Shown: positions 1-64,000 of the stretch, in pieces
Position numbering within the stretch: the first letter of the stretch is position 1
Layout: each line of letters begins with the position of its first letter
From: Henricia sp. BOLD:AAB3569
Lineage: Eukaryota > Echinodermata > Asteroidea > Spinulosida > Echinasteridae
DNA length: 64,000 bases
NCBI GenBank assembly: GCA_037783545.1
Contig: JBBELK010000480.1
Coordinates: forward strand, 1,373,001 to 1,437,000
Direction of reading: 5' to 3'
Program-made: the position numbers and the translations under genes
Notes under the pieces: model-generated
Told to the model about the DNA's origin: nothing
The model's input: the letters and a program-made list of their open reading frames with translations, nothing else
Databases searched by the model: none

Positions 1-632
1 CTGACACACTGGGTAGATGCTCTACCAGCTGAGCTATGAGGCACAGCGGTATAGTCCCTCAGGTTTCCCCAAGACCTCTGACACACTGGGTAGATGCTCT
101 ACCAGCTGAGCTATGAGGCACAGCGGTATAGTCCCTCAGATTTCCCCAAGACCTCTGACACACTGGGTAGATGCTCTACCAGCTGAGCTATGAGGCACAG
201 CGGTATAGTCCCTCAGGTTTCCCCAAGACCTCTGACACACTGGGTAGATGCTCTACCAGCTGAGCTATGAGGCACAGTGGTACACTCCCTCAGGTGTCCC
301 CAAGACCTCTGACTCACTGGGCAGATGCTCTACCAGCTGAGATATGAGGCACAGCTCCTCGGGTTTCCCCAAGACCTCTGACACACCGGGCAGATGCTCT
401 GCGGCACAGCGGTATACTCCCTCAGGTTTCCCCAAGACCTGTGACACACCAGGCAGATGCTCTACCAGCTGAGCTATGAGGCACAGTGGTATACTCCCTC
501 AGGTTTTCCCAAGACCTCTGACACACTGGGTAGATGCTCTACCAGCTGAGCTATGAGGCACAGCTCCTCAGGTTTCCTCAAGACCTCTGACACACCGGGC
601 AGATGCTCTGAGGCACAGCGGTATACTCAGGC
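1..632 (-). repeat. tandem array of tRNA 5'-half-like units (77-bp period)
   Basis: About eight units repeat with a 77-bp period (starts near 1, 78, 155, 232); the units from about 300 onward are more diverged, and two lack the D-arm-like block. Read on the minus strand each unit contains TAGCTCAGCTGGTAGAGCA, a near-perfect tRNA D-arm and internal promoter A box, but no matching B box (GGTTCGANNCC) follows. It therefore looks like an amplified tRNA 5' half, not functional tRNA genes. The array continues off the left edge. Open frames through it are shadows of the repeat. Confidence 0.8.
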
Positions 633-780
633 CCATGGGATTTTTCTCTCATCCCAAGTTTGGTTGTTTCATTTTAATGATAATTTGGCACCATACCAGT
701 TTTGGCAGTGGATAAGAGACAGTATGACTTGACGCATGCGCAAAGCCTTAACATGACGTCACCGTGTCACAGTCCACTTA

Positions 781-1079
781 GGGCGTGTTTGTTTCACGAC
801 GTGTTTATTTTACGCGCAGAAACAAACGTAACTGCTCTCGACTAGGAATTCAAGTCACGTGAATAGAGCACTAAAGTGACAACGTCACCCTTAGTGCGTT
901 GCTATGGTTTTTGGGTCTACACTAAAACCAGTGAACTATTTCCCTGCGCTTTAGCAATGGACGTTTCAGATTACCAGGGAATGTTTAGACCCACTTACCA
1001 TGGCAACTGACGTCACACTTTAGTAGTCTATTGGATCTGCGCAGATCTGAATCTGGATCCGTCCGAAACAAACACGCCC
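781..1079. mobile_element. MITE family D (TIR GGGCGTGTTTGTTTC) with nested MITE E
   Basis: Terminal inverted repeats GGGCGTGTTTGTTTC and GAAACAAACACGCCC bound the element; the inner ends read GGATCCAGATTCAGATCTG. Two more copies lie at 51460-51876 and 61842-62249. This copy has lost most of the family D interior and instead contains a family E element at about 863-1032. No coding capacity. Confidence 0.8.
863..1032. mobile_element. MITE family E, nested in MITE D
   Basis: About 170 bp, matching 42182-42350 closely along its whole length and 35774-35912 partially. Ends are imperfect inverted repeats of the form ATAGACYACTAAAGTG. Both ends carry a TGACGTCA-like (CRE-type) motif close to the terminus. 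It sits inside the family D termini, so it inserted later. Confidence 0.7.
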
Positions 1080-2081
1080 ATAGTCAACATGACGATCTCA
1101 AACTCCCCGTTGTTGCAACCAATACCGGCGTTGTACTGATGTTTGATTTACCGCAGTTTTTGTTGGTTGGATTAGTCTATAAATCCAGCATCAGTCCAGC
1201 TTAGGTTTTCTATGTGCATCTTTCTGCCTACTTTTTTCGGTGTGTGTGCTTGCTCAACTCTGCTGTAATTACGGCGATCTTCCCCCTGCAGTTTATTACT
1301 TAATATAAAGAGCTAAAGAACGTGTCATCTTTTGTCAATTTGGCCGTTTCATTCACAATACAGACGCCAGCAAGAGTTTGATGCGGAAAGGCTACATTGG
1401 ATGTGTGCACGCACGTCATGCAAAAAGATCGACACTAGCATTGCTAAAATGTGTGATAATAAACAATTGTTGACTGGTGTGGTGTGGGATATGGAGTTTT
1501 GTTATATCCCGTCTTGGTCTCAGATAATCGTTTCTATTATTTTAAATTGTACAAAAATTGCACAAATTTTAAATAGCACCTTCGCTAGTCTCTGGACTAC
1601 CACGTGTGCGTGTGTAACATTGCGAAAGTGGCGCGCGTACGAGTTTGTTGTTTTGGCGCACAGCGTGTGGAATACTGGAATGTGCATGTCTCTAGTGGGC
1701 GTAACACGCAGTTTATTTTACCAATGGGACAGCGCGTCACGAGTGCTATGGACGCGCAAAACATTCACGCAGATCGCTTTATGGTAGGGCGATATGGGCG
1801 ATATGAACTAAAATTTGCGTATGGCAGCAGGTGATATGAGTTTTTATCGCATGGACATGTGACCGTTCTGGACCAATGAAACTGCAGTATTCCAAGACGG
1901 GGTAAACAAAGTATATTATTATGCCGTCTATTCTCGGGAAAAGAGCACTAATTGAACTTTTTTCGTCGCAAACATTGTTAACCATGTTTAAATAATCTAG
2001 GCTTCCTAAATAAACTTTAACCTCTAAATCAGGTATTCGTTTTCAAATCAAATCTGAATTGTTTGTGCAATTGATCACTCT
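1080..2081. other. no recognisable feature (presumed WASL intron or intergenic)
   Basis: I see no exon of a family I recognise and no convincing repeat. The longest open frame (1332-1787, +) has no domain I know and lacks splice or codon-use support. If WASL extends to the left, this is intronic. Confidence 0.4.
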
Positions 2082-2285
2082 CAAATGACGTCACTATCTA
2101 CAAAATGTCACGTGCATCAGGATCTTGAGCGTAAATGTTTATAACGCGCATCGGCTGCGCCGTATTTCGGGCAACACACGGGCGCGTTTGGAACATTTTC
2201 CCAGGGTGTGCGTGCGCATACTTGATTGCGTTTAATACGCAGTAGCATTTTTCCTACGAAGATGGCGTCTGTGAGAGTGGTTAAT
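2082..2285 (-). mobile_element. family K repeat (degenerate copy)
   Basis: Resembles, in inverted orientation, the copies at 23315-23552 and 29676-29888. Shared blocks include the segment rich in CGCGCATCGG, the AATACGCAGTAGCATTTTT block and the GAAGATGGCGTCTGTGA end. Family K ends read TTGATCACGTT; here the ends are decayed. Confidence 0.65.
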
Positions 2286-3011
2286 AATCGAATGTACCGA
2301 TGTCAACCGCTCTGTCAGAAAATCCCTTTCCGACAGAAACGCTTGGTGGCGCTCTTATTGTGAAACGCCCGAATTGCTAAGGCAATAGTTTTGAACAAAG
2401 TCACTCAGCTGGTTTCCCTGTGATTTTAGATCGGAAGTGTAAGATAGATATTAAGTGCACTTTCTTGCTCTGTCCGCAAAATTTATGATGTGTAGGTTTT
2501 CACTGTGGTAGTTTGGACTGCATAACTCTTGATTGTACGCTAACTGATGTGGTTCTAGTTAAAAATAGTGAGGTTTTGGTCGCACACGGTTAGCCAATTC
2601 GACGGCTTTCAGCTTAGTTTGCGTCATTGGTATGTGGGTAGTTCCATAAGAACAGGAGCCAAAGTGTGACATTTTGATGCATTTGTAAAAATTGCCTTTT
2701 CAAGTTAACAAAATTGTTTAAAGAAATTTCTGTGTAATTTCTAAATAATGTAGAATATTTCAAATAATTTACAAACGTTTAGACATGTCTTGGTATCATA
2801 GTCTTGAAAATATTCAAGAAAATTGTTTCACAACGTAAGGGAGGACTCCAAGGCATTTTTCAACTCTTGCGATCACATTTTAAGTCTTTTTGACCAGTTT
2901 ATTTATGGAAAAGGTAGTTGCTGATTTTACCCAGCTGTAGAACCTGGACTTTATCGATTCATAATGCATTATGAGCGAAATTTATTACATAATGATCGTA
3001 ACAAATTTACG
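2286..3011. other. no recognisable feature
   Basis: AT-rich sequence without supported exons. I see no gene and no clear repeat apart from the start of repeat Q at its right edge. Confidence 0.4.
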
Positions 3012-3145
3012 CTTAATGTCACACTTGCATTTAGAAGATCGCACTAGTTTATTGAATCATTCTCATTATGTTTTGGGTAGTATCAACAGATAAAGGTGGT
3101 GTTCGATTCATGAGGTCATATATTATTTATATGCCAAGGGTAATC
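3012..3145. repeat. repeat Q, inverted copy at the right edge of the window
   Basis: The block containing TTTTGGGTAGTATCAACAG and GATAAAGGTGGTGTTCGATTC recurs as its reverse complement at 63715-63848. It has no coding potential and its element boundaries are not resolved. Confidence 0.75.
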
Positions 3146-3264
3146 GTTCTCTGAAGGTAATTAGAAAAAAATCAACTTCAAAAGTGTCACGACGTAAGAG
3201 GCACACTGTTCCATTTTCATGGAATGACCCATGTGCATACTTGTACATAAGTTGTAGCGCTTAA

Positions 3265-3944
3265 GGGGCCATCAAAAGTTGTCAACATTTTCACGGTCCT
3301 ACAAAGTGTAGGAAGGGAGAGGGGGGTTGAGGGCCGCTTAAGACTTTACATGCACTGTATAATTTTGACACATCTTGGTACTGATAGAAAAGTTTTCAAT
3401 GATAAATGGGTAATTCCCAAAATTAGGGGTCCAAAATGTTTGGTGTCCCAGTTACGTACGACACTCTCTGCTTCAAAAATCACCACTTATGACCACCAAT
3501 TCTCAGTAATGGACTGTGGCCTGTGATTATAGGGGGCAGCATCACTTCTTCAAAAACATTTTTTCCGATTCCTGAAAAATATTCAAAACAAAAGACCATA
3601 AAGGCTTATAATTTGTTCCATGGTATTGGATAGGAGTTTGGTGTCCCGGGTTACCTACGCCAATGAAAATTGGCTGTAGAATGAGTTTGCATTAACATTG
3701 GTGCCATATCTACACACAAACATTAAATTTGAGTGGCATTTGTTGAAATAAAAATAATTATTTACTACTAAGAAACCACTTTCAATCACTAAAAACACTT
3801 GGAAATCTTAAAAAGCATGTCACACTTTTGGACCCCTAATTTTGGGAATTACCCAAATAGTGTTTTGGGGGGAGGGAGGGGGGTCTTGAAAAATACTGCG
3901 CTCTGTAAAACTGTGAAAATGTTGACAACTTTTGATGGCCCTAA
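3265..3944. mobile_element. MITE family B (TIR AAGGGCCATCAAAAGTTG), split by MITE A
   Basis: The left end AAGGGGCCATCAAAAGTTG and the right end CAACTTTTGATGGCCCT are inverted repeats followed by TCAACATTTTCACGG. Related elements lie at 11950-12206 and 35916-36082. Family A occupies 3407-3855 inside it, which accounts for its larger size. Confidence 0.8.
3407..3855. mobile_element. MITE family A (TIR GGGTAATTCCCAAAATTAGG)
   Basis: Near-perfect inverted termini of about 29 bp: GGGTAATTCCCAAAATTAGG at the left, CCTAATTTTGGGAATTACCC at the right, each next to GTCCAAAA. Further copies are at 23564-23906 and 26712-27253. Open frames inside (for example 3799-3987) are shadows. Confidence 0.85.
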
Positions 3945-5019
3945 ACATAATCGTTTAGGTAAACATACATGTAGTCATGATCACTAACCGTGCACACCGA
4001 AATCTCACTAATAACTTTATGTCCCCTGACTGATATCTGTAGAGTGTGATAGAAGTTTTCTAATGGTGTAAAAATTGTGTCAGGTTTGAGAGCAGTACCA
4101 CAGAACTCCATTAAAAACTAGAACGGAAACGGAGCCGGGACGCGCATAACCGCGCCTTCTCATTAGCATAGTTTTGGGCACCTTCATTTGCATATTTCTG
4201 GGCACCATTTGCATAATTGTGGGCACCTCATTTGCATGGTTTTGGGCACTACCCCATTGAATTACACGTAAAACCTCCCGCATGCGCACTTTCTCAATGT
4301 TTGTGACGATCGCGCGTGTTATGTCCGAACACAAAACGCGCTACACGCGCACGCGTTCCAAACCGCCTGAAACCGGTTATGGTGATGTGCCATTCAATAA
4401 CACAGTCGTTTCTTATCTTGCTGTTAATAGAAATCTGTGGATTAGTACCCTAATTCCTTGTTAAACTAACCAATCAGAGAATGCTTTTGTTGCAGATGTC
4501 AGCTCGCTGTACTGTAGTCGGCATGCTCTAGCTGTACAAATAGCTTGTGTTTCAGAAATTTAACATCTAATACATTTCGTCTTTTTCGTGATGTTAAAGA
4601 AAAGATCTGTTACATTTCTGATATACAGGGAGAAAAAGTTATATACCATTTCAGATTCTGTTGCTTTACAGCACTTCTCAATAACGGAGAGGAAAGTGCC
4701 ACTGAAGAAAATCAGAATTTAAAATTAAATTTCTTTTCTGCTAAAAACCTGCATCTGCCTATTTTCTAAGCTAAAATTTCTTGCAGCCAAAATGGATGTT
4801 TTTTCGGCAGTTTGCCATAACATTTCTGTAATGTTTCAACTGCAGTCGAAGACAAGCATTATAAAGCTATTTGTTTTCATACTTGCTATAAAAGCCCAGC
4901 ACTTTAAAGCGCAAACTCTCATATCATTTCAAACCAATTTTAAAAAAGACTGCTAATTTTATTTCAAAAAGCCAGTCCTGTGCTGTTTACCCCACTCAAA
5001 TAATTATTTAGGGAATAAA
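3945..5019. other. no gene; short octamer-motif repeat at 4160-4252
   Basis: No supported exon. At 4160-4252 a unit of roughly 25 bp, GCAT plus an AT-rich spacer plus GGGCAC, repeats four times. Three of the copies carry ATTTGCAT, the canonical POU octamer. The remainder is AT-rich and featureless to me. Confidence 0.5.
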
Positions 5020-5530
5020 ACATACGTTTAAAACCGGCTAGGGTCCTGGGCCATTATCAGTGTGCAGGACCTTAGCCGGTTTTAAACGGATTGTTTAAGA
5101 CTGGCCAAACATACTTTAAATACCATTCATAAATACCTTTTTTGTGTAAATCGGTAAAACTCACCAAAATAAGCTTGTCGTTTTGCCATGTTTTGCATTC
5201 ACTTTCTACCGCGTTCGTATGAACTGCTAGCTGTACTGTGCGACAGTGCGTCGAGTTGTTTTTGTTCGATCGCGCGCGTTACGCGTAATGCAAGTGTGTT
5301 GTACGCGCACGCATACGACCGGGTACTTGTCACAGTGCACATTTTGCTTTCGAGCGGGTGCAGTTTCTGTGTGCGTGTGCATGTTCAATGAGCGCTGAAT
5401 ATTGCGCAGGCCAGGGTAAAAAGTGTTTAAGACTGGCCGGTCTTTATCATCCATTTAAGACTGGCCACGTGACGTGCTCTCAGCCAATAGGGATGCGTAA
5501 ACTGTCTAAGGTATTTATGAATGTTACATA
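5020..5530. repeat. repeat family F
   Basis: Starts with a short hairpin (AAAACCGGCTAGGGTCCTG ... CAGGACCTTAGCCGGTTTT). It shares with 25200-25545 and 52950-53460 the blocks TTTAAGACTGGCCAAAC, CACCAAAATAAGCTTGTCGT and GATCGCGCGCGTTACGCG-like sequence. The orientation at 25200 is reversed. Frames through it are shadows. Confidence 0.7.
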
Positions 5531-6007
5531 AATCTAACTTTGTGCCTATTAGTGATGTCTTCATGTGAATTACATGTATGTCTTTTTTGAGTGCTGGCAT
5601 GTGGTTCTGAACTTGAACATACTAAACATTTTGAGCTGTATGGACCCATATTTTCTGTCCAAAATGATATCTTTCCATTAAAATTAACAACCGAAGGTGG
5701 TTGCAATGTAAAGAATGAGTGTGCGCACTCTTTTCTTTTTTTCTTTTTTAGCAACCACTTGATACCAAAACAATGCACAGATTTTAAAGTTTTTTTCAAA
5801 AAAATTTCTGCAGGCTAGTTTGCCTACATTCCTCTTTAGATACATTATGCCCGGAATTTGTAAAAAAAACAAGTTTTATCTTGCAAATGATAATCAATTG
5901 AATCTCTTCGGTGATGTTTCAGTTTCAATCTTTGACGATGGTTTGACAATTCCAGCCGAATCTGGTGTATTCTCAAGTTCCTCTTTTCGTTCTTTCCTAA
6001 CTCAAAG
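5531..6007. other. intronic sequence upstream of the first visible WASL exon
   Basis: No repeat recognised. The end is a strong pyrimidine tract (about 5978-5998), consistent with a 3' splice site for the exon that follows. Confidence 0.45.
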
Positions 6008-9000
6008 GCCACAACACCACCCCTCATCAGGCGCCAACCCCGGCCATCGATACGTCCACGACAAAGAAAAAAGACAAGAAAAAAGACAAAGGGAAGAAGA
6101 GCCGGCTGACAAAAGCTGACATAGGAACACCTAGCGACTTCACGTAAGTCATACTTGATAGCAACGCCATCTTGTGTTTATGGTGACAACCTGTTATTAA
6201 AAATTTGTGTACCTAAATTTTTTGAAATTTGTAGCTTTTGGACTTTTTTTTCCGCTGCCTCGCGGGAAGTTACCGCGACCTTCGGTAACATTCCTTCGTG
6301 TAATCTTCCCATGCGTTCCCATTTGCAATTGTTTTCAGTGCTCATGCGGAAAGCTACCGCGACCTTGCAGTAAACTTTTGCCGTGCAGGCCCATAGTTTA
6401 CTGCAGGGTCGTGTTCATTTTACAGGGCGAAACTGTTCCCATTGGACTTTTCGATGGCCCTGTAAAACTCCCGCGGCTGAGCGGAAAGTTTCCGCGGCCT
6501 CTCTCACCCTGTAAGTTTTACATCGTGGTCGCGGTAGCTTTACAGGGACGCTAATTCTCCGTGCGTCCCCATTGGACTAAATTTTGTTACTCTCCCGCAC
6601 AACCACGGGAGTTTTACCAAAATTAGTCCAATGGGAACACCACTATAGTCATTAGCGTACCTTTGTCAGAAAAACTTGTATCAGTTTTGAAGCGATTTTT
6701 ATCGCACAAAATTGCTTAAATCTTGGGCCTATTTTACCTTTATTCTTTGGTAGTTTTAATTGTTTGCAAACTGCATAGATAGTGTAAATTAAATTTGAAC
6801 CTGTGTCTTTAGTTAATAATTAGTTAAAGTGCTCTCCCAAATGTTCTACTTAGTCCTATGCTGATATTGCAAAAGAGCTTGTTACATTAGAGTACAGGGA
6901 TCGATTTCACAAAAGTTTAATACGAGTTCAATGCGTCCTAGTTCCCATACTAACACCCCAAGATAAGAGGAGTGACCATTCCTAAGACACGTCTTAGCAC
7001 TTTGTGAAATCGGCCCTTGGTCATGTATTTAAATCAAGTAACAGGTCTCGCCAGTTAGTACAAATTATCAACTAGCCACTGAGACCAGGGATCAATTTCA
7101 CAAAAGTTAAGACAAGTTCAATGCATCCTAATTCCCACACCAACATCCCACGATATTAAGAAGAGTGACCCCTCCTAAGACGCCTCTTGGCGCTATGTGA
7201 ATTGAGCCCCTTGTATATCATAACAGTGGCTCGGGTTCGAATACCAATTTCACCAGACTTGCTCTGCTCATTTAAAAGTGATGTTTTTAATTTTTCTACA
7301 GCCATGTTAGCCATGTTGGATGGGACCCGGAAAAAGGTTTTGATGTAAGTGTGTAAAAAAATGTTCATTCGCATGTATACATTGGTGTGGAAAATTATTC
7401 AGACAGTTGGAGTGTGTTCGGAAAAGTGGATTTCGTTTTAACCTAACCAGGGGCGAATCCAGGGGGGCGTGGGGGCGCACGCTCCCCTCCCCCCCCCCCC
7501 CCCTCCCCCCTTTCCCCCCCTTTCCCCCCTCTCGCTGGAGATGGTGGTGGAATGTGTGTGCTGAGCCGAAAGCTTCCGAGGAAAGGCAGGATCACTTTAA
7601 ATGTTACGCAAACCATCTCGATCATTTCACGCAATTTATCAAGAGGTGCAAAGGGACCTCAGCCATAGACAATTTCCTTGACAATGGCGGATGCCAAGTC
7701 AAAAGTCTCAAATTTAGGGGTTTTTTTGTATGGCGTTGCAATCTCAATCTCTTGGACAAAACTAATGAAACTCACTCAAGGACATTTGTCAGTCCTTGTT
7801 TACATGATGCAAAATGTTCGTTCAAATCCGTTGAAAAATTATAGCTATTCAAGATCAAAAGTAGGATTGTTTTTTGTTTTTTTACATGTGGTATTATGCC
7901 GTGAGTTGATGGCGGTAGACCTAATGTTGTTGGTAATCTTTTAAATGTTGTCTCCGCAGGTTGAGGAGATGAATCCGGAAGTAAAAGACTGGTTCCGGAA
8001 TATCGGGGTGTCTGAAGACCAACTAAAGGACCAGCATACGGCCAATTTCATCAAGGATTTTGTGGAGGAACACGGAGGCTTTGCTGCTATCAAAGATGAC
8101 ATGGCTCGTGGTAAGTACAAATTATTATACAGTGAAATTTTGTCCTCTGCTCTTAAAGGAGCGTGTCCAGATCACATTTGTACAGCTATGCTATGTTTAG
8201 CTTTAAAAAATCTGCTTAACATAATTGTTTGTGGTCAAATATTCTGTGCTTATAAATACATGACCACCTGGAGGTTGTGCCATATTTCTTGTTTTTCACA
8301 TTTCAAAATGGCCAATGTAAAAATTCAAGAAACTAATTTTAGTTACGTTTGTGCATAATGTACTTTTAATGATCATGGAACTTGCAAATGTAGGATGATA
8401 GATGTCATCGGAGTGAAACTTTTAACAGAAATTTGCATTGATGTCTCTCATAGGAAATGTTTTACCACCCCCACTGCCCCCATCTCGAGCCTCCGCCCCA
8501 CTCCCTCCCCCTCCTACAGGAAACCGCAGCCTCCCACCCCCACCCCCTCCAAGCCGTGGCCACGCCCCTCCCCCTCCCCCTCCTTCATTATCATCCCGTG
8601 GTGCCCCTCCCCCACCACCACCCTCCCGCGCCCTTCCCCCTACCCCCTCCTCCATGGCCCCACCCATGCCACCTCCCTCCATGCATACACGCCCCTCTGC
8701 TTCACCCGCTCCCCCGCCCCCTCCCCCAATGGGAGGAGGTCCCCCTCCGCCCCCGCCACCCCCACCCCCGTCTGTGGGTACTGCGCCCCCTCCGCCCCCT
8801 ATTGGAGCATCAGGGGCGCGTGGAGGGCTACTTGATGACATTCATAAGGGCATGTCTTTGAAACGGGTGGACCCTGAAGAACGACACCCATCTGGTAGAG
8901 GGGCTCTGCTCGATCAAATACGAGGAGGAATGGCTCTTAAAAAGGTAAGAATGATGGTCGGGTACCTGTGCCCTTGAGCAAGGCACTTAGGCACAATTGC

Positions 9001-11664
9001 TCCATCCTTCAGAAGGAATGTAAAGCCGTTGGTCAAGTGTGTTGTGTAATGCACTTAAAAGATCCCAGAACACTCTTTCGTGAAGAGTAAGGGGATTCCC
9101 CGGTGTCTCTGGCCGTCAGCGATGTTTAGGTGGAAGACAATTAGCTTCATAAAACCCATTCTACTGTGCAGCGCCTGTGAACATATCCATATGGAATAGG
9201 CACTATATAAATGTAATCATTATAATCATATATTGATGTACAGTTTAAAAAGAGAAACTCAAATCATATTTTATCGGTCAGCAACATGTATGACCATTGA
9301 CCAGCCTCCGTAAGAGCGGCTGAGGCAGGGCGTGCCACTCTGCCCAAAGTCCATACCTGAGCTCCTGAGCTCCTGCACATCATGCGCTGTCCGAGTCTCG
9401 AGTCATTATCCTTGAGTCCGAGTCTCAAGTCATTAGCCTCGAGTCCGAGTCTCAAGTCATTAGCCTCGAGTCCGAGTCTCAAGTCATTAGCCTCGAGTCC
9501 GGGTCTCGAGTCATTAGCCTCGAGTCCGAGTCCGAGTCCAAGTCACGAGCCACTTTCTTCGAGTCCGAGTCACTTGTTCGCCACAATGAAACTGAATCTG
9601 CTATAGTTTTATGCACATAATAATGTGAAAGGTTGTTGTACCTGGTGGGGCAGTGTACATATTTGATTTTCCCAAAAAAATCCTTTATTATGCGCGCGAA
9701 TATATGTTTTCTTTTTTTGAAATATGTCACCATGTTAGAGTCAGAGTCATCATGGTCGAGTCCGAGTCTGAGTCATTTTCCAATGTGACTCAAGTCTAGT
9801 CCGAGTCAAGAAAATTTTGACTTGAGTCGAGTCCGAGTCAAGAAAATTGTGACTCGAGTCGGACTCTAGCACTACAACATTGGAGATGAGCAACCGTAAA
9901 TCACAGAATCACAGAAATGCTTTCTGTCAAAGTTGCTTCTGTGGTTTTCAATGCATAGTTTTACATCAAATTCCCTCCACAGCACATTTTCTTGAGGTGA
10001 CACGTCAAATTTACGCACATTTACACATGAAAAACGATCAGTGTTAAACCAGTGTGGAGTACCACATGGCCGAGCAGTATGGTGCATTGAACTCAAGAGC
10101 GTGTCTAATTCCACGGTCGTGGGTTCGATTCTTGGCCGCAACATGGTGCGTGTGCCCTTGGGGAATGCATTCTGTCATAAGTTGCCTCTCTCCACCCAGG
10201 AGTGAATGGGTTGCAGCCCCTGCAAGGGTTGCAGCCCCTGAGTGCTTGTGTCGGGCTGCCAGGGCTGCATACTCCCCAGGGAGTTGTGCCCAATGATTAG
10301 GGAAATAATGTTGCCTCTCTCCACCCAGGAGTAAATGGGTACCTGCAAGGGTTGCAGCCCCTGAGTGCTTGTGTCAGGCTGCCAGGGCTGCATACTCCCC
10401 AGGGAGTTGTGCCCAATGATTAGGGAAATAATGTTGCCTCTCTCCACCCAGGAGTAAATGGGTACCTGCAAGGGTTGCGCAACCCCCGAGTGCTTGTGTC
10501 AGGCTGCCAGGGCTGCATACTCTCCAGGGAGTTGTGCCCTATGACCAGGGTAATAATGTTGCCCTATGACCAGGGTAATAATGTTGCCTCTCTCCACCCA
10601 GGAGTAAATGGGTACCTGCACAGGTTGCAGCCTTTGAGTGCTTATGTCAGGCTACCAGGGCTGCATACTCCGCAGGGAGTTGTGCCCAATGACCAGAGTA
10701 ATGATATTGTAAAGCACCATGAGTATCCCACAGGATAGATATGTGCGCTATATAAGATGTCATCATTAACCAGTTTACTGTTGAACCTAAGTACTAGCGT
10801 TGGATTTGTTCAAGTTTTTAATACTTTTTGTTTTATTCTATTTCCAAGATTGAATTAACAGAGCGCGAGACTGATTTTCCGCCCACTGCTCCTGCTGGCG
10901 GTATCGGGGCAGCGTTACTGAATGCCCTCCAACAGAGAAGCAATGCCATTCATTCAGGTTGGTCTCCATACAGATAATAGAGGGGTGCCGCAAGCGCACG
11001 GATACGGATAGCGCGAAGGATACGTCACAGGTTGTGACATCATACACGTTACACTATCCGCTACGCATTTGCATGGCAAGGATATCGAGCTCGCTATGCG
11101 TAAGCACTGAATGTGTAGTGAAATTTCAGATTTCTAGTATTTTTACTTATTTTTCGTTGCGTTTACGTAGCCAGGTTGAAAGGGGTGTGAATTATGAATG
11201 TCTACGAACTTTTTGTGCATTTCAAAGCTTTGGATTAAAAGTAAAATTAGTACATTAGTATCAAAGCCGTGTTGTGCAGGGTGGTTTTTCCGCTGCCTTT
11301 TAGCTTACACGCTGTAGTTTTGCAAAACTACAAATGACGGTTACGGATAGCTAAACGTATGCGTACACGTATCCGCCGGCTTGCGAAACCTCCCTATTAA
11401 CCCACTAGAGACCATAGATGTGCATGTGTACTTAGCTAAATGCCCTGCAGAATTCATACCATGATGTAATGGGTATTAAAGCATAGTTCTGGACCTCAAA
11501 TTGTCTGTTTTTTTCCAAGTCTTTTTTGGTTTGTTTTACCGTACTTTTTCAATGATTTCAGCTCAATATACCTTGTTTGTTTCTGGTTTTTTTCTAATCC
11601 AGAGGACAGTGACGATGACGAGGAGGAGGATGATGATTTTGATGATGACGATGAATGGGATTAA
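6008..11664 (+). CDS. WASL: neural Wiskott-Aldrich syndrome protein (N-WASP), 3' part
   Basis: Autoinhibited activator of the Arp2/3 complex, linking Cdc42 and PIP2 signals to branched actin assembly. Exons read: 6008(or 6031)-6143, 7302-7344, 7960-8110, 8454-8944, 10849-10957, 11603-11664; all introns are GT-AG and the phases agree. In order: a lysine-rich basic segment, KADIGTPSDFTHVSHVGWD (the CRIB/GBD start), an autoinhibitory helix region in exon 3, a long polyproline region, and two WH2 motifs (GLLDDIHKGMSLKRV, ALLDQIRGGMALKK). These are followed by the central helix (ALQQRSNAIHSG) and an acidic tail ending in D-E-W-D. Two WH2 motifs fit N-WASP; vertebrate WASP has one. The WH1 exons are not found, so the gene must extend left, beyond the window or through the unassigned first 6 kb. 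The 5' boundary of the first exon is uncertain because two acceptors fit. Confidence 0.93.
6242..6640. repeat. GC-rich palindromic repeat in WASL intron
   Basis: Several copies of CCCATTGGACT and of CGGAAGTTACCGCGAC-like blocks occur in both orientations. They include a tight hairpin at about 6566-6632 (CCATTGGACTAAATTTTG ... CAAAATTAGTCCAATGG). Probably a decayed MITE. Confidence 0.5.
6890..7210. mobile_element. MITE family L (GATTTCACAAA ends)
   Basis: Contains GATCGATTTCACAAAAGTT, CAAGTAACAGGTCTCGCCAG and CTAAGACRCGTCTTAG-type blocks. The same blocks occur as the reverse complement at 59918-60200. Both lie in introns of single-copy genes. The open frame on the minus strand at 7156-7374 is a shadow. 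Confidence 0.7.
7448..7872. repeat. family P start plus a copy related to the 13.4-kb foldback
   Basis: Begins with AGGGGCGAATCCAGGGGGG and a C-rich low-complexity run. It continues as sequence clearly related to 13500-13884: GCGGATGCCAAGTC, TCTTGGACAAAACT, GAAACTCACTCA and TTCAAGATYAAAAGTAGGA are shared. The two long + strand frames and the minus frame here are shadows. Confidence 0.6.
8960..9225 (+). mobile_element. SINE body without tRNA head, family with GCAAGGCACTT
   Basis: Starts 15 bp after the donor of WASL exon 4. Motifs in order: TGTGCCCTTGAGCAAGGCAC, AATGTAAAGCCGTTGGTC, ATGCACTTAAAAGATCCCAG, GGGGATTCCCCGGTGTCTC and the tail GGCACTATATAAATG. A minus-strand relative with the same order of motifs is at 36960-37165, where the tRNA-like head is retained. 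The tail is typical of several deuterostome tRNA-derived SINEs. Confidence 0.75.
9370..9870. repeat. TCGAGTCCGAG repeat block
   Basis: Two clusters (9383-9570 and 9735-9870) of GAGTCCGAGTC, CTCGAGTC and CAAGTCATTAGCCTCGAG. They flank 9571-9734, which contains CCTGGTGGGGCAGTGTACAT. The same block, inverted, makes up 33740-34195 with the same kind of centre (ATGTACACTGCTCCACCAGG). Frames such as the serine-rich one at 9382-9606 are artefacts of the repeat. Confidence 0.8.
10050..10745 (+). mobile_element. tRNA-derived SINE with amplified internal segment
   Basis: The head at 10063-10141 has a class-II (Leu/Ser-like) tRNA form: ATGGCCGAGCAGTATGGTGC (A box), a long extra region, then GTGGGTTCGATTC (B box). 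A segment of about 122 bp (TTGCCTCTCTCCACCCAGGA ... TGCCCAATGATTAGGG) then occurs about four times between 10180 and 10690. The tail is GTGCGCTATATAAGATG. Relatives: 53106-53290 (+), 63015-63135 (-), 36960-37165 (-). Confidence 0.8.
10976..11399. mobile_element. MITE immediately after WASL exon 5
   Basis: Imperfect inverted ends: AGAGGGGTGCCGCAAGCG at the left, GGCTTGCGAAACCTCCCTA at the right. Subterminal GGATACGGATAGC occurs in both orientations. It starts only 19 bp after the exon 5 donor. Non-coding. Confidence 0.55.
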
Positions 11665-11949
11665 ATTAGACAAAAATAGCTGTAAGGAGCCGTCCAATGA
11701 GCAAGTTCAATTAACGACGAGAGGTAACCATTGGTCAAACGTCATCCTGGCAACACACATTAACGCGCAAGTGCCTTTGGTTAGTCAACTGGTTCCAGGC
11801 AAAATGCTGCATCAACTGATTGCCTGATGGGTACCACTGACCAGCGTGACCGTGCCCTGTGGGCTGGTTCCAAATGGTCGACCAGACATGACTAACCATT
11901 GTTGACTAGACTGCGTTCGGTTTGAACTGTAGTTAACTATATTCGTTAA
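11665..11949 (+). other. WASL 3' UTR (proximal part)
   Basis: Sequence directly after the TAA at 11662-11664. No further coding. Candidate polyadenylation signals are AATAAA at 12264-12269 and at 14469-14474; I cannot choose between them without transcripts. Confidence 0.4.
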
Positions 11950-12206
11950 TCGAACTTGCTCAAAGTTGTCAACATTTTCAAAATTCTACAGAGGGTAGTA
12001 TTTTCAAGATCCCCTCCCTCCCCCAGAAATACTACTTACAACATTTTTCTGTCGCTACCGTGAAATATGAAATACATGTATCAATATTTTACAGTGCATG
12101 TAAAGTCCTATGTGGCCCTCTCCACCTATCCCCCCTCCCCCTCCCCCCTCCCCCCTTACGCTTTGTAGAACCGTAAAAATGTTGACAACTCTGGACGGCC
12201 CTTAAT
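11950..12206. mobile_element. MITE family B
   Basis: The left end CAAAGTTGTCAACATTTTC and the right end AAAATGTTGACAACTCTGG, followed by ACGGCCCTT, are inverted repeats. A C-rich stretch (about 12120-12158) lies inside. Same family as 3265-3944 and 35916-36082. Confidence 0.7.
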
Positions 12207-12374
12207 ATACAAAGTGTTAAACAGAAATTGAGCCATTATACGGGAGGTTTGAATAAGAAATTAAATAAAACCGGCCCCAACATGGCCGTCTGTGCAAAGG
12301 GTCTATTGCAACTTAGCTAATTAAAATGTGTATAAAGTGAGTTTTTGCATTTGTTACGGTTGAAAAGTTAGTAT

Positions 12375-13010
12375 TGTAAATAGCTAAAGTTACCTTAGCC
12401 CTAACTTTATCATGTGGTTATCATGAGGGAGATAGTCAACATGGACCCGACATTTCAACAAATTGAAATCCAGGCATAACCACTACGCAGGTCCTTTAGG
12501 GAAATAACAAGCCACGATGAAGATTCAGCGTACAATTGTAGTGAAAAGTGACAACCCATCAAGTAGTCTATCCGGCCGTGTACAATGTGCGGTCGATTAC
12601 CAGGCTACCATTGCACAGACTGGTGTGCACTTGTAAACCCGTCCGACCAACCAACTAAAGCGACTGAAGTGACTAAAGTCTGTGCACTGGTAGCCTGGTA
12701 ATTGACCGCACATTGTACATGGATAGACTGTATACAAATCACGCGTCGTGATCGGCCAGAAAACGTGATGGGTTGTCCCTTTTCACTGCAATTGTAGGCT
12801 GAATCTTCATTGTGGCTTGTTATTTCCCTCAAGGACCTGCGTAGTGGTTATGCCTGACAAGGTTTGGGCGAGTCCCAGGGGGAATTAGTTTGTCACGGGG
12901 AGAAAATGATTTCAATATTTTGAGAAGTCGGGTCCATATTTTCCTTAGCCCTATACAAATAACCACATTATAAAGTTAGGGCTGAGGTAACCTTAGCTAT
13001 ATTGTAAAGA
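12375..13010. mobile_element. foldback/MITE with arms of about 280 bp
   Basis: The arms match over nearly their full length. Examples are ACCTTAGCCCTAACTTTAT against ATAAAGTTAGGGCTGAGGT, GGGAAATAACAAGCCAC against GTGGCTTGTTATTTCCC, and TACCAGGCTACCA against TGGTAGCCTGGTA. The loop is short (about 12620-12670). The minus-strand frame at 12605-12832 is a shadow. Confidence 0.8.
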
Positions 13011-13361
13011 ACTATAAAAACATATATTATAAAAACATAATCAAAATGTAAGTTGACACTTTTATATTTTCTTCTTGTCTCAGAGGTCCTTTGTATCTTT
13101 TGCAATTTTTTTTTTTAAAGAATTCCTGGAAAAATAGCACTAAAAATCTGAAGAAGAATATTAGTAAACTATGGCCTGCAGAAAATCTACCTACATAGAT
13201 GCAGGAAGTATTTCTGTGTTAAGTGAAAGTTAAAAACTGAGCATGCTTACTTATTTTTAAAAACCACCTTTAGTTGTTAATTTCTAAGAGAAAAATACCA
13301 TTTGGGGCAGGGGAAAAGTTATTGTGTTTGCAATCATTTACTACTACGTGTCAAAAAATCC

Positions 13362-13884
13362 TGTCCTACTTTTAATCTTGAATAACCTTGTCATTTTCCA
13401 ACAGATTTAAACAAAAATTGTACATCATGTAAACAAGACCTGACAAATTTTACTGAGTGAGTTTCATCAGTTTTGTCTAAGAGGGTGAGATTTAATGGCC
13501 ATACGAAAATAAACCTAAATTTCAGAATTTGCCACTTTCGACTTGGCATCCGCCATTTTCAAGTAAACTGTCCAAGGTCCCAGGTCCCTAATGAAATGCT
13601 CGAAGCGATCGAGATGGTTTGCAATAACATTTGGAGTGATCCTGCCTTTCTTCATAAGCTTTCGGCTGCAGCACACATTCCACCACCATGTACTGACATT
13701 GAAGGAGGCGAAGTCGAAAGTGGCGAATTCTGAAATTGACCTTTTTTTCGTATGGCCATTAAATATCACCCTCTTGGACAAAACTGATGAAACTCACTCA
13801 GTTAAATATGTCAGGTCTTGTTTACATTTTTGGTTTAAATCTGTTAGAAAATGACAAGGTTATTCAAGATTAAAAGTAGGACAG
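13362..13884. mobile_element. foldback/MITE with arms of about 230 bp
   Basis: The ends GTCCTACTTTTAATCTTGAA and TTCAAGATTAAAAGTAGGAC are perfect complements. Inside, CAAGACCTGACA pairs with TGTCAGGTCTTG, and GGCCATACGAAAATAAACC with its complement. Overlapping frames on both strands are mirror images of each other and are not genes. Related to 7550-7872. Confidence 0.8.
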
Positions 13885-15274
13885 TTTTTTTTGTTTTTAC
13901 ACAAAGTAACATTTTGGGGTCAATGCAAATGATACAATGGGACTATAACCAGTAAATGCAGGGATTATTTCAAACATTGCTGTCCAAAGGCGCTGGTTTA
14001 TTTTTAGTTGAAGCATGGAGGAAGGAAAACAACTGAACTCATTACCCATGCATAGTAAAGTATTGTTATGTCGATACACCGTCATTGTACACCCCAATGT
14101 TGCTTAGTTATAAACCGTTTTGCCCATTTCCCTCGTCAATTACTGCGAGTGTAGACGTTAAAAGAAGTAACAATTAAGTGAGTTTCCCCTAAACATGTGA
14201 TGCGGCAATCTTGGCGTGTTTAAACGTCCTCCAGTGTCAAGTGGTTAACTCAATTTTTGTCTGAGGTCATCATAATGAAATGAAAAATCAACTTTTTTTA
14301 GAAAGTGTGTAGTCAATTCCTCTTGGCCTCTAAATAATTTGTGTTTAAATATTTAGTAGAAGTTTAACTGCATGAGATATTAAACAGAAATATTAGTTAT
14401 TTTTGATGAGCTAAAAGAGAAGTAAAAATATACAGATTATGTTTGTCATATATTGATGGTCTTTCTTCAATAAAAAGTTTGGGTTAAATTGTCTTGTTTG
14501 TCAAGATTATTCCATTGTTTTCGTGGTTACTGCTCTAATTACATGGCAAAGGTGCTTTTGCAGTCTTTTCAAAGTAGAAGAAATAACTTTAACTTGCTCT
14601 AAGAAATATTTTCTGTTTTTACAATTCATGTAAATGTATGCGGCAGAGAAACACTCCATCCGCCTCCCCTCCAACTCCCTGGCCCCACCCCTTCCCTTAA
14701 AAAAGTCTGGACACGTAAGAATGTTTTGTTTTATATTGGGGTCCGTCATCAGACTACCTATTCAGCTTTGGACAAAGCCAACCTCGTTTTCATGTAAGCG
14801 ATTCCGCAGTTTTTCTTGTACACTTGATAACTACCACGATGTATGCGACTGAAACCCTGGGGATGAGTGAGTGAACCGCCATTAACACAATCGAGCTCGC
14901 TGGTTCGTCAAAGAGTTCTTCATCTTTCAGCCAATTATCTTGCCGATAATCACCGCTGGTGTATTCTGCATCAATCGGTAAATGCTCGAAACAGTCCAAT
15001 GATGATTGATGATCCTTTTTGGCTCGTCTTTTGATGTTTTTAAATTACAAATTAATTTGGAACAGTTGTCATTTTTCCGCGGGTCATTTCGCTTTTTTCT
15101 CATGCATCAGGCATTGTCAGGAGCCAATTTCATGGCGCTGTTTTAGCACAGAATTTCCTTGCTTTATTTTGCAAAACTGGGTTGCCAGCCAATATGAATA
15201 TGATATATCGTATGTGATGTGTATAGCCTATAGGCCTATTTACTAAGTAATATTTTGCTACTGTTCTTAAAAAT
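13885..15274. other. intergenic; no gene seen
   Basis: AT-rich. The only recognisable piece is at 15115-15185, a fragment of family M (CAATTTCATGGCGCTG, TTTTGCAAAAC). Nothing else is supported. Confidence 0.4.
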
Positions 15275-15870
15275 ACAATTTAATTTGACCGTTTGCCAAC
15301 TTGACTTGAACCAACTCGACCGTTGTACCAACTCGACCATGCATTATAATTGTACCAGCTCGACCGTTGTACCAGCTCGACGGTTGTACCAGCTCGACCA
15401 TTGTACCAGCTCGACCGTTGAACTAACTCGTCCATTGACCAACTCGACTTAAAAGTCGAGTCAACTCGACCATTTGCCAACTCGACTCGTACCAACTTGA
15501 CCGTTTGCCAACTCATCTCGTACAAAGTCCACCGTTTAATACCCGTTTCTAATTTTTCTGATCTTTGTGCCAAGCGAAAAATCCACTACGTTTTATCAGT
15601 CAGGAAAGAAAAAGAAACAAACAGAAACACTTATTGCACACCGCGGTAAAAGCTTTATCTTCACGCGAATCTCTGGCGTGAAAAATCACGCAAAAGCGAA
15701 ATGTTTGCACCGCAAATTTGCAGAAAGTTCTTTCTCGATGGTTTAATGAGTTTCAGCTTGTGGAATGATTCACATTTCGCCATTTTGACTTGAGCAAAAC
15801 GAGTTTGACTTTTCCAGTTTTTCGAGTTGGCAAACAGTCGAGTTGACCTGCACCCGTCTCAAGGCTGAGC
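15275..15870. repeat. foldback with arms of CTCGAC short tandem repeats
   Basis: The left arm (15288-15535) is a tandem repeat of about 17 bp, TTGTACCAGCTCGACCG, with variants that include GTTTGCCAACTCGAC. The right arm (15775-15860) has the complementary CGAGTTTGAC, CGAGTTGGCAAAC and GTCGAGTTGAC. The architecture matches 43025-43775. Frames across the left arm on both strands are artefacts. Confidence 0.65.
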
Positions 15871-15969
15871 TGTGCGTGGCGACGCAACAGACTAAATCCA
15901 CAGCACCGTCCTCTTTCCGTAAAATTCCAATGTTGGTATCATTTTTGAAAGAATAATTTGATTGGGCCT

Positions 15970-16566
15970 AATTAGTTGATCATGGCTTCACACCTTGTGT
16001 ACAAAACACATGAGGTTTTCCCCACTTTAGACTGGCTGAACAAATTCCAAGTGTTTTCTGAGAAAATCTTAAATTTTTTGGTGGCTTACCCACTCTTATT
16101 CAGGCTGTTAGGTTTTTATGTCAAATCTCATCTGCACTTGCACGCTTGCTGATGCTTGATAAACCTAAAGCCGCTTTTCCATACGAGCGTTTTTAGTCTG
16201 TTTTGCGTTTGCATCCTGCGCACTGCTGTGCTGCTGAAGTATAAATAGGGAACGCACGCACGGACTGAAAACATACACGAAAAGGCGTGCACCTTAAGTC
16301 GTCAATGATCAACTTCTTACCGTCAATTTGGGTGTTGGTAAAACGCAGTCATACAAACGTGTGCGTGTCCCATCGTTCCGTTTCACCGGCCGTTCCATTC
16401 CACCGTTCCACCATAGGGGGTTTTGAGTCAAGTCGGACCCAAACCTATTCAGATTTATTTTTTCAAAATTTATGTTTGGGAAAAATTATAAATTTTCTTC
16501 AGAAAACAATTTGTTCAGCCAGCCTCACATGCTTTGCACACAAGGTCTACAGCCATGATCAACTAC
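15970..16566. mobile_element. foldback element with arms of about 110 bp
   Basis: The left end TAGTTGATCATGGCTTCACA and right end TACAGCCATGATCAACTA are inverted, as are GGCTGAACAAATT and CAATTTGTTCAGCC. The interior (16165-16420) holds other sequence, including TATAAATA at 16242-16249, and may itself be an insertion. Confidence 0.65.
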
Positions 16567-16619
16567 TCATGTCTCACTTCTTTCCTATCGTGCATAGCTA
16601 ACCCATTCCTCTCATTTTT

Positions 16620-16995
16620 TTGGCAATTGGTATTTTGCGGAACTTGCGGAACTTTGCAGAACCTTGCCAAAACAGCAAACAAAAATATTGTTACCAACAA
16701 AATACACAGTAAAACAAGAATACATCTTATCTACCAATGTGTCAATATGAAGCATACAAAATTACAATATCGCAAGGCAAACTCAAGAATCGGGCGCTTC
16801 ATATTTTGGCTATTCAAGGTTACGGAACACTTTCTCCCGGGTGGAAAATATAACTTTTCACCCAGGATGCAGGAGACAGAGTTCCGCAGTCTTGATGAAT
16901 AGCCCCTAGTTCGCACACATTTTTATGAGGCCTTGCAGCGGCAATGGGACCCCTTGCTTTATGTATTCTGAGAGTTCCGCAGAGTTCTGCAGCTC
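16620..16995. repeat. inverted repeat of GCGGAACT blocks
   Basis: GCGGAACTTGCGGAACTTTGCAG at the left faces AGTTCCGCAGAGTTCTGC at the right, with AGTTCCGCAG also at 16881. A decayed palindromic element; the frames here are shadows. Confidence 0.45.
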
Positions 16996-17010
16996 CGCAA
17001 ATTACCCACA

Positions 17011-17381
17011 CAGTGTTCTCTACTACCGGTTTTCATCAGAAGTACTATTAGCGCCCGGACAAAAAATTGCCGCCCGGACAAAGAACTTGGCCGTCCGAAC
17101 AAAAATAATCCATTTTCCCCTCTAAAACACTTCGAAAGTACAGCCAAGTCATTCCAAAATTAGGTGTAAAGTCACCAAACATGATTCGCTAGCCACTGGT
17201 GTCATTATCGTTCACTTACCACGCATATCTGTCGCAGTGGCGACCCAATCAGTGGTCGATACAGCCATGGCAGTTGCATGCATTCATTTTAAACAGCGCC
17301 CTCATGCGATGAATACTAATTTGCCGTGTGAGGGCGCTGCTCAGTGCACCCGGACAAAATTTTTAGTAGTGGAGAACACTG
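17011..17381. mobile_element. MITE with CAGTGTTCTC termini
   Basis: CAGTGTTCTCTACTA at the left and TAGTAGTGGAGAACACTG at the right are inverted. Inner GGGCGC and CCGGACAAAA blocks are also mirrored. A CCACA flank on both sides may be the target duplication. It lies just upstream of the first coding exon of NF-YB. Confidence 0.7.
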
Positions 17382-17432
17382 CCACACACCATTTGTTTGT
17401 TCTCTCCACAGATTGAATAGCCTCTACATGTT

Positions 17433-20400
17433 ATGGATGTTACAGAGAGTGCATCAGATAGTCCTCAAGTCCTGACAATGGCAGGCGATTATGGTAGCCT
17501 TACTACTTCCCTTTACACAACTGAAGGTAAACTTGTGCTAGAAAGGCATGATCCAATATATTGTTTACTGTGCAAAGTCTGCCAGAAATTCGCTTTACCA
17601 TAGTATTTGAAATTTCTAGTAGTAGAAATGTGGACAGATCGATATCCATGAGTTTGGAAAATCTGGATGTAGTGAAAAACAACTTGGCTCCACCGGGATT
17701 TGAACCGCGGACCTACAGCTTAATGTACAGATGCCCTACCAATTGAGCTATGAAGCCAACTGGTGGTCTCGAACCACAGTATTGCAGTTGTTTTTAACTG
17801 ACTGGGAATGGCTATCACTTGAGCTTAACAAACCCTACAGAGAGATGACACCCCTTCCAGAATTTTCTAGCGTTAAGAATTGAAAAGTTGACAAAAAAAT
17901 AGCATTCTTCCTTAAAATTACTTGTTAAACATCAATAGACCGATCCAGTAAGCTCCGCCCATTTTGGAATTGACCAATCACAGCCTCAGGTTGAGGTAAC
18001 CAAAAAGTGGATCTCCATTTTGGTTACCTGAGTCCTCAAAATTTTGTGCAAAGAGCTACGGCGAAATGCATATATATTTTGTTCTATTCTGAAGCTTTTC
18101 AATATGTGGCATTTTTGTCTTTTTGCAATGAAATGTTTATTATTGTTGTTAATTGTTTGCAGATGATACCTTAACAGGAGGCACAGAGGAAGAGATCGGA
18201 GGAGATGACAAGGGTGCTTCGCCCCTTAGAGAGCAAGACAGGTTCCTGCCTATTGCTAACGTCAGCCGCATTATGAAGAATAGTGTTCCTAAAACAGGCA
18301 AGGTATGAGCTTAAAGGCCCTGTAGATGATCTGTTTTTGAGCGATTCTGCGAATAAAACAATTATAAATCAAAAGAAAGACCTGAACAAACTTATCCCAA
18401 GAAAGCTTTGTCAAATATACCACGTTAAAAAAAAAAATGAAAATCCATATGCGTTTTCCCAGTCTTGGCGGGGTGTTTCAAATATTCGTTCTTAGTTGAT
18501 CAGGTACTATGTGGCTTGCGTCATGCACTCTGTGGCGCACATCATATACCGTAATTTTCGGAATATAAGCCGCGGCTTATACGTTGATTTTGCCAAAAAA
18601 AAGGTTCCCGGCGGCTTATAAACCGGGCGGCTTATACGCCGAGCTCTAAAGATAAAAATCATGATATGCTCATATACATTGTGTAATGTAGTTAAATAGT
18701 TCTATCAATCTTTTACGGGAATTTGTTATTGTCAAAAAACGATGTTGAAGGCCGTCGCACGCGCACGAAAAGGGGTGCAATTTTTCCAGGTGCAGAGAGT
18801 GTACCGATCTTCGTTGGTGACCCATACATCGATGTGACACAGCACAATTAGCGCAGGCAACCAGTTCGCCATCGGACCATGCCATCGGTCGTGAGTACTC
18901 GTCCAACGCCAAACAAATCGTTTGGTGCGTCTGTTCCTTCCGTGTTTTCTTAAATTCTTTACTTTTAGTTGGCGTTATTTTAAAATCCAAAGAGTTCTGT
19001 GTTTGTCATTGTCTGTGGAAATGTGTGTTTTAGATGGAAAATCATTACAAGTAATTTTAATTAACGATGTTTTTCCAACGATGTACAGTCACTTTGCCCA
19101 TGGAGGAAGCCTCCATGCTTTACCCAACTTGAGCCCCTTCGCCCAAAAGCCATTTCGCCCAAGCGGCATACGTTTACGTACGTCCGCAGGCGCAGGCAGG
19201 CAAACGGTCCCCTATTTTAATAAGCCTTTTCGGTATCTCGCGCGCGGTGGCGAGGTCAAAGGTAAATTCGGAACACGTGGCGCCATAGTTCATTCACCGC
19301 CATTGGAGGTGAATGAACTATAGCGACGTCGTGCACAAAAATATGGGGCGGACGCAAATGCGAGAAATCATCGGGAATACCGGTACCAAGCAAAAGACGA
19401 TAGATCTATGTAGCATTCCGCTGAATTACAAATATTAATATCAATCACCCAATCCCAATGAAGCCCCTTTTATGTCAGTTGCAATGTTCTTTTTCAAGTA
19501 ATTTTGAATGATGTATAGTTAATCAACATAAAATGATCTATTGAGATAACCGAATTCGGAAAACAAGAAGGCATAGCGTTTGCACAGCCTTGGTATACTC
19601 CGCTCAAGACGCCCATTGATGATGACCATCGGCTTCAGTTTTTTGCCGCTGGCCGTGCAGGCAAGGACCACCGTGAAGCTGGTTTTCTTATTTATAAACT
19701 CTTTTTGCAAAAATGGAGAGGCCCCGGAACCGTCCAATTATTGATGTTGCAGCCTCGGTCTAAACCCCCGTCCATCTGGTCCAGTACAATGTCTTAATTC
19801 TTTGTCAGTGTCATGTCCTTTGCGTTTTTAGTTTAATCGTGATGGACCCAAACGCATGACAAATGCAATGTAGTGGCAGTACAATACGGAAGCAATCAAA
19901 CATAAAACGTTTGGCATATTTTATTTTGGCCGGTGAGATCAAAATCGCCGAGTCACCATGTGCATTGAAAATAGCCAATCGCGGTGCGCGTAATGGAGAG
20001 ACTTGGCCGGCTATTATCGTACATAGCATATGCGTCGGGCCCGGGCGAAAGCAGTGTACAATTTGTACACGTGGGCTGCGTTCCACTCATGCGAACGTTG
20101 GCAACGTTCGCCTCTGGTTGTGCTCTTTTATCTTGTGCATGCGTACAAGCTGGGAATGTTGTTGGCGAACGTTGCAAACGTTTAACAATGTGCGCGTATT
20201 TGGAACGAAGCCCTGCTTTCACTTACCGTGTTTGTGTATGGCCTGTCGGCCTGGTGCACTGCCGTGTGGCCGCCGTCGGAGAATCCAGCGAATATCTTGA
20301 TGGCTTGCGGCCTTCGATCGTCATCGATGGTATCTAATATACTCTCCTTTATTTTTTGGAGATTTCTTATTATGCACATTCCAAGGCATTTTTAAAATAT

Positions 20401-23400
20401 GTCAAGTTACATGTACTTTATCTATTTACAAAACAAACCGAAACAAGATTAGCCTACTTTGAGTGCATTGCACCTTGCTATATAACTTTTCAATAAGGTT
20501 TTCTCTTGAGTGTGCTGTCATCAAAACAACCTGGACCACAAAGCTCTCTTTGAGGCGACGTACATGCCGTGCCGACAGAGAGTGTGACTACTGTGCAGTG
20601 CGCGATCGCGCGCACGTGGCCCGCGGTGAGGCACTTACAGCGGCAGTTCTTTATATATTGTGATCGATCTGTGGCCGACAAAATGGTGCGGCTAATAAGC
20701 CGGGCGGCTTATACGCCGACGGTGAATCTTGTTTCTGGAATTTTCGGGCGTCGCGGCTTATACCCCGGGCGGCTTATATTCCGAAAATTACGGTACTGAG
20801 TGTGCGCGCGATCCATAAAAATGCATCGCGTTGGAACACGCACACGGAGTACACAGCGCCCATGCATTTTGGACCGTGTAGATGCGAACCAAAAATAAGT
20901 AAATCGTTTGCAAATGATCTAAATAATTTCATCTTTACGGATTATTTTCTGGTAAAATTATATCATTTTGAGCGGAAACCTTTCATTGGATAGTTGCTAT
21001 TAATTAAATCTTTACTTTCAGAACTTTACTCCTGTAAACTCGTAACCAATCACATGGTGACACAGTGATTTCTGTGAAAAATAAAAAGTCTGATCCCTTA
21101 ATTCTGTTGCTCAGTATTGTATGTTTGAAAGATTTTTAACCTTAGCTTGTGCTAAGCATGACCTTTGAACTCTGACCTTTGCACACTGCAGATATCAAAA
21201 GAGGCCAAAGAATGTGTTCAGGAGTGCGTCTCAGAGTTCATCAGTTTTATCACAAGCGAGTATCCTTTAAACGGCGTACACCCTATAACATCTTCAATGG
21301 TGTCAATTTCAGAGAGAAAAAAAAGAGAAAGAATTCCATACTTGGCTATTGCATGGGACTGATCCTGATGTTTTTATTGTCATCAATTTCAGAGAGAAAT
21401 TAACAAGAAAAATACAGGAAAAGAATTCCATACTTGTCGACTGCGTGGGTCACCAACATAAAATCTTGACATTATTCTCATCTAGTTTTGTGTTTTTGTC
21501 ATCAAACTAGCACTTTTACATCCATGGTTTATAGGCCACAAATCATCACTGGACGAATATGGAATTCAACCAAAATATTTATTGCTTTCTGTTGATGTCA
21601 CGCCTTCCATCCACCATTTTGGGTGTCATTTTTCATGATCCACGTGGCTCGAGTCATTACCAGTTGCATACATGATTGGAATCTCGAAAATCAGAAATGT
21701 TCACATATTTACGTTTAAAGGAGTGTGACCAGATCACTTTTTTTTACCCATAACTCCCCGGGACTTACCTTATGGGTCATGATATTTTTATATCATAACA
21801 TCCGTTATATTTTTCTGATTACGAAACTGAAACTCCCGCGCTTCTAGGCCGCATATTTCCGAGGATATCGTCGAAAATCCACCGATTATTTGTAAACTAA
21901 TTTTCCAGTATCAACGTTTATCCGCTGAAAGCATACTCGATAGTTTTGTTCAATTTTTTACTGGAAATTGCGAATGTTTTTGGGTTTTTGGGACATGGGA
22001 GGTGTGTATGGGAGTTACTTGATAATATTGGTAAGTTACATCGAAAACTATTTTCCAGAAATTCTGGTCACGCTCCTTTAACTTACACAATATAAACATG
22101 ATGACCGTTGAAAACGTCCCCTAAAATGGTTTTGTCTGAAGTTCTATAGTCTTTGAGAAATTAGTAAAACAATTACTTTTCGTCTCATGAAACGAAAATT
22201 CAATTTGTCCCAAAACCAGTTCGCCTAAGTGCCATTTCGCCCCAAATCATTTCATCTAATCTAAACACTACACCGCCCAAATGCCACTTTGCCCCAAAAC
22301 CACTTTTGTGCACAGGCCGTGGTTCAGGGCTAAATGGTTCAGGGCGAAGTGGTTTTGGGGCGAAATGACTGCAAACCCTTTTTTTTACCGTTTTCTCAAA
22401 AGTAAGACGAAGTACGGAGCTGGTTTTTGCTCAGGTTGGTTTTAATCATGCATATCTTCAATCACACAGGGGGATAAAACTATTTGTAACAGTTTACCAA
22501 TCATGTATACTATCTTTAAATGTTCCTTAATTGGACTTCTCAGAGCAAGCGACCGATGTCATCAAGAGAAAAGGAAGACAATAAACGGCGAAGATATCCT
22601 ATTTGCAATGTCAACCCTGGGCTTTGACAATTATGTCGAGCCACTCAAGTTATATTTGCAGAAGTACAGGGAGGTAGGTTGCACAGTGCCATGTTGTTTT
22701 AACCAATTGACAAAACATATTTTAAAAAGGCAAATGTGATTGGTCAAAGGTTAAGACCTGGGTCCTATTTCATAAAAGCCCACTTAGAAACATTCCTAAA
22801 TAAACATTCTTAACTCATGTCTTTAAAGATAGGAAAAATTTGATTTTATTGTTCCTAAATCCACTTAAGAATGTTTTTAACTTTTACGAAAAAGGACCCT
22901 GGGGCCAATTTCATAGCGCTGCTAAGCACAAAAAATTTGCTTAGCACACGATTTATTTGCTTTATTTTGCAAAATTGTAAGTTAATTTTGGCTTGTAATC
23001 CATTAAAAGTAACCAAATCCTGTGCTAAGCAAATCGTTGTGCTTAGCAGTGCCATGAAATTGGCCCCACGTCAAGCATCACAAAAACTGACTCTTGAGAG
23101 TCATTTCTACATCGAGTCACCAATATCGAACTCGATATTGGTGACTCGACTAAAACACTGTTATTTACTGCTCACATCCCTGTCAGCATTGCTATTTTTC
23201 TCTCCTTGGCATATTGCAGTCTATGAAGGGATCTGGGGATAAGTCTGTGGTTGGCATGACAGCTTCAATAATAAGGACAGACGGTGCAGAGGATTTGCAG
23301 GATCAGTTTGGTAAGCACAATAGATCACGTTCACAGACGTCATATTCGTAGGAAAAAATGCTACTGCGTATTGAACGCCATAAAGTACGCGCACGCACAT

Positions 23401-25785
23401 GCTGGAACATGTTCCAAACACGCGCACATGTTGCTCAAAATTTGTTCGAAATACGGTGCAACCGATGCGCGTCACAAAGAAATACGCTCAAAATCATGAT
23501 GCACGTGGCAATTTGTAGGAAGTGACGTCATGTGAACGTGATCAATAGACCAAATTCACATTAGGGTAATTCCCAAAATTAGGGGTCCGAAAAGTTTGGT
23601 GTCCCAGTTATGTACGACACCCTGTGCATCAAAAATCACCACTCATGATCACAGACTCTCAGTAATAGACTGTGGCCTGTGATTACAGGGGACAGCACCA
23701 ATTTCTTGAATATTTTGTTCTGTGATTACTGACAAATATTTGAAACAAAAGACCATAAAGGCTCATAATTAGCTGTAGAATGAGTTTGCATTAACCTTGG
23801 TGCCTTATCTACACACCTCAAAACCTTAAATATAAGTGGCATTTAAACACTTGAAAATATTTAAAAGCATGTCACACTTTTGGACCCCTAATTTTGGGAA
23901 TTACACACTAGCCCATTTCTGTGCTCTATTTGTCAAGTCGGCAGTATGTATGCACTACAAATACAGTATTGTACAGTGACTGAGTGTGTACGTGTGCTGT
24001 TCTGCGTGGCATTTAGGAGTGATTGTGCATTCATGTGCGTACATTAGTTCACTTCAGTTGCTTAACACGAAGAGCCTCATTATTAAACCCGGAAGTGCGC
24101 AAACCGGTCTCAAATTGGTTAATTTGGGATTGGTATATCAGCGCTCGGCAAATTGAACTCGTGATTTTAACTCTCCTAAAAAGAATTTTCCTAAAATATC
24201 AATTCTTGATCACAACAGAAGTTTGTTGAATACAGTGGCTTGGAATAACAAGGCACTGATCTTCTAGGCCTTGATGTCATATTTGCATCCAACCACGAGT
24301 CATGTGTACAAGGGCCGACGATAATATCTGCCAAAACCTCTTCGGGCAACAGACTGCTATGCAAGTTACAATATGAAGTCTGTAGTTTGAGCACAGATTA
24401 TTCTACAATAAAAAGGCTGCTGTATTTCTGTATGCTGTGAGTTCGGATGTCCCGAAATCAATTAATTTCTCTGCAAACCTTTTTGTCAAAATCTTAGGGA
24501 AAGATTCATGCATCAAATATAGAATATTCAATTTTTCGAACCGATTTTTTTTTTAATAGTAAAAAGTGCATCAGTATGCCCTTGTTTTACAGAAGTGACC
24601 TAAATACTCTCTTGTAAAATACCAGAGTAACAAATTGCAGAAATGAAATATTTGTATTTTCAGCATTGACTGGTACTAATCTGATGTCAGGAGATCAGAT
24701 AGTACAACCAGCTTTCACCTCCACGGCTTACCCCACACAGGTAGGCAAAATACTCGGCAATCTCACCAAAAAGTCAAGACTATGCCTCTCACTGGTAGAC
24801 GCGATGCTGTTTAAAATGCTTTTACGCAGGGCACCAATTAAGCACTGTGATCGATCGCAGACGGCCGTGTAACGGTCATGAACGGTTTGTCCACGTTACA
24901 TACGTATAAGGGGAAATTTGTACACAAGTTTTTCAGAAATGTAAGTTGTGGCAGCATTTTCTTACATTTTTTGGCAAAAGTTATCTCCCGAGAACAATAC
25001 AAGGAAATTTTGTTAAGTTTGAGATAAACTGAAGACATTTGAAATGAATTAACTTATCTTTTAAATATACCCCATTACCGTGGAAAGACCCATTTTGTTC
25101 CATATGTGCTGAAACTGTTGCCACTTTGAATAGTTGTCATGTCGACGAACCAGAACTACAAAATAATTATAACCATTTGGTCCTTTTTTATTTAAAACAT
25201 TTGGTCCTTTATTCATAAATACCTTGGACAGTTCCAGCGTGTATGGAACATGCACAGGCACACAGAAACTGCACGCGACCAAAAGCAGATACACTGTGAC
25301 AAAAAATAAGTATCCGGCCGTGTGCGTGTGCGTAACGTGCTCGATCGAACAAAAACAACTTAACGCAGTTTGAACGAAAAGGACAGCACATCGCCGGCAA
25401 AACCTGGCAAGACGGGAAGCTAATTTTTGTGAGTTTTACTGATTTACACAAAAGGTATTTATGAATTGCGGCTCGGGCCATTATCACTCGTCCAGGCCCC
25501 TAGCCAGTTTAAAACATATGTTTAAGACTGGCCAAACCCGCATGCTTGCGTGTACACACGCACTGAATTAATACAGTGGGCGTACCGTGCAATGGAAACA
25601 AAAGTATGGAACAAAATTGCACGGCAAATGGAACAAAACTGCACGGTTAGTGAAGTAGCATTAAATGGATTTAATATTGAACGACTGTCCATGTGACCTG
25701 CTATCGTCCAATCAGATGACAAGGATCTACTTGGGCGTTATATAATATTCACTCTTTATTTTCGTTACAGCTTTCATTCAGCTGA
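17433..25785 (+). CDS. NFYB: nuclear transcription factor Y subunit beta
   Basis: Histone-fold subunit that pairs with NF-YC, and then NF-YA, to bind CCAAT boxes in promoters. Coding exons: 17433-17526, 18163-18302, 21192-21259, 22544-22673, 23220-23310, 24664-24740, 25771-25785; all phases join and all introns are GT-AG. The product is 204 codons, close to the usual metazoan length of about 207. The short acidic N-terminus is variable. The core includes [55 protein letters not shown] and [17 protein letters not shown], all diagnostic. The C-terminus is divergent, and the last exon adds only LSFS and a stop. An upstream acceptor at 17411 implies a 5' non-coding exon further left. The ATG at 17433 is preferred over the out-of-frame ATG at 17428. 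Introns are packed with MITEs. Confidence 0.95.
17600..17870 (-). mobile_element. family N element containing a tRNA-like core
   Basis: The minus strand of 17686-17757 reads as a 72-nt tRNA-like sequence: acceptor GGCTTCA paired with TGGAGCC, A box TAGCTCAATTGG, B box GGTTCAAATCC. Its anticodon stem is broken. The copy at 48730-48990 shares the core and about 100 bp on each side, so this is a dispersed repeat, not a tRNA gene. Confidence 0.75.
17935..18065. mobile_element. MITE family G
   Basis: ATAGACCGATCCAGTAAGCT, CGCCCATTTTGGAATTGAC, then TTTTGGTTACC and GTCCTCAAAATTTTGTGCA. The same sequence runs inverted at 53512-53650. It lies 100 bp upstream of NF-YB exon 2. Confidence 0.7.
18549..20793 (-). 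mobile_element. pogo/Tigger-like DNA transposon remnant (2.2 kb)
   Basis: Flanked by TA on both sides. The terminal inverted repeats start CCGTAATTTTCGGAATATAAG and are extended by iterations of GGCGGCTTATACGCCG. On the minus strand, 19519-19737 encodes a fragment with [19 protein letters not shown], a motif of the DDE_1 transposase family (pogo/Tigger/Jerky). Other frames (18670-18990, 20182-20379) may be decayed transposase but I cannot place them. There is no intact transposase. It sits in NF-YB intron 2, antisense to the gene. Confidence 0.75.
21675..22515. mobile_element. family I element split by MITE C
   Basis: Shares with 28840-29310 (same strand) and 40480-40860 (inverted) the blocks CACAATATAAACATGATGAC, CCAAAACCACTT, GACGAAGTACGGAG, CAGGTTGGTTTTAATCATGC and CAATCATGTATACT. 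The centre is built of repeated GCCCAAATGCCATTTCGCCC-like units. MITE C occupies 21713-22082. The element ends about 25 bp before the NF-YB exon 4 acceptor. Confidence 0.75.
21713..22082. mobile_element. MITE family C with TTAA flanks
   Basis: Ends TTTAAAGGAGTGTGACCAGA and TCTGGTCACGCTCCTTTAA. The second copy, at 57714-58077, is inverted and very similar throughout. Family I at 28840 has an uninterrupted CTTAATACACAATATAAAC here, so a TTAA-type target is likely, as in piggyBac-related elements. Confidence 0.75.
22899..23068. mobile_element. MITE family M (GGGGCCAATTTCAT ends)
   Basis: The left end GGGGCCAATTTCATAGC and right end CATGAAATTGGCCCC are inverted. Inner TGCTTAGCAC blocks are mirrored. 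It lies between NF-YB exons 4 and 5. Fragments occur at 15115-15185 and 37250-37325. Confidence 0.8.
23111..23146. repeat. 36-bp near-perfect palindrome
   Basis: CGAGTCACCAATATCGA mirrors TCGATATTGGTGACTCG around a 2-bp centre. The half-site CTCGATATTGGTGAC also ends the TCGAGTC block at 34150-34180, so this is a minimal relic of that family. Confidence 0.7.
23315..23552. mobile_element. MITE family K
   Basis: GATCACGTTCACAGACG at the left faces GACGTCATGTGAACGTGATC at the right. The interior includes AAATGCTACTGCGTATTGAA and ACATGCTGGAACATGTTCC. Second copy at 29676-29888, decayed copy at 2082-2285. It begins 5 bp after the donor of NF-YB exon 5. Confidence 0.8.
23564..23906. mobile_element. 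MITE family A
   Basis: Ends GGGTAATTCCCAAAATTAGG and CCTAATTTTGGGAATTAC, with family A interior (GTCCCAGTTATGTACGAC, GGCCTGTGATTACAGGGG). It begins about 12 bp after the end of family K. Confidence 0.85.
24242..24660. other. NF-YB intron 5 sequence; nothing recognised
   Basis: No repeat or exon seen between the family A copy and exon 6. AT-rich with a T-run near 24547. Confidence 0.4.
24870..25095. repeat. partial family R element
   Basis: AAATTTGTACACAAG, TTTTTCAGAAATGTAAGTTG, AGTTATCTCCCGAGAAC and CCGTGGAAAGACCCATTTTG correspond to one half of the palindrome at 49005-49445, with divergence. Confidence 0.5.
25200..25545 (-). repeat. repeat family F, inverted relative to 5020-5530
   Basis: TTCATAAATACCTT, GTGCGTAACG, GATCGAACAAAAACAACT, AAGACGGGAAGCTAATTTT, CCCCTAGCCAGTTTAAAAC and TTTAAGACTGGCCAAAC match family F. 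It lies in the last NF-YB intron. Confidence 0.65.
25557..25745 (+). mobile_element. repeat family H
   Basis: A direct, closely similar copy lies at 62530-62715: ACAGTGGGCG, CGTGCAATGGAA, AACAAAATTGCACGGCAAAT, GTAGCATTAAATGGATT and CTGCTATCGTCCAATCAGAT are shared. It ends just before the acceptor of the last NF-YB exon. Confidence 0.75.
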
Positions 25786-26711
25786 GACGGCCAACCAAGC
25801 GATATATGATTCTCTGTACACATTGGACATCTTTTCTACCTTGCAACCTGCAGACTATTCATTGACAGCAAGCCTACGACAAGTTGGAACCAATCAAGTT
25901 GTGCACACAATCACTGGGAGGCATGCCTCGCACTGTACAGGTAGATTTACAAACACGTGGGCTGGGTTTGCAATTTCCATTCTCGTCACTCCCCAGAGTA
26001 ATGCACGCGCACGACACTCGTGTCACTTTGCTCAAACAGCAAGGTTACAATATTATTGTGTCTGTGTGAAATAGTTGAGCAGTAAAAATAGCAGTCTCAT
26101 GCCACAATTGCAGATAATGGTGTTTCAATTGAGTAGTTTCTGATGTACTGATGTATTTTCCTTTACAATGTACTAAGTATCCACTTCACCAGACTAAATT
26201 TTTGTTGTTCTGTGGTGCAAGTGACAGGTGTAAGAACTTGTTTTACCATTCCTCATACATATTCAGAAAGGAGAGTCGCGTTCTCACTGGTCCATTCCCC
26301 TAGCACGTGCCAGTAGTTAATTTTGCTGTTTATCCTCGCGCATGCCAAAAGCGCAGGTGTAGTAAACTACTCGCGACTGCCAAGGAAATAGTACACTGCG
26401 CACGTGCTTTGCGAAGCATTCTTTCTCGGCAGCCCGGGAATAGTGCACTACGCATGCGCTTTACAAAACAACCAAGCAGAGCACATATAGCGCGCAGTAC
26501 GAGCCACAGCACCGCACTGGGACAACACGCGTGCACGCACACGAGCTGAATGAAAAAGATGGCTGCACAAGCAAAATTTTACTCATAGTTTTCCTGCGGT
26601 CGGTGATTCCAAACTGGGAAAGAATATATATGAGGTATGGTCAAACAAATATCACATGGTTCATTTCGGGTATTGAAAGTCGACATGCTAGTTCCCTCGG
26701 CCTTCTGCATG
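25786..26711 (+). other. NF-YB 3' UTR and downstream; no further gene
   Basis: Sequence after the TGA at 25783-25785. I see no AATAAA close by. 26335-26530 is locally GC-rich, with several GCATGC and GCGCACGTGC motifs. The frames here show no family similarity. Confidence 0.35.
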
Positions 26712-27253
26712 TGGGTAATTCCCAAAACTAGGGGTCCAAAAGTGTGACATGCTTTTTAAGATTTCCAAGTGTTTTTAGTGATTAAAAGTGGTTTCCCAGT
26801 AAAAAATAATTATTTTTATTTCAACAAATTGCACTTTTTAATGTTTGTGTGTAGATATGGCACCAAGGTTAATGCAAATTCATTCTACAGCCAATTTGTA
26901 TTGGCGTACGTAACCCGGGACACCAAACTCCTATTCAATCCAATGGAAAGAATTATAAGCCTTTATGGTCTTTTGTTTTGAATATTTGTCAGGAATCAGA
27001 CACTATGAGCACAAACATGTATATGTTCATTGTGACCCCATTGTTAGTAACAATGGTGTGTGCCCAATTTCCATTGTTAGATGTTCATAGTGAGAGAACA
27101 AAATATTCAAGAAAATTATGCTTCCCCCTATAATCACAGGCCACAGTCCATTACTGAGGATTCGTGATCATGAGTGGTGATTTTTGAAGCAGAGAGTGTC
27201 GTACGTAACCGGGACACCAACAATTTTGTACCCCTAATTTTGGGAATTACCCA
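26712..27253. mobile_element. MITE family A, long copy
   Basis: Ends GGGTAATTCCCAAAACTAGG and CCTAATTTTGGGAATTACCC. Compared with the other two copies it carries extra sequence near 27000-27097, where TTCATTGTGACC and ACAATGG-type blocks form a small internal inverted repeat. That may be a second small insertion. Confidence 0.8.
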
Positions 27254-27474
27254 TTTGTATAATATCGACTAATTTAATATTTAAGCTTTTTTTCTCATTT
27301 CAAATCACAAGTACCAGTTCACTTCTTTTTTTTCATCCTCGATAAAACACACACCACAGACATGAGACAGAGTTTTTGTTTTTAATCCATCTCAAACTTT
27401 CAGGTTATTTATGCTTTTTTTATAAACACAAAAATCAGAATCCATAGAAATCATAAGAAAAAGTGGTACATATA

Positions 27475-28022
27475 CACTACCCATCAAAACTTTGGAAATA
27501 CCTTGAATGTTTCAGGTTTTTGAGAAGAAAACGTATAATTTTGTGAAAGCAAATGTAGGTGTATTCTAACAAAAAGCAATGTTAATTTTAGTGCCATCTT
27601 CGGCCTTAGCAGTGGGCCTACCAACAAGTTGAAGAGCATGCAAAAAGTAACGGCTAAACTTGATGTTTATCAAAGAATTCCCCCTTAGCAGCTATGACAG
27701 CTACACACAATCTCTGCATCCTGATTGTCTAAACATTCAGTGGAAAAACGCCTCTTTTAAGCCTCTCCAGAGGTGTTCTTGGCTGGTTGGGCATTTCTGT
27801 CTGACCTTACGATCCAACTCCTCCCAGAGCGGCTCAATGGGATCAGGTGACTGGGCAGGCCATTCCATGATGGACAGCACTCCAGATGACTGCTTTCTCT
27901 CCAGATACCCCTTACACCTCTGTTTGTTTTAATAGCTTGGTTTATTATGAATAAACAAAATAACACTTCCTTCTCAAAAACCTAAAACTTTCAAGGTGTT
28001 TCCAAAGTTTTGATGGGTAGTG
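27475..28022 (-). mobile_element. Tc1/mariner remnant
   Basis: Bounded by TA. Terminal inverted repeats CACTACCCATCAAAACTTTG ... CAAAGTTTTGATGGGTAGTG, extending inward about 45 bp. On the minus strand, near 27770-27870, a frame reads MEWPAQSPD, then PIEPLWEELDRKVRQK, which is the classic C-terminal DDE-region signature of Tc1 transposases. Two residues of the usual spacer are missing and the rest of the transposase is deleted, so this is a dead fragment. Confidence 0.9.
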
Positions 28023-28489
28023 TATATCTATAGTAAAATACAAGCAATTATTTTGCAAGTGATTTTTGTAGATGTAACACTACAATTCTAGGATTAATTC
28101 CATCACATTTCTACACGTAAATCTTGTGCAAAGTGAATTTTTTTGATAAAGTGATGTTCAAAGCTAACATTTACGACAACCATTTCATGATTTTTATCTA
28201 AGATTTTAAAATCTAATTTGCTACTAATATTGGCATAAAAGCGGTTACTAAAAAATGACGGACACAATAAACCTAAACAGATTTTTCTTTGGCTTTTTAA
28301 AATAGATTTTGCACTGAAACAGGTTTGCTGTCATTTATAATTTTGAAAATATACAATTTGACTTTCTTGAGTACTGAGAAAACAGTTAAAATGACTGAAC
28401 AAATGTACATTTTAGGCTATTTGGCAGACATTACAAATTTTGACTTTTTATAGTTATTTTTCAATAAGTGGATTATGAACTAAAGATGG

Positions 28490-28725
28490 GACGTTTAACT
28501 GGTTAACCGTTTAACCGAAAACAAAATTAAAAACCGGTTTTGCCGAATGTTTAAACGAAAACACAATTTCAAGAATTTACAGTAGTTTTCAGAGGGTTAT
28601 TTGTTTCTACTATAAACACCAGCAACACTCTTTAGTGTCGGCCAAACGGTTAACCGGTTAACCGACACTTGAACAAATTTCAAACCGGTTTCTGAATTAA
28701 CCGTAAATTCTCATCCCTATTATGA
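28490..28725. mobile_element. MITE rich in GGTTAACC
   Basis: ACTGGTTAACCGTTTAACCG at the left; AACGGTTAACCGGTTAACCG and a GATGGGA/TCATCCC pair near the ends. The centre resembles a decayed palindrome. The type is not assigned. Confidence 0.5.
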
Positions 28726-28839
28726 GCTGAAATCATTGTGTTACCAAGTTGTCAACAGACCACATTGGTTCTACTGGAGCTCAACATACGCTTCACCAAG
28801 TGCTTAAAGTTAGAACACATCATTGGTAATCAGAAAATC

Positions 28840-29310
28840 AGAAATGTTCACAGATTTACACATAACTTAATACACAATATAAACATGATGACGGTAGTAA
28901 ACTTCCCCTAAAATGGTTTTGTCTGAAGTGCTATAGTTTTTGAGAAATGAGCAAAACAATTATTTTTCGTCTCGCGAGACGTAAATTAATTTCGCTCCCT
29001 TCGCCCTGGACCACTTCGCCCTGAAGCACTTCACCCAAAGGCCATTTCGCCCTAAAACCACTTCGACCAAACACTACCTCGCCCAAATGCCACTTTGCCC
29101 CAAAACAACTTCGTGCACAGGCCGTGGTTTAGGGCGAAGTGGTTCAGGGCGAACTGACTGTAAACCAGTTTTTGACTGATTTCTTAAAAGTTAGACGAAG
29201 TACGGAGGTGATTTTTGCTCAGGTTGGTTTTAATCATGCATACCTTCAATCACACAGGGGGATGAAACTATTTGTAAAGGGTTACCAATACCAATCATGT
29301 ATACTTTAAG
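28840..29310. mobile_element. family I element (uninterrupted copy)
   Basis: Same order of blocks as 21675-22515 but without MITE C. It supplies the empty-site reference for that insertion. The centre contains many TTCGCCC / GGGCGAA units. Confidence 0.75.
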
Positions 29311-29675
29311 AAATCACTTGTACATGTACCTGAACATTTTTGAGAGGAAAATCTGATTCTTGAATTTTGTTGATTAGTGTATACCTATATGTAATCATAA
29401 CATTAGCCAGGAACACCAAGAAGTGTGCGAGCTTCAGTAATAGACAGATTAAATTTTATGTACATAACAGTAATTTTACTGTAGTTAACATTTCCAGTTG
29501 AATATAGCTTCTAGTAGGTTTGGGCAAGTCCACGCCAGAATCGAGTAGAATCGATTCCACTTTGGGAATCGGAATCGCGATTCTAGATTTTTGAGGAATC
29601 GATTCCCCTTCATCTAGATTCGATTCACAGTGATAGCCTGTCAAATCCAGAAATTACCTGGCAATTCCGAAGCCA

Positions 29676-29888
29676 GTTGATCACGTTCACAGACGCCATC
29701 TTCGTCGGAAAAAATGCTACTGCGTATTGAACGCCATAAAGTACGCGTACGCACATGCTGGAACATGTTGCTCAAAATTTGTTCGAAATACGGCGCAACC
29801 GATGCGCGTCAAAAAAAAATATGCTCAAAAGCATGATGCACGTGGCAATTTGTAGGAAGTGACGTCATGTAAACGTGATCAATACACT
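29676..29888. mobile_element. MITE family K
   Basis: TTGATCACGTTCACAGACG ... TGTAAACGTGATCAA, nearly identical in its interior to 23315-23552 apart from small indels. Confidence 0.85.
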
Positions 29889-30109
29889 TAATTTCTGCAA
29901 GGGTATTTAGCCTCTGATAAATTCCACATTAGGAACGTGTGTGGCACAGGCCGACATCATTTTATGGACATTTAGTGCCGCTTAGTGCCAATAATTGGGT
30001 CATCATCAGCACATTATGTAGTACATGTATCATCATAATACACATGCTTTAACCCTTTGCACTCTGAATTATTCCCATCATCAGGTGCAAAATGTGCTGC
30101 TTTGGGGCC

Positions 30110-30265
30110 CCAATAGAGCCTTTGCACGGCGGCCATGACAGGGGGCAGTCACATTGTCACCATCCATCATGCATGAGTAGGTTTCTTTGTGGTTTTATTG
30201 TTACATCATTTACATAAGAAAACCTGCCCCCTGTCATGGCCGCCGGTGCATAAGCTCTATAGACC
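30110..30265. mobile_element. MITE family J
   Basis: GGCCATGACAGGGGGCAG at the left mirrors CTGCCCCCTGTCATGGCC at the right. Second copy at 32045-32172; half a copy at 61500-61545. A possible AATAAA for the CRT-like gene (minus strand, 30194-30199) falls inside this element. Confidence 0.8.
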
Positions 30266-30559
30266 GTATTGAATAGCCACCATTTCAAGGGGCACTTTTT
30301 GTTACTTAAACAGTTGGAAGCACAATGGAAGCACAATATGTGCAACCATGCATGCCCTCAAGGCACAAAGAAACTGCGCAATGAAATGGCAGCTATTCGA
30401 TACGGTCTATTTGGACCTATATAGGGTGTAAAATTAAGTAGTTAAAATTGGAATTGATTCTGAAGGGAATCGCAATTCGGAGTCAATTCTGAAAATGCTG
30501 GAGTCACCCAAGCCTACCTTCTGGAGGTTTCACATCCAAAGATTTTCGTCTCCTATGTT

Positions 30560-31852
30560 TTAGTTTTTCTCGGACAATATTCGTTGCTGTGCTGCTTTGC
30601 GCTCCCTCTCCCCAAAATAATTATAGAACGCGACCGTCGGAACCAAAATCAGAATACCCGCAAACCTAAAACCCACCGACAGGTCGAAATTAGGTGCCCA
30701 GTGGAATTTACCATGAGTCTGGGTACCTACCGGACTCACACTAAAGACTGTGTAGAACAGGCTGCCGAGTGGTGTTACTAAGGCTTGGACCAAGACCAGC
30801 CAAATAGCGCCCTCTGCGTACTTGACCAGGAGGAAGATCAAAAGATTGGCACAACAGTATGCTAAGATGAATACGAAGTACGCTGCGACGGCCGTCATGC
30901 ATGTAGAGTCAGCAAAGTAGAAACACTTGAGAGTGTACAGCATGTGCTCGCCGAATTCCTTAAGGTTAGATGACTGTGGGCGAAGACAACAAAAACATGT
31001 ACATGGGGAATCTGGTTGGCTTAGTGGTACTTCCCTCGCCTTTCACCCATGTGGCCCTGGTTCGAATCCTGTGCGGGTCAATATGTGGATTGGGTTCTCA
31101 GTCCCTGCTTGATTCCATTGGTTCCCCAATACAGAATTGTGCAGGTGTTTTCCTCCCACCTCTAAAACTGAGCATTTCTTTATCGTCTTCTCTTAGTTCA
31201 TTAGGTTATGAGCTACAGTGCCTCGGGCACTTTTGAGGAATCTTTTAAGCTCATGTTTAAATTGTATTTTATTTTAGTTTTTAGTTTTGATAATTAATGT
31301 TCTTTTTTTTATAGTTGAAAAATGCCACTTTTTATTCATGGGGCATCAAAATTAACAGTAGTATCGTCTTTCTACACAAGTAATCCTTCATATGCAGCAA
31401 AAACTGTGCATAAAGTTACTGAGCATTTCAGGGGCCCTTTAAGATAGTGACGCAGCAATGGTGGTTTCCAAGCGTGCGCATGCTACCATAACCATGAAAT
31501 AGCGCTTAACTCGTCTGCTACAGTAATCACACCTTTTCCTACTAATGCTTAAGGAGCTATATATGAAATTGGGCCCAGGAGTGAAAACAAAGAACAAGGT
31601 ACTTACTGCTCCAAACTCTGGTATGAAGTCTGTCCAGAATAACAGCGCTATGAATAGGAAATTGTACAACTGCACCCAGGCCAGAAACACCAAGGATTCG
31701 GTCTATTTCGGAATAAAGACCATTATTAAAATTGCAACCCTTGATTATTGGTGGCTTAATATCAACCTACTTCCCAATCAGTGTATGGGGGGCATCCATA
31801 AAGTACGTACGCACGACTTTTTAGACCTTCTCCCCCCACCCCTCCCCCACCG

Positions 31853-31883
<31 letters not shown>

Positions 31884-34800
31884 CCCCCCTCACGCAGAAT
31901 TTGTGATGTCACCCATATACTGTAACGTTGGGTGTACACATTGGCTCCAACCCTATGCAAGCTACTGACTGATAAAATGTTACATCTCTTAGCTGCCTCG
32001 ATCTTTCAGTCAGAGTATAATTGTTTTTGTTTTAATAAATTGTATATACCCTTTGCACCGGCAGCCATGACAGGGGGCAGTCGCCATGCACAAGTAGGCA
32101 CTTTGGGGACCTATTGCCACATCATTTCAATATGAAAACCTGCCCCCTGTCATGGCCGCCGGTGCTAAGAGTCTATACAGTTCTGGTTTTTTTTTTAACA
32201 TAGCCCAATTGTGTCAACCAAGAGGGCAAAAAATGAAAACGAGTCAACACACTTTAAACTAGTAGTTTTGCCATGAAGAATATTTGAATTTATGAGAAAT
32301 GTAAAGGTCTGAGCTTAACGGCACAGGCTCGTCAGCAATGCGCGCGCGCCCCAAATTTGTGCCACGAAATACGCAGCTCCACAGCAAAAGCAAGTTTTAA
32401 ACAACGTCACTACAATAACCTAATGTTACTATATTTTTAGGCATTGAAATGGAGCAACCAATAATTGTATTTTGACACTGATATTACATAATTAAATTGT
32501 AGTCCCATTGAGTCAAATGGAGGGTATGACTGTTAACGGAAAATGTAACGTCCGAAACACCATTCTCAATTTAACCGTTCCATCATAATAGTCCAGATAA
32601 TTCAGATTATTGTGCACTTTCTTGAAGTATGACTCATAGCCATTCATTATCAATTGGAAAGAAAAATATTGTTTCCCCCTTTTTCTATTTTTCAACCATA
32701 ACAAAATTATCACGTTTGGGTGTTCAGCGTTACCTCACACACATAAACCAAAGTTGGGCAATTCTCGTTCTAGGTCCATGCTCCAAATAAATATGAAAAT
32801 AGATTTCCAGTTTTGTACCTGCACAAAACTGCAACCTCTCAAAGTGCCATTAAAGGGCCCCTTATTTAGGATTTTTATCAATTAAATATATGCTTTAAAA
32901 CCACTCTTCTCAGTTAAAGTCATAAAAATCATATTTGGAGCTTGCTTTGGGGTTTAAAACAAAGGTTTTTACTTGTTATGCTAATGAAAATATGCATATT
33001 CGTGTCCAAGGTCACGATGTCACAAGCGGCAAACACAGGAAAATCACAGTCAACTGTGCACAAAAGATTCCACTTTTTTCTCAATTTTCCTGAAACTGTT
33101 GTAATCCATGGCTGTTTGAGTTTGTTTTACATGTTGCCTGCTGTAAGCCATGACAAAACTGGGGGTAGAAACTGCAGCAATTTGCCACAAGTCCAACTTG
33201 AAGTCTTATGTTTTTTCTTAACTTTTCCCTTCTGTCTTCCTTATGTGATGCACTCAAAACAGCGCCCTCTGTCTGTGATTTATTGCAATGAAATCTTCAA
33301 AGTTGAAAATTAAAGGCCATCTTTTATTGATTTTACATCCAAACGAACAATAGTATGTCTTGCTGAACAAGTAATCCATCATTATGAAGCAAAGCTTAGG
33401 CACAAAGCTGTTTAGCATGTCACAGGCCCTTTAAGCTATTTGGGCTGTGTGAAAAACAACCAGAGCCATACTAAAACGTACCTGGTCCTTCTTGAGTTCT
33501 CGTTCAATGAGCACATTAAGAATACCAAGCGGCAGGAAACCGAGAAGGAATATGATTGGCCAAACGACTTTCATAACTCCTTTCACTGCATCAGCTGCTC
33601 GGGTTTCTCCTTCGAGGTTAAAGATCTCGGGTTCAAGCGATATGAAGAGGCCGACGAGAACAATACCCGTGCATATCAGACGCCCTCGACCAACGCCTGT
33701 CAGTCAAAATCAGAGTCAGTAGGATTAAGGCCCAGTTACATTACAGCAGTGTTGTCGGACTCAAGTCCAGGACTCGGACTCGAGTCCGACTCGAGTCACA
33801 ATTTTTGTAACTCGGACTCGACTCGAGTCACATTGGAAAATGACTCGGACTCGGACTCGACCATGATGACTCGGACTCGAACATGGTGACTCGTGACTCA
33901 CGAGTCACATATTTCAAAAAATTAATGGATTCTTGGGAAAAACGATCCGATGCGTGAATATGTACACTGCTCCACCAGGCCGGCAAGGAGCGCATGAGTA
34001 CGTCATCATTTCACATATTGTGTGAACGAAATATAACAGATTCAGTTTCATTAATTTGGCAAACAAGTGACTCGTGACTCGGACTCGGACTCGAGGAAAG
34101 TGATTAGTGACTTGGACTCGGACTCGAGGCTAGTGACTCGAGACTCGGACTCGGACTCGATATTGGTGACTTGACTACAACACTGTATTACAGGTAGTGC
34201 AGCTTAAAGATATAGTACAATTTACAATGCGTGGAAAGCCATGGCACCAAATTTCCAGTGGGTGCGGGGAGGGCCAGGGGGGAGGGCTCGTATTATCGGG
34301 GTCCCACTGTAATCTGAAAAGTCTAAAGTTCTTGTGATTAAGGTTCACCTCCATAGAACAACATTTACCTTTCCTTAAAAGCAGATACCGGAATATCACC
34401 GTGAATGGGATACTTGAAGTGGCCAGCAAGGCCTGAAGACTCCCAGATGTCCGCCTAACGTCCGCCGCATACACCACAAAGATCCCATTCAGTGCGTTGA
34501 GAAGGCCCAACAACGCCATGAGCTTGTGAGACACAGATGATCTGATTTCGGCCAGCGGGTTGATGTACTTGTTGAGAAACACCAAACCGAAGAAGAATGG
34601 TTGGAACCATATGGCCGTCAGTAGAATGACGGGGTAGTAGTCGGCGTATTTGCCCACGGTGTTGTTGAGTAAGGGGAGTGTTACCAGCATAATTAGGTTA
34701 GTTATGACGGTCAGCACTGTCAGGATGATGTTCAACTTCTGTGACTTGATCTGAAATGAAAATAAAAACAGAATGTCGCAGGTGCGAATCCCACCCGTTT

Positions 34801-36372
34801 ATTATCACATTTGAAGATGTGGAATATCTTTTCAGATGATATTCCCTCTTTTTTTTGCTTTTTCTCTTTTTTTCCAGGCTGTTTTGAGGAAAAATAGGTG
34901 GTTTCCTCTCTACTCTTTTTTCTGTACATGTAGCTGGATTCCGATTTGTCTATTTTCATTGTTAATGCATGCTTACATTACATCTCCAATTTGGTGCTCG
35001 ATATGTGACAGGGTGTAAACCCCTCCCCCCTCCATTGTTCTCATACTGTGTCTCAAACATCCAGGGATGGATTTTCTGGGGTGTTGGTGTGTTAACAAAA
35101 GATAATTGTGTGTTTAGGTATCTAGGTCCTTATTCACTTCCCCGAGGCCAGTGGTCACTCCTCAACCGCCATCGAGGGAACGCTGGACCCTGTCGTGCCA
35201 GTCTGTTCCAGTGGGGATACACCGCCTCTCCAAGCTGTGATTGTGGAGAGTTTCAAACAATGAATCACATAGTGAATGACTGTCCCATTACCAGACTAGA
35301 CGGAGGAATCAAAGCCCTACACAACTGCGAGGAAGCTGCCCTGGAGTGGCTGGCGGAGAGAGCGTGCTGAACGCATACGACAACAACAACAACAACATCA
35401 ACATTCACAAAGCACCCGCAAATACCCTGTAACCCTCGTGGGGCTATTCACAAAATGACGGTTACGGGGTAGTTGCGAGCCCGCAATCGTTACGGGTGCT
35501 TTGTGAATAAAGACCCTGGTTCGTAAGTACAATGTATAAATAATTGCTTGGTACCCTGCATGCAATGTTTTGACAATAAGAAATGGGCTATTGGTAACCA
35601 GTTATAAATAATTGCTTGGTACCCTGCATGCAATGGTTTGACAATGATAAATGGGCTATTGGTAACCAGTTATAAATAATTGCTTGGTACCCTGCATGCA
35701 ATGGTTTGACAATGAGAAATTGGCTATTGGTAACCAGTGCAACCTCGATCTGCGAAATGAATGGGTCACAAAAGGACTACTGAGGTTTGACGTCAGTTGC
35801 CAGTGTAATTGGCTCTAAACATTCTCTGGTAATCAGAAACTACCCTTGCTAAAGCGCAGTTTACTGGTTTTATAGACCCAGTTACCTTGGTAACACACAA
35901 AGGGTTTTCACTCTAAGGGCCGTCCAAAGTTGTCAATATTTTCACGGTTCTATGATCTACAAAGCGTAGGGAGGGGGTCGAGGGCCGCGTAGGACCTACA
36001 TGCACTGTAAAATGTTGACATATCATGAAAAATACTATCTCTGTAGAACTGTGAAAATGTTGACGACTTTGGACGACCCCCGAGTGCTCTGTTGCCGAAT
36101 CTTCACCAACTCGTCATGCATGGCAAAAGTGTGTTGCTTGCATTTTTTGCTTTACTCACCGTGAACGTGCGCCCTCCGCGAATGTGGAACGTGTAAAACT
36201 CCTTGACGTCTACCGACTGAGTGGCAACCGATTCGATCGGCCGAAGGTACCTGTTAGAATCACAATCTATGCCTTTCCCCCCTTCGTTGGTGTCACATGG
36301 TGGATCAACGTTAATTGGAGGAGCATAAAGGGGCGCTGGGTGCAAGGGCGTTTTCTCCGTGTCGCTATCCAT
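30560..36372 (-). CDS. CRT-like (chloroquine resistance transporter-like) membrane protein
   Basis: Member of the CRT-like family of the drug/metabolite transporter superfamily. Relatives act in lysosome-like or digestive-vacuole membranes and move small cationic solutes, amino acids or peptides; the substrate in animals is not known to me. Exons, in reading order: 36372-36160, 34750-34369, 33696-33482, 31702-31607, 30958-30560 (stop TAA). Phases agree; 434 codons, close to the family norm of about 420-430. The cytosolic N-terminus of about 75 residues has no signal peptide. About ten hydrophobic spans follow, including LNIILTVLTVITNLIMLV, FFFGLVFLNKYINP, VVWPIIFLLGFLPLGILNVL, LAWVQLYNFLFIALLFWTDF and FVFILAYCCANLLIFLLV, with a basic C-terminus. 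The LGFLPLGILNVLIER block after span 5 is typical of CRT proteins. The exon 4 acceptor (AAATAG) is weak but keeps frame. Family assignment rests on pattern recognition. Confidence 0.85.
31000..31250 (+). mobile_element. tRNA-derived SINE
   Basis: A-box-like GGTTGGCTTAGTGGTAC, B box CTGGTTCGAATCC, then ATGTGGATTGGGTTCTCAGTC and TTCCTCCCACCTCTAAAACT. It lies in the intron between CRT-like exons 4 and 5, antisense to the gene. Confidence 0.7.
31318..31443. repeat. repeat S fragment
   Basis: Ends in TTCAGGGGCCCTTTAAG and matches, with divergence, 33312-33435 (CAAGTAATCC, GCAAAA/GCAAAG and ACAGGCCCTTTAAG). This is one arm of the family S element at 32849-33435. Confidence 0.55.
31787..31895. repeat. 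poly-C low-complexity tract
   Basis: Run of C with rare interruptions (about 31840-31890). The proline-rich and glycine-rich frames on the two strands are artefacts. Confidence 0.85.
32045..32172. mobile_element. MITE family J
   Basis: TGCACCGGCAGCCATGACAG mirrors CTGTCATGGCCGCCGGTGC. Same family as 30110-30265. Located between CRT-like exons 3 and 4. Confidence 0.8.
32173..32848. other. CRT-like intron sequence; nothing recognised
   Basis: No exon or clear repeat seen; the frames here have no family similarity. Confidence 0.4.
32849..33435. mobile_element. family S element (AAAGGGCC termini)
   Basis: CATTAAAGGGCCCCTTATTT at the left and ACAGGCCCTTTAAGC at the right are inverted. The right part matches 31318-31443. 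The 123-codon frame at 32942-33313 lies inside and shows no recognisable domain. Confidence 0.5.
33740..34195. repeat. TCGAGTCCGAG repeat block (inverted relative to 9370-9870)
   Basis: GACTCGGACTCGAGTC iterations at 33750-33905 and 34065-34190 surround a unique centre that includes ATGTACACTGCTCCACCAGG. The CRT-like intron here starts and ends outside it. Frames over it are artefacts, including the end of the one at 33440-33889. Confidence 0.8.
35105..35395 (+). mobile_element. LINE 3' end fragment with (CAA)n tail
   Basis: The frame before the TGA near 35370 contains QWGYTASPSCDCGEFQT and MNHIVNDCPITR, the C-terminal zinc-knuckle-like region found at the end of jockey/CR1-type reverse-transcriptase ORFs. 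It is followed within about 15 bp by ACAACAACAACAACAACA. 5'-truncated and inactive. Lies in intron 1 of the CRT-like gene on the opposite strand. Confidence 0.8.
35536..35740. repeat. 67-bp tandem repeat, three copies
   Basis: Unit TATAAATAATTGCTTGGTAC ... CAATGAGAAATGGGCTATTG, starting at about 35536, 35603 and 35670, with only a few differences between copies. Confidence 0.85.
35774..35912. mobile_element. MITE family E (diverged)
   Basis: GACTACTGAGGTTTGACGTC, AACATTCTCTGGTAATC, TAGACCCAGTTACCTTGG and AAAGGGTTTTCACTCT match the reverse complement of 863-1032. Directly abuts a family B element. Confidence 0.65.
35916..36082. mobile_element. MITE family B (short copy)
   Basis: AAGGGCCGTCCAAAGTTGTC mirrors GTTGACGACTTTGGACGACC. 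It lies 80 bp downstream of the CRT-like exon 1 donor. Confidence 0.8.
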
Positions 36373-36959
36373 TATGGAATCTAAAGATGAGATAAAGGAA
36401 TTTCAAAATATCATCGAGAACGAGAGTCTGGGTGCTTTCTTTTGTAATAAAATTTAAAATGAAATTTAAAAACGCGTGAAGTAACACAATGGCTCTCGGC
36501 ATCTGAAATGAGCTAGGCTGCCAGTGTTAATTTCAAATGTTTCACTACGAAACAAATTTACATCGTTGTATACAACCTAATAGTAGGTCTATTTAGGAAA
36601 CGATATACATGTACAATGTACTTCCAAACGTTTCCGTCAAGTGTATGATGACCACGTTTTAGCGGAAATGATGAAGTCTGCTGTAATTTTGAAGATCACA
36701 CTGTAAAATAAGTGGCCTCACGTTCCGATCCTAGCAGGATGTTCTTATGTTTGCAACAAACTGGCTGTATGTGCATTAGGTTTTCTCTATATTGCGCAAT
36801 GCACCTGCAGTCGTCAATGCTCAAGACTAATTGTGTAATGCAAACAGTACACATATTTTTTATTCATCACATCCAACAGCGGAAGGACCACTAATTACAG
36901 GAATGGGATCAATTAACATAGATATTCGAATAACTATCAACTTCTAAGTTGAATTACAA
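36373..36959. other. upstream region of the CRT-like gene
   Basis: Region 5' of the minus-strand ATG at 36372; it should hold the promoter and 5' UTR. I cannot identify a TATA box or initiator with confidence. AT-rich, no repeat recognised. Confidence 0.35.
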
Positions 36960-37165
36960 ACGGCCAGAGACACCGGGGAATCCCTTCTCTTGCTCAGTTT
37001 ACGAAAGAATGCTGTGGGATCTTTAAAGTGCAATACCGAAACCTAACACACTGGACCAACGGCTTTACATCCCTTCCGAAGGACGGAGCAAGTGTGCCTT
37101 GCTCAAGAGCACAAGTGCCACAACCCGGCCTGGAATCGAACCCACATTTTAGTACGTGCTTAAGC
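36960..37165 (-). mobile_element. tRNA-derived SINE (minus strand)
   Basis: The reverse complement carries a B-box-like GGGTTCGATTCCAGGCCGGG, then TTGTGGCACTTGTGCTCTTG, GTAAAGCCGTTGGTCC, AAAGATCCCACAG and GGGATTCCCCGGTGTCTCTG, the same order as in the SINE at 8960-9225. Confidence 0.75.
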
Positions 37166-38144
37166 ATGCGCGTGCTTCGAAACGGGCATTGTTGCGTCAC
37201 TAGTGTTTAGCAAATTTGCCTCTGAAGCTAGCAATGCTTAAAGGTACGGTCTCCATGAAATAGCCGGAGCCTCCGTTAGCATAAAATCGGCTGCTAAACA
37301 GCTCCATGAAATTGGCCCCGGGTGGCTGGATGGTGCGGAGTCGTTAAATCCAACGTTTTTCTCTGCTGAGGCGAACCATGGAGGAAGAAACCTTCCTCCA
37401 TGGGCGAACAGAGTCTGGATGGTGGCCAAGGGCCTCAAGACCTTTATCACGCGTGGTGCGTCCATCTTTGTCTTGTTCCCCATAGTACGTGTTTGCAACA
37501 GTTGTGTGTATTAAGTAATTTTGAAGAGAATAATTTAATTGATTTAAAGGTGGTATAGGCCTCTACACGATTTGCAAATACTGAAAACAGAAAGATCAAA
37601 ATAATCAACCTGGAAATTTCTTCGATAGGCCTATACGCCTAAGAACATACTTTTTGCAGTAGTTTTTGAAAAGGTGCGATTTCGTTACAGTTTTTCTAAG
37701 TTAGCTTATGAACACCGACCGTCAGTTTTGGGATAATTTGGGCAAGGTGCAATATATTCGTTTTGATTTATATGCTCTTTAGAAACCAAAACAGCCACTG
37801 CCTGTTTGATAGTGCAGTTTCCATCGCTAGTTTTGTATATTGCAAAACATGTACCGTTAGTTGAAATAGATATAGGGCAATCCGAAAGAGATAAGGTAGC
37901 CTATCATCACCTTGGCGGATCACCGTTTGGTATCGGGCATAGAACTGGAAATGGCGTTACCAATACATCATTCATGCAAACCGCATAAGCCAAAGGTTGT
38001 TATTGAGGTCAAGCGATCTCGATCAAACGATTTTGAGCAAAGGAATATTACGTTACTTGCATAAACTGTTCACGCTTAGGCTATATATCCAGCATATTAT
38101 TGGGATCAGTTTGGGCAAGAGGAAAGCTTATGAACTCAGAACAA

Positions 38145-38205
38145 CCTTTGGCACACGACTTTGAGGGTAGGTCGTTAACCTACCCTCAATGCCGTGATGC
38201 CAAAG
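38145..38205. repeat. hairpin of 18-bp arms
   Basis: TGAGGGTAGGT with CGTTA at the centre mirrors ACCTACCCTCA, and the flanking TTTGGCA and TGCCAAA are also inverted. A small isolated palindrome. Confidence 0.6.
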
Positions 38206-38454
38206 GTTATGAACTTCCAAACTTATGGGTCCAAAATATGATAGTACGTGGAACATACTATTCAGAACGCTTTGCATGTATGAGATTCTGGCCTACAATA
38301 ATGGTCCTGGAATATTATTCGTTGTTATTACAGACCATATGAGAACGTCTTGAGAAGAGACTAGGGCCGGTAGGGGTAAAGGGTTAGGTATCAGGGGTTC
38401 GGTCTAGAGTTAGGGTTGAATTCATTAAAAAGTGATGAGCTTGCAGCAAGTTCG

Positions 38455-38528
38455 AACGTTTGGTGTAGTGGTTAGAGTGATAGACTTCTGTTATGAATGT
38501 CCATGGTTCGATTCCCATTTGTGACAAA
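38455..38528 (+). repeat. tRNA-like sequence
   Basis: TTTGGTGTAGTGGTTAGAGTG (A box) and CATGGTTCGATTCCCAT (B box with a paired T arm) are spaced about as in a tRNA. The acceptor ends do not pair well and there is no clear anticodon stem, so I treat it as a SINE head or pseudo-tRNA. Confidence 0.5.
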
Positions 38529-38539
38529 TTTTGTGTAAT

Positions 38540-39695
38540 ACTCGTTACTTTGTTTTAAAAGATAAAGTAGTTAGAAGCTTTGAAGAGCCAGCAAAAAAAT
38601 GGTAGTCTCTGTTCTAAGTCTTAAATGTGTTAAAGAAAAATAAGAAAATTGGGCTTATGGTCCGGGACCAGTATTGCAGGCCAGAATCTCACGCGTACGT
38701 GCGAACGCTTTCATCAGACGTGACTGTTTGACATGTGCATTGAAATTATCGTTTATAAGAATTTTTACAAAGGTAATTTTTGTCGGCGTTAACGAACAAA
38801 CGTTTTTGAAATGCCAGAACCGCCCCAGGTAGAACGTTGACTCGGGAGTCACTTATTTCTAAACTCCCCAAACTCCACATTTTTGTCACTGTGGCCTTAT
38901 ATGCATTATGTTTTCAGTGACTTCCAGACCTTAAATTGTATTATTTTTTTCATCTACATGTGCGGTACGTACGAGGAAGTAAAATAGATATACCACACCA
39001 TTTTACGACAGGAAATGCACGTTTGCATGTTTAATGTGCTATAAACACAAAATAGGTCAAAGCTCATGTCCAATTTCAGGGGAAAAGTTTCAGTATTTTC
39101 AAGCGATACTTCCCCAAACATAAACTGCAGTGGTTTTTCACTCGAATGAGATTTTATGGTTGTCATCGGACAGGTGGATATTTTAGATACGTATATTATA
39201 AGATGCAGAAGCCCGTGGGTAAGTAACATCTTTCCTCTAATCCCTCCGTTTCATTCCAACTACATTTAGGCCTATTTCTCATTTTTGATTTATCCCGTCG
39301 TTCCGAAGGAAATCTCCATGCACCTTGGGACCCGGCGGCTGGGGTAGGAGTGGTGTTGAACCTCCCCGTCCCATCCCCATTGCCTACCAAAATATGAGGT
39401 CGGCTCTGCAGCTCATATGTTGTTTTGGGGTGTACTCATATGACATCAGTTCTTCTCTATGAGACATCTTAGCTTCTTGTCATGGTGTCCTTGGTCACCT
39501 TAAAGAGGACTGTTCCGGCTGAGGCTTTGAAGGAAAAAGAGACACCTCCCTTTGGACAATAAACCCACGGGTCTGCCTTTGCCTAATCGGACATTAGGCC
39601 CTTTCAGCAGATATTACAAAATAGACTGCCGAAGTGAATACGTCATCTTTTGTTAGTAGCCTAGGCAATGGTTCTATACTTAAAAAAAATCACTG
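38540..39695. other. intergenic; no gene seen
   Basis: Between the CRT-like gene and COPG. No exon of a recognised family; the frames at 38954-39229 and 39196-39390 are unsupported. Confidence 0.4.
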
Positions 39696-39699
39696 AACC

Positions 39700-39830
39700 G
39701 GATCCCTGTGCGTGCTTCTATGTATCTCGATGTTTTGGCAGTTTCTAGGTACTTGTAAAGCGCATTGAGAAGTCGACAGACATGGAATGCGCTATATAAG
39801 AACTTGCTATTATTTCTGGAATGGTACTTT
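39700..39830 (+). mobile_element. SINE tail fragment
   Basis: GTAAAGCGCATTGAGAAG followed by ATGGAATGCGCTATATAAG, the 3' tail shared by the other SINEs in the window; no head. Confidence 0.6.
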
Positions 39831-39909
39831 TCCGACGGCCAATAACCATGGCAACACGTCACACTACGGCTGTCTATCACCATGACAAAATCTTTTCCAC
39901 GTCGCTGGA

Positions 39910-40320
39910 TCGATGGCTCAAGTCCGATACGAGTCACGTTTTTGGCGACTCGACTCGAGTTCGTGCGGTTGAATGACTATACTTGACTCGAGTCACTGTA
40001 TATCAATGACTAAACTCGACTCGAGTGTACCTTCAAAATCAAAAAATAGAAAAACTAAAGTCCTCAATCTATGCAAAAATAAAAGTAGTAACGTCAACGT
40101 AACGCACTTCGGGGTCTTACTGTGTTCAACTAATAACATTAACAGTAGGCCTCATCACAAAGCTGCCACATCGTCTTCGCGAAAAGACTCGGTGAAAATT
40201 AAAAAGAATTGGAATCGACGCATCTCAACTTTCTTTATCCAATAGCTTGACTCGAGTCACTAATCGAAAATGACTCGACTCGCATCGGGTTACTTCTCCT
40301 AAGTAGGCCTACTCGACTAA
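39910..40320. repeat. CTCGAGTC repeat block
   Basis: Scattered GACTCGACTCGAGT, TTGACTCGAGTCAC and GACTCGACTCG at both ends, around a centre of about 200 bp. Related to the blocks at 9370 and 33740 but sparser. Confidence 0.6.
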
Positions 40321-40479
40321 ACCCAAAATAGGAAAAGAATCAATGGCTTACAAGAGTTTTCGAAAGAAACTAAAAGCGGTCTGAATGCATGCGCAATGAA
40401 AATAGGGGGATGGGGTTTTAATCAAGCATGTATCTAGCGTTTAAAATTGAGTCTACGTCGTGTTTAGGCAACTTAAAGA

Positions 40480-40860
40480 CAGCACATGATTGGTAAACTG
40501 TTAAAAATAGTGTTATCCCCTGTGTGATTGAAGAAATGCATGATTAAAACCAACATGAGCAAAAACCAGCTCCGTACTTCGTCTAACTTTTGAGATAACA
40601 GTCAAAAAGGGATTTGCAGTAATTTCGCCCCAAAACCACTTTGCCCTGAACTACGGCCTGTGCACGAAGTGGGGCGAAGTATATCATTTGGGAGATGTAG
40701 TGTTTGGACGAAGTGATTTGGGGCGAAATGGCACTCGGGCGAAATGGTTTGGGGGCATAATGGCACTTGGGCGAAATGGTTTTGGGGCGAATTGAATTTT
40801 TGTCTCATGTGAACATTTTTGGTTTTCGAGATACCAATCATGTATACTGCCTTTAACTTT
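40480..40860 (-). mobile_element. family I element, inverted
   Basis: Reverse complement of the right part of 28840-29310: CACACAGGGG, GCATGATTAAAACCAAC, CTCCGTACTTCGTC, GGGCGAAATGG units and AGTATACATGATTGG. Confidence 0.75.
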
Positions 40861-40864
40861 CTTT

Positions 40865-41970
40865 TGAATCATATTCACCTTTAAAGCTACTTCCAGACAA
40901 AAGGCTGAAAATACAAATACGTAAAACACCGTCCTTACCTTTAACTTGCTGCAGTATAGTGGGTTTTTTTATTCCCGGGCCGGTTTGAGGTTTCGACCAA
41001 GTTCCTTGTATGTGTTTTCGTCAGCAGGGAACTCAAAACGAACATGTGACTCGAGTTTCGATCCCGTGATATGATGGCGGATACGCCCACAATGAATTTG
41101 CAAAATAAATAATAGTTAAATTCAAAGTTTAATTGAACGGTAAACTGAATCAAGTTCAGAGGTCGCTATAGTGATTGCGTGCATGCACACAGATACGGCG
41201 CTTTGTGTAAAATGATCAGTGCACTCGCTTTTGGGCAAAGATTTCATCATTGTATTTTGTTTATTCTGTCGGTTGCACCTGGTTGCACATCCTGGCAGTT
41301 TTGTGACCCAATGTCATACATGCTTTTGTATGCCATCCTGAGATCTCAAGAATTTCCACGGTATATACGCGCGATCGGAGCTAGAGTGCGTTAAAGGGGC
41401 ACTGTTTTATGAGAATGTTGTATGCGAGTGAAAACAAATTTTATTATTACCAATCTGACGTTTCGCGCTTTCAATCCGCATATTTCCAAGGATATTTTGA
41501 TATTTTGTAAACCAAAGTATATCTGGTTCCACAAAGCAGTGCAATGATTACACCAACCCTTTTGCTTCCACATCCAAATTTCCTGTTTTCTTCCCATGGA
41601 TAATATTTTGGGGAGGTATTTTATACGATTGTTAGATTGAAATGAATCTGAAACGCTCCTTTAAAGGCTGCATAGGAAATTTTACATGTGACCCCTGGCA
41701 TGGGGAAATTCCCGACAATTCCCAGTGATGAAATAATCACATGATACAAATTAAACTACATGTAATTCCATCCTAAGTTCTGCACAGAATTCTGTCGGTC
41801 GGTTCACGTCACTTCCGGTAGAGCTAAAGTGAAAACAACGGTATGCCCATGGTGACCAGCGAAGGAACAAAGCCGTTGTCTACGCAACACGTAGGACCTA
41901 CATGTATATAAGCATAACAAAAGGGAAATGATGTGGTATCAAAATGTAAACATCCATGGGGAAAATTGGC
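40865..41970. other. intergenic; possible decayed MITE at 41390-41665
   Basis: GTTAAAGGGGCACTG at the left and ACGCTCCTTTAAAGG at the right suggest a decayed element related in its ends to family C. No gene is supported here. Confidence 0.35.
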
Positions 41971-41972
41971 CA

Positions 41973-42515
41973 GGGGCGGATCTGGCTTTTAAGGATGGGG
42001 TTGTGGCCCCTACTGTGTGCCAAAAACACGCCTTGCTATTGGGGTGGGGGTGGGGGTGGTCCGTAAAATTTGGAAATGTAGGTGCCTTCTCCTGCATGCA
42101 TCTAACATACTTTTTAAAGGTTTCATGAATTTAAAGGATTGTTAATGCAATATTTTATTTATTCCTTCATTTAATGAAGAAATAGACCACTAAGGTGAAA
42201 ACGTCACCCTTTGTGTGTTGCCAAGGTTACTGGGTCTACACCAAAACCACTAAACTGTTTCCCTGCGCTATACCAATGGACGTTTCAGATTACCAGAGAA
42301 TGTTTAGACCCAATACTATGGCAACTGACGTCACACTTTAGTAGTCTATAAATATAATGTTTAATTTAAACATTAGTTCACCGCTCAAGGGTGGGGTTGC
42401 AAGCCCGGCCATGAAGAGCACCCCACTCCCCCACCCCCCGCCTCCTCTTCGCTCGTACCCAAGGCGGTGGGTACAAAAGTACAAGCGAACTCCCCCTTCA
42501 AAACCGCCACTGATT
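41973..42515. mobile_element. family P element hosting MITE E
   Basis: CAGGGGCGGATCTGGCTTTT at the left and CCGCCACTGATTGG at the right are imperfect inverted ends with GC-rich inner flanks (GGGGTTG near both). A family E copy (42182-42350) lies inside. Confidence 0.5.
42182..42350. mobile_element. MITE family E
   Basis: ATAGACCACTAAGGTG ... CACTTTAGTAGTCTAT. Shares long identical stretches with 863-1032, for example GGACGTTTCAGATTACCAG. A TGACGTCA motif sits near the right end. Confidence 0.85.
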
Positions 42516-42899
42516 GGAAAGTCAAAAAATGTGAGCGCTCCTTTAATATTTTTGGGGTTGAAAAGTTTTTACACGTGTTTTTAATTCACTTGCTATTTAC
42601 AAAGATTTGCAGCAGGTGGGTGTTTTTAATACGCGTGCAGAAGTGAGATTCGGTGAAAATCAGAAAGTGGGAATTCCGGTTTGCACCCCAATCTCAGTTT
42701 AGGTACCACGCCCCTAGGTCCAGTCCAATGTGCTAGCGCCCTCTATCTACCTCAAGAAAACAATCGAGTGACGTGGATTTCGTCTGTCACTCGTCGTACG
42801 TACGTGTGCGTGGCGAAATTTTGGTGAAAAATAACTCCAAAAGTACTGTTTGTGTCAAAACAAAAGCTGCAGTAGTTAGCTTTTTATATCGCCATGCAT

Positions 42900-45800
42900 A
42901 TGCTGAGGAGAGACAAGAAAGATGAAGAAGACGGTATGTCGTATTTTACGCTTTAGTTTGTTTTCGTGACAATTTGGAGTGCCTAATTTCCGGACGCAGT
43001 TTAGCCTACTTCCAGATGCTGATATGAAAGGGTTTCGAGTCAACTCGGTCCCAAGTCAACTCGGTCTCGGTCAACTCGGACCCAGGTCAACTCGGTCCCA
43101 AGTCAACTCGGTCCCAAGTCAACTCGGACCTAATTAAGTCAACTCGGTCCCAAGTCAACTCGGACCCTATGGGAAATTGAACGGCAAATTATACCTTTTA
43201 TTTCTGGATGTCCTTCAGATCCTGTAAGGACTTCTTATCTATACATTTTGATATAAAAATATAATTCAATAATAGTTTGTTTTCGCTCGTGATAACTGAT
43301 CGACTTCGTGGTTGTTTGCATTTGTTATACGAACTATTTCAACTGGTACAAGCTTTACTTTTTGAAAATATAATTACAGAAATGCAGGGCAGAATGTACT
43401 TTAAGTACAAAAAAGGAGATTTGCAATGTCCAAAAATGTAATCGACCATTTTGCCTAAAAATCCTTACCTAAGTGGAGTATTTCAGGCCGAGATGATATA
43501 TTTTTATCAGTAAACTATAACGGTATCTGTTTCGGAAAACAATGTCCAAAACCCAACTTTCTTTGGCCATTGATTTTAAACATTTTTTACGTTCAATTTC
43601 CCATGGGGTCCGAGTTGACTTGGGACCGAGTTGACTTGGGACCGAGTTGACTTGGGACCGAGTTGACTTGGGACCGAGTTGACTTGGGACCGAGTTAACC
43701 TGGGACCGAGTTGACCTGGGACCGAGTTGACTTGGGACCGAGTTGACTTGGGACCGAGTTGACCTGTACCCGCTGAAAGCCTACCTCCATGCTGAAAGTA
43801 TCGGCCTGTTTTTTGTTTATTGTTTGTTTGTTTTGTTATTTTATTATGTTGTTATTAGGCCGTTACTTTGAGGATGACGTCATTTTTTTCTCCCATCCCG
43901 TTCGCAGCCCCAAACGGAATCTTTAATCAAGTATTTTTTACTGGAAATTGCAATTTTTGGGGTAAAATCAAAATCTCTACACGTTCTTCATACCTCCCTG
44001 GCCGTAATACTCTAAAAAAGGACGAACACACATCCTTGAAAACCTAATCTTTCAAGACAAATCAGACGACTCGTGTTACTCCAAATTATCGCTGGTAAAG
44101 TCCAGGGTAGGAATTTCGTCTCTTGAGGGGCAAGGCCACTTTGGCCTTAAAGAACCTGTATTTTTTAGGGGCACCACGGCCAGTGAGAAGGGCACCAAGG
44201 CCAATGTAAAAAAGGAAAAAAGGCCACGACTGCCAGTTTAAAATACAAAAGCACAATTCTTATTCAATGTTACGATTCCTGGCATTCACTTTTATAAGTT
44301 TGCAATACACACTGTGACACAAGCATTAAAATAATTGCATGTATAATACCTGAAAGTAAAATATTTCCACAAATGCATAACATTTCCTTTTGGGCAATAT
44401 TTGTCACAAAATTATAAAACAGGCCTAGGCCTATAGTATTAGCAGTTAGACATAGAAGTTAGACTAAACAGAATAAGAAAAACCAGAAAAAAATTCTCCG
44501 GGACAACCCGTGCCTGGGGACGGTCCCAAAGACGTTCGCCCGAGACAACTCGTCCGACGAGACAACTCGTACGCGGGGACAACTCGTCCGACTCAAAACG
44601 AAACAGGGCGCTGACCGGATACGGCATGTGGGGAGAAAACCCACCGACCAACAGGTAAAATCCCGTAGGCTACGGGACGGTAATCCTTTCACATAGTCCA
44701 TAAATAACAGAATCTGCTCAGGTCGGATGTCAAATTTATAAAATAAATTATTTTTCATGACCTACATGTTGATGACCACGGCCAATTTTGAAAAAATTTG
44801 AGCGGATTTTTGAACTCACCCAGAGCCGATTAGGAACGAATTAACGATTCCAGCTTTAATTTCTGCATTTACTGGCCGATCTGTCCAGTTCCAGTTGCTT
44901 GGAGCGTTTCATGCGATCCTTACGTGGCATCGCTGATCAATACACATTTATTACAATCACAGTTATATTTTTAAAACTTCAGCTGATAATTTTAAGGAAT
45001 TTGCGTTTATTTATTTTGCAAAAAAAAGTAGTCACACACGCTGCACTTGTGTTTAGCTGTGGAAGCTTCGAAGAAAAGCAGCACATGCACGTGCACGCTG
45101 TTCACACACCACACACTCCCACTGGATTACTGTATACTCCACATGTATCAGCACGTCTATGCGAGTCTGCAACAGGGGGATGTTCGCGCAATTGTGGCAA
45201 GCGCAATTGCGGTTCTGGAGTTTGCGAAATGAACGGAATAATGTTCAAGCTTTGCGTACAGCCAACACTCTATCAGTACGTACGTGTACACAGTATTGAG
45301 CTGAATCCAGAGTTCGTTACACAGTATATGCACCACATGCATACGGTGCGAGTGCGATGTCCTTTTTTTTCTACATGTACTGTCATGTCAGTACGGCCGC
45401 CATCAATGTACGACCGATGCGCTTTTTTTTAGCGCTTTGCAAATGGACACAAAATGAGTTTCTGACAATGGCATGCTCGTTTTTACAAAAGGGCACTGCG
45501 ACCAAGGTATTAAAAGGGCACAGCATAGTTGGCCGTGGAAACTGCATTTTAAAAAGAGGCATCACGGCAATTAAAAGGGCATCGACGGCAATGGCCGCCG
45601 TGGCCGTTGTGAAATTCCTTCCCTGAAAGTCCAATGTTTAGAGTGCGCATGCGCCAGCCTAAACGTAATACGAAGAATAGACTGGTCCCCTGTCGATGTC
45701 CATGTGCGCTACGCTGCTCTCGGCTGCTCGTTCTTCGCTATACGACGGGGAAGTAAATAAAATAAGGGGAAGTAAATATGATAACAGGCAACCAGTCTAT

Positions 45801-48800
45801 ACGGAGAAAGAGGATGCTATCACACACGACACGGTTGAGTTCTGGTGGTCTGTTTGTGACACATCCACAGTCTAGTGTACGTATATCACGGACGTATATA
45901 GAAATTTAAGGAATTCAGCCTATAGTTTTTTTAAACGGCACGTCCATGGCGTATATTCGTTCGTTCCTGCCGTTCAGGCCCGTTTCCGTGCGCTCTTTCT
46001 CCATATAGACTGGTTGCCTGCTATCATATTTACTTCCCCTTTGTTGTATAGCGAAGAGCAGCCGAGAGCATCATAGCGCACATGACATCGACAGGGGACC
46101 AGTCTATTATTCGTGTTGTGTTTAGGCTGGCGTATGCGCACTCTGAAAATTGGATTTTACCAGCGATAATTTGGAGTAACACGAGTCGTCTGATTTCTCT
46201 TGGTAGATTAGGTTTTCAAGGATGTGTGTTTGTCTTTTTTTTGTTTAGAGTATTACGACCAGGGATGTGTAGAAATGTGTAGAAATTGATAGTACCCCAA
46301 AATTGCAATTTCCAGTAAAAATACTTGATTAAAGATTCCATTTAGGGCTGCGAACGGGATGGGAGAAAAAATGACGTCATCCTGAAAGTAACATAATAAA
46401 ACAACAAAACAAACAAAATATAAAAGAAAACCCCAAACAAAAAGCCCTCTGGCACTCTGAAGAATTCTAAGTTCTTTTTTTTTTCCCATTAGATTTGCAC
46501 TTATTTATGCTTAATAAGTCATTTTAAGGAAAAAATAGTGACGTCGGAGTATGAAATTCTTTCCGAATATTTATGTGGTGTTAGGTAACTGTCCATTTTT
46601 CCCCTGAAAATTACTTGTTCAGCATCAGTAAACCCAGTTTTGATGGAAAACCCCACATTTAGTAAAACATACATTTTTCAGCCAGTCTCATATGTTTGTG
46701 TGACGCAAACAATAGGTAGGTACTAGATTTTGATTGAAAATATTATCTCGCATTACAGATTATTTTCTGTAAATTCCAAAACAGCATTTATCGCATAAAT
46801 TGAGCAAGCGGTAGCCGAGATATGCAACTTAGAAATCGGCTAAGTTAACTGATTAACGAAATTGTGCGTGTTAACTGATTAGAAGAGAGCTCGAAGAATG
46901 CGATGCAGTATGAAGCGCCCCCACAGTGACATATTGCGCCAAGCCAACGAAAATATCTTTAACTTTAAGTCTGATTAGTCTTAGTTCAACACGCTGTCTC
47001 GTTTTCTGCTCAACTAAAGCTTTGTCAAGAAAGCCTCAATGCAACAGGAGAACATAGCACATGTGAGGGCGCGCACTATGTGTAAGAGCACATATTAACG
47101 CCTGGAATGAAAACCATGCACTCGACGACGCTCACAAAGAGTAACTGATAATCATTTTTTGTGGGCTAAAACAAACAAACGAGGGGCATGTGTTTTACAC
47201 TGAAATTTTGCACAAACACAGACAACAATCTCCCCAAACTGTAACTGGTTTCACAAGTCTGTTTTGCAACACAAACTACAAATCTCACCGTCAAACAAAC
47301 ATCTTGCTGTGTTCCAATTTAAATATTTCAAAAAATTGTTTTAAAAATAAATATCGTCAGAAGGTGTTCTTTATTTTCATTATCTATTAAAAAAGTTGGA
47401 ATTGAATAATGTTGTGATGTTTTACAGGGCATTTTTCATGATGCGCCACTTTGCATACGGCAGAAATCCACTGTGAAATTGACCAGTATTAGTGTACCCA
47501 GTGCGCGCGCGATGACGTCACCGATTTCCAAGTCCCTACAATAGGTCTCCATAGACTAAGTCTTTGACTGGGAGCATGACATAAAAATCCTAAGTGTTTT
47601 GAAAAAAAAACCTGAAATTTTCTTGCTCCTAGAATCAGGTTTCCTCACTAAATGTACACTTCCTGGGAAAGTATGTCTTGGTGAATGTATGTAATATTGA
47701 ATAGCCTATTTATGCATTTAAATGATTTAATAATTTGAATCTTGTTTGATTTATTGAAGGAGGTTCTTCCAACCCATTCCAGAACATGGAGAAGAGTTCT
47801 GTATTGCAAGAGGTATGGTAGCAGTTTCAGTGTGGAAATTAATTAGTTCATGACTGGTGTGAAGTTGGTTACTTATTCGACGTTCAACGTTCAATATTTA
47901 ATAAGGAGCTGTTACTTATTCAATAAGGAGCTGTTACTTATTTAATAAGTAACCTATTCAATTGCACCTATCAATTCCCCCTCCCCCCCCCTCCCCCATT
48001 CCCTAAGTGGGGGTTTGGTCACGTTTCTCATGCCCCAGGGTGGGGCATTTGACCCTTTGAAATAACATTTTCTGTGCATTTGTATGTTGAATAAGTAACA
48101 GCTCCTTATTGAATGTTGAATAAGTAACAGCTCTTTATTGAATATTGAACATCGAACATCGAATAAGTAACCAACTTCACACCGGTTACATCATGTCTGT
48201 AATTACAGTAATCGTATTTAGGCTGGATAAAGATAGTTTTACTTCCAGACAGCTGAAAGTGCTGTTTCTTTAACTTGGTGAAACAACCAAACATGGGACG
48301 AGAGAGAAGTTTTTCTTTTACGTTTTGTCATCCCATTCCTACCTGGAATGGAGTTCATTACTATGCACGGACACCCAGGATTTGCCTTATTGCGATCTAT
48401 AAACCGTGTAAAAATGTTAGTTTGATGATAAAAACACACAATTAAGAGGGTAAATTGTCATGATTTTACTAAGGAAAACTTAACATTTTTCAGAGTTGTC
48501 TCATAGGCTTCGTGTGTGGGGTCCCAGTGGGTGTCCGTGCATAGTAATCTTTCCATTTTGTTGCTTCAGATTGTTTACTTGTTTGTTTGTTTGTAACAGG
48601 CTCGCGTGTTCAACGAGACGCCGATTAAACCCAGGAAGTGCTGTCACATCTTGACCAAGGTCATGTACATCTTAAATCAGGTCAGAGTTTGTTTACAATA
48701 ACATTATCAATAAGATGGATACCTATGATAAGGAAGTTGAGGTTACTTGAAAATGTTATACAAACCGAGAGTTTGGGAAATCTGGATGCAGCGAAAAGCA

Positions 48801-51800
48801 ACTTGGCTCCACCGGGATTCGAACCACGGACCTTCTGCTTAATGTGCAGATGCCCTACCAATTGAGCTATGAAGCCAACTGGTGGTCTTGAATCACGGTA
48901 GTCCCGTTGTTCCTCACTGATTGGGTTTGGCTATCACGTGAGCTTAGCAAGCCCTACAGAGAAATAACCACCCCTCCCTGTTAATTGAAAATGTATAATT
49001 AGTGAATTGGGTCTTTCCACGGTAAAGGGGGCATTTTGGCAACACAGACCATACTTTCGAGATAATAACTGTCTGGTCTTAAAATAAAAGGAATAAGTTT
49101 CAGTCGTTCTGAAGAGATAACTTAGGCCCAAAAAAGGTTACAAATGGTGTGACAACATGCCTTTCTAAAAACCCTGTGTACAAATATACGCTCATAACCG
49201 GTACAGACACTTGTGTTGCATGTACATTTTAGGCCGTCCAGGTTACGAGCGTATATTTGAAACTTGTACACAGGATTTTTAGAAAGGCATGTTGTCACAC
49301 TATTTGTAACCCTTTTTGGGCCTAAGTTATCTCTTCAGAACAACTGAAACTTATTTCTTTTATTTTGAGACCAGACAAAGGTATTTTCTGGAAAATATGG
49401 TCTGTGTTGCCAAAATGCCCCCTTTACCGTGGAAAGACTTAATTGGGATTTATCACAGTCTTCCGAAATCCAACGGGGGAGGATTTTGGGATTACAAACC
49501 AAAATCTTCAAATAATTTTGATTCTTCGTAATATAACACTCTGAGAAATGGATTTAATTTCGGTGAGACACTAAACTTGCGTTTTGTTTGTGTACTGTCT
49601 GTAGGGTGAGCACATTGGAACAACAGAGGCTACGGAGACGTTCTTTGCAATGACCAAGCTTTTCCAGTCCAATGACGTAAGTTTCACACGGCCAGCCAGT
49701 GCAAAACCTTTGGGCTAAAGAGTATTGAAAGATGTGGTGTACTTTCCAGCAGGGTTGTAGTCAAGTCCGTGACAAGTCATGCAAAAAGTCCAGTAGCAAG
49801 AAGCAAAGAATGAACACGCACCAAAAAATACCTTTGTTGGAGTTCATTTGAATTAAGACCCAGGGACTTGTGGTGGACTTGTGAAGGCTTGTAAGGACCT
49901 GTGATGGACTCGACAACAACCCTGCTTCCCAGTGGATCAGTTATAAATGGTGGTTTGAAAAAAATAAATATATTTCAGCGAAAAAAGTATGTTACAGTGG
50001 TTTACCCATTGCAAATGGATGGTAGTGCTTCATGAAATCGGCCCGATGACACAAATAATTGTCTTAACTGTGGTCAGGGGATTTAGGCCCAGCGTACATC
50101 GACATTGCAACTGGAAGCAACTCAACTGATTAGTTCCGCAACTAGCGGCAACTGGGAGCATCCAGCTATATCTACATTTCCAGAGCGCGCACATCGACAC
50201 AGCAACTCGGTAAAGTGCAGAGTGCATTGCCCTTGCAACTGGAAACAACTGTGCTTGCAATTGCTGTCGATGTGCGTGCACGTGATCAGATGCACGCGAG
50301 CAACTGGCAGCAACTAGTTGCAAGTACGCGTACATCGACGCAACTGACCGCAACTGGGTACAACTAGTTGCCAGAACGTAGAACATGAGCAACTCGCGGC
50401 AACTGGGATTTTTTCAGTTGCCAGTAGTTGCAAGTGCGAGTACATCGACCGCTTTAAGCAACTGATCAGTTGCTCCCAGTTGCTGCCAGTTGCTTCTAGT
50501 TGCCGGAAACAGCAGTTGCCACTAGTTGCTTCCAGTTGCAAGGTCGATGTACGCTAGGCTTTATGCATCCAGGCCACTAACTAATTTTAAACATGCTTTT
50601 TAAAACTAGCCAAAAGACGGATGTATTGACGTTTCATATATCCTGCAGGTGATGCTCCGTCGCATGGTGTACCTCGTCATTAAAGATATGGCTAACATTG
50701 CTGAAGATGTCATTATTGTGACGAGCAGTCTGACTAAGGACATGACTGGAAAGGAAGACATGTATCGTGCCGCGGCCATCAGGGCACTCTGCAAGATAAC
50801 TGATGTTAGTTCAGCTTTGACTTACTTATTTCATTTGTGACTGACTCTGGCAAAACCTGACGCTTCTCGGCATTTCCCATTACGTGATATGGGCCCACAA
50901 CCTTAAAAAATGGCCTCTCGGACCAACTTGAAAATTTGGCAGAATCAACATCGGGTTACATTCAAGATTTGTTTTGTTGTTTGAACTGTCTCAAAATTCC
51001 TCATATTATTGACAAAAAATTTAATAATCAACTAGTTTGTCAAACTTTGAAGACCAATAGCTCCATTTCACTTTTTCTGATCTGTCATACTTTAATTGGT
51101 CATAACTTCGCCAAAAATTATCAGAATTTCCTCAAACATGTTTCAAAAGATACCTTTTTGTATGCACACTAAGCTGATACCAAAACTTGATGAATTTTCA
51201 TCACAAGTGTTATCTTTCAAATGAGTTGTCCTCAGCCTTCATGCTTTCTTGTATTTGAAATTGTTTCGCTTCTCGCACAGCCTGGGCCAAATTGTCAACA
51301 AATGGTGGATCCAGGCTGATTAAAATACGAATACACAGTTGAAATTTCAGGCAGTAGTCGGATACCACCAGGAATTTGAGTATCATGCAGAATTTTCTTT
51401 GTATTGTCGTATTTAAATGAGACTTGATCCGCCATTGATTTCTAGTTAAGTTCAAATAAGGGCGTGTTTGTTTCGGATGGATCCAGATTCAGATCTGCGC
51501 AGATCCAAGGTGAACTCATTCACTTCGCGCAGATCCTGATCGATATCTGTGATCTGTGGAATCCTTCTCGAGAGATGGTTTAGTGTTAGATCCAAAATGG
51601 CGACGTAAACATCATGAAGATTTTTGTGTGAGTAAAACCGTGTCGTTGCAGTTTTCAGAGGCAACACATGATATTTACGCGATACAAACAAATTTAGGCT
51701 GCTTGTTTATTTACGATAAATGTCGTGGGTGAAATTTGGAACAGAAATTTTACAAATTTGGTAAATAAATTGCAATTCACATGACTTGAGATTTTAGTTT

Positions 51801-54800
51801 AGAGCACTTTCGTTTGTTTCTGTGCGGTAAAACAACTCGGGATCTGGATTCGGATCTGTCATGAAACAAACACGCTACAAGACTTTTGACTTGAGCAACT
51901 CGGCTGCACAACTGTCAGTCACTAACAGTCACCATGTGCAACTGAGTAAAGTATTGTATTCTTATGATGTTTAAGCATCTCTTAACTCTTTCAGTGGCCA
52001 TTGTTATTAACACTTAACTTTTTGCATTTTTCGTAATTTTATGAAATTGAAGCCTTACATGTGCGATGATTGGCGTGTTGGAAGAAGAAAAATGATACAA
52101 TCGAGATCGTACATGTACGATAACACTTTCAGAGTACATACGATAGAACGTACATGTACGACATTGGCACTGAAAGAGTTAAAAAGTTGTGTTCTCATCA
52201 AAGTTTTGTAGCGCATATAGCTACGGCCTCAATGCGCTTAACATCACTAAAAATACAAAGTGCGTAATAACCAAGATTAAAAAATTAAAGATACAGCCAG
52301 CCTGAGCCAGGCATTACCATAAAAGAAATTTTTGTTCACTTAGTTCAAAAAATTGAGACTTGTAATATAGATGCAATTTGACCTAAACATCATCATACAC
52401 TTCATTAAACAAGTACGTCTTAACGCGAGACTTAAATTGCACTAATGTCTGTGAGCTACGGACGGCAGGTGGCATACGGCAGACTATTCCATAGGCGCGG
52501 TGTCGACACCGAAAAGCTCCACCCGTAGGTTGCTGTTTTCACCTTCGGCTCACAAAGTAGATGTTGAGATGCTGACCTCAGTGCCAAATGGGGTTGGTAG
52601 CTTTTAATGAGCTCTGTGATATACGCCGGTGCTCGGCTGTTCAGTGCTTTGGAAGTTAGTAGCATGATCTTGTGTTCTATTCTTTTACGAACCGGTAACC
52701 TATGTGTGTCAGAAGCCTTAAGCTCATGTTGTTTGTTTTGACTGTTTATTCTTCAGACTACAATGCTCCAAGGTATTGAGCGTTATATGAAGCAAGCGAT
52801 CGTTGACAAGGTGCACAGTGTGTCAAGTGCTGCTCTTGCATCGTCTCTGGTAAGTACTATTGGCTGTAGTGCTTAGCACAGGGATGCCAGTCTTCCGTCT
52901 ATAGCCGGAATAGATCGATCCAGTAAGCTCCGCCCATTTAGAAATTGCCTAGCAACATGCCACACATGTGAGGCACGTGTGCAGTAGAGTCGCGTGTCCG
53001 CGCCCTGGTCAGCGCATATTGAAACACGCACACGCACACAGAAACTGCACGCTCGAACGCAAAATGTGCACTTAAGTATCTGGTTGTGTGCATGCACGTA
53101 CAACACGCATGCACGTGTTATGGCCGAGCGGTCTAGTGCGTCGAACTTAAGTTCCCGGCTAGAACGAGAATGTAGGTTCAATTCCGGGCCGCGACGGATT
53201 GTGGCACCTGTGCCCTTGAGCAACCCCTCAACCACACTTGCTCCCATTCCTGTAATTGGCGGTCCATCCGCTGTTGGATGTGGTGAATAAATAAATTACG
53301 CGTAACGCGCGAGATCGAACAAAAACATCTCGACACACATCTAGAACGCAGTGAATGCACAACATAGCAAAACGACAAGCTAATTTTGGTGAGTTTTTAA
53401 GGGATTAAAAGTAGGTTAGGATAGTCTTATACAATCCGTTTTAAACCGGCTAGGGTCCTCTGCGCTGATAAAAAATGATGTTTATGGTGTTTTTGCGTCA
53501 CTCGTGCTGCATTTCGTCGTAGCTTTGTGCAAAAATTTTGAGGACTCGGGTAACCAAAATGGAGATCCACTTTTTGGCTATACCTCAACCTGAGCCTGTG
53601 TTGGTCAATTCCAAAATGGGCGGAACTTACTGGATCGGTCTATTCCGGCTTTTTCTTATTTGGGAAAAAGAAATCCGGCAAAGCCTTTTTTCCAGGCCGG
53701 AAAAGTAAACAGTCAGAAATATAAGGAGAATATATTTTCAACTCTTCAAGTAAAAAAGAAAGTGGAAAATTGTCTCACTTACTGATCAACTATGTCTGGA
53801 TATGTAGCACGTTTCCCAATGATTTACACACATGCAGTATGTATGTATCCCAGCCATAATCATTCACGGCTAAAGTATCGCGAAACCAGACTATCGATCA
53901 GAAGTACATAGAGGGCGCTGTATCCATACAGCAGTGGTTAGACCACATACATACTGACATATCCATTGCATTGCACTTATCAATGTACATACTGTACAGT
54001 ATACTGTGCTGGCGAGTCCATATGCACACATACGTGCAGTTATGATAGTGGATTATTGTCAGGCCCTGAAGGTAAGAGCCACTGCTATTCCTGTTAGCAA
54101 CATCCCAAGAACTTGTAGAAAATGTTTGTCCCAGATTCCTGATGTCGTCAAGCGTGGGGTGAATGAAGGGCAGGAAGCAGCTACCAGTCATAATATGATG
54201 GTTCAATACCACACTCTGGGGCTTAATTATTAATTGATAGATTATTGGTTATTGATCACAGCACCTGTTGTCTCAAAGTCCAGCAGCCGATTTCACGAAA
54301 CTTACGCAGTTGCGTAAGCCCACTTGCGCAACGTTTTATTGCGTAAGTTGCGCAACATTTTATTGCGTATTTAAAGTTGCACAACAATTTAACGATGATA
54401 ACACGCAAGTTATATGGGCCTTGCGCCATTTTCCAAAGTTGCGCAAGCTGCGCACTCTTTCGTGAAATTGGCTGCAGATGTCGTCAAGCGCTGGGTAAAT
54501 GAAGCTCAGGAAGCAGCTACCAGCGACAACGTGATGGTTAAATACCACGCTTTGGGGCTTATTAATTATTAATTGATCGATTATTGGTTATTGATTACAG
54601 CACCTGTTGTCCCAAAGTCCCGATGTCGTCAAGCGCTGGGTAAATGAAGCTCAGGAAGCAGCTACTAGCGACAACGTGATGGTTCAATACCACGCTTTGG
54701 GGCTTATTAATTATTAATTGATCGATTATTGCTTATTGATTACAGCACCTGTTGTCCCAAAGTCCCGATGTCGTCAAGCGCTGGGTAAATGAAGCTCAGG

Positions 54801-57800
54801 AAGCAGCTACCAGCGACAACGTGATGGTTAAATACAACGCTTTGGGGCTTATTAATTATTAATTGATCGATTATTGGTTATTGATTACAGCATCTATTGT
54901 CCCAAAGTCCCGATGTCGTCAAGCGCTGGGTAAATGAAGCTCAGGAAGCAGCTACTAGCGACAACGTGATGGTTCAATACCACGCTTTGGGGATTATACA
55001 TGTATATCCCCAAAACTATTGATCAGTATTTGATTATTTATTGATTACTGATGATTGATTATTGATTACCTATTGATTACCTATTGATTGATTGATTACC
55101 GATTATTGATTGATTACTGATGATTGATTATTGATTACCGACTGATTGATTGATTATTGCTTATTGATAACCGATTATTGATTACAGCATCTATTGTCCC
55201 AAAGTCCCGATGTCGTCAAGCGTTGGGTAAATGAAGCTCAGGAAGCAGCTACTAGCGACAACGTGATGGTTAAATACCACGCTTTGGGGCTTATTAATTA
55301 TTATTTGATCGATTATTGGTTATTGATTACAGCACCTGTTGTCCCAAAGTCCCGATGTCGTCAAGCGTTGGGTGAATGAAGCTCAGGAAGCAGCAACCAG
55401 CGACAACGTGATGGTTCAATACCACGCTTTGGGGCTTATTAATTATTAATTGATCGATTATTGGTTATTGATTACAGCATCTATTGTCCCAAAGTCCCGA
55501 TGTCGTCAAGCGTTGGGTAAATGAAGCTCAGGAAGCAGCTACTAGCGACAACGTGATGGTTCAATACCACGCTTTGGGGCTTATTTATCACATCCGTAAG
55601 AACGACCGTTTAGCCATTACTAAAATGGTGGGCAAGTACACCCGCGGGGGCCTCAAGTCACCGTACGCTACGTGCATGTTGGTAAGTATGAGGTGGTTGG
55701 GTACCATACTTGACTCAACGGCTGCCCATGTTGAATTTAAAGGCCCATTGTATCATTTGCAATAAGCCAATTTCGTTTTTCATGAGTTGACAAGAAAAAC
55801 TTTACTCAAAGTGTTGATATAGCAATGGTAACGAACACCACATGAATTTATTTCCGTCCAAAATGGTATTTCATGTTGGAAATTGACAACCGAAAGTGGT
55901 TTTCTAAAAAAGTCCCATGCACTGGACTTTACCATTCACTTGTACACAAAATCCATATATAGATTTTCATTTGCCTAAAATCATTTGCCTACTTCTAGGA
56001 TTGATCATAAAATGGTTCTTCCTTTTTCTGTCAGATCCGGATTGCATCCAAGCTTCTTGAAGACGAGGATGCCGGGTAAGTTCTTGACCAGTTTTAAGAT
56101 TTATTGGGGACAAGGCTAGTTTGAAGATTTTTACTCTGCCCTTTATTTCAGTTTTGTGCAGTGTATGCATTTTCTTTTTAACACCATTTCACTTATTAAT
56201 TACAGTGGGGGGAAAATACATTATAATTTAATAGTTGTGATTTTTACTATAGCAGAATGTCTGTAATGAAGTGTTTGTTATTGCGCCTTTTATCTGTATA
56301 TGTGAGCTGCTCCACCGAAAGTAGGCGCTTGTCGCACAGGCCAGAACTGAGATAATGGCTAATTTATGCATGCATGTCAAGAAGGGCATTTGTTATCAAT
56401 ACCAGGATTTCTGCATGAGACCACCTTTTAAGTATCCATCTATCGCCTAAAGAAGTTTAAGTGAATAAATACTACCAGAAAACAGCATTTTAAATGCCTA
56501 AAACGTGTGAAATAACCCAATTCTGGCATTTTACAAACTGGGGGGTGGGGTCGGGGTTAGGCCGTGCGAAGAGGGTTAAAAAGGTATTGAGGACTGCTAT
56601 TCTTGTTCATTCTTGCTGAAACACCACCCACACATGTTTTCCTAGGTATAGAGCTTTTGGAGTCAGAATTTGCATGGTTGCTAAGGACTTTATGCCTTAA
56701 CAGAAGTACAACCTTCTACGCCATTTTTCTCTAAAGCGCTTTTTAAAGAATTGTGCTCTTGGTCATCACGGAAATGGTCATAACTTGGTCGATTTGACGG
56801 ATTAACACAATGTTTGTAGTTTTGTGAAGCTTATAATATACTCTATCTGATTAGGTCATTAGCTCCATTTTCATTTTTTTATGCAAGAGCCTACTTTTGG
56901 CATCCTCTTGCAACAGTGCCCCTTTAACACACTCCTGCGTACAGTGGCCCTGTTGAAAAAGGCCCTATTTCGCGGTGGGACTAGCGACAGAAATCTTGTC
57001 GCCTCGGCTGGACCAATCAGGACGCTTGGCAGTGCATTGTAGCATGATTGCAGGCATTCAAATGTAACGCGCGCAGATTGTAAACACCGTGCATGCATGT
57101 GATACATGTACTCGGTAATGCTGGCCGTTGTCCGCGTCGACGATTGGCTGCTATTTAAAGCATACTGGGGAATCCGTTCCATTACATTCGTCAGCATGCA
57201 TCCCTGTTATTAATTTGAAAAACTGCGGAGTAAATTAAGATCGTCGTTTGAAAGTTTGATAGGAATGGGACAGTCATAAGGAACGGAACCGAATACAATT
57301 TCTGGAAAGTATAGAAATCGTTTCTTTTCGGCATAACATGACCGAATTGATTAAATTACATCAAAATGACTCAGGCGTGAGTTGGCTCAAGACAACAGCC
57401 GGCTCACTCCACAGATTTGCGTGTGTTTCCTCAGGGTATTGTTACGTCGCTTTGCAGAGTGGAAATTCCCTGATATCTCAGGATGACTTTTGGTGGAGTG
57501 GCTCACATGGCTGTGGGAATTACACAAGATATAGATTTTGTTAACATTATAAGTTAAATGTTTTATTTATTTTGCTTTCAGCAGTGACAGTCCACTGTTT
57601 GACTTCATCGAAGGCTGTTTGCGACATAAAAGCGAGGTGAGTCAGTTTGAATTAGCGCTGGGAGTTACCGTTTATTTTTCTAAACGTTTAAACGTCAATT
57701 TAACGTTCGTTTAAAGGAGCGTGACCAGAGTTTCTGGAAAATAGTTTTCGATGTAACTTACCAATATTATCAAGTAACTCCCATACACACCTCCCATGTC

Positions 57801-60800
57801 CCAAAAACCCCAAAACATTCGCAATTTCCAGTAAAAAAATTAACAAAACTATCGAGTCGGCTTTCAGTGTATAAACGTTGATACTAGAAAATTAGTTTAC
57901 AAATAATCGGTGGATTTTCGACGATATCCTCGGAAATATGCGGCCTAGAAGCGCGGGAGTTTCAGTTTCGTAATCAGAAAAATATAACGGATGTTATGAT
58001 ATAAAAATCTCATGACCCATAAGGTAAGTCCCGGGGAGTTATGGGTAAAAAAAAGTGATCAGGTCACACTCCTTTAAACGTTTAAACGAATAGTAAACAT
58101 AACAAAAAGTAAAACTTAGTACCGCGCTCGAGCTCGCAATATAAAGTTCTTTGATCTGGTATCATGTGCGTTCGCGCGGCACCACTGACACTTTATTAAA
58201 TTGGAGCATACATGATGCAGGCCACGAAAGTTCAGCTAGGCTTTGCTGTAATTGGATACTTTCGAGAAGTCACTCAAACCCAAAGTAAAACCATCAGTAA
58301 AATCGCTTCCGCCCACGAACGCAACTTTACATCTTCAGCTTGAAACCACAAAGGTTACCGACGTATGCTGCCTGATTCTTTCAGAACAAAACTGCCTCTT
58401 TTGAAATTTCCTGCGGCACAAAACGGCCATTAGATCTTTGAAAAAGGGAGGATCGTTTTTTCACAAGTTGGTTTCGGATATGAGCATTTTTTTTTATGGA
58501 TACCGGCGCATTATAAATTTTCATTATTATTATTATTATATCCGTTTAGCATTTTTCTAAACGGATAGTTAAATGTTTTGGATGTTTAAATGTTTACACG
58601 GTCGCAGCACTAGTTTGAATTACCAAACTACATTTAAATTGAGCATAGAAATGTGGCCAAGGTGGGATTCGAACTAGAGCCTTTGTATTTCCCTGTATAC
58701 TATTATAACCATTGCCTATTTCTATTGCCCAGATGGTCATCTATGAGGCAGCTCATGCTATTGTTAACATGAGGAACACCACAGCCAGGGAACTGGCTCC
58801 TGCCGTGTCAGTCCTACAGTTGTTTCTCAGCTCGCCGAAACCGACACTGCGATTCGCTGCTACCAAGACGCTCAACAGGGTATGTAGGCTGCGTCAAAAC
58901 TATCTTTAAATTATGCTTGAGTCAATATCGACGTTTGTGTAATTCCATAAAGGGGTGTGAAATTTCAGATTTTTAACTGATTTCAGCTTTTTTTGTAATG
59001 TGCCAAAATTTAATTTCAGCTTTTTTTTTCTCCGGACATTTTTCCGCTTTTTTTCCCTCATGCGTAAGCGTTGATTTTATTTTCCGATTTTTTCCTACAG
59101 TACGGTACTTGCCACTTGCTAGCGCACGCCATGTGCAAGCCAGTATTCAGTACAAAATATCATTCTCGAAGCCATAAAATGCACCAACTGAGACATTAAT
59201 TCATCAAGATGTCGGTGCAACTTAAGCGGGCCCCGGACCCCACGCCGTTAGGGCTTGGGGCTTTGCGCTCGCAATGTCAGCTTCACGATTGCAGTTTCAG
59301 ATTTTGTTGGTGTTCTCCACTCACAGCTCTGGCTGTATAACTCTCCCGGATTTGGCAACAGGAAGCCTGGAAAATCACTGATCTCACGATTCCCAACACG
59401 GATAAAAACTTTCCTAGATGTAAATTAACAATCTCCGAGATTTCCCACTTAGTCTGATGTTGAATGTTTTATCAAAAATTCAGGAAGATTTTTCAGTCAT
59501 CCTTTCAGAAACTTTCCTTGTCACACGATCTCATATTCCCAAAGACACATGCCAAACTAAATAATAAAACACTCTACAACGGTAACATAAAACATTTCCA
59601 AAATTGAATTTTTTCCTCAGGTTGCTATGACACACCCCGCCGCAGTCACCGCCTGTAACTTGGACCTAGAGAACCTGATCACAGACGTCAATCGCAGCAT
59701 CGCGACTCTGGCCATCACAACCTTACTGAAAACTGGTAGTGAGAGCAGCGTGGAGCGACTCATGAAGCAAATCTCTACGTTCATGTCGGAGATCTCAGAT
59801 GAGTTTAAGGTGGTGGTAGTCCAAGCCGTCCGCTCGCTGTGCACCAAGTTCCCTCGCAAGCATAGCATCATGATGAACTTCTTGTCTTCCATGCTCAGAG
59901 ACGAGGTGAGAAGGGGCTAAGACGCATCTTAGGAAGGGTCACTTTTCTTATCTTGGGACGTTGGTATGGGAATTAAGATGCATGAACTCGTCTTAACTTT
60001 TGTGAAATCAATCCCAGGTCTCGGTGGTTAGTTGATAATTTGTACTAACTGGCGAGACCTGTTACTTGATTTAAATACATGACCAGGGGCCGATTTCATA
60101 ATGGCGCTAAGAGGAAGGGTAACTCGCCTTATCTTGGGACATTGGTATGTGAATAAGGACGTATAACTCATCTGAACTTTTGTGAAAGAGATCCCAGGTC
60201 AACTACATCGTACTGAATCCTTCCGAATCTTTGACAAGACATAGTTAGCAGGGTTGTAGTCGAATTCATCACAAGTCCGGTGATGATAAATCACAAATAT
60301 GTCACAAGTCTATCACAAGTCTATCACAAGTCTATCACAAGTCTATCACAAGTCTATCACAAGTCTATCACAAGTCTATCACAAGTCTGTTACAAGCAAC
60401 AAAGGACGAAAGAACGGCTTCATTTGAATAGCTGGTTACTAGCTTCAAGACCCAAGAACTATTTGTGGACTTGTAAAGGCTTGTGATGGATTCAACTCGA
60501 ACATTGATTTCTTGTTCTTTGTATATCACAAATGTGCGGGTTGCACTTGTTTAGCGCAGTGTTTTTTATTTCCTAAGTACACTCCTTTTAACCTTTTAAA
60601 CCCAATAGCACTCACTGGTAACAAGTAGTGTGTCTTTTTGGTAATGTTCAGTAATGTTCCTTGTCAAGGTCAATAATCAAAGTTAGTAGCCACCCTTACT
60701 GAACACAAGATTTGAGATGAATTTAGAAACACGAGAAAATTGCAGTGCCCCGACTGGGATTCGAACCCAGGTCCTTGGCATACATGGCCAACTGAGCTAT

Positions 60801-63244
60801 CTGAACAATCACAACATCACAACAATCTCGTGCTTGCCACTCCCGATAGGCCATCAGTGTAGCCAATTGGTTGGCATGGATTTGCCCCACTGCATTGTTG
60901 GAAAAGAACCAAGGACCTGGGTTCGAATCCCAGTCGGGGCACTGCAATTTTCTCGTGTTTCTAAATTCATCTCCAAATGTCAATCCTATCATATATATAC
61001 CTACAAGATTTGAAAGAGGATGAGTCAAGCTATGAGTACATGTCTATCAATTGAGGGTGTGTTTGCAGAAACTTGAATTTCACCAACATTGAAGGAATAA
61101 CGGGTGGTTTGGGACGCTTTGAGGAGAAAGCTGCAGGGCAGTTTTCTTGCACCACTCGCAGTAAGTTAAATGGATATTGGGATGTGTTTTTATTTTTTTT
61201 TCCCTTCAAATGACTTCCACCTATTCCTGTGACAAGGTGTCTGTCATGCAGATACAATTGTCTAATCATATACAAAATAATTCAAGGGGAATGCATACCC
61301 TCAATCAAATATCTGCGTACACCCCACAATATCCCTAACTTACTGTGAGTAACGAACGTAACATCTGGTATGGTGCCTAATCACCATTGAAATGAAACAA
61401 CCAAACTTGGGATGGGAGTTTGGTCATTCTACTGTGAGTAGTGTATTTAAATGATGTGACATTAGATCCACAAAGTGCCTACTCATGCATGGTGTACGGT
61501 GACAATGTGACTACCCCCTGTCATGGCCGCTCATGCAAAGGGTCTATTTTATTTCTCTCCCCCGCTTTCCTTTCCAGGGAGGTTTTGAGTACAAGCGCGC
61601 CATCGTAAACAGCATCATCGTCATCATTGAGGAAAACCCCGAGGCCAAGGAAGCCGGTCTGGCCCACCTGTGTGAATTCATTGAGGATTGTGAACACACC
61701 TCACTGGCGACACGCATCTTACACCTACTGGGCCAGGAGGGTCCGCGGACGCAGACGCCGTCCAAGTATATACGGTTTATCTTCAATCGCGTTATCCTGG
61801 AGAGCGCTGCCATTAGAGCGGGTAAGCAGAGTCGTAATCTAGGGCGTGTTTATTTCGGACGGATCCAGATTCAGAACTGCGCAGATCCAAGGTGAACTCG
61901 TTCACTGTGTGCAGATCCTTATGAAGATCTGTGATCTGTGCAATCCTTCTTGAGAGATGGTTCAGCGCTAGATCCAAAATGGCGACGTAAACATCACGAA
62001 GATTTTTGTGTGAGTAAAAACGTGTCGTTTAAATTTTCACAGGCAACACAACGATACAAACAAATTTAGGCTGCTTGTTTATTTACGACGAATGTCTTGG
62101 GAGAAATTTGGAACAGAAATTTTACAAATTTGGTAAATAAATTGCAATTCACGTGATTTGAGATCCGAGCTGAGAGCGGTTTCGTTTGTTTCTGCGCGGT
62201 AAAACAGATCGGAATCTGGATTCGGATCTGTCATGAAACAAACACGCCCCTAATGTGATGAATGCAAGTCATGTGACTGCGTTGCTGAACATTGTGTCAT
62301 CAATGCGTGTTTTGAGTCCACCAACAGCAGCGCATGTTTTGATTCCAAACAAAACGTGCGCATCTGTTTGCAGTGACGACACGATGCTAGTGTAGAATCC
62401 ATACAAAATATGTGCAGTATTGATTGCTTTCCGGTGACGTCACGCCTTCCATCCACCATTTTGGAACGATATTGTTCCCTTTGTTAAACCTCCCCAAAAC
62501 GTCCGCGATTGTTTGGGAGAACCAACTTACTCTGAATTATTACAGTGGGCGCGGGCGCACCGTGCAATGGAAAAAACATATGGAACAAAATTGCATGGCA
62601 AATGGACAAAATTGCACGGTTAGTGACGTAGCATTAAATGGATTAAATATTGAACGACACGTGACCTGCTATCGTCCAATCAGATCACAAGGACTACTTG
62701 GGCGTAATACATATTTATTAATGACCCAAACCGCTTGACCATAATACGTGTACCCTTAAATTGTGTGATGAATCGTCACAACTAACTGCACGAGTCATAT
62801 TACAGGTTTTTTTAAATGCAAGTCGCCCATTACAAGGCCGACAGGCCACTCGAGGTAAGGGCTACCGAAGTCGATTATGGAGAAACCAGCCCTTCACACC
62901 GAAACAAGACCAGAATTATCAGTCTCTTTACGATACGAGTGGGGCTAGGAGGGGTAATTAGTCTGCATCGAGACAACCAAGTTGTCTCTACCCCTATTAT
63001 GAGCAAGTATGGTAAAGTGCCTTGGTCAAGGGCACAAGTGCCACAACCCGTCGCGGCCAGGATTCGAACCCACATTCTAGTACTAGCACAGGAAATTGAG
63101 TTTGATGCGCTAGACCGCTCGGCCATATTGAATTTTGCAAATAACTACTCTTTTGTTTTTGATTGCAGCTGCTGTTAGTTCTCTGGCCAAGTTTGGAGCT
63201 CATTGCGAGGCCCTGCTGCCCAGCGTGATTGTCCTGCTTAAAAG
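42900..63244 (+). CDS. COPG: coatomer subunit gamma, 5' part (continues past the window)
   Basis: Large subunit of the COPI coat F-subcomplex on Golgi-derived vesicles; its trunk binds Arf1 and, with zeta-COP, resembles an AP adaptor large chain. Exons: 42900-42933, 47760-47812, 48600-48680, 49605-49676, 50649-50804, 52757-52849, 55478-55681, 56035-56075, 57582-57636, 58733-58879, 59621-59905, 61578-61821, 63169-63244; all phases join and about 513 codons are seen. Diagnostic blocks: [100 protein letters not shown]. The appendage exons lie outside. The ATG at 42900 fits the family start better than the in-frame ATG at 42894. It is not possible to separate COPG1 from COPG2, since invertebrates have one gene. 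Intron 6 holds a tandem array of partial exon 7 copies; exon 9 has a NAGNAG acceptor. Confidence 0.95.
43025..43775. mobile_element. foldback element with 16-bp tandem-repeat arms
   Basis: The left arm 43030-43165 is about eight units of GTCAACTCGGTCCCAA. The right arm 43605-43765 is about ten units of the complement, TTGGGACCGAGTTGAC. Inner ends are also inverted (TGGGAAATTGAACG / CGTTCAATTTCCCA). Outside the arms, AGCCTACTTCCAGATGCTGA (43001) and AGCCTACCTCCATGCTGA (43780) are similar direct repeats. The design resembles foldback (FB/TU-type) transposons. Lies in COPG intron 1. Confidence 0.85.
43806..46440. mobile_element. long palindromic element, left arm interrupted by a hAT-like insertion
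   Basis: The left arm (43806-44104, continued at 45634-45813) pairs with the right arm (45996-46440): GGATGACGTCAT, CAAGTATTTTTTACTGG, GACTCGTGTTACTCCAAATT, CGCATGCGCCAGCCTAAAC and GGCAACCAGTCTATA all have mirror copies. The loop is about 180 bp. No coding capacity is recognised. Confidence 0.85.
44105..45625. mobile_element. hAT-like non-autonomous element, 8-bp TSD AAAGTCCA
   Basis: Flanked by perfect direct repeats AAAGTCCA (44097-44104 and 45626-45633). The termini GGGTAGGAATTTC and GAAATTCCTTCCCTG are inverted. Subterminal GGGGCACCACGGCCA and GGGCACTGCGACCA-like GGCC motifs occur near both ends. An 8-bp duplication and this terminal form point to hAT. The frame 44899-45432 (177 codons) shows no transposase motif I can recognise. 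Confidence 0.85.
46441..47759 (+). other. remainder of COPG intron 1
   Basis: AT-rich, no exon or clear repeat recognised. Confidence 0.4.
47855..48186. mobile_element. MITE in COPG intron 2
   Basis: GGTGTGAAGTTGGTTACTTA mirrors TAAGTAACCAACTTCACACC. Inside, AATAAGGAGCTGTTACTTAT occurs twice on the left and inverted twice on the right. C-rich centre. Confidence 0.85.
48730..48990 (-). mobile_element. family N element with a foldable tRNA-like core
   Basis: The minus strand of 48805-48876 is 72 nt long and folds as a cloverleaf: acceptor GGCTTCA/TGGAGCC, D arm GCTC/GGGC, anticodon stem TCTGC/GCAGA with loop ACATTAA, and T loop TTCGAAT. The loop has C instead of the invariant T before the anticodon, the T stem is poorly paired, and flanks of about 100 bp are shared with 17600-17870. 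It is therefore a tRNA-derived repeat and not a tRNA gene. Confidence 0.8.
49005..49445. mobile_element. MITE family R (long palindrome)
   Basis: GTCTTTCCACGGTAAAGGGG mirrors CCCCTTTACCGTGGAAAGAC. The arms run nearly to the centre (ACGCTCATAACCGG / CCAGGTTACGAGCGT). The central half-copy recurs at 63849-64000, and a diverged half at 24870-25095. The mirrored frames at 48934-49131 and 49316-49531 are shadows. Confidence 0.9.
49750..49926. mobile_element. MITE family T
   Basis: AGGGTTGTAGTCAAGTCC at the left and GGACTCGACAACAACCCT at the right are inverted, with ACAAGTC/GACTTGT blocks inside. Second copy at 60249-60505. Confidence 0.7.
50088..50562. mobile_element. MITE packed with CAACTG/CAGTTG motifs
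   Basis: GCCCAGCGTACATCGAC mirrors GTCGATGTACGCTAGGC. The interior is a mosaic of GCAACTGG, GGCAACTGGGA and complementary CCAGTTGC units, with two further GTACATCGAC / TCGATGT sub-ends. Frames on both strands are repeat artefacts. It lies about 90 bp upstream of COPG exon 5. Confidence 0.85.
51460..51876. mobile_element. MITE family D
   Basis: GGGCGTGTTTGTTTCGGATG ... ATGAAACAAACACGC with inner GGATCCAGATTCAGATCTGC. Interior nearly the same as 61842-62249. In COPG intron 5. Confidence 0.85.
52385..52690 (-). mobile_element. LINE 3' ORF fragment, frameshifted
   Basis: The minus-strand frame contains [19 protein letters not shown] and [19 protein letters not shown], the typical C-terminal tail of LINE (CR1/L2/Rex-like) reverse-transcriptase ORFs. 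A stop occurs just after; a +1 shift near 52465 restores the expected final segment ([10 protein letters not shown]). Dead 5'-truncated copy in COPG intron 5. Confidence 0.8.
52905..53650. mobile_element. family G element split by family F and a SINE
   Basis: The left end ATCGATCCAGTAAGCTCCGC (52913) and right end GCGGAACTTACTGGATCGGT (53620) are the two ends of family G. Between them are family F sequence (52960-53460) and a class-II tRNA-headed SINE at 53106-53290 (ATGGCCGAGCGGTCTAGTGC, GTAGGTTCAATTCC). Confidence 0.65.
54120..55477 (+). repeat. tandem array of seven partial copies of COPG exon 7
   Basis: The repeat unit is 108 nt copied from the 5' part of exon 7 (36 codons, starting His-Leu-Leu-Ser) plus 37 nt of intron ending TTATTGATTACAG. 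Copy starts: 54120 (diverged), 54262 (split by a MITE), 54601, 54746, 54891, 55188, 55333; the real exon follows at 55478. Five spacings (54601-54746, 54746-54891, 55188-55333, 55333-55478, and copy 2 after removing the MITE) are 145 bp or close to it. After copy 5 the spacer is expanded by TTGATTATTGATTAC-like iterations. Each copy keeps an AG acceptor in phase 0, but lacks the rest of the exon and the donor at its 3' edge, and runs into TAA two codons later. The array lies wholly in COPG intron 6. Confidence 0.95.
54282..54476. mobile_element. MITE inserted into exon 7 copy 2
   Basis: AGCAGCCGATTTCACGAAA at the left mirrors TTTCGTGAAATTGGCTGC at the right. The interior is rich in TTGCGTAAGTTGCGCAAC. 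It interrupts copy 2 exactly between its Ser and Asp codons. The GCCRATTTCACGAAA end resembles families L and M. Confidence 0.85.
55478..55681 (+). CDS. COPG: COPG exon 7 (functional copy at the end of the array)
   Basis: 68 codons, phase 0 at both ends. The acceptor TTGATTACAG is shared with the upstream copies; the donor is TTG|GTAAGT. Only this copy continues past the duplicated 36 codons into [18 protein letters not shown], which matches the family, and only it has a proper donor. It is therefore the exon that must be used for full-length protein. Confidence 0.93.
55690..57580 (+). other. COPG introns 7 and 8; nothing further recognised
   Basis: Apart from exon 8 (56035-56075) I see no coding or clear repeat. 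The frames at 56871-57197 and 57338-57544 are unsupported. Confidence 0.4.
57655..58615. mobile_element. TTTAAACG-rich element hosting MITE C
   Basis: TTTCTAAACGTTTAAACGTC at the left and TTTTTCTAAACGGATAG with GTTTAAATGTTT at the right suggest a decayed palindromic element. Family C lies inside at 57714-58077. Confidence 0.5.
57714..58077. mobile_element. MITE family C (inverted relative to 21713-22082)
   Basis: TTTAAAGGAGCGTGACCAGA ... TCACACTCCTTTAAA. The interior includes CTCCCATGTCCCAAAAACCC and ATATTTCCGAG-type blocks shared with the other copy. TTAA at both edges. Confidence 0.85.
58640..58685 (-). repeat. tRNA-like T-arm fragment
   Basis: The reverse complement has CTAGTTCGAATCCCACCTTGG, a B box with a partial T arm. 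No D arm is seen. It lies about 50 bp upstream of COPG exon 10. Confidence 0.4.
59918..60200. mobile_element. MITE family L (inverted relative to 6890-7210)
   Basis: CTAAGACGCATCTTAGGAAG, TTTTGTGAAATCAATCCC, CTGGCGAGACCTGTTACTTG and GGGCCGATTTCAT match the reverse complement of the first copy. It begins about 12 bp after the COPG exon 11 donor. Confidence 0.75.
60249..60505. mobile_element. MITE family T with expanded 11-bp internal repeat
   Basis: AGGGTTGTAGTCGAATTCAT at the left; TGTGATGGATTCAACTCGAAC at the right. Inside, ACAAGTCTATC repeats about eight times at 60303-60388. Same family as 49750-49926, which lacks the expansion. Confidence 0.7.
60715..60975. mobile_element. inverted repeat built from a tRNA-like 3' half
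   Basis: 60723-60775 and 60905-60968 are perfect or near-perfect complements: GAAACACGAGAAAATTGCAG, TGCCCCGACTGGGATTCGAA and CCAGGTCCTTGG on the left, with their mirror images on the right. Each arm carries a perfect T arm and B box (CTGGGTTCGAATCCCAG) and an acceptor strand TCGGGGCA. Only the left arm continues into an A-box D arm (TAGCTCAGTTGG, minus strand). Frames on both strands are mirror artefacts. Confidence 0.85.
61842..62249. mobile_element. MITE family D, 20 bp after the COPG exon 12 donor
   Basis: GGGCGTGTTTATTTCGGACG ... CATGAAACAAACACGCCC; the interior is nearly the same as 51460-51876. Flanking CTA and TAA suggest a 2-3 bp T/A-type target duplication. Confidence 0.85.
62530..62715 (+). 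mobile_element. repeat family H
   Basis: Direct copy of 25557-25745 with small indels (ACAGTGGGCG, AACAAAATTGCA, GTAGCATTAAATGGATTAAA). Confidence 0.75.
63015..63135 (-). mobile_element. class-II tRNA-headed SINE (minus strand)
   Basis: The reverse complement reads ATGGCCGAGCGGTCTAGCGC (A box), a long extra region, GTGGGTTCGAATCCTGGCCG (B box), then GTTGTGGCACTTGTGCCC. Matches 53106-53290 and 10050-10150. Confidence 0.8.
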
Positions 63245-63369
63245 GTACAGGACTGGTATACTTTCTGTTCCACATAACTTTGCATATTGGGAGACTATTG
63301 ATACGCTTAGTGGCAGCAAACAAACCAGTTCTTTTCCATTGTTTGCGTCACTTTTAAGCTAAAGTACGC

Positions 63370-63625
63370 ATGCTCAATATAATATTTATTCATTTTTAAT
63401 ATAGCATTTTACATTTAAAAATCTTAAAACGCTTTACAGAGTGTCTCAATTAAAAAGCAATACTATCACACTTTACAAACACCATAATGTCTTCTAAAAA
63501 GAAGTCTTCAAATTTTGTTTAAACACATTAAAATCACTGATAGCCCTTATGTCCCCAGGAAGACGGTTCCACAGGACTGGTGCGTAATTACTCAATGCGC
63601 GGTGACCATAAGCCTTAGTCGATCA
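63370..63625 (-). mobile_element. LINE 3' ORF fragment
   Basis: The minus-strand frame ending at about 63492 reads APVLWNRLPGDIRAISDFN and FKQNLKTSF then stop, the same type of LINE ORF tail as at 52385-52690 but a different family member. The AT-rich sequence at 63370-63490 would be its 3' UTR. Confidence 0.7.
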
Positions 63626-63714
63626 TTCCATAAAAACGGGACACAGTGTCCCCCGTACGTCGTGACAGTTCTGAAGTTTATTTTTTTATTACTACCAGAC
63701 TTCAGAGAATGATT

Positions 63715-63848
63715 ACCCTCGGCATATAAAGAATATATGACCTCGTGAATCGAACACCACCTTTATCTGTTGATACTACCCAAAACATAACGAGAACGAT
63801 TGAATAAACTAGTGCGATCTTGTAAATGCTAGTGTGACATTTTGAAAC
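63715..63848. repeat. repeat Q (inverted relative to 3012-3145)
   Basis: GAATCGAACACCACCTTTAT, CTGTTGATACTACCCAAAAC and ACTAGTGCGATCTT match the reverse complement of the left-edge copy. Confidence 0.75.
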
Positions 63849-64000
63849 TTTGTACAAATTTCCAATATACACTCATAACCGGGACGGACACTTGTGTTAC
63901 ATTTTAGGCCGTCCTGGTTACGAGCATATATTTGAAATTTGTACACAGGGTTTTTAGAAACGCATGTTGTCCCACTATTTGTAACCCTTTTTTGGCCTAA
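63849..64000. mobile_element. MITE family R, half copy at the window edge
   Basis: Matches 49175-49325: ACTCATAACCGGGACGGACA, TTTTAGGCCGTCCTGGTTAC and GTTGTCCCACTATTTGTAAC. Continues off the right edge. Confidence 0.8.

Follow-up and report, generated by a model that had tools for sequence, protein, structure and literature searches.

The array of partial exons that precedes exon 7 of the coatomer gamma gene (COPG) in the sea star Henricia sp. is probably a polymorphic, near-neutral "mirage", i.e. a minisatellite whose repeat unit spans a 3' splice site. Three observations underlie this view: the unit spans an intron/exon boundary, an intact boundary (that of exon 7, at positions 55478-55681) is retained beside the repeat copies, and the number of copies differs between haplotypes. 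A tandem duplication would have been followed by unequal exchange or slippage, resulting in a turnover of copies which may sometimes swap sequence between the decoys and the true exon. Splicing would bypass the decoys, as the last acceptor alone has a strong donor at a distance typical of an exon, and the use of an intact decoy would produce an exon of at least 349 nt with an in-frame stop, a transcript expected to undergo nonsense-mediated decay. No regulatory role is necessary in such an account. The window, as the term is used here, is the whole stretch of 64,000 nucleotides that was analyzed (positions 1,373,001 to 1,437,000 of contig JBBELK010000480.1, here C480), within an assembly of 740.7 Mb. 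Plain positions refer to the window, and those with the prefix C480 to the contig.

The exon 7 array and its host gene

Matches to Pfam Adaptin_N and to coatomer gamma-1 in the PDB show that the exons surrounding the array encode coatomer gamma, as the initial annotation had proposed. The fitted model on C480 comprises 21 coding exons and 20 GT-AG introns. A 570-residue query of joined exons exhibits, among the best 120 of 5673 matches, 91% identity to Acanthaster planci, 90% to an unnamed protein, 82% to sea urchins and 76% to Branchiostoma, which points to a sea star as the host. Exon 6 (52757-52849, forward strand) ends in the donor CTG/GTAAGT, the slash marking the junction; its location after position 52849, already given in the initial annotation, was recovered by tblastn and fitted splice sites. 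The same approach defined the intact exon 7 (55478-55681, forward strand) of 204 nt, with the donor TTG/GTAAGT.

Between these two exons, TRF detected a tandem array at 54477-55585, with a period of 145 and 7.6 copies, and reading outward from this span revealed one older copy plus the initial portion of a further one. Each 145-bp unit combines 37 nt of the intron end with 108 nt of the exon start. The reported set of seven partial copies upstream of intact exon 7 is confirmed. Their exon parts, all on the forward strand, start at 54119 (degenerate), 54262, 54601, 54746, 54891, 55188 and 55333. The five copies from 54601 to 55333 are open and near-identical across the 108 nt, and the array is therefore not due to chance.

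The copies are less uniform than first described. The ACAG acceptor, attributed to every copy with an imperfection in the first, is kept in six of the seven; the first copy (54119-54230) carries TAG in its place, with a very poor acceptor score of -13.0. The coding frame, also said to be kept throughout, is shifted in this first copy by one extra base, leading to an early TGA at 54140. In the second copy (54262-54563) the acceptor is intact, and the exon part is split by an insert of about 195 bp, within which the frame read from the copy's own acceptor ends (TGA at 54463). The ending Leu-Ile-Asn-Tyr-TAA, originally assigned to each copy, is found in three of the seven, namely those with exon parts at 54601-54708 (where the sequence ...GLI is followed by NY and TAA), 54746-54853 and 55333-55440, while the other four meet different stops. 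After the copy at 54891-54998 comes a long spacer rich in TTGATTA (54999-55187), where the copy's frame ends at TGA 55020, and the copy at 55188-55295 bears a seam variant which carries its frame past Leu-Ile-Asn-Tyr to TGA 55377. All seven partial copies, read onward, run into a stop.

The insert in the second copy (54282-54476, limits set by eye) is a MITE-like element with terminal inverted repeats and internal repeats of the TTGCGTAAG type. At least 46 further rows elsewhere in the genome match it, with 40 of 2700 candidates scored.

Matches to COPG are confined to C480 and a second contig, C70 (40 rows), and collinearity of the two contigs extends for more than 110 kb, with 89-98% identity in pieces longer than 800 bp and with insertions between them. 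For both reasons the assembly is taken to contain both haplotypes, C70 being the allelic contig of C480. The seven partial copies of exon 7 on C480 are set against a single degenerate copy on C70, where a weak AG scores -1.9 and where the order within intron 6 is degenerate copy, long TTGATTA-rich spacer and true exon 7. Accompanying this difference, intron 6 is 2628 nt long on C480 versus 1428 nt on C70. A spacer resembling that of C70 separates the copies at 54891 and 55188, its only occurrence within the C480 array. The most economical scenario would be a two-copy ancestor with subsequent expansion on the C480 lineage; a loss of copies on C70 is a possible alternative.

Acceptor arrays in COPG and ACTR8

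Arrays that span a 3' splice site were found at three exons of COPG and two of the neighboring gene, ACTR8 (PDB 4fo0, E = 8.8e-39), and the copy number of all five differs between the haplotypes. At COPG exon 10 (58733-58879, forward strand) the array is absent on C480, while C70 has one extra copy, in which 65 bp around the acceptor are duplicated in tandem. The exon 20 array, with a 167-bp unit, lies 6 kb past the end of the window (C480:1443096-1444461) and numbers seven acceptor-bearing copies on C480 versus none on C70, though both haplotypes retain a truncated fragment, and its seam is identical in the two. In ACTR8, exon A has a 130-bp unit (C480:1359996-1360890) in three partial copies on C480 versus two on C70, one of them degenerate in each case, and exon B a 154-bp unit (C480:1356538-1357618) in six copies versus three.

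Across 144 kb of C480, TRF gave 12 merged loci with a period of at least 60, five of which belong to four acceptor arrays, the array of ACTR8 exon A being split into two loci in this count. When the COPG arrays with a period of at least 60 were pooled over the haplotypes, three of five spanned a splice site (P = 0.016, post hoc); that the splice sites concerned are all acceptors gave P = 0.003, again post hoc. With exon 7 left out, the preference for splice sites gave P = 0.068, likewise post hoc.

A blunt survey of other conserved exons found no tandem same-range pairs in 67 matched rows for CCT and none in 87 for actin; its sensitivity is limited in that even a close protein query detected the exon 7 decoys and missed those of exon 20, and short decoys can escape it. 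The high density of acceptor arrays is not general, since these rows yielded 0 of 154. For the same reason, the local richness in arrays is left unexplained by the mirage reading.

Choice of the acceptor

The seven decoy acceptors originally counted are reduced to six of good score by the degeneration of the first. These six score between 5.3 and 11.6, compared to 11.6 for the true exon 7 acceptor, using a matrix built without the true exon 7 site, the matrices being derived from 20 sites of one gene. In the last 13 bases of the intron, five of the six decoys are identical to the true acceptor, and that at 54262 differs at one base. As decoy and true acceptors score alike, the choice among them must come from elsewhere.

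Exon definition predicts the choice of the last acceptor. This acceptor alone gives a 204-nt exon with a strong donor (score 9.4), whereas an exon starting at the next one would measure 349 nt and so exceed all 19 internal exons of COPG, which range from 41 to 285 nt. Since a strong donor is found at an exon-like distance from the last acceptor only, exon definition should select that acceptor. Judged from the arrangement of the sites, favoring of the last acceptor through its own downstream donor would be the best mechanism available, and this half of the two-way proposal in the initial annotation is the one retained; the other half, a poison exon, is not supported.

The partial copies had also been described as having no donor. 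In fact a donor-like site occurs in all seven, 39 nt past the acceptor in the intact copies, and it is weaker than the true donor: TGG/GTAAAT scores 5.9, TGG/GTGAAT in the copy at 55333 scores 3.8, and GGG/GTGAAT in the first copy scores 5.9. A score of 5.9 falls within the leave-one-out range of 20 real COPG donors (-2.0 to 11.1). Stops do follow the decoys, and the only donors that these possess themselves are weak donor-like sites, which would yield short in-frame segments.

The likeness of the acceptors in score and in their last 13 intron bases may suggest that the decoys leak, whereby the long allele would lose a measurable share of COPG transcript through premature stops and decay, as a mild and unregulated load. 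This is unlikely, however, given that intact decoys would impose exons of at least 349 nt in a gene of shorter internal exons, and that RT-PCR reported for a comparable array in an amphioxus globin gene suggested regular splicing (PMC3087553).

Variation among the copies

Ten sites of exon 7 are variable when the five intact decoys are compared with each other and with the two true exons, seven of the sites with synonymous and three with non-synonymous changes, the latter found in the decoys alone. Free change would be expected to yield 22-28% synonymous sites, for which seven of ten gives P = 0.001-0.007, on the assumption of independent sites, which shared copies violate. Two of the sites (positions 103 and 108) belong to the seam of the 54891 copy, and without both the synonymous count is six of eight. 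In the first 39 nt of the exon part the variation is solely synonymous. In array B of ACTR8, seven of eight variable sites are synonymous and the C480 decoys grade towards the true exon. The exon 20 decoys show two synonymous and five non-synonymous changes before the seam, counted manually on the alignment, versus 4 and 12 in a scripted count which includes the seam and two true exons. All of these samples are small. The exon 20 decoys look as though they vary like unconstrained sequence. The synonymous excess in exon 7 might, in principle, reflect constrained decoys; together with that in array B of ACTR8, it is read here as the probable outcome of recent copying from, or exchange with, a selected exon, since some of the synonymous variants are common to the true exons.

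A different use of the copies is conceivable, which speaks against the mirage reading: the in-copy donor-like sites could define in-frame mini-exons of 39 nt, such that splicing from a copy's acceptor to its own donor and on to the next acceptor would add 13-residue segments, a latent form of intron gain. The site TGG/GTAAAT (5.9) is close to the real exon 18 donor CCG/GTAAAT (5.6, leave-one-out), and the purely synonymous variation of the first 39 nt would also favor this idea. Nevertheless, the possibility appears quite remote. The same donor-like site is present in the true exon, which codes for conserved COPG sequence over all of its 204 nt; the added segments would be inserted into a conserved protein of helical repeats; and exons of 39 nt are small for recognition by exon definition. 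A precedent for such an event is the RdRp gene of potato, which acquired an intron when a segment crossing an intron-exon boundary was duplicated, the donor being derived from a formerly exonic part, as in the sea star array. In potato, however, the new intron was detected, while the sea star has many copies and a donor that is predicted (PMC4974935).

That every partial copy leads to a stop is in favor of poison-exon control, raised in the initial annotation, by which decoy-driven truncation of COPG would act as a regulated switch. This can hardly be sustained, as the other allele carries a single degenerate copy rather than seven, the long or sole array resides on one haplotype at each of three COPG acceptors, the exon 20 decoys look unconstrained, and nothing in this assembly indicates that the element is conserved.

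Tandem repeats are often misassembled. An artefact of this kind nevertheless looks very unlikely here, because variants private to single copies, one insert and a long spacer of its own kind occur within the array, and similar arrays are found on two contigs, some with common seams, even though the draft version of one amphioxus mirage appeared aberrantly assembled (PMC3087553).

Relation to known mirages

The closest known relative of the sea star array is the mirage of the amphioxus globin gene BflGb6, in which the 3' end of an intron and the 5' part of the following exon are repeated in tandem, in units of 150-160 bp with 81-100% identity, six on one haplotype and three on the other (PMC3087553). 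The sea star array has the same anatomy and likewise varies between haplotypes. The edges of the BflGb6 cluster were excluded from homogenization, another globin gene, BflGb9, duplicates the opposite (3') exon boundary, and somatic length instability is cited there for the mirage of Adh3 (PMC3087553). Unlike the cephalochordate BflGb6, the present case comes from a sea star, in which a single gene has three acceptors of this kind. In the amphioxus PGBD5 gene, 60- and 108-bp repeats overlap splice sites and differ in copy number between two genomic sequences, and the authors, who also cite the mirages of Adh3 and troponin C (TnC), hold that splicing is undisturbed (PMC3902484). In contrast to the sea star array, the repeats of PGBD5 adjoin 5' splice sites, and they are imperfect. 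Among the open-access literature matches listed, mirages in this sense are described in amphioxus only (PMC3087553, PMC3902484), with no echinoderm case. As far as the literature search reaches, a mirage outside the cephalochordates, and three in one gene, are new.

A tentative extension, which at present invites more doubt than belief, is that tandem amplification recurrently strikes the acceptor regions of sea star genes, some of which would carry polymorphic stacks of 3' splice sites. These stacks would be silenced only by exon definition, would exchange with the true exon and would feed intron gain. If so, mirages would represent a wider deuterostome mutational process, extending beyond lancelets. 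Echinoderm mirages would widen a phenomenon seen, in the literature matches listed, in amphioxus only, and would make the proposed link with intron gain testable in another phylum. The heterozygous animal, in whose cells two alleles of one gene, one long and one short, occur together, also constitutes a natural experiment on the choice that the spliceosome makes between near-identical acceptors.

Other repeats in the region

A 164-bp duplication at the end of a trypsin-like exon (C480:1470983-1471292) was not counted among the acceptor arrays, as it may concern a terminal exon with its stop; the segment is read as present twice on C480 and once on C70. A satellite of 77-78 bp, whose unit looks tRNA-derived by eye, occurs at positions 1-609 and at C480:1440191-1440996, and within a COPG intron it amounts to 10.4 copies on C480 versus 17.8 on C70. 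A proline-rich, in-frame repeat of 96 bp in four copies (C480:1339452-1339831) resides inside a long open reading frame. Two tRNA-like matches lie on the minus strand of the window, one at 48803-48877, recognized by both ARAGORN and Rfam, and one at 17685-17757, recognized by Rfam only. Finally, two 16-bp minisatellites (AGTCAACTCGGTCCCA) are located at 43038-43167 and 43606-43763, in opposite orientation and about 440 bp apart.
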